A stretch of 64,000 nt of DNA from positions 62,001 to 126,000 of the forward strand of contig JAULBX010002224.1 of the NCBI GenBank assembly GCA_032358255.1, given 5' to 3'. The stretch is from Heterotrichella gracilis (lineage: Eukaryota > Sar > Xanthophyceae > Tribonematales > Xanthonemataceae). Under the pieces are notes generated by a model. That model was given only the letters and a program-made list of their open reading frames with translations. It searched no databases and had not been told where the DNA came from. Made by a program: the position numbers and the translations under genes. Positions 1-64,000 of this stretch are shown in pieces; position 1 is the stretch's first letter; every line of letters begins with the position of its first letter.

Positions 1-1613
1 GGTTCAATCATGTAACATGACCTCTTGTCTCTTGTTACATGCATTTTAGCAATACAGTTTTAGCAGTGCAGCTAGACTAGCAGTCACCCATGCACACCAT
101 GCCTCACCATCACCTCGAACAGAAGTCCTAATTCTCCAGTCATTCTGATTTAAGATCCATAGACATGTTGCACAACATGCATCCAACAGTGGTTCCCCCA
201 CGCCCCACTCCTCTTAATCCAAACCCTACACCCTAAGCTCACCTTCTCCTCCAGCAATATGTCCTTGTTCTCCAGCATGCGCATCCCCTTTAAACCTTAA
301 ACCCTAAGCTCACCTTCTCCTCCAGCAGGATGTCCTGGTTCTCCAGCATGCGCATCTCCTCCAGCTTCTTGTCAAGCTTGTCGGGCTCGTCATCCATGCA
401 CCCGTACTTGCTCTTCTGGAAGTAGTCCCACATGCGCACGTCAACCTCCTCAAGACCGTGGGCCTTGCAGGCGGCGGCCTTCAACTGCTCCACAGTCTCC
501 TGCAGAGGGGGCGCAAAGGCAAGGTGTGTAAGAAATCATCCCATTTTAGGACTAGATGCAGTTTCTGGGTATAAGTTGTACGAAGGAACTAAGTCCTATG
601 ATGTGCGGAATTTTGTGTAATCTCGGGAGAATGATGCAGGTACCAATGTGGTGAATCAGTGGGCATCACTAGCAGTGGCAACCCTTTCTCATATGAGAGA
701 CACAGGTGCCAAGACGCTGTGGCATTGCAAGTGGATCGCCATGCCCTCAGCCACCCACCCTCGCTACCACCCTGCCCTGGGAGGCACCCTGCACCTACCT
801 GCAAGCTGATGAGCAGCGGCACCGACTTGGCCATATTGGAGGAGCGCCAGCAGTTAACCACCCATGGGTGCAGCTCTACCTTGGCCTCCCTGCGCGTCAG
901 GCCCGCCGCAAACACAGGCCTGGGGATGGCCGGGCCACCACCGTACCACTTGAAAAACAGGTCCCAGGTCCGCTCCAGGACACAGTGGAAGTGCACCCCC
1001 TCCTTGATGCCCAGCCTGAGCCTGAAGGCCTGGCTCTCATGCTCCTTGCTGTCCCCATCGCTGCTGATTGCGTCTCCCAAGTCAGCATTGTCGATGGGTC
1101 CAGGACGGGGGCCTCGTTGGCCATCGGCTATGTCCTCTATTTGGGGCTCATATGCGTCTGTCAGCTTGAAGCCAGTGTAGGCCTTCCACTGGTCGAACCA
1201 GCTGCAAGCGGTTTAGTTCTCACTTAGCTGGCATGCCAACAGTACAGGCATGGCAAGAGAACAGCCAGGTTGGCAATCAGCCTTGCACAAGCCATGCGCC
1301 ACTGGGCTGTGTGCTGACAGTGCTTATGCCGTGTCTGAATGTGTGTGGTCCTACTCGAGTTTTTTGAAACGCATGAACTGGCCAATCCCAACCCACATCC
1401 CACAGAACTTATATTCATGCATGTGGGTTTTCAGCACAGAAACCGTCAGAAAGCTAGGTGGTTTTTGTCACACCTTGCGCTGATCAGGTACAGCTGATCC
1501 CCAGGCTTGGGCTTCCACCCTTCGTGCTCGGCCTCTATCACCTCCTGTGCCTCATCACGAGGCGAGAGCAGCTCTTCGCTCTCGTCGAGCAAGATGTCTT
1601 GAGGTTCAAGCAT
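1..1613 (-). CDS. DUSP-domain ubiquitin-specific protease (UBP5/USP4/15-like), 5' part only
   Basis: Deubiquitinating cysteine protease that would remove ubiquitin from proteins. Only the N-terminal part is in the window; the catalytic Cys and His boxes lie beyond base 1. Exons read on the minus strand: 1613-1474, 1201-799 and 499-314, with phases 2, 0, 0, giving 243 residues. Exon 1 starts at the ATG at 1613 and runs into a DUSP domain (GDQLYLIS, then WFDQWKAYTGF). This continues to FKWYGGGPAIPR, the usual end of a DUSP domain in plant UBP5-type enzymes. Exon 3 encodes a ubiquitin-like segment (VRMWDYFQKSKYG, then LENQDILLEE), as found between DUSP and catalytic domains in this family. The exon 3 end and its donor are copied at 230-285. 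The gene is head-to-head with the XB3-type ligase gene at 2258. Family assignment is firm; the exact subfamily is not. Confidence 0.85.
230..356. repeat. Shadow copy of exon 3 end of the ubiquitin protease gene
   Basis: Bases 230-285 repeat 301-356 with only a few mismatches, at a period of 71 bp. The right copy is the real 3' end of exon 3 plus its splice donor; the left copy lies in the following intron. The linker contains degenerate CCCTAAA units (tttaaaccttaaaccctaa), and another unit precedes the left copy. Confidence 0.9.
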
Positions 1614-2257
1614 CGTGGCTAGCTGTCACAGCACACGCGTGGGAGGAAGATCTGGGCGATTTAAACCAACTTTTGCCGCCACTTCAAACTATTGTTTTGC
1701 CGCATGGCCGCATATGGTGGTTGATTTCAAAAGGCTGCGACGTACAACGACAAGTGGGTAGGTTTACTTGGAGGCAATATATGTGGGCTGTGTGTTCAGT
1801 TGGTGGGTGTGTGCGTGTCAATCTCGGGGTAGACCTCGGGGTTAATTGTGGGGTTCCATCAGTCGGACAGAGGAGTGTGACCGAGAGGAAACAGAGTGGG
1901 GCTTACTAAGGCTCATAGTATGAGTCATAAACTCTAGCAGTCACCCGATATCCAGTATTGGTTGATGCCCAGTACGTATGGTGAAGTGGGTGAACGACCA
2001 AAACCTTAATCTGGCCATCGTGGATTTACCATATGCATGCATGCGAAGGTTCACACAACGCATCTTGGGCACAACTGCTGGCGTTGTTCGGCAGTTGCAA
2101 CACCGGTCTTATTTCGATAAACCAAGGTTTGTCGCGGCGTAGATTTGTCTGTGGTGCGAACCCTGTGGGGAACATCCTTTTAAGAACCGTTTGAACCGTT
2201 TGAGAGTATCCGTGTTACGACCTCTCGCAATATCAACGGGCAGCAAGCTCTACGTGC
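1614..2257. promoter_or_regulatory. Divergent intergenic region between the ubiquitin protease and E3 ligase genes
   Basis: About 640 bp between two start codons pointing away from each other. It must hold both promoters and 5' untranslated regions. No convincing coding exon was seen. No TATA box or other core element could be assigned with confidence. Confidence 0.45.
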
Positions 2258-5200
2258 ATGGGACAAGCTTTCTCCTTCACCTCCTGCCAGACTGAGGGCG
2301 CAGCACTGTTGCAGGCAGCGTGCGATGGCGATGCGCAGGCGACGCTCTCGGTATGTGGACAAGCGCTATCGGTATGGGTACAAGCGCACATGTCATGACT
2401 GTCTTCTAACGGAGCAGTGTGTCCACTGCGTAGGTTGTGCAGTCCAACCCGGAAGCAGTTTTCTACCGCACCTTCCACGACAGGACAACGCCCCTGATTG
2501 CAGCAGCAGGTAACTTGTCAATGGGTCTTCACTACCACCTGTATATAGCAACACTGTGCACACAACAAAACACGGTTTCCCAGCACCGTCTGTAACTGGG
2601 AAGCTCACCTGTGACACACACTAAACAGAGCTCCTCACTCACATGTGACACCAAGCCTCCATGTACGAAACCGTCCCCATGACTTGCCATGCTTTGCCAT
2701 GACCTGCAGAGCGAGGCAGCGTCGATGTGCTGCGCCTGCTGTGCTGGTCCGCCAGCCGCTCCCGCTCCGTGCGCCAGCAGTACGTGGACCACCTCAACGC
2801 AGCAAACTCCAAGGGGTACACCGCACTCCTCAAGGCCAGCCAAAACGGGTGCGCCAACTAGCCCCTGTCAGCCACCCAGTCCTGCAACACATATCCCCAC
2901 ATTGCACCACATAATTTCCTGCATGCGCGCCAAACAACCCACATGCACCACATCAGCACGGCAAAGACCTAGCGATGAACCCTACCAGTAAATCCTAGGC
3001 TCACAACCAGCGCCCTGCTCCGCCAGGCACATCGAGTGCCTCCGATTCCTTCTGGAGGAGGGAGCCAGCGCCCTGGCAGAGACCAAGCGCAGGGACAGTT
3101 GCCTGCACCTAGCTGCGGAGAATGGCCACGCGGGGTGCCTCGAGTTGCTCCTACGCAGGGGGGGTGCGGGGGTCCGGGGCGGGGGCTCCGCCTACCTTGC
3201 AGACGTGATGGTGCGGGACGCGTTTGGGGATGTGAAGCTGGTGGACAAGCATAACGCCCTGGGCCTGACTGCGCTGCACCTGGCCACCTACAGGGGTTTG
3301 GTGTCGTCAGGTGGGGCGGGCTGTGGGAATGTGGGTGAATTGGGTTGGTTGGGTGTCACCATTTAGGGAAGGCTGTAGGGAACGTGGTTGGGTTCGGTTG
3401 GATTGTGTGGTGCGCATCGCCTGGCCCGCGCAGGGCACCGATGAGTGTGTATTGTGTGACCTGACTCCGTTGCACCTAGCCTGAGGTCAGTGTCGTCAGG
3501 TGAGCTGTGGGTCGGCATGGCTGTGCCCTAAAAACCCTAAATCTTGACCTTTAAACACGAGCTCACTCACCCTGGTCCCCTCGCAGTGCGCACGCTGGTG
3601 GAGAGCGGCGCCAGCCTGGACGTGGGTGTGGCTGGCACCATGGAGGTGTCTGCGTGGCTGTGCCAGGGGTCAACCGCGCTGCACATAGCGGCTGCGCGCG
3701 GCTTCTACCACCTGGTGCTGCTGCTGCTGGAGGCACAGGTGGGGAGGTGGGGACAAGGGCGGGGGGGCCGAGGCATAGTGTAATGGCTGCCATCCATGGC
3801 TACACCATTGTGATCATCACTGCATTGCCATGGTCTAGCAGCATGCACCTGTGCCAAGGGCGTGGCCCAGGCAAAGCACATAAAGATAAATATTGATAAA
3901 GATATTATAAAGGTGGATAAAATAAAGATAAAGACCAAAAAAATGATAGACAAAGAAACCGATGAGGATAAGATAGATAAAGAAACCAGATGTATCGACA
4001 ACTCCCTTCTTGTGCTGTGCAGGATTCTGTGCCTGGCGTGGACCTGCGCAGCATGCGCAACAGCCGCGGCCTGAAGCCTAGCCAGTGCGCGCTCATATGC
4101 GGGCACCACCACCTGGCCAGGCTGCTGGTGGAGAGCAGGCAGGGATTCGCAATTAGGAGATCACGCAGGTAGGTGGGGGGGAGGGGGGCATCGACTTGGT
4201 TTCCTCGTTCTAGGGGCCGTGTGGTAGCTGGGTGCACGCATTTCAGCAGTGCAGCCCTTCTCACCCTCCCCTTTGACGCGCCATCAACCCTGCCCTTCAC
4301 CCCTTGTTTGTCCTGGTTGCAGTCAACCTCCCCTACACCGTCCCTGTACTCCTGCCCCTTACCCGCAGATATTGGTTCCACCTTGTCCCCCGTATCCCTC
4401 CTCTTCACTCTCCCTGGTACCCTTTACGCCCCATTTAACCTCCTTACATTCCTGTGCAGGGTTGTCGACCTCCCCTACAACCTCCCCGAGCCCACCTTCT
4501 CACGTGACCAAGTCACCAGCCTCATTCAGAGGGCCAAGCTCATCTCCCGCCTCAGGGCAATCGCTGCAGAGCGCAGGGGGTGCCAAAGCGAGAATGCTCC
4601 CCTGTTGGGTGCAGAGGGGGGGGCGTTAGCAGGGTCCATGGGCAAGGGGAGCGGCGGAGGTGGTGGTGGGGTCACAGGGGAGGAGGTGGCTGCGCTGGTG
4701 GGGGGTGGGCGGGATGTGGATGTTGATCTTGACTATGACACCATCGCTGCTGTGCTGGCGGGCACCAGAGACCCATACGTGGTTGCTGCAGAGGTAGGCG
4801 GAAAACCCTACAAATCCTAGACCCTAAGGCAACGCAAAGCTCCTCCTGATATCTTACCATGTACACACACCTGCCTTCCCATATTGCACCACAAGACATG
4901 TACCAAGCGCTCCCCCCCCGCCTCCCTCCCCCCTGTTGCTCCCCCTTGACACACACCAAGTGCTTACCAACCCTTCCCCCACCCCCCAGGCCACACTGCG
5001 CGGCATGGGCCTCCTGCCCCCCCACCACCCCTCCCTCACCCCACCCAGCCTGCCCCACCCCCCGGAGGACCCCCTCAGCCCCCCACTGCGCCTGCGGCTG
5101 CTGCCGCGCAACTCCCTGCAGCTGCCGCCACCAGGGCCACATGGCCTGGGCGCCTTTGGCCTGGGGGCAGGGGTGGGCCGCAGCCTGCCGCCCCCCATGC

Positions 5201-6680
5201 CGCCGCAGCGCCGCAGGCGAAGGTGTGCTCCCATGTATGGGACCTTGAAAGTACTCATGAGAAGCTAAATCTCAGTTGGGCACATGGGTGATGATGCAGT
5301 GTAGTATGCTGTACTATATGCAACCCCACACACAATGCATTGCTATAAAGCCTTATTCCCTAGGCCGCCTTCTGGCCCCAACAGGCATCACGACAGCTCT
5401 CTCCCTCCCTGTCAGCGCAAAACCCTAAACCCTTCACCCTCCTCCCGCAGGCACCACTACCGCTCCCGCCCCAGGTATAGCCTCGCAGTCACAAACCGCT
5501 CAACCATTGGAGCGCCAAGCCTCCTCACCGCCCCCTCCCCCACCGAGCCCTACCGCGCCACCCGCACCACCCCCGCACCAACCCCCGCCACCCCACCACC
5601 ACCACCCTCGGACAACCCCTCGCCCCCCTCCCCACCACCCGAGCACAGCACCGCTGCAGTGCTTGATGCTCTGCCGCATGGCTCGCCCTACTCAAGCTAT
5701 GCCAGTCAAGAAGGGGCACTGCTGTTGGCAGACATCCTGGAGGTGGAGGGTATCACTGGGGTGTCACGTGGGGTGGGTGATAACCACAGCCACAGCCACA
5801 GCCACAGCCACAGCCACAGCCACAGCCACAGCCACAGCCACACCCGCAGCCATAGCTACAGTCAACAGGTGGAAGGCTTTGCGGGGGGGTCACAAGGGGG
5901 AGGCGATATCCACAGCCACACGTACAGCCCCAGCTACCACAGTAGTGGGTCTGAGGCGGAGGGCGACGGATTAGATGGCGAAGGCCCCGCGCGCCCCTGC
6001 AGCAGCGCCAGCCATAGTAGCGCGGAGAGCGTGCATGGGACTGTGCTTTCTCGCCCCAGGTCCACTGGTTTCACTGCCTCTGTGGTGTCGCAATCAGACA
6101 CAGAGCAACAGGAGGTGGGCTCACACGGGGCGCTGGCGTATGGAGTTCATGACGAGGTGCGGGCCTGGGTTATGGCCGGTTGGGTTGGGTGGGGTGTGTG
6201 GGCTTTGGGCAACCATTGGCGCATTTGTGTCAGGGTTTACTTTGCTTTGGACGAATGTTGTCCACATGACATGACAGTCATGTGGGTGGTGGCTCTATTC
6301 CACCAGGCATAGTAATGTCAAACCCTAAATTGTAAACCTGAAACCCTAGTACAGAACCACTCACGTGAACCACTCAAGTATACACCGTTAGAATTAGCCG
6401 AATGTCCCACTGAAACCCTCGCTGTGTGCAGCTGGTGCAGGCCAAGGGCGAGGCCCCGCCTAGCACCCATGCGCCCCTGCACGGCAGCAGCGAAGGGGCG
6501 GAGGGGTGCGCCATCTGCATGGACGGGAGCGCTGAGGTGGCGGTGGCGGGGTGCCAGCACGGCATGTGCCTGCGCTGCGCCTACATGCTGTGCACCAAGG
6601 CGCCAGGCATGCCCTGCTGCCCCTTCTGCCGTGCGCCCATCGCCAGCTTTGCGTCGGCGCCGCCCGCCACGTCATCCTGA
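2258..6680 (+). CDS. XB3/XBAT-like ankyrin-repeat RING E3 ubiquitin ligase
   Basis: Probable E3 ubiquitin ligase. Exons: 2258-2350, 2434-2509 (or from 2443), 2710-2848, 3027-3295, 3587-3738, 4023-4168, 4460-4793, 4990-5222, 5451-6156, 6432-6680; about 798 residues, all phases closing. The protein begins MGQAFSF, fitting the N-myristoylation pattern MGxxxS, as in plant XB3 proteins that begin MGHGVSC. Ankyrin repeats follow (LLQAACDGDAQ, TALLKASQNG, CLHLAAENGHAGCLELLL, STALHIAAARG). Next come a charged linker and a long Pro/Ser/His-rich region with about ten His-Ser pairs. A C3HC4 RING ends the protein (CAICMDG, GCQHGMCLRCAYMLC, PCCPFCRAPI). Plant XB3 lacks the His-Ser tract. The junction of exons 4 and 5 makes one ankyrin repeat slightly short, so that boundary is less certain. 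Membrane attachment is inferred from the myristoylation signal. Confidence 0.87.
3264..3502. repeat. Degenerate copy of the end of ankyrin exon 4 in the following intron
   Basis: Bases 3460-3502 resemble 3264-3313: a CCTGACT-CGTTGCACCT stretch followed by a shared TGTCGTCAGGTG. The intronic copy reads LTPLHLA and then a stop, so it is a broken ankyrin pseudo-exon. A short CCCTAAAAACCCTAAA tract lies about 30 bp further on. Confidence 0.65.
3870..3995 (+). repeat. A-rich GATAAA-type degenerate repeat in an XB3-like intron
   Basis: About 125 bp of purine-rich sequence built from variants of (A)GATAAA in the intron before exon 4023-4168. It opens a short reading frame rich in Lys, Asp and Ile, but this is a composition effect; no conserved protein is seen. 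Confidence 0.7.
5784..5842 (+). repeat. In-frame CCACAG hexamer microsatellite encoding (His-Ser)n
   Basis: About ten CCACAG/CACAGC units lie inside the large exon of the XB3-like gene and encode alternating His and Ser. The unit is a multiple of three, so length changes keep the frame. The tract sits between the ankyrin repeats and the RING finger. Confidence 0.95.
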
Positions 6681-7718
6681 TGGGTGGCTGGGGATGGGGA
6701 TGGGGATGTGGCTGTGGTCGTGGCTGTGGACGTGGAAATGGATGTCGCTATCGCTGCGGAGGCAAGCAGCTGGTGGGAGATTACATTGCAACCAGAATAT
6801 GTTTGTAGAATAGAATAAGCTTGCTGCTGTTTGGCAGAACAAAGGCGGCGTATATTGGGCGGAGCACACCGGGAGTTTGTAGGTGTTGGGAGTCCAGCAC
6901 CAGGTTTTGGGAACATCTGGATACACTCCCGCCCTTGCAGGCATCATGGCATACTGGGTTGGTGGTGGTTGCAGCATTTGGGTGGGTGGGTGGTGGTGCA
7001 ATATTTAGTGACATCCTCTATTATAGGTATTTGAAGTTGTGTTTAAACGGTTTGGTTGTAGGCCACCATGTATGGTCACTTTGGATGTGTTTTTGGGATT
7101 GGCGGCCTCAATGTGGCCTCCATGCATGCAACCAGTCACTGCACATTGGTGGTTCCTGGAGACCCAAGTGGCTTGCAGCTTGAGTAATTTGCTGAGAACG
7201 TAGGTCTACCCTGTGTCCTGACCTTGGTCCAGGAGTTCTCTCATTTCCCTGTAAAGTACAACCAGCTCACGCAGTCTGCGGTGCGCTCGTAAGGCCGCTG
7301 CAGCCAAATACTTGTATGTCAGGCGCTTGTGGATAGCCTATGGTTGCTTACAGCAGCATGGGTGTTGCGCTGCCGCCATAAGGGTTGGTCACCAGTGTAC
7401 CAGGTGTTAGTCTAAGAACCTCTGCTGAGCTGAGCTGCGAACTGTAAGTGTTACAGCAAAATTGTATGCTCTTAAGAATATTGTATAGATGAATAAATAA
7501 TCATGCAATGTATACCTCTGCGTTTACCCGGTGCCACACAATGCACTCAGTCTGGCTTGCAAACCATGCAACACATTTGCAATTTGGGAAAGGGTTCACA
7601 TGCCACAAGTCCCGAGAGTGGCCCACCACCCCCGCTCCCTCTCTTCCCACCCGGACCGTGCCCAACTGGTTGAGGCAAGAACTGCTTTGAAAATTGAAGA
7701 TGAAGTGACAGAGACTTA
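6681..7718. other. Convergent 3' intergenic region
   Basis: About 1 kb between the stop codons of the XB3-like gene and the RlmI-like gene. It should contain both 3' untranslated regions. A G-rich run of GGGGAT units at about 6690-6712 follows the RING stop codon and could fold as a quadruplex in RNA. No gene was recognised. Confidence 0.5.
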
Positions 7719-10700
7719 TCACAGCACCCTGAGCAGCACGTTGGTGAGGTATGCGCCCTCCGGGTAGGCGGGGTCAAGCGGGTGGTCAGCGCCGGTGCCT
7801 GCGCTGCGCAGTACGGTGATGCGGCGGCCAGCGGAGCGGGCGGCCTCCTGCGCACACAGAACGAGCCAATTTCAGCACCGAGATATACAGATATCCCATA
7901 CTTTTTAACAAACAAAACTCCAATTTCAAGAACAACACCTTTTATCTACAATTTATGATGTACTTTATGACCAATCCGTTTAATGTGAAAGAGTAGGAGT
8001 CTCCCTTAATTCTTCCCATGTATTTTATTGCTACTGTGCAGCCCAGCCACCCGCGCACCCTCCCTCACCTGCAGCATGGGCATGAAGGCACCCCCCTGCT
8101 CCACCGCCCCTGAGCATGAGCACGTCATGAGCAGGCCACCGGGGGCCACCAGGCGCAGCGCGGCGGCGTTGAGGCGGCGGTACTTGTGCAGTGCACGGTC
8201 CAAGCCCTTGCGGCTGGGGGCAAGCTTGGGGGGGTCAAGGACCAGCAGGTCCCACGTGCGCCCATCCTCGCGTGCCTGCGTAGGGCATGTTGTATTAGGG
8301 TTTGGTGTTTATAAGTCGATCTCAAATCCATAAAACCTACTCCTTAAATTTGACACCAAACTACTCAAAGCTTGTGGGGATCCAGGACCACCCTCGCGCA
8401 CTTGCGTAGGGTCTGGCTTTAGGGTCAAGGATATCATGTGTACCTCTCTGCACCGGTGGTTCACGCAACTAAAATACGTACCCCGAGGTCAATCCCTGTG
8501 GCTCGGGTGCACCCTATGTTACATGTTGTGCCTGTTATGTGTGGTGGCTCACCTGCTGCATGTAGTCTGCAATGTCTGCCTTGACAAACGTTGCCTGCTC
8601 TGCGCTCACTCCGTTCAGGGCGGCGTTGGCCGATGCAAGCTCAATCGCACTGGCTGATGAGTCCACACCTGATCACAAGGGGAGCAACAACTCTGACATG
8701 AGATCAACAGGGGACCAAGGACCCTGGTACATCATCACAATGCAGCGCTTGAAAATATTCTTTATTTCCCAGATTATGCAGTAATTGCCCCCTACCTGTC
8801 ACATGTGTGGCACCCCCCAAGGCTGCGTTCAATGCAAAACCCCCACTGTAGCAGCACAGGTCGAGCACTGTCCGCCCCTTTGCCAGTGACCCAAACACTG
8901 CCCTGCTGTCCCGCTGGTCTGCATAGAACCCTGTCTTCTGCCCAGAGGTGGATGCCCAGTAGCGCACCCCGTTCTCCACCACTTCCACACGCTCCCCCTG
9001 CATGGCAAAAGGAAAACTTTGAGCCTATGTTTGTGGAGTCTCCAGCCTGTGCACAAGCCTGCTTGCTGTGCATCAACGCAACGCAACGCAACGCCGTATG
9101 CATCAACGCAATGCTTCAAACGATACTGCGCCAATTGTATGTCCTCTACAATGCCAAACGGCAACATCAGTATACATAGCACCAGCCTGTGTTTGCTCTT
9201 GAAGATCTGCAGGGTCACCGTTACTCCGTCTATGCTATGTATGGGGCTGATACTGGCCAGAAGCTTGTGAAAGACAAATGTGCATGGGACTTGGACGGTG
9301 TGCATGACCCCGAATGCATGTGACACGCATGTATCATCAACTACATGTTGACTGTCCACGAATGCTGGAGGAACCAAAACCCTTGCCCAAGGAGCCTGCC
9401 CGCATACCTCGGTGTTGTCTGCCACCCCCTCCTCTTTAGAAGCTTCCACCCCCTCTTCACGCAGCATGTCCAGCGCAGGCCGCCAGTGCACACCCTTCAG
9501 GCCCGTGCAAGCCAAGATGGTCTGCTCAATCACCGCCCGTCTGCGCTCCACCCATGCAGCGGATGACGACACCACCACTGATTGGCCAAGCACATCCGCC
9601 ACCAGGCCTGACAGGCGATCGCCCTCGCTGCACCAGGGAAGAATTAGGCGTTCAGGGTTGAGGGCTCGGGTTTGCCCTTGAGGGCATCAGCGAAGGGTTT
9701 AGAGTTCAGATTTTAGGGTTCTATGCTTAGCCTTTGCAGCACCAGGGGAGGATTTGATGATGATTACATATTGCTGATATGGGACAATGCAGCACCATAT
9801 CTATGTGCATGATGGAGTCTCTTTTGCGCATGTCTTTGTAATCGTGAGCAAAAATCTCAATTGCCATCTGCAATGCCACAAGCAGGAGTGCTCAACATAT
9901 GAAAGCAGTATGTGCAAAACTCTGCTTCAAATGATGATGTTATAAGGAGCATGTGTGCCTGGTCCAATCGCTGTCTGCCCTTAACCTTACCTGTTGATGA
10001 GGCGGTACACAGTGGTGCCCTCGGAAGGCAATGACAGGCTGCGCCGCAGGGCGTGCGCTGCAGTAATGCGCGTGTGCAGCAGTGCATCCAAGTCAAGCAC
10101 ATCAGGGCTTGATGATGCCTCCTCCTCCAGCTGAAGCAGCCTGCATGCAAATCATGGCACGGCATGAGTTGACATTTCTTCCTGGAAATCGCCTGTTAGT
10201 AAGCTTCGAAATGGTGATGGATCAACAAATCGGTGTGAAAATCACGGCTAGGATGCCGGTGCAGGGTGACTGAGCGGGAGGACTTGGCCGCCACATGCAC
10301 TGCGTGTTCAACCAAATAATTAGCATGCACGTGTAGGACAGTGCACCGCACCTGACTCTGAACATGCTGTTGGGGTTGTACACTCCCCACCCAATAGGCG
10401 TCTCCGCGCCATCCGTGACCACCACCATATCCCCAGTCTCTGGGGGTGGCCGCCGCACCACCCTGTCCACCGCCCCGCTGTACACCATGGGGTGGCCATC
10501 CTTGAACAGCCGGGCCTTCCCGCGCTTTGTGACGACCTGAGACCAACACATACACAGAGTTGCCTACTGGGGCGTGCTGCTTGGACCCGCTGATATTCTG
10601 TACGAGTGTGCAAATGGTTGTCCCGCAGCTGAGGGTGCTGGAGGGCTGGTGGTTCATCAAGGAGTTGCAGTGGCGCTACCAACTGCTCGTACGAGCACAC

Positions 10701-11207
10701 AACCTGTGACTAGTTTCCAGCATCAAACACTGGAGTAGCTTCACCCCTCACCATGCCTATGTTGCCCAGTTTGGCCGCTGCCTGTCCTATCGTGGTGGTG
10801 GGCACAGCAGGTGCCTGTGGCTGTGCCTCTTCGCTCGTGGGGGGCGCTTCAACCTGTGCGGGGACCTTGTCAGCAACTACCCTGGCTGGCCCGTCATCTT
10901 TCTTCCTCTGCTGGCTGTCGCCACGCCGGTTCCCGGTAGGCTGCCCTCGCTTGGCCGGCCAGGGGGATGGCTTGCCAGCCACGGTTTTGGCGGCTCCCCG
11001 TGCGGGGGGACTCCGAGACGGCCGGCTGCTGCTCCCGCCGTTGGGGCTGACCAAGCCCTGTCGTAGGTTGAAGGTTCCCGTATGGAAAGACATATTCTTC
11101 AGCAAGGGCCCGCAAGCTGCTGGGTTGAAGGGTTCAACGCCTGGGAGGCACAGCCCGTGCTTGACAACTCGGCAACCTTTGCAAAGTGCCCTCCAACGCT
11201 GGAACAT
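7719..11207 (-). CDS. RlmI-like class I SAM-dependent rRNA (cytosine-5) methyltransferase
   Basis: Homologue of bacterial RlmI, which methylates a cytosine in 23S rRNA; here probably organellar. Minus-strand exons: 11207-10752, 10536-10352, 10140-9991, 9627-9408, 8997-8796, 8668-8553, 8275-8069, 7847-7719; phases all close, 554 residues. The first exon (about 150 residues) is a basic, low-complexity leader that looks like a plastid or mitochondrial targeting region. A PUA domain follows ([25 protein letters not shown]). Then come the RlmI connector ([15 protein letters not shown]), [15 protein letters not shown] and the SAM-binding motif [28 protein letters not shown] and the motif LLVLDPPKL come next, and TCSCSG carries the catalytic-type cysteine. 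The 5' end is divergent from the glutaredoxin-DEP-DUF547 gene. The rRNA target is inferred from the family. Confidence 0.88.
8263..8411. repeat. Shadow copy of the 5' edge of RlmI-like exon 7
   Basis: Bases 8389-8411 repeat 8263-8285 (CCTCGCG..CTTGCGTAGGG type), a stretch spanning the acceptor and start of the exon 8275-8069 on the minus strand. A looser match (AGGACCA) extends on both sides. A single TTAGGGTTT unit lies between the copies. Confidence 0.65.
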
Positions 11208-11684
11208 ACAATAGATAGGAGTGAGTTACTGATATATGTGCGTCCTGTGGTTTGCACTTTAAGGGAGTATCACGGCTATGGCTGCGCAATCAACTTGTTT
11301 TGAAGGGCAGAATGCATGCATGCATCCAAGTGTTCACATGACCAGTGGTGCGAAAGTAGGGTAGATGCTCGAGCGTGTCCAACACGCAGGACATGGCTAA
11401 AATCTCAAGAAACAGACGCAGATAGGTGTTCAGCTGCTCCACACTTCTTGCTTTCAGTAGGTGGTGGGTATTGCGTGGTGGGGCATGCATGCAAGTTTTC
11501 ACCACTCGCCACCTGGCGCCAGGTGGCGCAAGCGCAGAGCTTTGTGCAATTTGCTTGGTCTCCCCCCACACTACTTCGAGTTTTGAGCCACCAGAGGCCC
11601 ATACAAAGACCAGTGTCTAGGCGTGTCTCCTTAACTCGCGCGTTGGGTTTATAAGTGCAACTGAAGCATACACTAGGGGTGGGT
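11208..11684. promoter_or_regulatory. Divergent intergenic region, RlmI-like / glutaredoxin-DEP-DUF547
   Basis: About 480 bp between two outward-facing start codons, so it should contain both promoters. It includes a TGCATGCATGCAT palindromic run near 11310-11325 and an AGTTTTTGAGCC-type AT-rich stretch. No coding exon was seen. Confidence 0.45.
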
Positions 11685-14600
11685 ATGGCAATGCAGGCTG
11701 CAACCCGTCTGCTATCGATAGGCAGCCCGTATCTTGTGGAGCGCACCTGCAGGCCTCTGTTGTCTTCCTGTGTGCTGCGAAGGCACCGTTTCAACCACGT
11801 GTTGGTGAAGGAACGGTGTTTTGGAGGTGGGGTTCCAAGACCCTCGTTCACAGCCAAGAGATCACTGCTGACGGGTCTCGGAGCAGGGGTGTGTGTGGCT
11901 GTGGGTGCTGCTTCAATGGCGCCCACAGAGGCGGAGTCGGTTGCTATTGTGACCACCATCGCTTGCCCGTACTGCCAACGTGCAAAGGCCTTGTTGAAGG
12001 AGCTGGATATCCCTTACCGTGAAGTTGACATGACTGACAGCATAGAGGCACTGAGCAGCTTGAAGAAGGAGACTGGGCAGTCCACAGTGCCACAGGTAGG
12101 TTCCTTAAAGGCTACTGCAGTTGCCTCTAACGTCTATACACCTTGTTTGCACCTTGCATCCACGTGGGCTTTGTTGGTGCGCAGGTGTTCATCGGCGGTC
12201 AGCTGATTGGTGGTGCATCTGACCTGGCCAAGCTGGTGGACACAAACAGCTTGCAGCCGTTGTTGGACCAAGCAAAAGGCAAGGCAGCGCTTCCCGCTGG
12301 CCTCGAGGAGCTGCTCAACGCGGGCAGCAAACCACAGGTGCTGATGTGCACGTCGTCTGCTCAATTTTGCCTGAGCCACTCAATGGTCATTGGACATTGT
12401 TGCCTATCGGAGTCAAGTGCTACCAGCTCAACATCTAAACGTTGAATGTAATAAGTCATTTGATTTTGTCTATCCAAGGGTAAACGGGTGGTGACCAAGG
12501 ACTCTATCAGTGTCACAACCATTAGTGGCCCATGCTCTGCCTGTGGCGTGCCGAGATCGGATATTTGATGGTTACCTATTGCTTTATAGGAAACGGTTGC
12601 GAACCCCGGTTTACAGGCAGACGCCGGGGAAACGCTAAAGCGCATGACCAGCAGCAGCACGGGTATCAAGCGCAGGAATATCAGTGGCCCTCGGTGCGTT
12701 CCCTCTTTGGTACTTCCTACTGGAATATATGGGACTGGCACTTGGCAGCGCCTTGTGAAGTGCAGGAGGGCATGGCATACAGCCCTATAGGTGCCTCTCA
12801 TCTAGAATGCATGAAGTGTTATATGTGATAGTGTGTACTAGGCCACGCTCCGGAAGCTATGCCTCTTAACAGCACAGCCCTCCTGTCCCTGCAGGGGACA
12901 GACTTTCCACAGCAGCTTCACCCTCAAAGAAGCCCTGGAATGGCTGCAAACCCACAACTATGACCGCACAGCAACAACACAGCTCCTGGCCGAGCTCCAG
13001 CAGGGCAGGGTGCTGACTGTACTGAGCGATGCGTCAGCAGACCTGAGCAAGCAGGCAGATGAGGGGCTGGTGCTGTGCTTTGTTAGCGACAAGCCCAAGC
13101 CAAACCCTGGGGAGGCCATGAATATGCAGTATGCATGGTTTGGCTCGGCTCGGCCTGCTGTCCAGGTAAAATTTGGTGGTTTAGGGTTTAGGTTTTAGGG
13201 TATGGTCAGCCTGCCCATGTGTCCAGGCATTTGTGCTCAATTGGCTGTGAGCTCAACCTTGAACAGATGGTTTCATCCTCTGTCCATCGTCTGATGAAAG
13301 CGTGGGAGGTAAGAGAGTTGCATGATGAGATTCAAAATTCAATGGCAGGGAGTGCATTTCAAGCTGGCATTGGTTTGCTGCCTTGTGCACCCACCACCCT
13401 TGCACATGGGGCTCATGCATGTGCATTGTTTATGGCAGGTTTCAGAAGGGCTCCGGAAGACCATGCTGAGGCTGTATGGCGAGTACCTGTCGGATGACGG
13501 GCGCAGCGTGGACTACGCAGGCATGGCCAGCAGCCCCCTGTTTGAGGAGTATGTGGATGCTGCTGCTGAGCTGCAGAAGGTGGATGTGAGCGTGCTGAAC
13601 AGGGAGGAGCGGCTGGCGTTTTTCATCAACACGTACAACGCGCTGGTGGTGCATGCCCTGGTCTTGTTTGGCCCTCCAGAGGGCACGTTTGGCAGGTGTG
13701 AAGGGGTTTTAGCTGGTTTGCCCTAATTGCAGGCTTGCAAACCTGAGATTGAACTTTCCCAACCTATTGATTTCCATATTGGCCATGTCCACAAATAGTG
13801 TCTTATTAATTGTTCTATAAAACTCATTATTTTATTACTATCTTACCAATAAAATGATGAGTATCTGAATACCACTTTATACAATCGTATTAATGTTCTA
13901 TAGGATTTTGTTTTTATTTTACAAAAGACTTCATTGGATTGTGCCCTTCTCTGCCAGGTTGAAGTTCTTTGACAACGCAAAGTACAACATCGGGGGGGTG
14001 GACTACAGCTCCAACGACATGGAGCACGGCATCATGCGGGGCAACGCGGTGTCACCGGCAAGCCTGTTTGCACTGGTGGGCCTGCCCAAGCTGGGGCGAA
14101 GAACGTTCAGCCACAACGACCCACGAGCCAAATTGGTATGCTGTGATTGTGGCTGTGGCTCCTGTTTTGCGTGATGGCTGTGCGAGCTAGGCATTTGGCA
14201 TTTGTGGGAAAGATGCAACTGCTTTGTCTGCACAATGTGAGCTGTGAATAGGCAATCTGTCGGTTGGTCGTCCATTGATTCATATCTGTTGCTGCTGTGT
14301 TTGCAGGTGATTGATCCGGTTGACCCTCGGATACACTTTGCTTTGAACTGCGGCGCAAAGTCTTGCCCGCCCATTCGCGTGTTCTCGGCTGACAGGTTGG
14401 AGCCTGGACTGGCGTCTGCAGCCAGGGCCTTCTGCAATGGTAAGTCCACAAGTATATCATGAAAGTGCCTGGAGGAATTGCTGGACAAAGACACAGCATA
14501 TTGCATGCAGCTGGAGTACATTTTCAAAGTTTTGAATTGATATGTCTTGGCATTATATGTGGGTTTTTATACAGACACCAAGGTGTGGTGCTGTCACCTT

Positions 14601-14834
14601 ACAGGGGAAGTTGAGGTTGACAAAGCGAGTCGGACCGTGACGCTGTCCAAGATACTGCAGTGGTACAAGCCAGACTTTGGCAACACTGAGGAGATGCTGC
14701 GATTTGTTGCCAACAACCTGCCAGATGATTCGGATGAAGACAGGCGCAAGGCTGACCTGACTGAGTTGCTGAAGGATCCCGAGAGCATCGCTGTGAAGCA
14801 CCGCCCATATGACTGGGGCTGGAACAAGAAGTAG
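11685..14834 (+). CDS. Glutaredoxin-DEP-DUF547 fusion protein
   Basis: Three-domain redox protein of the plant/algal glutaredoxin + DEP + DUF547 family; its biochemical role is not established. Exons: 11685-12095, 12185-12337, 12902-13165, 13267-13308, 13439-13695, 13958-14135, 14307-14439, 14605-14834; phases close, 555 residues. The first ATG is used. The N-terminus is Arg/Ser-rich with a hydrophobic stretch (LLTGLGAGVCVAVGAAS), suggesting organelle targeting. The glutaredoxin domain has the dithiol active site CPYC (TTIACPYCQRAK), the cis-proline TVPQ, and VFIGGQLIGG. The DEP domain spans exon 3 (FTLKEALEWLQTHNYDR). DUF547 follows (LAFFINTYNALVVHALV, NIGGVDYSSNDMEHGI, IHFALNCGAKSCPP) and ends HRPYDWGWNKK. 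Exon 3 uses the second of two nearby AGs as acceptor, the one that keeps phase. Confidence 0.9.
13151..13235. repeat. Weak shadow copy of exon 3 end with a TTTAGGG tract
   Basis: The exon end and donor at 13151-13176 (CGGCCTGCTGTCCAGGTAAAATTTGG-type) are loosely repeated at 13207-13235. The two are separated by GGTTTAGGGTTTAGGTTTTAGGG at about 13178-13200. The similarity is partial and could be older than the other cases. Confidence 0.5.
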
Positions 14835-16253
14835 GGCTTTGTGTCTGCTACGCTCAAGGCTATGTGGCAATACTGTTGAGGCAGACCAATCAGCCACGAA
14901 GCAATGTATGTCGATGTGTCCATGCGCAGCATCAGATGGTACTCAAGGGTTCCATAGGGGCAGCCATGTCTCAGGATTGTTGATAGGGTATTGTATTGCT
15001 ACCCTATAACGCAAGATGTTTATCTAATCATTGATGGATTGTTTTATGCTGCTGTCCCTAGAAGGGACACGCGTACTTGCTTAATAAATTTAATTATAAC
15101 AATGCATGCAATTGCAACTTGTACCGTGGGCTTCAGAACTTTTGCTTGCACATTGCATGTGCCTTGCGTTTGGGCAATGTACTATGCGTGTGGCCCCGTT
15201 TTCAAGCGATACCCTAGATCTTGATAGCCTCAAGCTTGCCATATGATATGAAATTGCTGTTAAAGGTGATCTGCTCTGAGGTTAATTTGAACTCAGAACT
15301 CCTGGAAGGTGAATTGGACACATTGTTGGCATGTGCACTGACAGTCTCCAAGAGCGGCGCTCGTTCTGCATTAAGTGGGGCGCTCAGTGCACCTTCGACC
15401 AGGATGCAGGCAAAATTTGCAACGATGTCATGACCATCAACACATTTTTTTCAACCCCTCAAGAAGTTACAATACTTGTCACAGCGGTCACTATGTGGCA
15501 CTGCTCCGAGGGTGTGAGTCAAGCGATAAGACAACATCCGAGGTCAATCGATACCATTGTCGACAACTTTAAATGTCACCCATACACACCAGTTATGTGA
15601 AGCTGAAGTGCTTGTGCTGGTCCCGGAAAATAAACAGTCGAACAATGCTGGGGAATTCCATGCAGGAACTGGGTTACGTCATGGGTCACAGGGCTTGCAA
15701 TGGTTCATTGAAGTTGACAACCATTGTTGGAGTGCAAGGAAAGAAAAGTGAGCGCTCATAGCATGACCGTTGTGCAACAAACGAATGGCTATGGCATGCG
15801 GTACTTATGCATTGCACTTTGCATGGCCTTGCCATACGTCCTGCATAATCTAGATCTGCACCCACATATTTTTGAAAAACTGCGTGTTGAAAAGTGGAGC
15901 GCATACAAGGCAGTGCTTGCCTACAAAACTGCGGGAAAATCTCCTTGCCAAAGTAAGTATTGATGCTCAACAGCAAAGCATGATAGGCATCACAAACTGC
16001 AACCACAGCAAAACGGGAAGAGCGTTTGTCCAAAATCGAGCCCTGGCATAGGCAGTCAGGTACGATCACAAGCGATCGGTGATATGATACAGGAACGTAA
16101 AAAACCAAAGCACGTAACCCTGCAAAACTGTTCCGGATGGCAAAAATCATCCTCGTTGGTGCAAAAAATCATCTCTCATTCCAAAATTGTCTGTTGACAT
16201 GCAACAGTACTCTCCTCAAATTCGTGTGTTCCATCACATCTGTTCCATGACTT
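14835..16253. other. 1.4 kb convergent intergenic region without a recognised gene
   Basis: Lies between the stop codons of the DUF547 gene and the carbonic anhydrase gene. Composition is more AT-rich than the flanking exons. Open frames are short and show no motif that I recognise. A decayed mobile element cannot be excluded. Confidence 0.4.
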
Positions 16254-18902
16254 TCAGGCTTTGTTAAACAGCATGTACCCAGCTGCAGCCACCAGGGGAA
16301 TGACCACAAATGGCAAGGCCAGGAGCCCCTGCCTCCCAGCTGCCTTCACTCCCGAAGCAGGCCCAGACAGGCCGCTGCCAAGGCCATCCCCTGTGTCGCG
16401 CATCCCTAGCCGCATTGTGCTGCCATCCCCGTGGAAATGCACTTTCCCGGTGGTCACCTCGTATTTGGCTGACAGCACACGCACTTCAGGCAGGATGGCG
16501 TCAGGCAGCGACTGCTCCAGCCGCTCCACAATGGTGTCAGCTGTCATCTGGGCGTTGAGCTGGGAACAGCACATCAGAATATATGTCGGTCATGGCAAGC
16601 AGCACCATGCTGTTTAGGGATTCTAGGGTTTAGGGTTTGGAGTGCACTGTCACTCACATGTCAGCCATGCCGCGGTACTTTTCTGCCACATGATGGGCAT
16701 ACATGTGACCCTGTGGGTACCTACTGTGCTGCCCTGCCAGGATTGTTAGGCTGATACTGAGTGCAAGCGACAGTGGGCAGGAGACCAGCAGGTGAAGGCA
16801 TTTGTATGGCTGAACATGCTTCAACATGCAACCTGTTGACGCTGGCGCATCTACTTTCCATCATCATGGTTCCACCCTCACCTTGACAATATCCTCCACC
16901 ACGTCCGACTCATCCCCCAGCGCCCCTTGCGACAGCCCCTCCAAACTGCTGCGACGCGACCCTTGGCGGGAGTCGTCCAGGCTGCACCGCGCTGACCGGA
17001 TCTCGGCAACCTGCTCAATGGCTGGCATGATAGAGTCCACAATGGGGCGGGTGAGGTGGGCTTGCTTGTGCTGCTGGTGCTGGTGGGGGGTGCCGCAGGA
17101 GGCGCGCAGGGCCTGGAGGGACAGCTGGCAGGCGTTGCACCTTGAGTGGCCCATGACCACCACCAGCCTGGCCCCCAGGTTCTCCACCGCAAAGGCGATG
17201 CTGCCCAGCGCGTGGTCGTTCACCACGTTCCCGGCGCACCTGTGCACAGGGGCGGGAAGATTGTGAGCTGAAGGGCGTGGAGGCGACCCACAGGAGCAGA
17301 CGTTTATCAGGTGTGACATGGCAATCATTTCAAACCATCGCGGCATTGCCATCGAGGTCTGTGGCATAATAATTACGGCAGTATATCGTTGTTATATGAT
17401 AATTGTTATTCGCCGTTATTAGATTGAGTTGCATAAACCTGGCAAGATGTGGATACAGTACTAGCCATAGTTGTTACACGTGTCAGGAGACTGAGGTACA
17501 TATGTGCACGTTAAGGCAATTTTGGTGTAGCGTTGGTATTTTTGCGTGCCCCACCTGACCACAAATATGTCCCCCATGCCTTGGTCGAAGATCAGCTCTG
17601 GCGGCGCGCGTGCGTCTGAGCAGCACACCACCACTGCCGAGGGCGCTTCACCCGCTGCCACCTCCAGCAGCCGCTCTGGGTCTGGTACGCATAGTTGGAC
17701 TTCGCCCTGTACCAGCAAGGGAAGCAAGGTCAGTCCATGCATGAGGCCGGTTTGCAGGCAAGCACAACTGGTTGGATAAGTGTTGATGTTGCTGGACTAG
17801 CTGTTACCCAATTTTACCCAACCAATGCCTGCTTCAGCTTTGCAAAAGGTGGAGGTACCACCCGTAGTGCCTGTGAGGAATTGGGCAGTGGCAATTGACC
17901 TCAACCTCAAGGGAGATGTACTAACAGGGCCCATGCAGCTCTTGAGGGTTTAGGGTTTTAAGTGTATAGGGTTTACCATCTCTACCTTAGCTAGTGGGAT
18001 GCGCCCATCTATTGTGCCCAAACCCCACCCACAACTATCTACGGAAAGCCACGGCACAAAGCCACGGCACAAATATACCTCTGTCGACAAGATCCCTCTC
18101 CATGCCTGTATGTATGCCATTGTACTGCCACTGACACAACCAACCGTACATTACCTTGAGGAAGCGGCTGTTACCCTCGACCAGGTCCTCGAGTGCTCGG
18201 TCTGCCAAGGCTGTCGCGGAGATTTGGACGTGCGGCAGCACCCGCGGGGTCACTGGCATCCACTCTGGAGGGGTTGATGGCATGTCAACCTTATCCTGCA
18301 CACACATGTGGCCATGAGTGGGTCAGCAGGTGTGGGGGACACCGCAAAACGTTTTGCACGCAGTCACGGGCACGTTGGCCAGGAGGACACGTGACTCTGA
18401 AGGACTACTGCCCCTCTAGTCCGGGCGCGCGGTAACGCGAATGCGCCGTTTGGAAGGCAGCGTTTCCATGTGCCCTCAACACGTGCGGGTCCTCGTCAAC
18501 AAGGCATCGGCCATAAAGAGGCCGACATGTTGTTGAGAAAGGGCGCCTACACAGCTGGAGGACAACACATCTGGTGTCTTCCATCGTTGGCTAGCTGCCC
18601 AAAATGTTGAGCAACTCAGAAAAGCTTCCATCGGAGGATAGAAGGTCGCCATGGAAGGCATGAGGCGGACCCATGCCCACCAACCACCCAACAAAAAACA
18701 CAACCGGTACTAGCTAATTAGGGTAATTTTATATGTTTCAGGCACAAGCAGGTTCCTACGTTTGAGACGGGACTTCAACACAGTGGCAGCTGCAGTGTCC
18801 ATGCGGATCACCGAAGTTGAGTTTTTGCAATGCGTGCCACAACACGACAGAGCGCCTGCATACCTCTTGCTTCGTAATCCACTGCAACCCTGCAGGCGTC
18901 AT
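16254..18902 (-). CDS. Beta-class carbonic anhydrase with C-terminal membrane segment
   Basis: Interconverts CO2 and bicarbonate. Minus-strand exons: 18902-18864, 18295-18155, 17706-17555, 17239-16882, 16559-16254; phases close, 331 residues. The zinc site is visible: Cys in [16 protein letters not shown], then His and Cys in [12 protein letters not shown]. The Asp-Arg dyad of beta enzymes is the DAR of CSDAR. The core [20 protein letters not shown] is split by an intron. A Ser/Asp-rich insert ([18 protein letters not shown]) precedes the C-terminal beta-CA region ([17 protein letters not shown]). The protein ends with a hydrophobic segment ([20 protein letters not shown]) and a very short tail, as in Chlamydomonas CAH7/CAH8-type enzymes. 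The tiny 13-residue first exon is the weakest part of the model. A role in the CO2-concentrating mechanism is inference. Confidence 0.86.
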
Positions 18903-19640
18903 GGCGAACTTCGTCTTCGTCTTGAGCCGCTACCTAGTCGGATGTACGTCGGGGGTCGGTCGGCTGAGCTACGTCGGAGGTTGTCGGGTGGTGGGTCGGG
19001 AGGTAGGCCTAGCTAGGGGATAGCTACTCTAGTACAAGCTTCGGAAAGACGCAGCCCGCAGCAACTTAGCAGGCAATGCGAACCGGATAGAGCAGCTGGC
19101 TAGCAGTGCAAGGCTTTGTGGGCTCTACCGCTCGCAAAGGGCCCAGCACGGGTCCTATCGCTTTAGCCAAAAGTCCAAAAAGTCCAACCACATGTGGCTC
19201 AAGTGACCTGAGATGCAAGGGAGACATACTATGAGCCTAAAAAACCCAGCGATCTCCTCAGCCGGGCTGAGTCAGGTTGAAAACCCTGAAGAAAACCCTA
19301 CATTTGAAAACCTATAGGTTTATAAAGGTGTGCCGCATGTTTCGCCGCGCTTGTATACAGCGTTTCTCTTGACCTCCTTTATGCTTTGCACGCATATTCG
19401 GTCTACGCTGATTCAGTTGCCAGTTTCTCTGCCTATTCGTGGTCGTGCAGTCACTTTGTAACTCTTGCATGCATCTGCATGCATGTGTTATGTGCATCGC
19501 CCACTTATAGCACTTGCGTTAATGTGAGTCAGCGCTGTACTGGCGGTAACTGAAGTAGCATATATTCGCAACAACTCGTGTCTTGCTGTCGTTTCCAGCA
19601 CCTCGTTGAAGGGTTCAACGCCCAACCTAGCCTGCACTCC
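18903..19640. promoter_or_regulatory. Divergent intergenic region, carbonic anhydrase / ankyrin-MYND
   Basis: About 740 bp between outward-facing genes. It includes degenerate CCCTAAA-like units near 19285-19305 and a TGCATGCATCTGCATGCATG palindromic run near 19468-19487. No coding exon was recognised, although an upstream non-coding exon of the ankyrin-MYND gene could end at a CAG near 19600. Confidence 0.4.
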
Positions 19641-22600
19641 ATGGCGCTGTCGTGGCGGGCGAGGGTGCTGCAGGAAAAGCAAATAGAGGACAAGGCGTCT
19701 CTCCAGGAGCAACACAAGAACTCTCTCGAAAAGCTGCTGCACCTGGCTGGGGTGGACTTCGATGAGATCCAGGAATCCCTCTGCAAAGCCCTTGACTTGC
19801 GGCTATATAACAAGGCACGCGAGACGTTCAAGTACCACTGTTGGTTTGCTTGTAGTTAGTTAGCTTCAAGCGTTCGGCAGTGGATCGAGATTGGCAGCCG
19901 CCCTTGCGTGCCCAGACCTATCTTGGCAGTGCTTACACCGTATGTATGTAAAACCTAAAGATGTTAGAGACTGGGGCAGCCATGTGGCTTAGTCACAGAC
20001 AGCACTTGCTTGTCTCATATGTGAGCAGTGCTGTTTAGGGTTGAAAGTTATCACAGACAGGACTTGCCTGTCTCAATTGTGTTTTAGAGTTTAGGGCTCA
20101 GAGAGCTTCACACTGCCCTTGCTTCTAGTCCTTGCCTGGGTAATACTCCACCCCCACCCCCAACCACTAATGACACTCTGCTGCCCCTTTGCCCATATAC
20201 ACCCCAACCCACAGTCCTCTTCAGGTGACATGCTACCCCCCACAACCCCTTCCCCTCGCCTGTGACTCCCTCCCGGTTGTGGTTGCAGGTAGAGGAGCTG
20301 CTGCTGGAGCAGCCCGAGCTACTGGTCGAGCCCTATGGACCCAATGGCTGCAGCTTGGCGCACGCACTTGTGCTGGTAGGAGCTGCCGAGCAGCTGGAGT
20401 ACATGATCAAGCGCCACCAGCTGGACCTGACGCTGCAGATGGGGCAGTTTTCACCATCCTGGCAGCAGAGTATGGCCAGCCGGCGTGTCTCAAGGTGCAG
20501 TAGTGGTGGGGGTGATGGCAATGCCTCGGTGTTTGGGTGGCTCATTTTTTATGTATGTATTCAGTGACCAATGTGGAATACGGTATATACCAATGCAGTT
20601 CCCATGGAGTTTGCCCATCCACACCCCGCTCCCCCGCTCCTTAACCCCCCACACACCTCCTTAGGTTCTGGTTGAGCATGGCGGCACCGATATCAACCAC
20701 GTACTAGAGCTGGTGTACCAGGGCGACAGGCGCACAGCAGTTGTGTGCGCCAGCATGGGTGGAGGCGACCCCAAGGGGCGCACGGTGCGGTGGACCGCGC
20801 TGTACCAGGCGGCCACCCACAATTGCCTCCCAGAGCTTGAGTACATATTGTCAAGGTATGGCTGCTGCACTGAGCTACCACCATGCACTGCATGGCTACC
20901 TGGGCTCACATTGACCGCACATGTGCATTGCATCAGCTCACTATTAATTAACAATTACGGAACAAATAGTTTACAAACATCACCACCCTGGCCTATGCAT
21001 GCATCTCTGGCGCGGCCAAGAGCGTCAAGGTGGGTGCACTGCAGCAGGCCAGGGGGTCAAGAACCCACCGTGATTCTCAAAAGAAAATTGGTTCATGACA
21101 TGGTTGTTTTGGTAGGAGGTATCTAATTGTGGGATGGCAATGTGCCAGTTGAATCTTTGTGATTCAAGTTTGTTCTTGTACTGTGCCAGAAGCACATGGC
21201 CAGCGCATGACTCACGGTCAATCTGGCTGTGCAGGTCCTGGTGTGTGCCTCACTGTTCCGCCTGCCGCAGGCTGGCGCATGGCTTACTGTTCCGCCTGGC
21301 TGTGCAGTCCTGTGTGTGCCTCACTGTTCCGCCTGCCCCATGCGTCACTGTTCCACCTGGCTGTGCAGGTGCTGCTTGAGGCGGGTGCCTGCGTGCATGC
21401 CTGCGGGGCTGGCGCCATGGCCCCGCTGATGCTTGCAGTAACATACGGCCACAGGGAAGTGGCGCAGCTGCTGCTGAAAAGGGCGCTAACCCTAACAAGC
21501 CAGAGGTAAGTTTGGGGTTTAGGGTTTAGGGTTTAGTGTATGCTGCATGGCCACAGGGAGGTGGCGCAGCTGCTGCTGGAGGCGGGCGCAAACCCTAACA
21601 AGCCAGAGGTGAGGGCGAGATTAGGGTTTAGGGTCTGAGCTTCAGGGAATGCGGCATGGCCACAGGGAAGCGGTGCCTGCTGCCTGGGGGCCAACGTGGG
21701 CAAGGGTTTAGGGTTTAGGGTTTAGGGTTTAGGGTTTGCTGCCTGGGTGCCAACGTGGGCAAAGTAGGAAGAGGGCGTGCACCAATGGCGGGGGTAGAGT
21801 TTCGGGTATGCTGCATGGCCACAGGGAGCAGCGCAGGCGTTGCTGGATTTGAACGACATTACTGCACACCACTCCTTTGTACTTTACTTTCAGTACTTGT
21901 TCCGATGTATGCTGCAAGTTGTGCTGCAGTTTTACTCCTTCCCATTACGCTCCCGTCACTGCAGATGGACTTCCAGTGTATTAAATGATGCATATAAAAA
22001 TTAAATTTTAAATGTCCCCGTTGCTGCAGATGGATCCAATCTTTATCCTGCCCCTGCACCGAGCCTGCTTTGCGGGGGACATCGACACCTGTCGGCTGCT
22101 GCTGGAGCACGGCACAAACCCAAACGGCACCCAGCCCCCCCGCCCCGGCGCAGGCTTTGACATCGCTGACCTCATCCGCCCTAGCCCGCTGCATCTGGCG
22201 GCTTACTTTGGGGATGTGGCTAGTGCGCAGGCGCTAATCGAGGTAGGGCATGTGTGGGTGTGTGGGTGTGTGGGTGAGAGAGATTTCAAGGGGGGCATGT
22301 GCTGCAAATCTACAAAAGAATCCTTTCCTGATACACCCAATACTTACTCCTCTACTCTGGCCAAGGCAGACACAAAAACGGATGAAAAATTTAATGAAGT
22401 GATAAAGGTAATATGAATGAATGATTGCTTGTTTCAGCTGGGTGAGATAGACACACAATCCCTCTCTTATCATCCATGGGACAGTGCTTGACTCTGATTT
22501 CCCCAAAATTTGTCGTCATTTTCCGCAGGCCGGCGCTGACACAGAAAATCTGATGCTCATCGCTACGGACAGCATGGGGGGCCTTTGCGGGCCCTCAGCT

Positions 22601-24805
22601 GCAACGTCTGCCCGCACAATGTGGGCAACGCCGATGACTGCGCGGCATGCCGCAAGCGCGCCGCGCATGGCGCCCCTCCCAAGGAGGTTTGGCCTGCCTG
22701 CGTCCTGGAGGTGTTTGAGGCTACCAAGCCCAGAGGGGCCAGGCGAGCCACCCATACTGCCAGGCAGGTAGGGACGCGCGGTTGGGTCCCCCCTCAACCC
22801 TTACCTTATAGGGTCCCACTGCTGAATTCTGTCGTTAGTGTCAGTTAGGCAGGAACAGGGTTATCTCCTTGAGCCTAATGATACAAATTGCCCTTACTGC
22901 CAAGCATGTAGGGATGTAGCCTATTGCCAAAATGCAACAAAATGTTACAAAAATTGTCAATAATAATTGATGTGAGCTGAGGGGGTGATTTGCTGTAATT
23001 CTTCAGCTGACTCACTTATGCTTGGTTTAAGGAGTGTGATCGTGCGCCATTACCTACACCTGCGCAATAGCTACATGGATGCGTGCCATCCGCATCACAT
23101 CATCCTGCGTAATATTAATCATTAGTTTTTTAGTATGTACTCAAATACAGTGCCGCCGAACAGGTGGGCAACGAGAAGGGCCTGCGGTGCGACCCCCTGG
23201 GCGCTGCGCTGCTGTACGGGCAGATGGAGGTGGCGCAGGCGATGGTGGACTCAAGGGCGGAGGTGGAGGGGCATGTGCTCATGGTGGGTGGGGTTGGGGG
23301 GGAGAAGGGGGGCTGGGAAGGGGGAGGGGCTGGTGTGGTGGGTGGGTTAGGTGGGTCATGGTGGGAGGGTGTGATGGGGGGTATGCATCCACTCCCCAGC
23401 TGCAGGACAGGAACCACAGGGCACTATTGGTAACACAGGTGTATAGCCACTGCCATAGGGTCAGCGCATTTGATGTATCCTCCACCATTCAATTTCCCAT
23501 CATCCCCATATCCCTTCGTCAGATCCCCCCTTGCTGCAGCGCGACACCCCCATCCCCCTCCTCGTCTGGTTCACCGCCCTAGGCAACCACGCCGCGGTGG
23601 AGCTCCTGCTTCAGAACGGGGCCGCGGCAGGCTCCAGGACTGAGCCCATGCCCCCCTTGCTGGGGAGGGACCACCCCTTTGATAGCGTGACTGCGCTGGA
23701 GGTGGCTGAGAGTGGGGAGGACGAGCGGATGATTAAGCTGTTTGACACATATAGCGTTGCTCGCCTGCTGAAGCGGGCTGCCAAGGTGCTGGTGGTGTGG
23801 GCAGGGGTTGGGCGCGTGGGGGAGAAAGGGGTTGGGGCGGGTAGTGGTGGTGGGGGCATGGTGTGGGGGGCTGAGGTGTGGGGTGTGTGCACAGCTTGGC
23901 CATCCAACAACCATGTCATTGTCAATCCATTTGTAAATCAATTGCATGGGGATAGATCAGATCATTCAGGAATTTATCCAAATCCAAGGCAGCATTCCAT
24001 CTTCATGCTGTGATTGCCGGGTTCTTATGCCAACAGGCCCACTTCCTCAAAGCCTATCAGCTGTCTATTGTACAAAAACTTGTATACATTAATTGTTCTT
24101 TGTCTTATTTACTCTACATGTGTTTATTTTAGGGCTTCCTCTTTGCCCGCAGGCCCACTCCATGCGGCGCAAGTGTGAGGGGCTGGAGGCCAAAGTGTAG
24201 CAGTCAGCGGCATGCACTGCTGTCAAAATCGTGATCACCCCATCGATTAGGGTTTTAGGGTTTTCCCTTGTCCATGCAGGCCCACTCCCTGCGGCGCAAG
24301 TGTGAGCGGCTGGAGGCCAAGGTGGAGGAGCAGGCTGCATCCATTGCAGCGCTCACTCAGGAGGTGCACAGGCTCAGGGGGGGTACAGGGGGAGGGGGCG
24401 CAAAGACTCTGCACAAGGCGCCGCTGGCGCTGCCGCCTGTGGGTGGGGCGGGGGAGGACAGGCAAATTTGTGAGCGCTGGAGGTCGCCTGCAGGTGCGTG
24501 GGTGGGTGTGGGGTGGGGGGGTGCTCACTGGGTGGTCCTACAATGTCCTGGTTGCAAATTTGCCTATGGCTTCTATTTCTCATTTCACTCTCGAAATCCA
24601 CAAACAATGATGGATGTGCTTCATTCTTTGAAGACTTGCTCTAGCCAGGGCTGGGTCACATCTACACCCTGATGTAATTAGTTAAGAGTGCCCTGTTGCA
24701 GGAGAGTTGAAGAAATGTGGTGGGTGTCAGGCAGTGTTTTACTGCTCAAAAGCCTGCCAGAAGGCCGACTGGAAAGACCACAAAGCAACCTGCACCCAAC
24801 CTTGA
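19641..24805 (+). CDS. Ankyrin-repeat, coiled-coil, C-terminal MYND zinc-finger protein with apparent frameshifts
   Basis: Probable protein-interaction scaffold; no enzyme domain seen. Likely exons: 19641-about 19831, 20289-20494, 20665-20855, 20937-21029, 21369-21505, 22030-22242, 22529-22767, 23164-23283, 23540-23785, 24280-24493, 24702-24805; about 650 residues. Ankyrin units include LAAEYGQPACLKVLVEHGG, PLMLAVTYGHREVAQLLL, LHRACFAGDIDTCRLLLEHG and AVELLLQNGAA. A coiled coil follows (RRKCERLEAKVEEQ). The MYND finger is at the C-terminus (CGGCQAVFYCSKACQ, then WKDHKATC); its expected first CxxC reads CERW. Four exons (20289-20494, 20937-21029, 21369-21505, 22529-22767) each need one extra base to stay in frame. 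All four can be repaired at a short homopolymer, and then all phases close. Either these are assembly errors or the gene is decaying. The exon 1 donor is uncertain. Confidence 0.75.
21440..21846 (+). repeat. Tandem shadow copies of an ankyrin exon end with TTTAGGG tracts
   Basis: The end of exon 21369-21505 plus donor (about 21440-21510) recurs at 21541-21614, in part at 21648-21680, and again at 21807-21846. TTTAGGG tracts lie at 21516-21536, 21622-21634 and 21704-21737. Within this block a 25 bp direct repeat, 21679-21703 and 21738-21762, with one mismatch exactly brackets the 34 bp tract of GGGTTTA units. Confidence 0.92.
24149..24327 (+). repeat. Pseudo-exon copy of the coiled-coil exon start
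   Basis: Bases 24149-24200 copy 24276-24327, that is the acceptor and first 48 bases of the coiled-coil exon. The upstream copy reads AHSMRRKCEGLEAKV and then a TAG stop exactly where the true exon reads GAG. A TTAGGGTTTTAGGGTTTT tract separates them. A shorter third match (CAGGCCCACTTCC) lies near 24033. Confidence 0.92.
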
Positions 24806-25580
24806 GGGGTGCCGCCGCTGTCTTCCGAACTGCGGATGACTTTTCAAGCAATGCCACTGAAGCAGTGATTATGCGAGGGCTGTGGAAGCTGACAGGCTCT
24901 AGAGTGATTGAGCAAACACCATGCGATGCCAGTGACTGGTCTCGATTAGTGCTAGATGATGCAAGGCTAGCTTGCAAGGCAACTGGGCTCATCGTGATTC
25001 AACTGCTCTGTGGCAGGTGAATGCAGATTGCAATCTGCAGGTGAATGTTGCATTTATTATTTTGATATCCCTGTCTAGCAATCCACATGTCGATTTACAA
25101 TATATTTTATACAAGCAGCAGGTTGTGACGAAATGGCGATAGTTGTAAATTACAAATTGGCAATGGTCTGTTGAAAACATGCATGGCATGCATTGCGCAC
25201 AATCTAGCGTGAAATCAAACATGTGTGCTGTCATCATGAGTGTTTGGGTTTCTGACAGACCACTGGTTTGGCAAAACAAGTCGCAAGCATTCCAAGCAAT
25301 CTAATATATAATGTACAGTTGTAATCATGTTGTTCTTGCAGAAACTTATGTTACATTGTGGTAGGGTGCTGTTGTATCAATTGCTGTGGTCATATGGCAT
25401 ATTTGCATCCATCCACCGTAACCGTTGATGGATGAAAGGTCAATGGTTGCGCAACCATTGGCGCCATACAATGACATTGTCAGCTGGAAGCTCCAATGGG
25501 CACGGCATCATTTAGTCTGGTTCTGAGAACCACATAGTTGATGGCGCACCACTTTGTGACACCGCATCACAGGGGGTGCG
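24806..25580. other. Convergent 3' region
   Basis: About 775 bp between the stop codons of the MYND gene and the M20 dipeptidase gene. It should hold two 3' untranslated regions. No further gene was recognised. Confidence 0.5.
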
Positions 25581-28500
25581 CTACAGCTCCTCCTTACTTT
25601 GGCCAGCTGCCCGCGCCACCTCCGCCAGCTCAGCAAACAGGCGCACATACGCCTCCCGCCCCTTGTTGTACATGGACAGGCGGAACCTGCCACACACACA
25701 TATTACCCTCATGCATATAAACCCGTGGCCAGGCAATGCACGGGGCAGTCTTGCAACCTCCAGGGGTCCTGAGGCATTTGCATGCAGCAAGCCACCAAAC
25801 CTTCTTACCCCTGTATCTGTCTGCACCCCGCAATTGATGTGTGAACCCATGCGCACCCAATACTGCCCTGGCTAGGGCAGGATTGCGTGAACCATGCCAC
25901 AGTTGCCCCCCCCCCCCCGACTTGCGCACCTTTCGTGTGGCGAGTGAATAAAGTGGTCTGGCAGTCCAAATGCGAACATCGTGGTCTTCACTCCCAAGTG
26001 CTCCTCAATCATGGGCAGGGCGGGGATGGTGGCCCCGTTGCGCATCCACACAGGCCGCCTGCCCATCACCACCTCGAGAACCTGCCAGGGTCAGTCACAC
26101 AATTTCATTTTTGGTTTTTTAAACGTGACTGGGTGGTGCTAGGTATAACACATTGAAGCAAATGCAGGCAATTCTGTGTGCAGGGACTTCAACAAGGACA
26201 CTTCATAGTTTCAATGCTATTTATTGTGATAGTTTGATGGTGTTGTGCTGATGAAAGGGGTTCTTGTGCTCAATACTGTTCCAGCCCAGTTCCTGTGTAG
26301 GTTAAGAGCACCCAAATCCCTACACCCACCTTGGCAGCTGCCCTGTTTGAGGGGGTGTCCTTGGGCATGTAGTAGGGCGCTGCGCTAAACCCTAGCTCGG
26401 TGAACTTGGCCTGCACCCCCTCGGGCACCACCCGCAGCACATGGGCCTGGATCTTGGCAAGAATGTCGCGAGGGTGCTGACCTGCCACGAGCCTGAACAC
26501 CACCGGTGGATACCTCACTTATTTATGGAATAAGAACTTCATCAGATAACAAGTCAGATTCAATGCCGATTGCATGTGAGCTCAAATGTGAGCTGTTAGC
26601 TTTGTGTTGGGTCACAGAAAGTGATGGTGGGAACAATAACCCTGCTAATGTGGCGCTGACAATGTCAAGGTATGTGCAGACCGACCGTAACCAGATGACA
26701 CGCCTTGTAGAAGGTGTCCAAAATTGCATGGATCGAAGAGATGGACCATGGGCCCTGGCTTGCCCAATCACATGGCTTATACAGGCTGGACTGCACCACC
26801 CCCCCAAGCGCGCACCTGCTTGACACCTTGACCACTGCCTTGGCAGGTATGATAGTCTTCACCCCGTCACCCGTGTAGCCGCTGTACACACCAATCACAT
26901 CCAAGGTGGGGCGGTGCCACCTGGAGTAAGGCAGAGGGGGCCAATCAGCGGGAGAGGATGAAATGCAGTTAAACTTTAGTCTCCAAACACCATGTCTTGA
27001 CAGCAGGCGGTGACTATGAAGCACCAAATATATGATTATTTTGCATTTATTTCACAGCATTTCATTTAACATAAATTACAAAAACAATTCTCACTTGCGG
27101 CACTAACAGGCAAGGCAAGCAAGATGTGGGCAATGTCCAGCAACCTCTCGACAGGGGTTGGCATGCATGGCCCTCCGGAGTGGCGCTTTCAGAATTAGGG
27201 TTTTGATTGCAGGGTTTGGCACGCACAGCCGCTCCAGGGTGGAGTAGCCCTCTTCACCGAAAGGCCCCGCAGCACCCACAGACCCAACGAAATCAGCTTC
27301 ATCGAATGGGAAGACCTCAATGTCAGCCTTATCCTCTTCAGTGGAATCTTGGACACCGCTGCACAGGCAAGGGCACAGTGAAGACTGGCGCTACAGTCAC
27401 ACAGGTATGCAAGGCAAGTGCAAGACTTACTCATAGAATCCTTCAACAGCGATGGTGTTGTTGGGGTGGTGGAAGCTGGCAATCACTTGCGCAGCGGTCC
27501 TCGCTGCGTTGCGCACAGACCCGCCATATAAACCTGCACCATGCATGTCCGAGTCACTGCCCGGAGTCACAGTCACAAACCACAGTTTAGGGTCACAGCC
27601 ACCGTCCCGCCAGTCACCCCTCAACGCATCCGCGAACTGGACAAAACCCTAAAGGGTAAATGAGGGCAGCACAGAAAGCCGCTGTCCCTTATGCCACCAA
27701 CGCCTACCGGAGTGCAATTGTTTAGGGTTTAGTATTTAGGGTTTGAGGCATTGTATCCCACCAGAGTGCACTTGTTCAGGGTTTAGGGTTTAGGGTTTGA
27801 GGTCACCGTAGCCTACCAGAGTGCACATCTGTTGACAGCGTTGTCAGCTCAACCTCTATGGCCACAGCCCCCCTCAGTGACAGCGTGATGCCAGGTATGT
27901 CCTCCCCTATCTGGCCCCCGTCAGCTGAGAAGGCGGCGTCGCAGCTAAACAGCGCAGCATGCTTTGCGAGCACCTGGGAGAGCTGCGGGCTGCCTATCTC
28001 CTCCTGCCCCTCTATCAGAAACTTAATGTTCACGGGGAGGGTTTGGGAGGTCTTCAGATAGGCTTCTACCGCCTGCATTCATGGTGATCATCATTTGAAG
28101 CTACTGATCCTTCGAACTTAGAGCGCCCATCAAGCTATTTTGTTCAGAACTACAGACGGTGCAACATGTCGGGCAGCACAACCTCGTGCCACGATAGTAT
28201 CCTGGCATGCATACAATGCATGCATGCATGCGGTTGTGTAAAGCCTACCTGGATGGTGAGCAGTGCTCCGGGCTTGTCATCGTCGACCCCCCTGCCGTAG
28301 AAGAAACCATTTTCCAAATATGGTTCGAACGGGGGCCTCTTCCAAGCCGCAATAGGCTCGCCAGGTTGCACATCATGATGGGCGTAGATTAAAATTGTGG
28401 GAGCCCCTTTGGGCGCGTGAAGCCAGTCAGCGTACACCAAAGGGTGTTTTCCAGCCTTGATGATTATAATGTTCTGCGAAGATCCACAGCATCAGAGACG

Positions 28501-28791
28501 GTGTCGTTGACAGAGCAGAAACATAGCTGGATCAGAGTGTCCCACCTCGAGGCCCGCTTGTCGACACCTGTTCTCAACCCACGTGGCTGACTTTTCAACG
28601 TCTGGCAGGCGATCAGGTTGTGCCGATACTGAGGGGATGCTTGCAAGGTCCAGGAGCTCCTTCACGTACTCGGCTTGCCGTGCCTTGCTGCTAATGTACT
28701 CCAAGGCACTGGGCACCGACGCATGCCCTTCCCACGCCACTATCAGAAAGCAGACTGCAATAATTAGAGGTCTCAACAGAGATGACGCCAT
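25581..28791 (-). CDS. Secretory M20-family metallodipeptidase (CNDP/PepV-like)
   Basis: Zinc-type dipeptidase that should hydrolyse dipeptides such as Cys-Gly. Minus-strand exons: 28791-28546, 28473-28249, 28072-27817, 27533-27431, 27358-27227, 26920-26816, 26492-26330, 26081-25930, 25686-25581; phases close, 495 residues. An N-terminal signal peptide is present ([16 protein letters not shown]), so the enzyme should enter the secretory route. M20 metal-site motifs are present in order: YAHHDVQPG (His), GVDDDKPG (Asp), EGQEEIGSP (catalytic and ligand Glu), SADGGQIG (Asp) and [12 protein letters not shown] (His). Lid-domain sequence [14 protein letters not shown] is split by an intron. Exon 5 uses a donor inside the codon for Leu of LERL. 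The exon 3 end is triplicated in its intron (27702-27826). Substrate is inferred. Confidence 0.9.
27702..27826. repeat. Three copies of an exon-end/donor segment separated by TTTAGGG tracts
   Basis: The functional exon 3 end and donor of the M20 gene at 27811-27826 (CCTACCAGAGTGCA type) recurs at 27757-27772 and 27702-27718. Each pair is separated by TTTAGGGTTTAG-type tracts (27719-27746 and 27776-27799). Each upstream copy keeps a GT in donor position on the minus strand. Confidence 0.9.
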
Positions 28792-29445
28792 ACTTACTAA
28801 TAACTGTTCATTCAGATGCCAGCAAAGGCTTTGAAAGGTCTTGTTTGACGTAAGCTGCTCACATGGGAAAACTTTTGTGCACTTTGGCCCAACCCAAGGC
28901 CCTTGGCACAGTCACACCACCACCAGGAAGCTGGCAAGGTATGCCAATCAAGATGGACTAGTAGTAAGGCCCACCACCAGTGAGACTGGGCGCCAAACGG
29001 TTCACCAAGTTTTGGAGGCAAGTTACAGGCAAAATTCTCTTGGGTCAGTGCCCTCTGCACCAAGAGACACCAGCCATTGCTGTATATTGTTTTGATGGGT
29101 GGCATTGGAGGGGGTTTGCAACGCATCCCCGGCGTCCACTGTACAACTTATGGACCGTCCATGATGAGAATGAAAATTTACTGCCTACACATACCATCCA
29201 CCGAGCGAAAAGCTGTTGATGGGCATGAAAATGGGCTAAATGAAAAAAGCGGCATGCCATCGCCATGCCATGCCATGGCGCCATCCCATCGCCATCACGT
29301 TGCACAGGCGGTGATTGATCTTGCTGGCGCCACAAAGTGCACATTAATTACCAATAAATGTCATGGATTTCCTCCATTGTCTTCATTTATCCATGGCCAT
29401 CAGCTAGATGCGCTCATAAGAACCCCACCTCCACATACAGCGGAG
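28792..29445. other. Intergenic region upstream of the M20 gene
   Basis: About 650 bp between the M20 start codon and the 3' end of the next minus-strand gene, so it should contain the M20 promoter. It includes a GCCATC/GCCATG simple repeat near 29262-29300. No gene was recognised. Confidence 0.45.
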
Positions 29446-30194
29446 CTATTGTTCAGGATCCTCCGGAGGGCGGAACCCAATTTGGTCTCGCATCTTGCCT
29501 GTGCCCATACACCTGGGTGGTGCAGCAATAGAGTGAGTCACACCATGCGGTGGGCAGGGGCCCAAAGCACGCCTCAGGCCATGACCCATACACTGCAACC
29601 CACGGTAAATCAGAAATAAGCAGTAAAAGGAGCAGGGTGCGCACCTTTCACAGTGCCATCGGCCAGACGCTCTGCAGAAGCGGCACCACTCTGGCCACAC
29701 ACCCTTGGGCAGCATGTTCAAGTCCATGTAGTTCACCCGGCCTGGAGCGGTGGCACAAGAATTAGCCCCTTTCAAAGTGGTAGCACAAGGGTTTAGGAAC
29801 CCCCACATGGCCAGGCGTGGTGCAGCAGTGTTGGCTATGAGGAGAACCACCGCCCTTGCATATGCATGCATGCAAAACCTGATATGCACAGCGCACCTCG
29901 CCCTTTACAGTTTCCACAGACTGACTTTCCAGTACCAATGCACCGCGGACACGGCGGGGTTGATATGGCCGTCTTGTAATTTGGCTTCCCGTTTGGGGTC
30001 TCCACCCACAGATGCGCCCCGTTGCTGCCACTGTCAAGGAAGTCAAAGCCGGCCCGTGGCACTGTCGCTACGCGGGGAGAACGCCCGCAACACCTTTGCG
30101 GCGCTCTTATTCGATAGTATGAACTGAAAACATGACTAGTGCTCGCGGTTCGGCTGCATGCTTCTGCGAGCCGGGCACCTGGTAGCAAGTCCAT
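29446..30194 (-). CDS. DnaJ-type cysteine-rich zinc-finger protein, plastid-targeted
   Basis: Small J-domain-less protein of the DnaJ/BSD2 zinc-finger superfamily, whose members help assemble plastid complexes. Minus-strand exons: 30194-29897, 29741-29645, 29512-29446; phases close, 153 residues. The first about 55 residues are rich in Arg, Ser and Ala (MDLLPGARLAEACSRTAST) and look like a plastid transit peptide. Four zinc-binding pairs follow: PPCPRCIGTGK, SVCGNCKGRG, PEWCRFCRASG and WHCERCMGTGK. Each is the CxxCxGxG pattern or close to it; the third pair is CRFCRAS rather than GxG. The phrase MLPKGVWPEWCRFC is typical of a land-plant DnaJ cysteine-rich family. The specific client is unknown. 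Confidence 0.82.
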
Positions 30195-31700
30195 CCAACA
30201 GCCCTGTCCTGTGGTGAAGTACCAAGGAAAAGGTTCAGGTTTAACTTGGCTCGGAGCACGGAGTATACTGGTTCTGATATAACTGGGAGAACTCAGGACA
30301 GGGGCCTTGCATGCACATACTTGTCCGCTACCATGCCACCGTCGTACAGGCACTCTTTGGACCAGGACCTGGTATTGCAGGTCACCTACTGTAGGGTGCG
30401 CAAAGGGTGGTTGCACTGGAAGGCGATGGAAGGTTGCTGTTCTAGTAGGAAGAATATGGCGTCCTTATCAATGTCTGGCACCTGGTCGTCGATTTACCCT
30501 AGGGTTTTTCATCCACCTGGGCCCTAACTTGGCATTGAGTGACGAGCTTCTTGGCAAGTTATTTGTACCGTCCCACCGTAAAACACGCGCATGGCTTCTA
30601 CCGTTGCTCTCGTCACCTTCCCTTGGAGGGAACTACAAAACTATGACCATGATGGGACGCTAGAGGGAAAACTTCGGCTAAGCCCCGCACCCCTCCCTGC
30701 CCACTTTCGAAGCCAGGATAGGGTGTGCAAAGCAGTGCAGCACACGAAAATTCTGATGTCCCAAAAGCTGCATTATACTAGACCCCAAATTATGCAGAAA
30801 ACTTGCATACATGTACTTGTGTCTGTAGTTAATGCCCACCAAGCTGGGCCCAGGGCACCAGCCTTGAGGGTCCGCCCTGGGTTGTGCTGTGACTGTCACT
30901 GCCCGATAGTGCCTGGCTGACAAAAACGCACTATTCACCCTCAACTTCTGACCCGGCTGGAAGAAAGCAATCCCGGGCGATACTTGCGCTGTATGGGTTG
31001 AGCGTTCACGTGTGCATCGACAGCCAAATTGCTTTATTGGACATGAGCGTTTTGCTCGTCTGCTAGCATGTCTGCCAAGCGCCTTATCCCAGCTGAAGGC
31101 GGCGCATTTGACAAAAGGTGCCCATGTGTGCGTTCCGGTTCTCCCTCCCCTCTGATGCCCCTTGCTAGGTGTTTGTCGCTGAGCTGGCCAGCTGGCTATG
31201 CCCAGCCCCGAAGCACCGGGAGGAGCTGGCAACGCCCACCCATGCCCCGCCATCCAAAGATGAGACGCACCCATAGACGGGTGCGTGGTCACTCCCAGGA
31301 ATGCTGCAAGCCCTCCAAGGGTGGGGAGCTAGCTGCGAGTGTTGTTGAGTGCCGCCTGGGCAGCTGCTGGGAGGAAGGAGTTGGCTGCTTGTGGTGGCCG
31401 CGCTGGCCGCAGCTCCCCATCCCTGTCTACATACCTGCCAAGAAAGAACAAAGGATCACACTAGTGCCCAGCAAATGCATGTTGAGACTCTATGCAGACA
31501 AATAATACCTGAAGACACGTGAGCCTCAGGGACGCCTCAGAGCCATGTAGAGCTTGCACAGGGTCTGGCTAGGTGGACAGTTAGCAGGGCGGAAAGGCAT
31601 AGGCTTAGCCAGCTCACTCGATGTACGCCACTCACTCTATGTACGCCGTCCATGCAGTATCTGGCTAGGTGGACAGTGTGCAGGGCGGAAACTGCCTAAC
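30195..31700. other. 1.5 kb intergenic region without a recognised gene
   Basis: Upstream of the DnaJ zinc-finger gene and downstream of the bL17 gene. A 204-codon open frame on the minus strand (30678-31292) has no recognisable motif and I do not call it. The right edge holds tandem repeats related to the bL17 3' end. Confidence 0.4.
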
Positions 31701-31726
31701 TCACTCTATGTACGCCATCCACGCAG
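31562..31726. repeat. Duplicated 3' end of the bL17 gene
   Basis: The 27 bp CDS end at 31700-31726 recurs at 31631-31657 with two mismatches. A TCTGGCTAGGTGGACAG..CAGGGCGGAAA block at about 31562-31594 recurs at about 31660-31692. The final codons and flanking DNA have therefore been tandemly duplicated downstream of the stop. Confidence 0.88.
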
Positions 31727-32463
31727 CGTCCCCCGTTCTCCGTCTCGTCCTCATGATGCGTGTGTAGCCGCCCACCCGGTCCTGGTACCGCTCAACAAAC
31801 TCTGTGCACAGCTTGTGCAACACCAGGTCCTCCTTGATGTACTTGGCAGCTTGCCGCCGCGAAAACAACGTACCCTGCAGGGTGTCAACAAGATTTGGGA
31901 TGACCCCATCCACCTTGAGGCTCACAGGGTCACAAGTATGCAGTGAAAGACAGTTACTCACAAGGTTACTTGTGTCCCCAGGAGGCGTGCAAACCACCAT
32001 TGGCCATACACTCCTGTCCTTCACAAGCCACTGCCAGATACCTAGATACCAGCTCCACCTAGACCTCTGGCAGTTGGGGCCCTTGTCATACAAGATATTC
32101 AACAAGGCTCTTACCATACCACACCTTGAGCTAGTAGTACATGACAGTGCATGACACCCCAATGGAATGACAGCCAATGGCGTACCTCCTTTGCCAGGGT
32201 GACTACCCTGTCAGCTAGCCTGCGCAGCTCCTTGGCTTTAGGAAGAGTGGTCTCGATCCTTTCGTGCTTGATCAGCTGCGTCACCATAGTACTGCACAGA
32301 GCCCAGGCCACTCGTCACGCATGGGGGTACTAGGGGTGGGGCGGCGGTAGCATATGCATGCATATGCACGAGGCGCCCAAACAGCTTCTCAGCTCACGTA
32401 CCAGAGCATGAGGTTCCTATGAGCTGTGGGTTTGAGCCGTCGCATAGATATTCGGTGCTTCAT
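31701..32463 (-). CDS. Mitochondrial-type ribosomal protein bL17
   Basis: Large-subunit ribosomal protein bL17. Minus-strand exons: 32463-32402, 32291-32186, 31874-31701; phases close, 113 residues. The sequence starts [20 protein letters not shown] with no long presequence. It then matches plant mitochondrial bL17 almost throughout ([61 protein letters not shown]). The plastid form usually has a long transit peptide, so a mitochondrial location is preferred. It stops at MAYIE, shorter than land-plant forms, which run on by a short acidic tail; the duplicated 3' end may be the reason. Confidence 0.92.
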
Positions 32464-33076
32464 TATGTCTGGTCGGCAAGCTGCCGGTCACCTCAGGGTT
32501 GTCGCTGCTGGTGGGTCTAGATGTGGGGACTAGACGACTAGGCAACAACAGCTGCGAAGACGATAGGCTTGAGAAAGAGAACACTAAGGGTTATTGGGAT
32601 AGTGTTGTTCTCCTTTCAACGCATTCGGGTTGCACAGGCCCACTTCAGCACGCAAGTTTTGCGTGGTCATCAATGCTACATCAGTGCGTTGCTCTCGTCG
32701 TGTAAGGTGACAATTGGTGCACTCTCAGCTGATAATAGCCAAGTGCAAGTAATTTGGCGGTGAACGTAGGATGTGTTGAAAATTAGTGACGAAAGGTTAG
32801 CCTTACTGTGAATATGTATTGGCCGGTCACCACGGTGCCAGCTTTCAGCGCTGAGGCAGGCAAAGGCATTGTTGAATACACTTGAACACTGTTGCAACCT
32901 TCAATTGGTAGTCTTACTTCCCAGTGCTGCCGCACCTCAGACTTCTCAGTTGTTTCTCCCACTGTCGCGTTAGCATGCATGCATCTGAGGTGGGCATGGT
33001 TCATTGTGATGGCAACAACCGTGCGTTTGGCAGTGACTTGATGAGGATAGCCCGACTTTAAAGTTGTCTGGTAGGA
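32464..33076. promoter_or_regulatory. Divergent intergenic region, bL17 / GT31
   Basis: About 610 bp between outward-facing start codons. It should hold both promoters. A GCATGCATGC palindromic run lies near 32972-32984. No coding exon was recognised. Confidence 0.45.
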
Positions 33077-34156
33077 ATGCTTCTGTTAGTAGCCTTGCAA
33101 CGACTGCTTGTAATAGTCCTGGTCCACCAGACCATCGCTGAGCAAACCACCAGCACGCCTCCTTGTGTTGAACCAAAAACGTTTGCGGACCTCCCAGACG
33201 TCGTCTTCTGCCGCAACACACTCACCCAGTACAACAGAGAGTGTAGGTTGAGCGAATCTGAGGACTCCTATTGCTGCAAGTTGGCAAAGGACTTCATCAC
33301 CAGCAGCTGCCATTGTTGGAAAGGCTTCTCTCACCAGCTGTACAGAGGACTAGCGCAGCACTACACCAGCTGCAGCGCCCAAAAACAGTCACCCAGGGCT
33401 GATAAGGATGCAGCCCAAGCCATCAAGCTGTTTGTGGGCGTTCTGTCAAGCGGCAAGAACTGGCATGCCAGGAAAGCAATCAGGGAGACCTGGGGAGGAC
33501 ATGAGCGCGTGCACAGGCTAGCTTTTGTGGTTTCAGCTCCTAAAAGCGAAGCGCTGCTTGACAGAGTCCGCAAGGAGGCAAGCCAGCACGGGGACATCAT
33601 ACTGCTGCCCTACATCTCGGAAGACTACTACAAGATTACCCACCAAACGCTGGAGATCTTTAGGGTGGCTTCCTGGGACAAGAGCACCACCTATGTGCTA
33701 AAGGCAGACGACGACAGCTACGTCAGGGTAGGCAAAGTGTATCAGCGGCTGCTGGACAGTCCAAGGGAGAGGCTCTTCCTGGGCTACATAGAGAACCCTG
33801 GCGGTGGCCCCCATCGAGACCCCAACAGCCAGTGGCACGTCTCAGAGCAAGAGTGGCCCTCTGACGTGTACCCACCCTGGGCGCACGGGGCAGGCTACGT
33901 GTTGAGCGCTGATCTGGCAAGGGAGATAGCCAACGGTGCTGCGCTGAAGCCATCCAACCGAACCATCTTCAAGTTGGAAGATGTGGCTGTGGGGTCGTGG
34001 GTGCAGTTCATCGCTCAGGAGCAGGGGTGGCAGCTGAACTATGTCCGGGACAACAGGTTCAATTTTGCTGGGTGCAATGCTGGGGACCTTGTTTCACACT
34101 ATGTCAAGCCCCAGCGCATGTTGTGCATGTTCAAAAGGAAAGGCCGTTGCTGTTGA
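33077..34156 (+). CDS. GT31 beta-1,3-galactosyltransferase-like enzyme, intronless
   Basis: Glycosyltransferase of family GT31, likely adding a beta-1,3-linked hexose to a glycan in the Golgi. Single exon, 359 residues, with a hydrophobic N-terminus (LLLVALQRLLVIVLV) acting as signal peptide or anchor. A Cys-rich N-terminal region (CRNTLTQYNRECRL, CCKLAKDF, SSCHCWKGF) precedes the catalytic domain. GT31 motifs are clear: LFVGVLSSGKNWHARKAI followed by RETWGG, the DxD-type motif KADDDSYVRVGK, and FKLEDVAVGSWV. It is intronless, unlike nearly every neighbour, which suggests a retrocopy or intron loss. It heads a run of four glycan genes. Donor and acceptor sugars are not known. Confidence 0.9.
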   Translation: MLLLVALQRLLVIVLVHQTIAEQTTSTPPCVEPKTFADLPDVVFCRNTLTQYNRECRLSESEDSYCCKLAKDFITSSCHCWKGFSHQLYRGLAQHYTSCSAQKQSPRADKDAAQAIKLFVGVLSSGKNWHARKAIRETWGGHERVHRLAFVVSAPKSEALLDRVRKEASQHGDIILLPYISEDYYKITHQTLEIFRVASWDKSTTYVLKADDDSYVRVGKVYQRLLDSPRERLFLGYIENPGGGPHRDPNSQWHVSEQEWPSDVYPPWAHGAGYVLSADLAREIANGAALKPSNRTIFKLEDVAVGSWVQFIAQEQGWQLNYVRDNRFNFAGCNAGDLVSHYVKPQRMLCMFKRKGRCC

Positions 34157-34297
34157 GTCCTTCTGTACTGCTGTGAAGCATTAAAGGCAGTGCCAAGTTG
34201 ACGTGTTGGCATACCAATTTTCAAATACTAGTTTTGAGAAATTGAATGAACCTCTCCATGTTTGTGTAACAAATTGCTCGTGACAGTATCAGAATAA

Positions 34298-37200
34298 ATG
34301 GGAGCCTGTTTTGCTTTCTTGGCTGTTGGGACGCGTGGGGATGTTCAGCCTCTGTGGGCCCTGGCTGTACGGCTCACTCGCAGCATTCCTGGGTGTAATG
34401 TTACATTCATCACCCATGGAGCACACAAGGTGGGTTCAGATCTCCTGTTGGTTTTCGGCCTGGTAATGATTTTCAGTGCACTTGAATTAAAAAATCCCAG
34501 GTGCTTTGGCAGCCAGTGACACTTCAGATACTTCACACTTGTATCCACCTCGACCCACCCTGGCACAGGCTTTCATTGAACCACCTACAGAGGGCATCAC
34601 CACGTACTGGCTCACCTCCCAGCCTGCACGGTGTTGGAACAACCAGGAGCAGGTGAGGCAAAATCTTGCCATTGTCGCACATCCCTTGACATGTGATTCT
34701 GCCATCCAAGTCTGGCTTTGCTTGAATTTGCTGGCCTCAGCAGTCACTGAATCGCTGTGTCATGATGCAATCCAGGATGTTTCTGCTGCTGCGAGGCACG
34801 AGGAGTGCATACAGGCCTGCCTACAATGGGCTGCACGTGTGGCTGAGATAGCCATTGGCAAGGATGCCGCCAACACACCGGATGCGCCCTTCTGCAATCC
34901 CATGCTGGTATTCAACCTGTTTGCATTGGAGGCCTTCCTTGTTGCGGAGGCACTGTCAATTCCTTGCGTGGTGGCCTCGCCATGCTTGGCGCCATATGCC
35001 CCTCCAGCAGCATTTGCCAGGAGGTTCCAGCTGGCGTATCCACAGGTGTACAGGACACTCAAGGGCAGTGATGGCGTGCCAGGTAATGATGCCACAAATG
35101 CTGGGGCGTCGCTGGTGCTTGGCATGTTGGAGGTGCATGCACGCACGGGTTCACAAGGCTTGTCACAATTATTGTTAAAAACTGGAGCGTAGGTGTGTTG
35201 CCAACGTTAATTGATGCATCCCACCTGGGGCACTGTAAATTCTGGGAGGGGGGTGATGGGCATGCCATGGGGTGCAGGGGAAGTGGGCTGGCAGGATGTG
35301 GAGCACTGGATGTGGCCACTGTTCTCAGAAACGTGGCAAGATGTGCGCGTACAGAGGCTGGAGCTGGCAGCAATCTCCTTCTTGTCAGCAAGTGCCAGCC
35401 CAAGGCCTGCTATCCCCATCTTGTATGGTATGTAAATTTGCCATTGAATGCCTGTCTGCCTATGGTGATACTTGCTCACCTCCGCTGCCATGCTGCCTAG
35501 AAATCATGCTATCAATACATCATTCAGGTTGGTTATGAACACTGGACGTGCGCAGGGATCAGCCCAGCCCTGGTTGATCGTACGGGGGATTGGCCTACCT
35601 CTGCACGCCTGTGCGGCTTCTGGAACACCGGTGCACATGGGGTTCGAATGGAGCAGCAGCAGCTCCTTGCCGAGGTGCAGGCACTTGGCCAATGCCACCC
35701 TGGCGGTGTCATGTGTGTGGATTTTGGCAGCGCTGCAAACATGGGCTTGCTGCACAACCCAGAGGCGTTTGGTGAGATGCTATCACTGTGCCTGAACAGG
35801 AGCAACATGGCTGCGGTGATGCTTACTGGTGGCTGTCAGTCTCTTGCAGAGGTGAGTAACTAAGTAACCACGTTCCAGCTTTTACATCACTGAGGATGCC
35901 GCACTCAATTTTAAGGGCCAAGACTTGTCAAACCATCATTTTCTACTAGCTGAGGTGTGGCGTACATGTTCCACTTGCATTTTCTTCAATTCCACATCAT
36001 CTGCAATTCTCCATAACACCAAAAGCTAAATTACTTACAAGTATGTGTTCCAAAGTACGATTAATTAACATTGCCACTACCTGTTTGGCAGGCGGTGCAG
36101 CAGCCATGCAGCCAGCAGCACTTACTGTGCATCAGTGCTTCAGTGCCCCATGCGCAGCTGCTGCCATCATGCGCCATGCTGCTCCACCACGGGGGAGTAG
36201 GCACAGTGGCATCCGCGCTACATGCAGGGCTCCGTCAGATCGTCTGCCCATTCCACTTCGACCAGTTCTTCTGGGCAGACAAGCTGGCATGGATGGGCGT
36301 CAGCCCTTCCCCGCTCGACCATAACCTCCTGTTCCCAGCAACCCTGCCCTTGGGCAGTGACCACCCAGAGCGTCAGCAGCACATTGAGAGGGGGTCTCAG
36401 GCGCTTGAGACCGCCATTGCCTACTGCAGGAGTAGCACCGCCGTACAGCGATGCCAGGAGCTAGCCAGGCAGCTGGAGGCGGAGAATGGCTGTGCGGCTG
36501 CAGTGCAGCACATTGTGGAGTCAGTGGGGGCTGGTGGCAGCACAGACGCTCACAGCCTTAGGGCAGCATGCTCATGGCTGCTGGCCACTGGGGTGCAGGC
36601 CCCAGAACCCCTCCCCACCCTGCAGCAGCTGGATGATTTGCACGCGGTTGCCCATGTTGCGCCGCCAGATCAGCCAGGTGTTGTTGATGTCCTACAACAG
36701 GGGGATGCTTCTCACGCAGTTGTCTGTTTCAAAGCTGCAGATCAGCCAGTTGTTGTTGATGTCGTACAGCAACTGCATCCCAGTGAAGACTTTACTGCCA
36801 GCCAGCCACAGCTGGTTGAATTGCCTAGTGACCTGCACGTGTGGAGCTTCTCGCCAGCTGAGGCAAGATTCATACACAATGAGATTTTCGAGCAGCAATG
36901 CTACTTGCAGCAAGGGATTTGTGTGCCTGAAGGGGCAATCATTGTGGACGTTGGAGCCAACATAGGTACGGTTTTTTTGCAAAGCCACAATTCGATCTCA
37001 TATCCATTTTTCAGCAGGGAGTATAAGTGATGCACTGAGTGCCAGCTTGGCCTGTCGTGAAGTATACATGTAAGTGATGCATGAGCCATTCTCCCCAATT
37101 TCAGCTTACAGGTGAACACATGGTGCAGGGCTGTTTGCTCTCTTCCTGCTTCGGAATCCGGCCTTCAAGGTGGGGCACCTGTACGCGCTTGAACCCATTC

Positions 37201-37871
37201 CACAGTTGTGCTCCTTACTGGAGGACAACTTGGCCAACCAAGGGGTAGCGGCATCCCAGGTGACAGCCATGCAATGCGGCGCAAGCAAGCAGGATGGCCA
37301 TCAGCCCTTCACCTTCTACCCTCACCTGCCGGGCAACTCCACCATGCACCCTTCCAGGCAGGCTGCAGTCCATCAGCAGCTCATGCAGTCTAGCACCCAG
37401 GCATCGCTGACCAGGGACGCGCTTGTGGTTGACTGTCACGTGCAGCGGCTCAGCAGCGTTTTTGTTGCGGAGCATATTTCCCAGGTGGGAATTTAAAATC
37501 ATGCATTTGCGTGCTATTTTTGTGTGTTCCACAGTGAGCAAGGTGTCAAATCTGCTGGCAAGTTGTATTTTCTAGTGGGAAGCATAACATATAACAATAG
37601 ACATTATCATGTTGAGATCATTTTTGACAGAAACTGCCTTGCTACCCAGGTTGATCTCCTCAAAATCGATGTGGAGGGTGCAGAGCTGGAGGTGCTGCAA
37701 GGCATTGAGGCGCGCCACTGGCCAATGATCAGGCAGGTGGTGGTGGAGGTGCACGATGTGGATGGTTGCTTGGCAGCTGCGAGGCGGCTGTTGCAGTCCC
37801 AGGGTTTTACTGTCAGCACAGTCTGCCAGTTGCCGCCCTGCAATTTCATGGCGTATGCTATTCGCCCATAG
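34298..37871 (+). CDS. Fusion: UGT80/GT28-like glycosyltransferase + FkbM-family methyltransferase
   Basis: Predicted bifunctional enzyme. Exons: 34298-34429, 34501-34652, 34776-35082, 35278-35427, 35556-35851, 36092-36965, 37129-37484, 37650-37871; about 829 residues. The N-terminal half is a GT-B glycosyltransferase of the sterol-glucosyltransferase type. It has MGACFAFLAVGTRGDVQPLW at the N-terminus and QDVEHWMWPLFSETWQDVR. The donor-binding region is GGVMCVDFGSAANM and LLHHGGVGTVASALHAG, then CPFHFDQFFWADKL. After a linker of about 150 residues, the C-terminal part is an FkbM-type SAM methyltransferase: IIVDVGANIG joined to LFALFLL, LYALEPIPQLCSLLEDN, DLLKIDVEGAELEVLQGIE. One exon (36092-36965) covers the end of the GT and the start of the methyltransferase in one frame, so the fusion is not an artefact of exon choice. 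Exon 34501-34652 needs one extra base. Confidence 0.85.
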
Positions 37872-38629
37872 TCATTACTGCCATTGTGGGACGGCCGGAG
37901 GGCATACAGGCCTGCTTCAGTACTGGTGGGAGGAGACCGTCTCGTTTGAACCAACGAGTCAAAAGAGGCCCACAAGAGTTCAGTAGCCCACTCGAAATGT
38001 ATTAACACTTTGATGATACACATGATGTCAAATGAATTTTGTTGCTGCATGTTGTTGCAACGAAACTCTCTGAGACAATGTGCAGCATGTGCATGCCAGG
38101 TGTATTGTGGCCAACCATCGAATTAACATCACTGCGACTTTTGTTGGATGAATTTACCTTTTCTTCTTACAGACTTGTATCAGTGTGCTGCCTTGCCTTG
38201 CAAAAAGACGCAGCTCCAGCATGTACTGTATGTACACCACACGTGATATGGCCAGTTGCAATGATTGTAACAGCGCAGCAAATCTTCTCAATTTCAAATT
38301 GGCTAATAGCGACTGAGGGTTGCATGACATTGTCATGTCATTGATTTCAGTTACCCAATCAGCTGACTTGCCAATGGTACGAACCGGGTGTCTGGAATCT
38401 TTTTCAACGATAGTGCTACAGCAAGGCATGACTAATCAGTTCCATGGCATGTACGGATTCATTTACTGTGCACAGCATAATATGCTGCATGTTATGCTGC
38501 ATATAATTCGTTTATAATTGTGCTCAAGGTGGATCACAATCAGTAGAGAAGTTACTCAAATGGTAACAACAACAATGGTAAATAAGTAAAAGTATGTACA
38601 TCAACAAATCTGGCTTGCTGGCCTAGGTC
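37872..38629. other. Convergent 3' region
   Basis: About 760 bp between the stop codons of the GT-FkbM gene and the GT90 gene. AT-rich relative to exons, with no recognised gene. Confidence 0.5.
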
Positions 38630-41152
38630 TCAGGTGGCTGCCGCACTGCAGTTATGGAATATCCATGGGTACGCCTCCCGCACCAGGCGCTTATCTCCTG
38701 GGTAATGGAATTGCTCCAGCAGCCACTCCGGGGTGACGAGCTTGGCACGTGGGCTGGGGGTCACCTTGAAGCTCTGCAGCTCTGCATATTCCTTGAACAT
38801 GGACACCATGTACTCGTACACATCCTGTGCACAGAGGTTTAATTTCAAAGAAACTTCAACATTTTCACATCGTCACAAAACTGATAGGCTCATGATTGAC
38901 TCCCCTGTGCACTGATGCCATGTGGCCAACCGCCACACTCACATGCAACCACGTGCAACAGATTGCCAATGTGCACAAAACCAGCACGACAATGGCAACC
39001 TAAAAGGTGTCCTGTTCCATGACTGTTGCGATGAGATGTTCAACCCCGTTGTGTGACCTATGCTGCATCTCTGCTAGGTGCACATCCCATACCTGCATGC
39101 GTAGGTGGTACGCCATAAACTCATGCGCCGCCTCCCTGATCTGCTCTGCATTGTGCACTTCTCGCACTCGAGGTTGGTGCAACCGACGTCGCTGCGATGA
39201 CATGCCCTGCTCTGGTCCTCGACATGGATTCGTCTGTTGGCGACCAGCGCTGATGCTGCCCGTGGAGTTCTTCTGAGCCAGTATCGTTTTGGTGCCAGCA
39301 TTCACAAAAGAATCATGAGACAAGTAGTGGTCTGCAGCCTGCAATCTGCGATGCCCTGATCGGGATCCAAGTCTGTGGCCTAGATTATGCGTGTGTTGTT
39401 TGGCTGACTCTAACTGTGGCGGCTGCCCATCTCGCCCTTCCATCCAATACATCCTGTCGACCAGCTGCTGGCAGAGCGGTCCATTGGCTGGATCGACAAC
39501 AATGTAATGCACATTGGGCTTGAGCTGCCTGCTAAACCATTCATGCCACCGCGGCTTTACCATGAAAACCACCCCACCAGTTGCCAGCAAGTACTTCAGG
39601 GATGCAGAGTAGCCTGCACCCAACAACATCGAAAGAAATAAGGAAATAAAGGGGACGCACGAAGGTGGGCCACTGAAAACCACAACATAGGCTTGATCCT
39701 GAAGGCAATCAAATATCATGATGCAACCAAGTGACCCTTTATTGGCATAACTCACCATATGATTCGATGTAAATGAGGTACTTGTACAGGGCTCGCTTGC
39801 CCATGTGCACGACGCTGTCGTGGTCTTTGAAGTACACATGGCCCGTGTTGAACCACTGCTCAGCGGCCCTGCTGCAGCCCACAACCGCCCTCCTGTGCCT
39901 GTCGCCCCACCCCCTGACAGCACGGCCCCGGTAGAACAGCTGGGGAGCCCTCACCCTGAAGGGTATCACCATGTCAAGGTGCATGAGCTGGTCCCGCTGC
40001 TGCTCCCAACCAAACACAAACGTCCCATCCTGGTGCAGAGCACAAACGCGTGTCATGGTGCAGCGGATGACAGATGAGGAATGGTATAGGAGTAGATATA
40101 ACCTTTAGATAGTGCTTGGGACAGTGCTGTGCTGCGCTCCATATGGTACCCTGGTTAAGGGTTTATGGTCCAAAGTCGCCGTGGAGTGTGTGGTATGGGG
40201 TAGAGAGTTGATCACGCACCCATTTCCGCTGCTGGTTCTTCCCCATGTTGGACCAGAATGTGAAGTCTGGGACAGGGACGTCTACATGCTTGTCCGAGCT
40301 GCAGTAGCTGAAGAGCGGGGAGCACCCCAGTAAGCTGCGCTCGTCAAAGTCTTTGTAACAATTTCCCCACCCCAGGACCGGAACATCCGCAAAGTGGATT
40401 AGTGCGTCAATGTCGGGAAGTTCGCCCGGGGAGCGCAGCAGCAGGTCTAGAATACCTAGCCACAAACATGCTGTCAGCTTGTGGTGACGTGAGGCAAGAA
40501 GTTCAGTTGCACGACTAAAAGCTGTTGCGCACCAAGCATCCAGTAGGGTCCGCGGGCTGCTGAGTGCATCAACCCTTCCTTGTGTGGGAACCAGACACCC
40601 TTGTAGTGACCTGGGTGCAGGTCTGACGTATCTACATATAACTTTCCCTGCGCAAGAGCTGTGTGGTTATCGAACATGGGGAAGAACCAGCTATCAGTGG
40701 ACACTGTGTACGGTTACACTATGGTACCATACCATACCATACCATACCTGGTACACTTGAAAGCGCATCCCATCGTCGGGTACCTGCACATATGGGTTTG
40801 ACTTCATCCCCACCTGAAGTATGCCTCTTGCCTGCAACTGGGAGTCTCACAGCACTTTGGCAGTTATCACCTGTCTCCGTGTGAACACTGCAGTCTTGGC
40901 TATCATGTCCTGGGTTATGCCATCCTGGTTCTGTCTCCACCTTGCCAGGTCCTTCTGGATGTGAGGCAGGTAGTAGGAGGGCTTCAGCTGAGGCTGGGGT
41001 TTCAGACAGCAGCTGCTCCCCGTTGCTTGCACAGCTGCCAACGTGATACATTGCAGTAGTAACAACAGTTTGCAATACTGCTGCAAATTCAAACTCGACC
41101 CTCTACTGGCAACGCTTGTGCCATACAAGCGGCTAGGTTTGCCGGCCAACAT
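38630..41152 (-). CDS. GT90 (CAP10/KDELC/POGLUT-type) glycosyltransferase
   Basis: Transfers a sugar (in known members glucose or xylose) to protein or polysaccharide in the secretory route. Minus-strand exons: 41152-40871, 40783-40748, 40647-40533, 40455-40220, 40029-39756, 39613-39093, 38824-38630; phases close, 552 residues. The N-terminus has a basic start and hydrophobic stretch (LLLLLQCITLAAVQA), a likely signal anchor. Family features: FWSNMGKNQQRKW, FVFGWEQQRDQ, RAPQLFYRGRAVRGWGDRHR, and the diagnostic LYKYLIYIESYGYSASLKYL, then KPRWHEWFSRQLKPNVHYIV. Exon 39613-39093 carries a basic, low-complexity insert of about 80 residues. The donor after exon 2 sits in an ATACC microsatellite. 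It is head-to-head with the Fringe-like gene. Confidence 0.86.
40722..40750 (-). repeat. ATACC pentamer microsatellite at a splice donor
   Basis: Several CATAC/ATACC units on the plus strand read as CAG followed by repeated GTATG on the minus strand. The donor of GT90 exon 40783-40748 is thus followed by a series of identical alternative GTATG motifs. Confidence 0.9.
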
Positions 41153-41771
41153 GCGACGTCAACGTCGCCTCATCGACTTTTGAAAATGTTATGTGCGCAG
41201 ACACTCAGCAAAGGCGCCACTTTAAAAGTGACTTTTGGCATGCATGCATCACTTCTGGAGAACGTATGCATGCATAAGCAACGTTTACCCCCGTTGCAGC
41301 GGAGTCACAGCAACACAGCTGCTGTGCTTTGAGAGGAACAAGGAAGGGAACTGAAGCATCAAACAATGAAGATTTTGAGGTTATATAGTGAATTGGGTGT
41401 CACGTTGACAAACTGTGTCGTACAGTTCAGTAGCGCGGGAGTGGGGTTGGGGTATTAGTAAAGCGGTACTACATTCAGTTTCTGAAACGAACATACCCAA
41501 ACAGGTAGATGTCCAGAGTACATTTATTGCCTGGCCTGGCTAAAACGTCTGTTGTGTTAGGACGCCGTTCTTTGTCGGTGATGGTGAACGGAATGCACTT
41601 AATGCCGTGAAACTGAAGCTGCAACCTGTTCCATGGGAGCATCCAAAGTTCCACTGTTTAAGGGCACTGTACAGGTTCAGACGGCTCAAGCCTTCCGCCT
41701 GCTATGTCAGTACAAATATCCCTTCCATGCACTTCCATTGACGCTCACTTGACCAGCACATCAGAGGCAGA
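41153..41771. promoter_or_regulatory. Divergent intergenic region between GT90 and Fringe-like GT genes
   Basis: About 620 bp between outward-facing glycosyltransferase start codons, hence a candidate shared promoter. It contains a GCATGCATGCATC run near 41238-41250. No coding exon was recognised. Confidence 0.45.
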
Positions 41772-43454
41772 ATGCTTCCCCTTTCCCTCCTCGGCTGTAT
41801 CTGCCTGGCCTTCATGTGTTGCATTGCAACTGGCTTTCAGTGCAATGAAAGCGACTGCCCAGTCAAGCCAATGAGAACACACAACGCTTCCACTTACCAA
41901 CAGTTACAGAGTGACCCTCAAAGTATACAGATACAAAATCCACTACATGCCACCAATAAGCTAGCCAGTACCCAGCAAGGAAAGTTGAGTTCCAAGCTTG
42001 TGAAGTCTTACACGCCTTTCAGACCAGCTCCCAGAGCACCCACTACACGAAATGATCTGGTCATAGCTTTTTCCACAACAATGGAGCGGTTTGACCTCAT
42101 CCAATCCAGCAGGTGTGTACCAAGTAGAACCCAGCAGATGTGGCAGATGATGTCTGCAGCTTGCAAGTTGCTGGGAAAAGGCACTCCATGCCCGACTCCA
42201 TGCACATCACTATGAACTTTGAGCTGCTGTGTCTGCGTGCTGGATATTCCTGCATACCACAAGCGGCACTTGACCATAAGTTTTGGGTGTCCGATGCAAC
42301 TTGCAAGCTAACGAGAAATTGCAACACAATTCTTTTGAAACTCCTTGTGACAATGCAGGCTCTACAGGCAAGGCATTCGGACACTTGTGGCCAGCAACGC
42401 CAAAGTACCAGCACAAATAATTAACGGGACCGATGCGGAGTTTGAGACCTATCTTGTGTTCCATGATGAGAGGGACTCTACTTTGCGATTCTCTGAAGAC
42501 CTTGGCTTCCCAGAAGACATCTACTTCCCAGAAGACATGCGTTTCCCTGAGGACCTGCGCAGCAGCATGGTTCCATTCCTTGCCAATCTAACACATGGAG
42601 CAAGGAACTACAAATGGATCCTGTATGCATCGGATGACACCGTATGGGTCATTGACAACCTGTTGAATGGAGTCCTGAAAAGGCTCAACCCCAACATGCC
42701 CTACGCCATCACTGACAGCCTGTGGCTACAGAACAACATGGAGGCAGTGAGAGACGCACCGCGTTGCCTTCCGTGCAATTTCAAAATCCTGGCAGCCAGC
42801 AACAGCTCCTCTTCAAACCCTAAACCCTACTTCAGAGGGTGCCCTTGCACAGTGCGCCGCATGTGCAACAGCAAGGCCTTTGCAGACCACCTCGATCCAG
42901 ATACCTGCACCCTCTTTGACAGCCACCTGTCAGAACACCCTGGATTCAAGCCGAGATTGCACCTGGACAGCAGCTCTGGTCTGATCCTGAGCACAGGCTT
43001 GATGCAGGCGCTGACCTTTGGCAGCCTGCAGACATGCCTCCAACAAGGTCCACGTGGCAGCAAAGGCGAGGGCGGCATTGCATCAGCTATGGGGGCTGGA
43101 AACATGCTGCTAGCGTGCATCTGGGAGCAGGGGTTTGCCATTACTGACCCAGGCTTTGGGTACTTCCAGGAAGACTTTCAGCTTTTCTCCCCGTTCAAGG
43201 GCAGCCATTCTGAGCTTCTCAAGGCATTTCATGTGCTGCTTCGACGTGAGTGCACGGATGCCGTGTGCAAAATGATGACCAGCCACCTGGGTCTAGTTGT
43301 TTCAACCAACCTAGGGGTGGGCAGGGTGGAAGACTTGTGGAATGCGGAGCGTCTTACTCGTGAAATATTGTACATTGTTGAGCAATTTGGCGAGTTCAAG
43401 CGGCAACAAAGGATTGCTGCCCGCTTGAGAGCCAAGATCCCTACCACCTTGTAA
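41772..43454 (+). CDS. Fringe/GT31-like glycosyltransferase
   Basis: Golgi-type glycosyltransferase. Exons: 41772-42112 and 42359-43454; phase 2 junction, 478 residues. The N-terminus is a signal peptide or anchor (LPLSLLGCICLAFMCCIATG). The second exon has the Fringe/DUF604-type core KWILYASDDTVWVIDNLL, in which SDDT supplies the DxD metal/nucleotide-sugar motif, followed by MPYAITDSLW. C-terminal motifs include SSSGLILSTGLMQAL and an EDFQLFSPFKGSH stretch. An FPED-based triple repeat (PEDIYFPEDMRFPED) precedes the core. A telomere-like CCCTAAACCCTA lies in the coding sequence (42815-42829) and reads as NPKPY. Exact linkage is unknown. Confidence 0.8.
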
Positions 43455-43924
43455 CAAAAAAACTGTAAAAATAAATATGTTTTCTGCCTTCAGAAAGGCA
43501 AACTGTTTGCAGTGCAATTGCAGTTGCAATGCCGTGGGCCCGCTATGGCATCGCATTGTCTATTGGGCACTGCCGCAGGCCCTAATTTAGGGTTTTTAGA
43601 CCTATACAACTGCCAGACTCGAGTTGACTACAGATAGTTTAAAACGGCGTGGTATCTGCCATTGTTACGGTGTTACCAATGCATGCCCCAACTCATATAA
43701 TAGAGGTTAAAGCTCAATAAGTTGCCTGTGTGACGAAACATATGCATGCATCATGCATGCATAATTAGGGAGGTTCGCCATGTATGTTGCTCGTGTGCAA
43801 TCAACCAGCAGCCGTGTGGTAACAGAGTTCGTCACCTTATGTAAAGAACTGGGTTTGCACACCTGCCCTGCAAGTCGCTGCCAATAAATAAGTGGATACC
43901 CCATGTATTTGGGGCACCTTCTAC
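43455..43924. other. Intergenic region between Fringe-like GT and SWSAP1-like genes
   Basis: About 470 bp. An AATAAA-like element near 43470 may serve 3'-end formation, and a TTTAGGGTTTTTAG unit lies at 43578-43591. A TGCATGCATCATGCATGCAT palindromic cluster lies at about 43741-43760. No gene was recognised. Confidence 0.45.
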
Positions 43925-45631
43925 ATGCCCTTCCACCTGCAACAGTTTCTTTCAGCTTCAGTCGACCCTACCGTAAGATCAGCTGTTACTCACCTCGATA
44001 ACTTCCCATCCAACGTGACAGCCTGTCTGGTATCGGGTGCAGAGCGCAGGTAGGGCATGGCATGGCACCGAGACACCCTGCCCTGGTTTGGTCAGCTGCC
44101 CAGTGAGCCCTCACATCCACAACGCTCCTAAACCCTGACCCTAAACCCTGCTTGTGGCATGCAGTGGAAAGACATCCCTGCTTTTCCACTATGCATACAG
44201 CATAGCCAGGGCAGGAGGCGATGTGGTGTTCATCTGCCACAAGAGCAAGGTGGAGTGCGTGCCACCACTGCTGCCATACGGGGTGACGAAAGACGATGCA
44301 GCCTACTCCAGGATAGAGATGCGGTATGTGTGGATGCTGCAGATCTTGTGCACAGACAGTAAAACCCTTATGCTAGGGTATTAGTTTTTTTCTTCAAATT
44401 GGTGAAGAAAATTGCACCCCCGGTTACAGGTACCTAGAGACCGCGGCTGACCTACAGCGCTATGCAGGGTGTATACATCTGAAACAGACTCTACCCCACG
44501 CCATAGTAGTGGATGATTTGCATGCCTTCATCAGCAAGGTGGGTATTGCAGCTGTTTTGTGGCTCAAGCCACATGTGTACGCCCATGGCAGCTGGCAGCT
44601 GGTTCCACAACCCACATCCAAATGCTTACTTGCCTGTACATGACTGCTGTAGACTGCACAAACAAGCAAGAAGTCAAGGGACGAGGTGCTGGTGAAGACC
44701 CTGGGGCACCTCAATGAGGCAGCATCATTCATCAGGTACACGCAACCCTGCAAAATGGAGCATTTAGAGTTGCTCAACATCAGTACTGGCTGACAGTGAT
44801 GTCCATCAGCCGACCAGCAGTTGCCTCAATCACGGCCTGTACATATTCAGAGGCAAATAACAATGCCATGTATGGTTCCAGGACAAGGACTGGGCAATGC
44901 AGTCTGGTGGTGTCGGATCTGAGTGGATCAGAGGGCCCACGGTCTATGTACCTCAGCCAGAGGTGGCTCCCGCTGACGCTGCATGTGCAAGGTACGCCAT
45001 GATATCACCCTCCAGCATCAGCTCTGGTTTTGCTGCTCATGCCCAGGTGTACGGGCACCCAATTCGAGTAATGTAATAGGTGACAAACACGCTGCTGACA
45101 TTTGAAAATATGTGAACAGCTTTCATAGTACCAAGACCAGGGCACCTTATTGACTAAAACATCCACGTTGTTCGGCCCTATCCAGAATTCATTTCAAAAT
45201 GAGATACATATCTGTAATTGCTGAAACCTCACAAGGGTTGAATATATTCGCACCTGGTTATCACATATTGCACAAAGTTTTGGGAATGGTCCATTGTTTG
45301 GGCTGAACATGAACCCTTATCAGGCCCAAATCGGCTTCTAAAAGCAAGGGTCATAAGATAATTAATTGGACCTACTATTATCTAATTATTCTTGCTACAA
45401 GGCCAAAAAACATCTAACAAACTTTAAAGGCATGCCAGACACCAGTAAGCAGCATCCTAACACAGGCATCCACCCGGTGCAGTGATGGATGGCTCCATGG
45501 TGCTCCATGCGCTGCCCAACCCGGCTGTCAGCATGGCCACCTCCTGCCTGACAAGGTTGCAGTTCACCCTGTCCAACTCGATGCTGCAGCTTCAGGCAAT
45601 CCAAGGCGCGGAAGCTGCCGATGCGCACTAG
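43925..45631 (+). CDS. Small RecA-fold P-loop ATPase, SWSAP1-like
   Basis: Probable recombination mediator related to SWSAP1, a RAD51-paralogue-like partner of SWS1 in the Shu complex. Exons: 43925-44049, 44165-44323, 44430-44538, 44653-44735, 44882-44991, 45483-45631; phases close, 244 residues, near the size of animal SWSAP1. Walker A is GAERSGKTS, with the Ser codon split by intron 1. LLFHYAYSIARAGGDVVFIC follows, as expected for the first RecA strands. Walker B is the hydrophobic run HAIVVDDLHAF. The last two exons show the RecA-core beta pattern (CSLVVSDLSG, RWLPLTLHVQG). There is no SWIM or DNA-loop motif that I can identify. A generic RecA/KaiC-like ATPase remains possible. Confidence 0.68.
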
Positions 45632-46147
45632 GTGTACAGAGGGAGGGGAATGGAGGGGGAGGGGAGGGTTGCTTTCTTTCTTTGAATCTCTGGGGTGACA
45701 TTTGGGGCAAAGATATCACAGTGCATTGGGTGATTGCGTATGGCTTGCCGTTACATGGTGCCACCTTGGAGTTTGCCCGTCGTTATGGTACTGTATGGGC
45801 ATTTCTTTTGCGCTGGTGGGCCCCCGTTGCGGTTTGCCGGGGCTTACTTGACCGCTTTTGCACGTGGTGACAAACCCTGCTGAGGGTATATGCTAACAGG
45901 GTGGAAGCTGGTCTCACCAATTGTAACTGTGGCACATAACTGCCATCGGACCAGGACTAGACAGTAACTGTGGAAGGGCAATGCTTATACGGTACTCAAG
46001 CTTTCCTGATAGAGCCTTTGCAAACATCCCCACCACATACCTTCGTTGTATATTTGCCTCTACCTCGGCAAAGAGACACGACTTTGCAGTGCAAGTGGTA
46101 AGCCTGTTGCGCCTGCAAAGTAGTATCGTGTGATAAGATGTGGCGCA
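45632..46147. other. Intergenic region, SWSAP1-like / J-domain gene
   Basis: About 515 bp between same-strand genes. It contains a GGGAGGGGAATGGAGGGGGAGGGGAG-type G-rich run right after the stop codon. No gene was recognised. Confidence 0.45.
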
Positions 46148-49100
46148 ATGTGGCGAGCAATTGTCCGTTTGCAAAAGCTCGCTAGCTTGGGAACAGGCTC
46201 ACACGTTGGGCACCTACCCTGCCTTCGGGGCTTCGCAAACCTTGGTCCTACGCCTCCCAACCTGTATAAGATATTCGACGTCAGTCACAACGCCAGTACC
46301 GAAGACATAAAGGCCGCGTTCAGACAGGTAAGTTTAGTCATGCACATGCATGCATGGTGGGCACTTGCATGCATATGCTCAGATCGCATTGTCCAGATTC
46401 TGACTTGCCTGGAACGGCGGTGGTTGGCAGAGAGTAAAACAGCTGCATCCAGACGCCAACAAAAACTACGATACGGACCAGAAAGGTGCTTTCCTTCAGT
46501 TATTGGCAGCTTACAAGGTAAACATCTAGCAATCTAGCTTGGCTGTGCAGTGGGGAGGCAGTGGGAAAGTACGACACAACCAGGTTTGTGAACCTGTGTG
46601 CTGCTGCCAGGTGTTGATAGATCCACACAAGAGGAGAATGTACGACCTGGGTCAGTCAGACGAGGCCAGCCAGGTCCTGCGCACTGCAGCTCAACAGGCC
46701 GCAGACCCCTCGTAAGTGGCCTGCCCACCCCTTGCGGTACAGTTTGCAGTTTCATGTGTGCACCCGGAGGGATGCAATCACCAACGTTGGCCACATGCCA
46801 TGCATGCGGTTGCCAGGTGGCAGCCCCACGTCAACCTAGCAATAGCCCTGCGTACCTACCAACCTTTGGCAAAGCATCCTCTCTGGCCTTCCCATCCTGA
46901 ACCATCACCTGTCGCCTGCCAACAGTTTCTGCACTGCCACCGCCATCCATTCTGATACATCACCCTGCAGGTATGACATCAACGACATCCCTGAGTGGAG
47001 CTGGGGCATGCCTGGCTGGATCAAGCAGCTGCGACAGGTAAGCAAGTTTGTCCATTTCAGATTGGCATGCCTGCCCACCGGCATGCTTTGATATACCTCA
47101 CCCCAGCCCAAGAGCCAAGGCTTGGCTTTCCTGACACTGATTCCAATGTGGCGGATGGTGGCCAACCAGTGGTGATCCATGGCCATGGGATGGCTGTATG
47201 ACCGGTCTATGCAGATCACTCTTGTTGCCCTTGCTTGCTTGGCATGTAGCTGTAGCACCACCACCTGTTCTACCTTTGCTGAAATTCCTCGGAACACAGC
47301 ACAGCACCATGGCACCCGCCAGGACGAGCAGACCTCCCGCCTGCTGGTGTTATAACTTCCATGCTCCCCATGCTGCGCCAGGTGGACCCCTCTAACCAAA
47401 ATCAGCTGGACAAGCTGCGTGCGCAGCTGACAGACGAGTTCCGGCGCGCGCTGCTGCACGCCTACGTGGGCCCACGCCTGACCCGCCAGGAGGCACACTT
47501 CCCCGACTGCTTTGAGGCGGAGGAGCGGTCTGTGCCGGGGCTGGGGGAGGTGCTGCACGTGGTGTCGGGGAGGCAGCTGCTGGGTGTGGTGAAGCAGCGG
47601 GAGGTGGCGGCGCTGAGTGCAGGTGGGAAGGAAGCAGGGACCACGTGGTAGGGCGCATGAGCCATGTGTTGATTGGTTTGGCTTCCATGTTATCAAAATG
47701 TGGGTGTAGATTGGATGCGGATGGGATGGGGGCAATCTTGGCTGCTGCCAGGAGGACTTTAATATATCACGATGTGATGTATTCAAGTCCTCCTGCTGCT
47801 GCTACATTGTTCACAGAAATCCGGCAAAAGCACGGCATGTGCATGGCATTTGCAACCCGACTCATGCATGAGGTGTCTGAGCGTATCTGTATCATATCCT
47901 TTGTCATTTTGCTTTGCTATGTGGGTGTTGCATTTCTCGCCTCGTCCTTTGACCGTTTTGCATATGGTTCTTTTCATATGGTATAACAGCTTCTAATTAA
48001 TTGTTGAAGTTTACAAACAAATAAAGCAAGTACAACCGCTGTTGAATAATAGGCAATGAAATTGCGAGCATTTTAACTATTTTAGTGATGTGTTATTTTG
48101 ATTCGTAATTTTATTTTATTTTTTAACTTGTGATGACGTTGAAATTACAATAGGTTTCTGCAGGTTTTGGCAGCTTGCACTTCCCTTGAATCACGTGGCA
48201 TTTGCATCATGCAGAGGAACAGGAGCTAATGCTGTCCCAGCAGCACCTTGCCCGCCTGGCATCATCTGCACAGGCAGGCCCATCAGACAGCAACATTGCC
48301 ATGGGCACCCTGCGCGGCACCAACCACCTCAGCCAGCCGCACGCCGGGTCACCGCATGGCAGCAGACAGCAGCCACAACCATCAGCATCCCCACAGGAGG
48401 CAGATGGCGCCAATCCCGGGGAGCCAGTGGTTTTGGACCTGTGGATGGATGACGAGCTTGCTGGCACAGCTGTCAGGAAGGCCGCACCTGGCAAGGGCAG
48501 CTTGGTGGATTTTTATAGAGGCGGGCAGTTGCAGGCATCGCTGTTCGGGGATCAGCTGCACAACCCTGCTGGGGACGTCACCCACAGGTGCAGCTGAGCA
48601 TGCGGCAGGTCCCCGGTCCATGAGGCATTGACCTTGCATGCTGCATGACATTGCAAGCTTGCGTGCTGGGGATGGGTGGCATTGTCATCATGATCAGCAA
48701 TTGTAAGCGTCGCTTGCCAGGATCATTGTGTTGCTGGAGGCATGCCATGAAGCATATCGCTGTGCGAATCTCGTCATGTGGAAATGATGTGCTGATATGA
48801 TCACGTCAAATGATTTGTGGTCGTGCAGGGCGCTGCGAGTGGTGTCTCCCATGGTGCGCAGCATTCACTTCATGGCGGTGGGAGGCACCGACGGCAACAC
48901 GTGTGTGTGCCGCTGCCGCCGCGCCTGGCTGCCCCCATCCTACCTGTGGCTCTTCCCCCCTCGGGCCCCCACCCACGACTGCGGCGGGTGGTACTTTGAG
49001 TGGGCAGGCCACAGCCTGGCGCACAAGGAGGGGTGGCTGGACCCAGCGGTGTTTGTGCTGGTGGCTGCCCTGGATGCGGTGCAGAGGGAGGAGGAGTTTG

Positions 49101-49210
49101 GGGGCACGCGCTCGGGTCTGGCAGCCAGCTTGATGACATATGCACGGGAGCAGTCCTCGTGGTGGCTGGGCTTGAGGCGCTTCCATGGGTTCAGGAAGCG
49201 CAGGAGCTAG
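46148..49210 (+). CDS. Mitochondrial-type J-domain (DnaJ) protein with a long uncharacterised C-terminal region
   Basis: Co-chaperone that should stimulate an Hsp70. Exons: 46148-46327, 46431-46517, 46611-46711, 46971-47037, 47382-47622, 48215-48587, 48829-49210; phases close, 476 residues. The start is Arg-rich and lacks acidic residues (MWRAIVRLQKLASL), a likely mitochondrial presequence. The J domain follows: LYKIFDVSHNASTEDIKAAF, then the catalytic HPD in VKQLHPDANKNYD, then IDPHKRRMYDLG. Downstream is WSWGMPGWIKQLRQ, a Pro/Ser/Gln-rich linker, and a Cys/Trp-rich C-terminal domain (VCRCRRAWLPPSYLWLFPP, HDCGGWYFEWAGHSL). That domain resembles no family I can name. The protein ends FRKRRS. 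The next gene downstream also encodes a J protein. Confidence 0.82.
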
Positions 49211-50402
49211 CGGGGGGTGGTTAGACGATGCGTGGAGGGGTCCTGGCAGCAGCATATATTGCTGCCCTGTTGAGGCTGTTGGATACGGAAGTCCCAATTT
49301 CTTAAAATCACTTCGGCTACCTGCTGCCTCCCACACGTGGGCCTCCCCTGTGCCTCCACTTCCTTCTGCACCTTTGCCAAACCGTCTTACTGGCAAGTAA
49401 ACCACAAACTGGTCGATGTCCGAGAAAACCCTTGCTGAGGGTTTCCTGGCTGTTGAACAGTCTGAAGCTTGAAGCTTGAAGCTTGACCAGAGGTTGGCAA
49501 GCACTCGTTGTTCGCTCATTCACAGCAAAGTTTGGCCTCGGTGTAGCCAATTTTGAGTGCCTGTAACCGTGATCAAGCACTCCCAACAGCGGAAGTCCCC
49601 CGCAAAAGGACTCTGCGAGTTGACGACCTGCTGCGGGTGTTCATACTGATTAAAATAAAATTACAAACCAAATTGAAAGCTAAGCAGCAAGCAGGAAGCA
49701 AAGCACGTTTGCGACTGGAACGTCACCAGGTAGGCCCACCGGTGTGCAATTTCACCCTACATGCGCAAAATGCCGAACAATTGAGCCCCTTGTATTGCAT
49801 ACAAGGGTTTGGAAAACTGCAGTAGAGTCCTTCAACATCCAAACTTCTGGACCAGTTTATCCAGCAATCACCAGCTCAGGGACACACTCACGGTGGTGTC
49901 AGCCAAACCAAGTCCACCTTGCTCAGTTTGAAAGCACTTCACTTGCACTGCCATAGTCAACCGTTCAGTGCTCGTGCCAACTGGCATATCGGAGTTCTGC
50001 ATGTTCCTGTCTGTGAAATGTCTGCTTGGGAGCAGCGCTAGGTTCAGGATTTGGTGACAGTCATGCATTGGACGTTGGGACTCTAGTCAACACATGCTTC
50101 AGTACCAAGCTAGAGCACCATACACAGTAAAATTTTCACCTTCATCGTTGGAAACCTGTACATTCAGCTTGTAAGCAAGTCCTTGCGTCCACTGGCCCAC
50201 TTTCATTCCACCAAACTTCCAATCATTTGCAATCACTGCAATGAAACCCTCAAATATTGTGTTAGTGATCAAGTAGCTCACAAGCTCACATGTTCACTGT
50301 AGGAGGACAACCGCATAGCAAACCCTTGAGCTGAGGGGTGTGGGGCCAAGCACTGCTGGCAGCAGCCCTGTCAACATGCGCCGATAGTTCGGTGGCGCTA
50401 GG
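49211..50402. other. 1.2 kb intergenic region between the two J-protein genes
   Basis: Between same-strand genes. It holds a GAAGCTT triple repeat at about 49463-49484 and no recognisable exon. Confidence 0.45.
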
Positions 50403-52368
50403 ATGTCACAGGCTATTGCTGTTGATAGTCTGGAGACACGCAAGGACCCATATGAGGTGCTTTTGTTGACCACCTGTACAGAAGGGTCACTCTTGGTCAC
50501 TAGACCCACCAGGGCACTCGAGTCATGCAGCAGTGGGTTACAAGGCATGTACCTCCTGCAGGTCCTTGGTGTAGACAAAACCGCCACCGAGGAAAGCATC
50601 AGAGGAGCATACAGGAAGCTGGCCCTCAAGTACCATCCTGACAAAAATCAGAATGATGAGGAGGCGTCCCGTAAGTTCACAGAGGTGTCACAGGCATACA
50701 ATATTGTGGGGGACCCTGAACGACGCAGGAAGTATGATGTTGGTGGATATGGCAGCCTGGAAGCAGCTGACTTTGAGGTAGAGGTGGACTTGTCTTCCCT
50801 GGGAGTGGTGAACACAGCACTTGCAGCCATGTGCTCAAGGCTAGGTGAGTCAATTGAGTGACTACAGCTGTGTCTTCTTGGCCAGCCTGTTTAAGTGGGA
50901 CTGTGCTGTCTGTCGCTTGCATCTCAGCCTGCACCACTCACTGTGGCACTGGGTTGTGCAGGGATGCCTATCAAGACCGCTGTCGCCCCTCACATATTGG
51001 AAGCAGCTTACGATGGCAATTTCACTGCATTTCCATTGGATTTTGGGGAGACGGTGACAGACGAGGTATTTAACATGTTTCTCTTGCAGAATGCAATTTT
51101 GCATTGCTTTGCATTACATCCCTGGTTGTAACAAAAGAACTGGTTCATACCACCTTCAGGCCAGACTAACTCACACGCAGCGTCTCCATGCATGGCCATT
51201 CCTTGCATCCCCATGACTGCATGCCACAAGATGTAGCCCATGTTGTTGCCCCAACTTGGTCTGAATCCTGCCTCGCTTTGTAGCTGAAGAAGCAAGGCGT
51301 GCAATTTTATGAGCTGACTGTCACGCCAGAGCACCTGGAGGCAGGATTTGTGGTAGCAGCCAGCTCTACCACCAACTCGCGGTTCAAGGTGCTTTTATTT
51401 GAACAAGTTGGAGATGGGGCATGGGAGCTGGTGTTGCAGGAAGACAGCAGACAGGTCAAGAAGACATCGGTGGCTGGCCTGTATTTTCTCAACTTTGACA
51501 CCTACACCATCCCACCCAAGCTGCTGAACCCCGAGCATTTGGATGAACTGGATGCCACCTTGTTCAAGAAGCTGGAGAACATGCGGCAACGAGAAACTGT
51601 CAAGCTGCGGCCAGGAAAGATTGTCGTCGCTGTGTATGGCGACAACTGGTATGTCATGGTCATGCTGCTGGGGGTGGCGCTACGTTGTTCGTCGCTGTGG
51701 CGCATGTTGTTCATGGCTGTGGCGCACAGGCATCCACAGTGTGGTTCTCATTCTGTCCAGGTTCAAGAAGGTGCAGTACACGCTGACAACTATCGCATCA
51801 ACCAACGCGAGTACCACAAACAACCTTCGTGAAACTGAGGCCAAGCTCATGGACAAGATTGTAGAGCTCCAGAAGTTTGAGCAAGAATTCAGACAGGTAA
51901 TTATATTGTAAATGCATTCCACGAGGTTTTGCCATTGCGTACACTGTGTTACTGCTCATAGGTTTATTTGCTGCGGTGCGAAGGCAACCAAAATAAAATA
52001 TTTTGACTGTGTGATGACTGCAGGCGCAAGCACAGTACATTGCATGCTGCGAGCGATTCCAACGGGAGCAAAGAGAAGTGGACGAACTGTTGAAAGAGAG
52101 AGACAAGGCGTACCTACATCTGCTTGCCGCACCCCCCCAAGCTTCGCATTCTCGCAGCAACTCTGATGCTGTTGGACCACCAGCTCCCAGTGTCAGTGCC
52201 AGTGTCAGTGGGTTTGCCAAGGCATTTGCATGGCCGCAAGGGGTTGGGCAGGCACCGGCAGCGGAGGGCAATCCAGGGGCTGGTGCAGAGAACGACACAG
52301 CAGAGGAGGCGATCAAACGCTCAGCTTTTGGTGTGCCCTTCAAGAAGTTCTTCTCAAGGGAGAAGTGA
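50403..52368 (+). CDS. ARG1: ARG1-like J-domain protein (Altered Response to Gravity family)
   Basis: Orthologue-like member of the plant ARG1 J-protein family, implicated in land plants in gravity signalling and membrane trafficking. Exons: 50403-50456, 50562-50844, 50962-51065, 51284-51648, 51761-51896, 52024-52368; phases close, 428 residues, close to the 410 of Arabidopsis ARG1. The J domain has DPYEVLGVDKTATEESIRGA and the HPD in LALKYHPDKNQND. The family-specific middle follows: VDLSSLGVVNTALAAM, then MPIKTAVAPHILEAAYDG and LKKQGVQFYELTVTPEHLEAG. Then come AVYGDNWFKKVQYTL and a coiled coil (LMDKIVELQKFEQEF, CERFQREQREVDELLKERD). The C-terminus is low complexity and ends FKKFFSREK. The function in a unicellular alga is unknown. 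Confidence 0.93.
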
Positions 52369-53518
52369 AGCAGACGGTGTCACTGTTTTGCTTGTTAATG
52401 CCCCACTGTGTTACTGATGGTGAATGGTACTGCCAAGTACTGGCAACCAGGTCAAATTGGGCTGTTTTCCTGGGTCAAACGTGTTCAACCACTGTCATTG
52501 CGTTCCTTTTCTTCTCAAAGTATTGCACGTTCTATTCTTTTGTTGGGTTTCTGGCTTCTTCTATCCCGCCATGGCATGCCCAACATTCCCAACATTCTGC
52601 CCATTGCAATCCCAAAATTGCTGCCCATATCTTATGTACCTCCCTGAAGCAGTGCTGGAAACGGCACTAGAGCCCTTTTGCAGGCCGACTGCACTTCCAA
52701 ATTGACTATGTGATAACAGCACCAGCACACATCGGTTGGCAGGCAATTGGCCACACCCCTAGTGACCAACAGGGTATTGTGTAACAGAACGGCCACCACA
52801 GCAAAATTGGTGGGGCTGAACCACGGCCTAATGATACCTGCTATATGCCCCAGCTGGGCATTTACCGGTGCTCGTCGTCGAGTCACATGCATGCATGCAT
52901 CTCACCTTGCCACATTCCCAGTCAAAACCCATTAGACACAAGCAGACCTTCCCTGTCTCCATACGTCCATGCATACGCGCTGTGGCTCGCAGCAAGCTCA
53001 TACAGCTCCCCCGGGTTTGTGGGTCTTGTATCACAGCGCCTCGTCAGGCAAGGCGGCCCCTGACAGATATCAAACCCCAGACACAATTTGGTCAGAAGCT
53101 ATAACCAGTCACCACCTGGGTACTCGTTATTGCCTGAGTACGGCACTCGAAACCAGTCGCTGGGTGCACTTCTCTATTGCAATACGTTTGTCGGGTTTAC
53201 CTGTTTGTGCCAAGGGGTGCGTGCATGCATCACGGGGTTCCGTCGGTGACGAGGAGAGGGTTGCGCAAAGTTACCAGGACAGATCAAACATCTGGCAGAC
53301 GAGGTTGTCCTTCGAGTTGCTTGAAACAGCTGCTGTAAAGGACGCCTTTTCTCCCAGCTTCTAACCAGATTTTGCTGTGCATGCATGCATAAGCCCACCC
53401 ACGTTGATATTGCTCTTAGCTTCCACTTATAGAGAGTGAAGCACGCTTTGAGCCTGTCAGCTGACAGATCTGCTAGCATCACTCACTTAGCGAGGCTTGG
53501 CGATCCTCTTTGTTGGAC
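52369..53518. other. 1.15 kb intergenic region
   Basis: Downstream of the ARG1-like gene and upstream of Mo25. It contains ATGCATGCATGCATC near 52887-52901 and again near 53381-53393. No gene was recognised. Confidence 0.45.
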
Positions 53519-55289
53519 ATGCACTTGAACCAGATGGCCCAGCATAATCCCCTCAAGAACCTCATAAACATCATGAAGAAGAAGCCACCACCGGAGCTGG
53601 TGGCAAAGATGGAGGCAGCATTTGCAAAGACAGAGTCAGATGGCAACGCGGACCGGACCAGCGAGGATCTGGGCAAGTACTTCAACTACTGCAAAGCCTA
53701 TCTGTTTGGGACAGAGGAGGTGCCACCCCACAAGGAGACAGCCATGCAGCTGGTCCAAGAGGCGTGCAAAACCCAGCTGTTGTGGCACATTGTTCTGCAC
53801 CTGGAGGCCCTACCGTTTGAAACCAAGAAGGACGCAGCCCAAGTGTTTGGTGCGATCGTCAAGGCAGAAAACCATGGGCAGTTCCCGGGCTCAGCGTACC
53901 TCCAGCAGCACCCAGAAGTGCTGCACAAGCTCTTCCAAGGGTGGGTATTCGATGTTGCATTGGTTCGTTCTCACATTTTGCATTTCTGGGCATTCAGAGA
54001 TGACTCGGGTTTCACATCCACAGGTCCGACAACCCAGAGATAGCCTCATTCTGTGGGCAAATGCTGCGTGATGCTATTCGGCAAGAGCTGGTGGCCAAGT
54101 GAGTTGGTTTGCTAGTGGGTGGGTGGTTGCTAGACCCTGCACACTGTTGCCTGATTTGCGTGGGCCAACACATCTGGCAACCCCTGCAGGAAGGTGCTTG
54201 AAAGCACCTGGTTCTATGACTTTTTTGACAAGGTGGAGGTTTCCAACTTTGAGATTGCGTCTGATGCGTTCACAACGCTGAAGGTTGGTGGGACCCTGCT
54301 GTGAGCTGTGGTAACATGTCTGGAGGTGCACATCATGTGCGCAAAACTGTGGGCCACTCTGTTGCACCAAAGATTTTGAATTCAAAAGTAAAATCTGCAG
54401 GACCTCCTCACTCGCCACAAAGCCCTGGTAGCAAGCTGGCTAGCTACCAGCTACGACCAGGTGCGTTCACATTGTTTTGTCAGATCATTTATGGATCATG
54501 CTAACAGCGGGTCGCGTTGCTGACATGTTGCCGGTTCCCAGTTCTTTGCAGCATACACAAAGCTGCTCAAGTCAGACAACTACGTGACCCGCCGCCAATC
54601 GTTGAAGGTACACCAGGCAGTGTGATATGTTTGCTGGGCATGCACCTGAGTTGCTGCAATCCAGTGCCATGGTGCAATGCGGAAGAAAAAACGACGTTCA
54701 TTAGGGTCCCACATGTGCTGCATACATGTGCATGGTTGTGCAAATCTGAAAAATGGGGTGCGTTTTATGATGCAGCTTCTGGGGGAGCTTCTGTTGGACA
54801 GGCCCAACGTGAAGATCATGATGCGGTATGTGTCTGATGTGGGCAACCTCATCCTCATGATGAACCTGCTGAGGGACTCGTCCAAGAGCATCCAGTTTGA
54901 GGCCTTCCACGTCTTCAAAGTGTTTGTTGCCAACCCTAACAAGACCGCGGAAATGGTGGACATTCTGGCTAACAACAAGGACAAGCTTGTCAAGTACCTG
55001 GGAGACTTCCAGAATGACAAAGGTGGGCATACTCTCACATTCGCATTTGTTTGAAAGGGGGAAGTCCTGTAGCAATGATGTACATTGAACAATTCTGCAT
55101 ATGATGAACCAGGCCTCAGAGCATGTAGCTCCTCCTGCTTGTAGCATCATTATTATTGCACATCACATGCACAGGCAGGCAGGCTTCAGTAGCTGATGTG
55201 CATGCATGTTTTCCGCAGATGACGAGCAGTTCAGAGAAGAAAAGGCAGTCATCATTAAGGAGATCTCCACACTGGAGTCAAGCAAGTAG
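53519..55289 (+). CDS. Mo25/CAB39-like scaffold protein
   Basis: Armadillo/HEAT-like scaffold that activates STE20/germinal-centre kinases, as Mo25 does with STRAD-LKB1 or MST kinases. Exons: 53519-53940, 54024-54098, 54190-54283, 54401-54460, 54542-54607, 54776-55022, 55219-55289; phases close, 344 residues, the normal family length. Family sequence is clear along its length: [113 protein letters not shown] and [17 protein letters not shown]. An in-frame ATG 15 bases downstream (53534) could be used instead of the first. Confidence 0.94.
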
Positions 55290-56933
55290 GGTGCATGCGT
55301 CCTGCAGCGGCTACCACTTCACAACGTTCATATGGGGGGTCTCTACCTATCTCATAATGTCTTTGATGCGGCATCAAATCAATGCGCCATGTCAGCACTG
55401 CTGAGCAGCAACAGCACACACCAAAGGTGACACACTCACTCTGGAGCAATTGTGGAATTGGCCCAGGTGTGGAAAGTGCGCCAGTTATTGTCCATTTCTA
55501 ATGGAGCGGGCACTCACCTCAGTTTGAGGCTATGCCCAACAGCACCCGTAGTGTGTTCTGTTGACCACTTGGGAATGCTTCAAGCTTTTTGCTTTTTCTC
55601 CCTCTTCCTCTCGCCTCACCAAGATTGTTAACTTGCAAGGATTTGCCATAGACGCTGTTTAAACTGCTGGCAAGAACATTCGCACCAATTATAGGAAGCA
55701 CAAAGTGCGTCAAGTACATGCAGTGGTGCTCATACAGTTGTGGTGCTAGTTGTTCCATGTTGGCTCCGCATTTGTGCTGTTGATGGTTGATTGCAGGGTG
55801 TTATACAGTATCACCCTAGTAATTACGATTCAGGGCTGTGGACATCCCTTATCCTATCCTGCACCAGGTGCTTACAAGCCATGATGTTCACTCCAGCCAA
55901 GACTGTAGCACACACCATCCCAGTTGTTACCAGTGTGACATTGCTTAGATTTAGCGTTGAGCTAGCAGCATCATACCACGTTGAATATCTATTATCAGTG
56001 GCATGTAATTCCTTATAAACTTGTAGTTACCATTCATCATGGTATGGTGGCATGTGTCCTTCATGTTGCACGCAATGGACAGGTTGCCATTGCGCATGGA
56101 TGGTACCCGTTCCAGCACGCGCGGTGCACATGGCGTGCCATATTCCACTGGTTGCTGCCCGGCCTATGTCTATGTCTGCAAACATTGCTGGCAGTGGCTG
56201 ATGGACAGTAGCATGCCAAACCCCGTGGCCTGCTAGTATGGAGCTGAGCAAAAAACTGCAGGAATCCGCTGGCGTGCATTCCCATGCCCTCGTGCATTCA
56301 AGGAACCTTGTCTTCCTTTCCTTACTTCTTGTTGCTGCAGGGTGGGTGCCAACGCAGCTGCACCTTACCCCACTGGAGATACCGGTACCCTGACAAACCT
56401 GCATATACTTGGTTTAACCCAGACAATGAATGTCTGGGCTGGTAAATACTCAAAGCAAGTGCAAATTGCCTTGGGGTCCTGCAATGCCAGGCTGTAGAGC
56501 ATCAGGGCCATGTCACAAGGCACTCAGTATATATGAGTATAAGCATGTGGATTTGTGGCAGGATAGTGCATACTATGTGGCACAGAGTGCACCGCCGGCA
56601 GTACCAAATGAGTGAATGCGTTGCCAATGTGGCACACCAAAGTTCAGTGGGGGGGGAATAGTGGGATCACAAAAAAAATAAAGTTTTATTACAGTTTTCG
56701 CCCAGCTTATTCGCAATGCCCAATAGCTCAGCTGTTTCAACCAGTGTTTACAATTCCATACTATCCTATCATTTCGCTTGCCTTGCCTATGTATCAGCCA
56801 GGCACATAAGGCTGACGATCCGAATGTTATATGCATGCATATACACATGCATGCATACGTGGGTGTAATCTTGGTCAACCGAGGCAAGTAGGTTGCAATC
56901 GAAAAACACCGTTTTTAAGACATTGAATGACCC
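55290..56933. other. 1.6 kb intergenic region without a recognised gene
   Basis: Between Mo25 and the dienoyl-CoA isomerase gene. Short open frames only, with no recognisable motifs. It has 5'-ATGCATGCATATACACATGCATGCAT near 56830-56855 and a T/A-rich stretch near 56670-56690. Confidence 0.45.
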
Positions 56934-59871
56934 ATGGAATCAAATTATTCCTTCATCGACGTGAGCATCCGTAGCGGAGTGGCGACGATTGAGCTTGCCA
57001 GACCTAAAAAGTCCAATGCTGTCCATTTACCGTTGCTGAAAGAGCTAGTTCAGGTGCGACCCTCAAGCATCCTACCCTTTGATGCTCCCTAAACTACTGC
57101 AGTGTGGTGACACCAAATAAACGCGAGTGGCCAAAACTCCGACACCCAATGCAGGCTCTGGAACAACTTCCGAAGCAGGCACAAGACGTCCGCGTGGTAA
57201 GTTGCAACACCTTGCAACAGCTATTGTTGCTTACTTGCCAACCACGGGTTGGCTGCCAATATGTGCGGCATGTCCATGTCCAATGCATGCCATAGCCTGG
57301 CGCCGCTCAAGGTGCTTGCAGTTGTGCGCAACTCGTTCTTGGAACTACTGTATTAGTGCCTGTGCAAGGGTGGCCATCAGGCTGCTGAGATGCTCACAGC
57401 AAATGACTGCCCCCACCCTAAACCCTAAATCCTAACTTGCACCTACTTGGTGGAGCATGCTCAGCGGGGGTTCCACCTGAATCTTTTCACCACTGAAGCA
57501 TGCAGCACCCACAAGAGACTTGGTGACCATTCAGGTTGTTTTAAAGGGCCAAGGAAAGAACTTTTGCGGAGGCATCGACCTCCAAGCACTGAGTGAAACG
57601 GTTATGGGTTCCAGCAGCAGCTGCCCTGGCAGGCAGCGATACAACCTCCGAGAATCCATCCTACAGCTACAAGTAATGGGTGAATTACAAGCAAACAGAC
57701 TTGTATATTTTTCCATGCACTGGCACGAGTTGTAAATCAAATAGCGTCATTGATTCATAGTCCCAGCTTCATGGTTGGTGAGACTGTTGTGGTTGGCTGA
57801 CTGGTGGGTGGTGTGGGTGCAGGATACGGTGTCTGCATTGGAGCGCACCCCCTTCCCTGTTGTGGCTGCTGTGCATGGTGCGTGATGCGGGTGGTGGTGC
57901 TGCTGGTACTGTGTACCGCTGGTGCCATGCACATGCCATGATAATGATAATGATGATTTGCCTGCAGCCGATGCAACTGATAATGATGACCATTTAGTTT
58001 ACGGTTCACAGCAAAATCTGTGCAGCCTGTCGTATCATGTGGTGTATGTACATATGTGCAATAATGCAGCATACATGTCTCCCGTGCCTGCATTTGCATG
58101 TGAAGTTGATTTGTTCTCCACATGGTCCTCCCAGGTGCCTGTGTGGGTGCTGGAGTGGATATTATCACCGCATGCGACATCCGCCACTGCTGCACAGGCG
58201 CCACGTTCTGTGTCAAGGTGAGGATGCCAGGGTTATGCTGCCGCATCTCCACGCAATGCCTCACATTGTGCACCTCTAATTGGCTCCCTGGAATTGGAAC
58301 CGCCCTACCCGGGAGTTGCCTAATGCTTGGAAGGACTACGGCGGGCACTTCATGATGACTCTGTTGCTATGTTACTGTGCGCGTATACACAGTGTGATCC
58401 GCTGTGGTGACGATTTGACACCCCCTGTGTTTTTGTTGTGTGTAGGAGGTCGACCTGGGTATCACTGCTGACATGGGCACCTTGCAGCGCCTGGGGCCAG
58501 TAGTGGGATATGGTACGTATTCTTGCCACAATGCATGGCCACACATCACACAGCATATGGGCCGTAGGCCTCACCTGCCATTATCAATGTTGTTGCAAAG
58601 CTGGGAAAATAGCAAGAATGGCCTACCGTGCAATAAATAACATTACTGGCATTACTGACTTGTGTGAAAAGGTGGAATGCTGCCAATGCTACCCAGGATG
58701 CATGCGGGCCAATTCCCTTCCCCTCAATGACTGCTGGCACTGCCATGGACCTGTCGCTTGCTATTGCAAAATGTAAAGAGTTGATGCAAGATTTACAAGA
58801 TTTTGTCTGACAGTCACATTCAGGGAGCCAACCTGGGCTCGCAAGACTGTTTAAGGCGCTGATGCATAGAAACGTATCTGAACATTGAACCTCCCTTTTA
58901 TTATTACTTGTGTGTAAAATGCTTTACGTCCTTTTTTATTTGGTCCTCCCAATGGTCCACACAGGTGCGGCCATGGACCTGTCGCTCACTGCACGCACCA
59001 TCAGCGGGGAGGAGGCGTGCCAGATGCACCTGGTGTCAAAGTGCCATGCGGACCATGGCGCAATGAACAAGGCAAGTGCCGCCAGCATCAAACTATGGGT
59101 GGCAACTGGCTGCTGATTGTCACTTCCTGGAGAATATTGGTTGGCGCCTGCCTGATGGTGTAATCGTTAACTTTTTATAGCCTATTCCCTTTCCCTTTCC
59201 CTTTTTGCTCTTTCCAATTCCGTTCTTCCTTTTCCTTGTTCCTTTTTTACCTTTCCCTTTTCCCATCTCCTTTTTAGAAATGTTTTTCTCTTCATCTTTT
59301 CCCTTTCCTTTTCCGTGTTCCTTTGTGGAGGTGCCCCCTTCATCAGACCTGTTAGCACCAACACCCGGTCAAGCACAGGGGCACATGCATTGCATACTGA
59401 CGCATGACGTGAACCCCCTGCAGGCAGTGGATCAGCTGGCACTCGAGCTGGCTGCCAAGTCACCGCTGGCCCTGGCGGGCACCAAGAGGGTGCTGCTGCA
59501 CTCAAGGTGGGGATTCTAAATATTGTGTATGGCGGTCACAGAGCGGGGACCTTCACCTTGAGCCATACTCCTGCAGTACAAAGCACAGCAGACAAATGGA
59601 CAGAAATTAGCAGCTGGGACCATTTGATATAACGTTATTGACAACCATCCATGATCTGATCACTCTCCCTGCGCACCGCCCATAATCTCATCTTCTTGCC
59701 CATCCTCACAATCACCCCTCCTTGCCCGCCACCTGCAGAGACCACCCATCTGTGTCCGGTGGCCTGGATTACATCGCCACGTGGAACGCCGCGGTGCTGC
59801 AGTCAGACGACCTCAGGGAGGCGGTGCAGGCGTATGCACAGGGGAGGAAACCGGTGTACGCAAGGCTGTGA
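56934..59871 (+). CDS. Delta3,5-delta2,4-dienoyl-CoA isomerase (ECH1/DCI1-like), peroxisomal
   Basis: Crotonase-fold isomerase of unsaturated fatty-acid beta-oxidation. Exons: 56934-57053, 57155-57196, 57535-57672, 57823-57877, 58135-58217, 58446-58512, 58965-59071, 59424-59506, 59739-59871; phases close, 275 residues. First oxyanion region: LKGQGKNFCGGIDLQAL. Second: AAVHGACVGAGVDIITACDI. The acidic catalytic residues of dienoyl-CoA isomerases are supplied by VKEVDLGITADMGTLQRLGP, with Glu and Asp conserved. The sequence ends KPVYARL; ARL fits the peroxisomal PTS1 rule [SAC][KRH][LM]. Intron 7 begins AAG|GCAAGT, the consensus GC-AG donor. Parts of the seventh and last exons are duplicated nearby (58742-58758 and 59879-59931). 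Confidence 0.93.
58742..58986 (+). repeat. Shadow copy of the start of isomerase exon 7
   Basis: Bases 58742-58758 are identical to 58970-58986 (GCCATGGACCTGTCGCT), with looser similarity on both sides. The upstream copy lies in the preceding intron and lacks a long open frame. Confidence 0.8.
59185..59330 (+). repeat. Polypyrimidine CCCTTT-type tract in an isomerase intron
   Basis: About 145 bp of CCCTTT and TTCC variants in the GC-AG intron, ending near a possible branch/acceptor zone. It is simple-sequence DNA with no coding value. Confidence 0.85.
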
Positions 59872-59931
59872 ACCAAGGGAGGCAGTGCAGCCGGATGCCC
59901 AGGGAGGGAACCGGTGTACGCAAGGCTGTGG
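59818..59931 (+). repeat. Tandem copy of the isomerase CDS end
   Basis: The last 18 codons at 59818-59871 recur at 59879-59931 with few mismatches (GGAACCGGTGTACGCAAGGC shared). The second copy has TGG where the first has the TGA stop, so it lies entirely in the 3' untranslated region. Confidence 0.9.
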
Positions 59932-61146
59932 ACCAGCCTTGCATACCCCCTTTTTTAAATCTGCTCTCTCCTGGGAGGAGACCGCTGTATGCTGTGCAGA
60001 AAGCCTTTGAGGGATACATGAAGGGGTATGGGAGGGAGAGCGTGTGAGGCCCAATGGACCCTGGCAAAGGGTTCCGTGACAGTTGTCTGATTGGGGGCGA
60101 CCTAGCCGTTATTGTGGAGGGAGGGTGATGCTCTCCTTTGTCTTGAACTTGCACGTCTGAGCATGGACGGGATAAAATGTTTCTACCTGAAGGAGCAGAA
60201 GTTTCCTTTTTTGGTTTCAACAGATTCTGCAATTTCAACCAGATTATATTTTAGTTTTCATTGCTTGGTCTTGCCTCCATCTTGCTGCCCTGGCTTAGCG
60301 GAGTAGCACTGTTCAGCCTGCCAGTAGTACTGCAAGCTTCAGAGTGGTGGAACTTTTTAAGTTCACATTCAGATCTGGGACAACGTTGACAGTGAGTGAA
60401 CGCTTGAAGTACAATATTCAGATAATGTACCCGGTGATGTTACATGTACAGGCCTGGAAAGCCTGATTGCGCACCTTCATAGGCGATACACTGTCATGTG
60501 CCTGCTAGGCTACACATGGCGGTAATACAGCTGTAATACACATGGATGATGATCATGACACTGTCAGTGACAACAAATTTCTTGGGCTATCAAATTGCAA
60601 AAAAATACTGTCATAGCAGCCGCTGCAACTGCACGTATCAGACAGCTGCCTAGTGGACCCTGTTGGTCCAACAGAGTACTGTACCACCCGCCACAAGTGA
60701 TACTGGGTAATTCAATGCCTCCACTCGATTGACCTGTCTCATAATTGTGCTCTGTACCCCACCAGTCAGCATCCTCCGCCCTTCATCATAAACAATCCGA
60801 GCGTTTCCACCAGTGGCCCATTGAATGCTATCACGATAATTGCCATGTGAATGGATCCTCCCATTCCCCACAACCCTGCTGACATGATTCTTATCATGCA
60901 GTCCCACCCCACAATCTTCTGCACTTGGCTCAGTCCAGGATCCATTGTCCCGCCCTGCTATGCTCCCTCTGCCCCATTGATAGTGACCCCCTCCAGGAGG
61001 TTTCCTCACCCCCTTTCTCAGCTGCATAAGTAAACAAAACTGGCACACCCCTCCCTCCTGCAAGTTGCTAGGGCTCCCCCCATCTGTCCTACCCCCCATT
61101 TCCCTCCCCCCACACCCCACCCGCATCTGCGCTACCCTCCAGCCGC
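59872..61146. other. 1.3 kb convergent 3' region
   Basis: Between the isomerase stop and the RNA polymerase stop. The start is the duplicated CDS end. A minus-strand open frame of 174 codons at 60650-61174 overlaps the polymerase stop and shows no motif, so it is not called. Confidence 0.45.
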
Positions 61147-64000
61147 TCAGCTGAAGAAGTACTCCGAGTTGCACACCTCATCCAGATCCAAATCCCCCAC
61201 CACGGGCAACTCAGGGAATTCCACCCCCGGGTACTTGATCATGAAATCGTCCCGCAGCATCTCCAGCAGCGGCTGCGAATGCAGCTCCACAAACTTCTCC
61301 CTGATGAGCCGGTTCATGGTGTCAACGCTGCCCGCGTGGGTCCAGAAGGAGTCGTGCACGCCGGCAAAGGCCAGGCCTGTAGGGGATGGGGAGGGGTGGG
61401 GGGTGACAAGGGGGTGGTGGGGGGGCAGAAAACTTGCAACGTCCGTGTTTTACACAGCCGGAATCCATCCACCCCACCTTACAGACATAGCACCCACGCC
61501 CTACCAGCATGGCACCCCCACCCCCCACCCCCTACCCACCTGCTTCCTTGCACGCAGACCCTAAACCCTAAACCCTAAACATAGGATCCCCAACCCACCT
61601 GCTTCCTTGCACGCCGATGCCGTCATCATCATGTGGCTGGAGTCGATAGAGTGGATGTAGTTTGGCGGGAAGGCCGACCGCTGGCGCTGCTTCTGTATGG
61701 GCAGGCTGTCGTTGTTCTCCACAATCACCAGGCGCTGGAGCACGGTGCGCACGTGCGAGCGGTCCTGCAGGGGGGCGAAAGGGTGGTGAGTGGTGGTGTG
61801 AACTGAGCGAGTACACAGTGCACAGTGACGATGTGCTTGCCAGGAATTACCATCATAGCGCTAGTTTTCGTAATTGCGTGCTGTGTAGTTACGCTAGCAT
61901 GTACCACATGCAGGGGGGGTATGGAGCAGGAAGTGTACACCTTTTGCTTGATAGCTCACAGGCATTGAACAAATAAAGAGGGACAGCAAGACCAATCACG
62001 TCCCCCCGATACCTAATGCCAAAGCAACCTCACACTGGTTCCTTAAGGTTTTTGGTCTACACCGGCATTGTGATACACCGCCCACCCCCACAACCCCTCC
62101 CTTCACACCCACCTTCCTCCTGTTCCACACGACTATTCATATGGTTCATAGGGTTTTTATCGCCTTCTAAAGGTTTTATAGGGTTTCCTGCCATCATCCC
62201 ACCCACCTTCCTCCTGTATGGCTGCACCACCGGCAGGCCCAGCGGCGTGCTCCACATGACTGCCTGGTCCGCGTGTGCAATGCGGCGCGCGCAGTCCGCC
62301 AGCCAGTGCATGATGTGCTTGGCGCTCTGGAACATCTCGTGGAGGCTGGTCAAGGTGACCTGGGGGGTAGGGGAGGGGGTGAGCGGGTGGCGGGTGGGAA
62401 TGGGCGGGGGTTGCAAGGAGTGGGTGAGGTGGTTATTGGGTATGACTTGCGGGGGGAGGTAGATGGTAGCGCGGTGGAGATGAGGGGTACAGCTGGCATG
62501 AGGGTTGTAGATTAGGGTTTTTAGTTCCAACTGCCTCACAGCACCATGTGCAGTACTGCAACATGCCATCCTCCCTCCCCTCCTCAACTAACCCTCCGGC
62601 CCCCTCCTTCACCTTCTTCACCAGCCCGAGCATCACAGCACAACACCAATCCACCCAATCAACCCCCACCCCCACTCACCCTGGCACCGTAGCACGATGT
62701 CCGGTACAGTGAGATGTCGTCCTCCCACCCGCGCTCCCTCAGCCGGTTGCCGATCTGCGTGCGCGCCCCCACAAAGGTGACGCCGTACACCGAGGTCATC
62801 ACCGTTTGCTTCACAAGCTTGCGATCCACGTGGGGCAGCAGCAGCTGGGCGTATTGGCTGCCCTTCTCGGCGTCTGCCCTCACGCGCTCCAGCACCTGCA
62901 GGGGAGAGGATGGTTGGGGAGCTTTTTAAGGGTTTTAGGGTGGCTGGTAGAGGGGCACAGGAGAAGGTGGGTTGGGATGCAATGCAACTGGTTCACAGCC
63001 TAGTCGGATCGCATGCATTGCCAAAAACCGGAAGCAGCTGCGCATTGCTGCAGATTAAATCACAGCTCTTGCAATCCGGTCCCATCCGTTCCTCTGTATT
63101 TCCACACGCTACAGCGCTGCAAAGTATCCAAACTCATAGGGCATACGCAAAGACCCTACACCTTAGCCACCCACCAGCGCTGCGACCCCATTAAACACCT
63201 CCTGTGGCCCCTCTGCACATAACCCTAAACCCTGACCCTAGCCACCCACCAGCGCTGCAATGCCGTTGTACACGTCCTGCGGCCTCTCGGCCGGCCTCAG
63301 GTTGACTGCCGCCCCCCCCAGCGAGTCCCTGCCCAGCGCCGCATAGTGCTGCAGCCCGTTGCAGGACCCGTCCTGGTGCACCGGCAGGTGGCTCATGAAC
63401 TGCTGGGGGTCGTCGCACTGCAGCAAGGGGATAGAAGAACATCAGTTGGATGATGTGAGGTGATACAATGCATTTAATTCTCTGCAGTTTTGATGCAACA
63501 GCAATACAAATATGGCTTTCGCCCGTGGTACTAGGGTCATCCCTTCCCCAATTTAATTTACAAGTATTTTGACAGTGGTACAAAATACCATTCCAGTTGG
63601 TTACGTTTCCCTTGTACCCTAATCCCTCAAAAGCCTTGTACCCTGATCCTCAAAACCCTACACCCCCCTACCATACCCACCCGGCCCCTCACCTGCAGCG
63701 CGTTGCGCATCTCAATGCAGGCCGCCAGGCACTGCCAGGGCGAGTCCGCCTCCAGCCACCAGGAGTGCTCGGGGCGCGATTCAGAGCCGTTGAGCGGGTC
63801 GTCTGCGCTGGCCAGCACCAGGTGCAAGCGGTCATCCACAAACTGGCGCCGGTCCTCGAAGGACAGCTTGTCAGCGCCGCGACCATAGAGATTGGCCACC
63901 TGCGGTGGGTGGGGTGGGGAATTAGGTGCAGGAAATTAGGTCCATTTTGGTCTAGGTTTTCTCTCGTGTTGTATTGAAACAAACGGTTTGCTACGCCAAG
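61147..64000 (-). CDS. Phage-type (T7-like) organellar RNA polymerase, C-terminal part
   Basis: Single-subunit DNA-directed RNA polymerase of mitochondria or plastids (RpoT/POLRMT family). Minus-strand exons in the window: 63899-63693, 63417-63250, 62895-62680, 62359-62207, 61764-61599, 61376-61147; phases close, 379 C-terminal residues. The 5' part is outside the window, and 63900-64000 is intron. Catalytic motifs of the T7 fold are present: [18 protein letters not shown] (first catalytic Asp), [20 protein letters not shown] (the Lys and Tyr of the O helix), [12 protein letters not shown], and [12 protein letters not shown] (second catalytic Asp). The protein ends SEYFFS, like the FFxN/FFS ends of plant RpoT. 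Three introns carry shadow copies of exon edges. Mitochondrial versus plastid targeting cannot be judged without the N-terminus. Confidence 0.94.
61535..61614. repeat. 21 bp exon-end direct repeat bracketing a CCCTAAA tract
   Basis: CCCACCTGCTTCCTTGCACGC occurs at 61535-61555 and 61594-61614. The right copy spans the end and donor of RNA polymerase exon 61764-61599. The tract at 61559-61580 is three perfect CCCTAAA units plus one base. Confidence 0.95.
62106..62217. repeat. 18 bp exon-end direct repeat around TAGGGTTT units
   Basis: CACCCACCTTCCTCCTGT occurs at 62106-62123 and 62200-62217. The right copy spans the end and donor of RNA polymerase exon 62359-62207. Degenerate TAGGGTTTTTAT and TATAGGGTTT units lie between. 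Confidence 0.9.
63164..63288. repeat. Exon-end direct repeat around a CCCTAAACCCT tract
   Basis: Bases 63164-63183 are identical to 63239-63258, and weaker similarity continues to 63213 and 63288. The right copy spans the end and donor of RNA polymerase exon 63417-63250. ACCCTAAACCCTGACCC lies between at about 63222-63238. Confidence 0.92.

Follow-up and report, generated by a model that had tools for sequence, protein, structure and literature searches.

Telomeric tracts with duplicated flanks are widespread in Heterotrichella gracilis and concentrate at intron ends

The site at 21703 in the window, which is the whole 64,000-nt stretch of Heterotrichella gracilis DNA that was analysed, raises the question of how a pure telomeric tract came to lie between two copies of one short segment. 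The left copy, GCTGCCTGGGGGCCAACGTGGGCA(A), was read from the sequence at 21679–21702(3) of the plus strand, and the right copy, GCTGCCTGGGTGCCAACGTGGGCA(A), was read at 21738–21761(2) of the same strand. The tract between them was delimited by TRF and the tract count at 21703–21737 (+), and it consists of five AGGGTTT units. The copies are 24–25 bp long with one mismatch (96% identity over the 24 bp aligned), which confirmed the original prediction of a 25-bp segment repeated around a telomeric tract; the tract was measured as 35 bp of pure repeat. The gap between the copies and the tract is zero, and the A at 21703 is common to the left copy and the tract. Direct copies immediately flank the insert, which is the arrangement by which a tandem duplication at a staggered break is recognized. 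The tract sits in a degenerate unit that comes next after a 102-bp tandem array at 21447–21634 (+), which was delimited by TRF, a Pfam Ank match in the first unit, and the copies. In this array, an ankyrin-like exon end is followed by a 5′ splice-site-like word, GTAAGT (21506) or GTGAGG (21609), and then by telomeric words (21515–21536 and 21621–21634). The ankyrin-like exon was supported only as far as 21506 (Pfam Ank, E 1e-5), and a Pfam scan of 21719–21985 gave no match. At 21580–21606 of the window, the ankyrin-like residues GANPNK are encoded by GGCGCAAACCCTAACAAG, so that a telomere-like word lies inside a coding repeat itself.

The distribution of telomeric words over the rest of the window was evaluated against shuffled sequence and related words. 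(TTTAGGG)2 occurred eight times in the window and not once in 100 shuffles, and plus-strand tracts of at least 11 nt numbered eight for TTTAGGG and at most one for same-letter 7-mers other than its rotations. Flanking repeats with a score of at least 12 were found at 6 of the 14 window tracts of at least 11 nt (21515, 21621, 21703, 27778, 61558, and 63221). Further pairs enclosing a telomeric word of at least 8 nt were given by the direct-repeat pair list at 221, 19993, 24149, and 62106. On the minus strand at 221–360, a 71-bp duplication takes in the end of an exon, a word resembling a 5′ splice site, and telomeric words (TRF and the exon-end pair list, where minus-strand 63688 equals plus 313). 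The site at 24149–24324 (+) is of the 3′ splice-site type, with a CAG/exon start duplicated 127 bp apart and TTAGGGTTTTAGGG in between (direct-repeat pair lists). Units of 54 bp at 27702–27826 (strand unassigned) carry telomeric tracts at 27720–27732 and 27778–27798 according to TRF and the tract count, and a repeat was detected across 27778. At 61529–61614 (−), 27-bp copies surround a CCCTAAA tract (61558–61580), with AG/GTGGGT in both copies (repeat test and exon-end pairs), and at 63160–63288 (−), copies spaced 75 bp lie around the tract at 63221–63233 (direct-repeat pair lists). The same layout had been claimed for at least seven introns of the window; the count of places was about right, but intron status was shown for not all of them.

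The host genome (68.5 Mb, 903 contigs) held 834 matches to (TTTAGGG)3 and none to the same pattern read backwards, overlapping matches being counted. TTTAGGG is probably the telomere repeat of this species, and short internal tracts of such a repeat, which reach up to 40 bp here, are interstitial telomeric sequences (ITSs). The sampled loci were stretches around 100 listed matches of the 834, together with the window; two listed matches on C58 and those inside the window were left out of the fetched stretches. The loci were picked for carrying tracts, so their tract density is unrepresentative, and the controls were drawn from the same loci. Before counting, tracts whose flank was shorter than 90 or 100 bp were dropped, as were, in most scripts, loci L001–L008 (which lie within L009–L015) and L032, once L089 was fetched. 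In the full set, a direct repeat (score of at least 12, within 100-bp flanks) was present across 47 of 94 tracts of at least 21 bp, compared with 22 of 360 positions drawn at random 300 bp or more from any tract (Fisher P 2.5e-21) and, among microsatellites of non-telomeric sequence, with 1 of 30 (Fisher P 9e-7). In the first set (L009–L048 and the window), 49 of the 104 tracts that reached 14 bp were spanned by a local direct repeat, versus 5.9% of 222 random positions. Moreover, 67 of the 116 direct-repeat pairs in 293 kb spanned a telomeric word (random placement: mean 26.2, maximum 39 in 200 trials), and the other 49 held none. Tracts with duplicated flanks are a real and widespread feature and no chance artefact. 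The repeat excess and the 834 matches supported the original prediction of flank duplication by a widespread process, and the outcome that it had named as contrary, duplications no commoner than at random positions, was not the one observed. Both tract orientations occur, with 28 G-sense and 20 C-sense among the 94, the count being confined to tracts whose predicted coding segments to the left and right lie on the same strand. Clusters of telomeric tracts with a spacing of about 65–180 bp were noticed at C75:85519–85825, C130:100863–100968, C102:50469–50570, and C815:2276–2549. Regular tandem arrays of non-telomeric sequence were seen at L009:4678–4833 (period 53), L020:5658–5861 (period 101), and L026:9069–9200 (period 43).

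The architecture of the 47 repeat-bearing cases was then characterized. The copies are 12–77 bp long (median 29), with a median identity of 92%. Only 7 of the 47 have copies flush with the tract (at most 3 bp apart) on both sides, whereas 27 are flush on one side or both and 20 on neither; in the non-flush cases, filler or degenerate telomeric sequence separates copy from tract. The flush copy–tract–copy arrangement was found at 21703, L024, L028, L053 (where the copy is only 10 bp), and L077 (where another tract adjoins). A second telomeric word adjoins a copy in 23 of the 47, and the other 24 have none within 30 bp of a copy. No flanking repeat was detectable at 47 of the 94 tracts. Copy identity and tract purity were not correlated (Spearman 0.09, P 0.52, n = 55). 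The break-site register was not significant in the nine cases with at most 3 bp on both sides (left sum 9 versus 5.3 expected, P 0.125), and hence the telomerase signature of mammals is not demonstrated here. Microhomology at break sites was rejected as a signal, because the cases were too few and the right-hand sum of 28 (null 9.8) was driven by L077 (21), which is itself tandem. The phase of tract starts and ends was likewise set aside as a telomerase-template signature, since a hand calculation showed the start bias to be largely that expected from sampling exact (TTTAGGG)3. Among tracts of 11–20 bp, a sample not selected by phase, ends at ...GGGTTT exceeded the other phases. The idea that non-telomeric spacers are hidden telomeric sequence was also discarded; 35 spacers contained 31 telomeric pentamers, compared with 44.2 expected at the data density and 20.4 after shuffling.

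The tracts are concentrated near the ends of introns, lying a few bases in from the border, a point missed in the original prediction. This was explored with genome-wide adjacency counts, which are independent of repeat detection and refer to overlapping matches, not loci. GGTGAG pointed into a tract 710 times and away from one 193 times when both orientations were combined. It lay 0–16 nt upstream of GGGTTTAGGG in 411 matches and downstream in 150, and the corresponding values for the C-rich orientation were 299 and 43. Furthermore, CCCTAAACCC occurred within 24 nt upstream of the 3′ splice-site-like TGCAGG in 938 matches and downstream in 393, some of the latter being 5′ sites of the TGCAGGTGAG type. 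In the fetched data, a 5′ splice-site motif within about 20 nt pointed into 48 of 162 tract clusters and away from 10, whereas shifted clusters gave means of 15.9 pointing in (maximum 28 in 500 shifts) and 17.0 pointing away. Tracts of at least 21 bp adjoined a 5′ splice-site word in 26 of 94 cases (null mean 8.6, maximum 18 in 300 trials), namely 19 of the 47 with a repeat and 7 of the 47 without. G-sense tracts were commoner at these 5′ sites (19 versus 7 in the sampled tracts). Conversely, 42 of 121 candidate 5′ splice sites that follow coding-like sequence had a telomeric word within 100 nt, which in 30 of them lay 5–30 nt off. The copies themselves span a recognizable splice site in 15 of the 47 repeat-bearing tracts (8 at the 5′ site, 5 at the 3′ site, 2 at both; 32 do not), a count limited by the 701-bp length of the fetched stretches; by splice-site words alone, a 5′ word is present in both copies of 12 of the 47. 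A telomeric word was held by 33 of the 41 direct-repeat pairs at 5′ splice sites and by 32 of the 48 at 3′ splice sites, the latter list resting on a permissive rule and having false members, one of which is the dehydratase 5′ case described below, read on the opposite strand. The interpretation in the original prediction was therefore sound on flank duplication and on a widespread process but incomplete, as both the concentration at intron ends and the copies spanning splice sites were overlooked. No report of telomeric repeats clustering at intron borders was found among the papers listed by the literature searches, as judged by titles and abstract openings, and an exact-phrase search for telomeric repeats in introns had no match. 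This association is the surprising part, the kind of insertion itself being already known from mammals.

The origin of the copies was examined in 40 exon-end pairs whose two copies carry a GT at matching positions. Third codon positions accounted for 77 of the 144 differences (P 8e-7 versus one third), indicating that the copies come from real exons and that at least one of them is under protein constraint. Two coding copies had been considered because the differences in single pairs were synonymous only (dehydratase, 4/4; one L011 pair and one L023 pair, 6/6 each). This was set aside on the share of third positions over the 40 pairs, 53%, which is near the approximately 45% reckoned for one constrained and one free copy (P 0.044). 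Ungapped identity fell slowly into the exon; inside the intron it dropped from 0.88 at 0 to +4, a value partly forced by the pair-selection rule, to 0.59 at +5 to +9. This fall indicates that the intron-side edge of the copies tends to sit near the splice site; gapped similarity extends further in some pairs. Break hotspots at exon borders and a better detection of copies that contain a constrained exon may both contribute. In L014, L015, L022, and L023, exon-end duplications lie 101–214 bp apart, some without a telomeric word in the span, so that local duplication at splice sites also happens without telomeric tracts.

Conserved genes allowed derived copies to be recognized, single-copy homologous proteins serving in two of them as a partial substitute for empty sites in relatives. 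In a dihydroxy-acid dehydratase gene, the exon end VPFIADLKPSGKYVMEDLHK and the 5′ splice site GTGCGTG are doubled around CCCTAAA repeats, in copies of 77 bp with 91% identity. The duplicated segment is one stretch in the Pfam match and in solved homologous proteins, the nearest of which are plant chloroplast dehydratases; hence, one copy is derived. The Pfam domain matches the host genome only at C20:84981–87281, and the exons join in frame past the second copy to give the expected protein, with an intron of 364 bp. A third fragment is possible after the second copy, as judged from the nucleotides. In the second intron, of 441 bp, the doubled layout recurs after the exon end MAFKG, and both there and in L025 the similarity continues through the splice site and tract. 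The third intron (135 bp) has no telomeric word in the sequence read. An RlmN-like gene has the same arrangement at ...LLAGVNDGQQHV, and solved homologous proteins hold that segment once. Intron gain by AGGT tandem duplication requires an intron from the GT of copy 1 to the AG at the same place in copy 2, with coding resuming there. This was rejected for the dehydratase, the one gene considered, because its copy 2 runs into intron sequence, and the 3′ splice site is reached only about 250 bp downstream. Pfam scans of short exons gave no match for 7 of 10 in one set and, at E up to 0.1, for 7 of 10 in a second set, where two of the three matches were weak; a PDB search with L086 found nothing.

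These features may be explained by staggered double-strand breaks that were filled in and end-joined with telomeric repeats, either captured or made by telomerase, and by later amplification at some sites. This account is given about an even chance, and the break-repair interpretation in the original prediction is plausible. The overhang, X (copies of 12–77 bp), would be copied on both ends, telomeric repeats would be added to or captured at one end before joining, and joining would yield X-(TTTAGGG)n-X, with filler at many sites. Telomerase would be the likeliest source of the repeats, since it uses 3′ overhangs as substrate, and the genome carries a gene for it (telomerase RNA-binding domain PF12009, E 4.8e-13). 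Either end could be extended, which would produce both tract orientations, and an insertion would be tolerated at intron ends because one copy preserves the exon and splice site. Amplification of some loci into (X-T)n arrays would then have made introns longer at their ends. The fill-in may be the CST/Pol-alpha step that completes telomeres; CST and Pol-alpha-primase are described as turning 3′-overhang breaks into small tandem duplications (PMC8355091), and the union of telomere-type extension with CST fill-in is a suggestion of the present analysis. The repeat excess, the flush cases, the derived copies in the dehydratase and RlmN-like genes, the exonic nature of the copies in the 40 exon-end pairs, both orientations, the telomerase domain, and the published precedents (PMC2246262, PMC7215372, PMC8355091) count for the staggered-break account. 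By contrast, half of the tracts lack a repeat and few are flush on both sides, so that most are not clean copy–tract–copy structures. A correlation between identity and purity, which a single-event clock predicts, is absent, and the 49 of 116 pairs without a telomeric word also count against it, as does the clustering at splice sites, which random breaks do not predict. Furthermore, a later tandem duplication of the (X-T) unit fits equally well the 23 of 47 cases with a second telomeric word, which the original prediction had overlooked.

The scarcity of tracts flush on both sides lowers the odds of the staggered-break account and raises those of the reverse order of events, a real possibility that falls well short of an even chance. 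Here, telomeric tracts would have reached intron ends somehow, and their fragility (G-quadruplex, stalled forks) would have led slippage or template switching to duplicate the exon end next to them in tandem, often together with the tract. A second telomeric word beside a copy, the similarity that crosses splice site and tract in L025 and the second dehydratase intron, and same-strand matches about 75–230 bp apart (among the matches listed, C25:43099/43191 and C130:100870/100944) agree with this order. However, 24 of the 47 have no such second word, and among other microsatellites only 1 of 30 had a repeat across it. Repeat-free tracts should moreover be the common precursor, yet their frequency at 5′ splice-site words (7/47) is not clearly above the approximately 4.3 expected if half of the null (8.6/94) holds for them, and it is the repeat-bearing tracts that have the word in 19 of 47.

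That the tracts are selected splicing signals, as G-runs near 5′ sites and CTAAAC branch-point-like words near 3′ sites, with the duplications incidental, seems quite unlikely: the tracts adjoin splice-site words and the G-sense is commoner at 5′ sites (also genome-wide, 411 versus 299), but both orientations are enriched there and the repeats across half of the tracts are left unexplained. Introner insertions duplicate target sites and affect splice sites, and in this respect the present loci would resemble those left by a mobile element that duplicated its target site on insertion, for example an introner-like transposon whose ends are telomeric. Such an element is nevertheless highly improbable, since the insert in flush cases is little beyond the repeat and the copy length of 12–77 bp is unlike the fixed length made by a transposase. 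A 611-bp query from the 21703 locus matched the host genome elsewhere only at query positions 313–366, which are the tract and a few bases (a lower bound from one locus); no conserved core was found with this locus, the one searched, and over the repeat-bearing cases the target duplication has no fixed length.

With regard to the staggered-break account, it is tentatively suggested that breaks at exon–intron borders, which may be connected with transcription or splicing, might routinely be closed in this lineage by repeats that telomerase makes and by duplication of the overhang. Such a process, doubtful as it still is, could be a main engine of end-of-intron lengthening, decoy splice sites, pseudo-exon copies, and possibly new introns. 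With 834 three-unit matches in 68.5 Mb, the tracts are numerous enough for sequence alone to yield statistics on their location, the length of the copies, and the outcome of repair. They mark intron ends, so the origin of breaks near splice sites becomes testable, as do the action of telomerase and CST at internal breaks outside animals and the way in which introns grow.

Related insertions and duplications have been described in several systems, and the comparison is drawn from the portions of each source used here. Short interstitial telomeric sequences inserted at double-strand breaks are reported in primates, rodents, and horse (PMC2246262, PMC7215372), where empty sites and break-site register have been recorded for them, along with occasional duplications. 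The animal precedent in the original prediction was thus correct, but duplications are a minority outcome there: target duplication is given for 6 of 130 rodent and 4 of 25 primate loci (PMC2246262) and for 3 of 66 horse loci, ascribed to staggered breaks, with two more showing deletion and addition (PMC7215372). The tracts of H. gracilis resemble these mammalian insertions in that a short telomeric tract would have been inserted in one step, the target is at times directly duplicated, and telomerase is proposed. Unlike in mammals, repeats flank 47 of 94 tracts, as scored by a different method without empty sites; the genome repeat is TTTAGGG; and the tracts cluster at splice-site words, whereas location in human introns (31%) fits random insertion (PMC2246262, PMC7215372). 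The duplications made by CST and Pol-alpha-primase likewise involve a duplicated overhang and telomere-completion enzymes at breaks, but have no telomeric repeat between their copies as described (PMC8355091). In an analysis of direct repeats near splice sites in 213 introns, border repeats were likewise attributed to breaks; these average 11.4 bp, and the two mentions of telomeres in the portion used belong to one reference entry (PMC11782384). New introns of Daphnia likewise involve staggered breaks, direct repeats joining introns and exon ends, and iterative intron growth (PMC4202315); the exon-end repeats are 4–12 bp there, telomeres go unmentioned in the portion used, and intron gain was shown in Daphnia, whereas for H. 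gracilis it is a possible consequence of the breaks proposed at exon borders.
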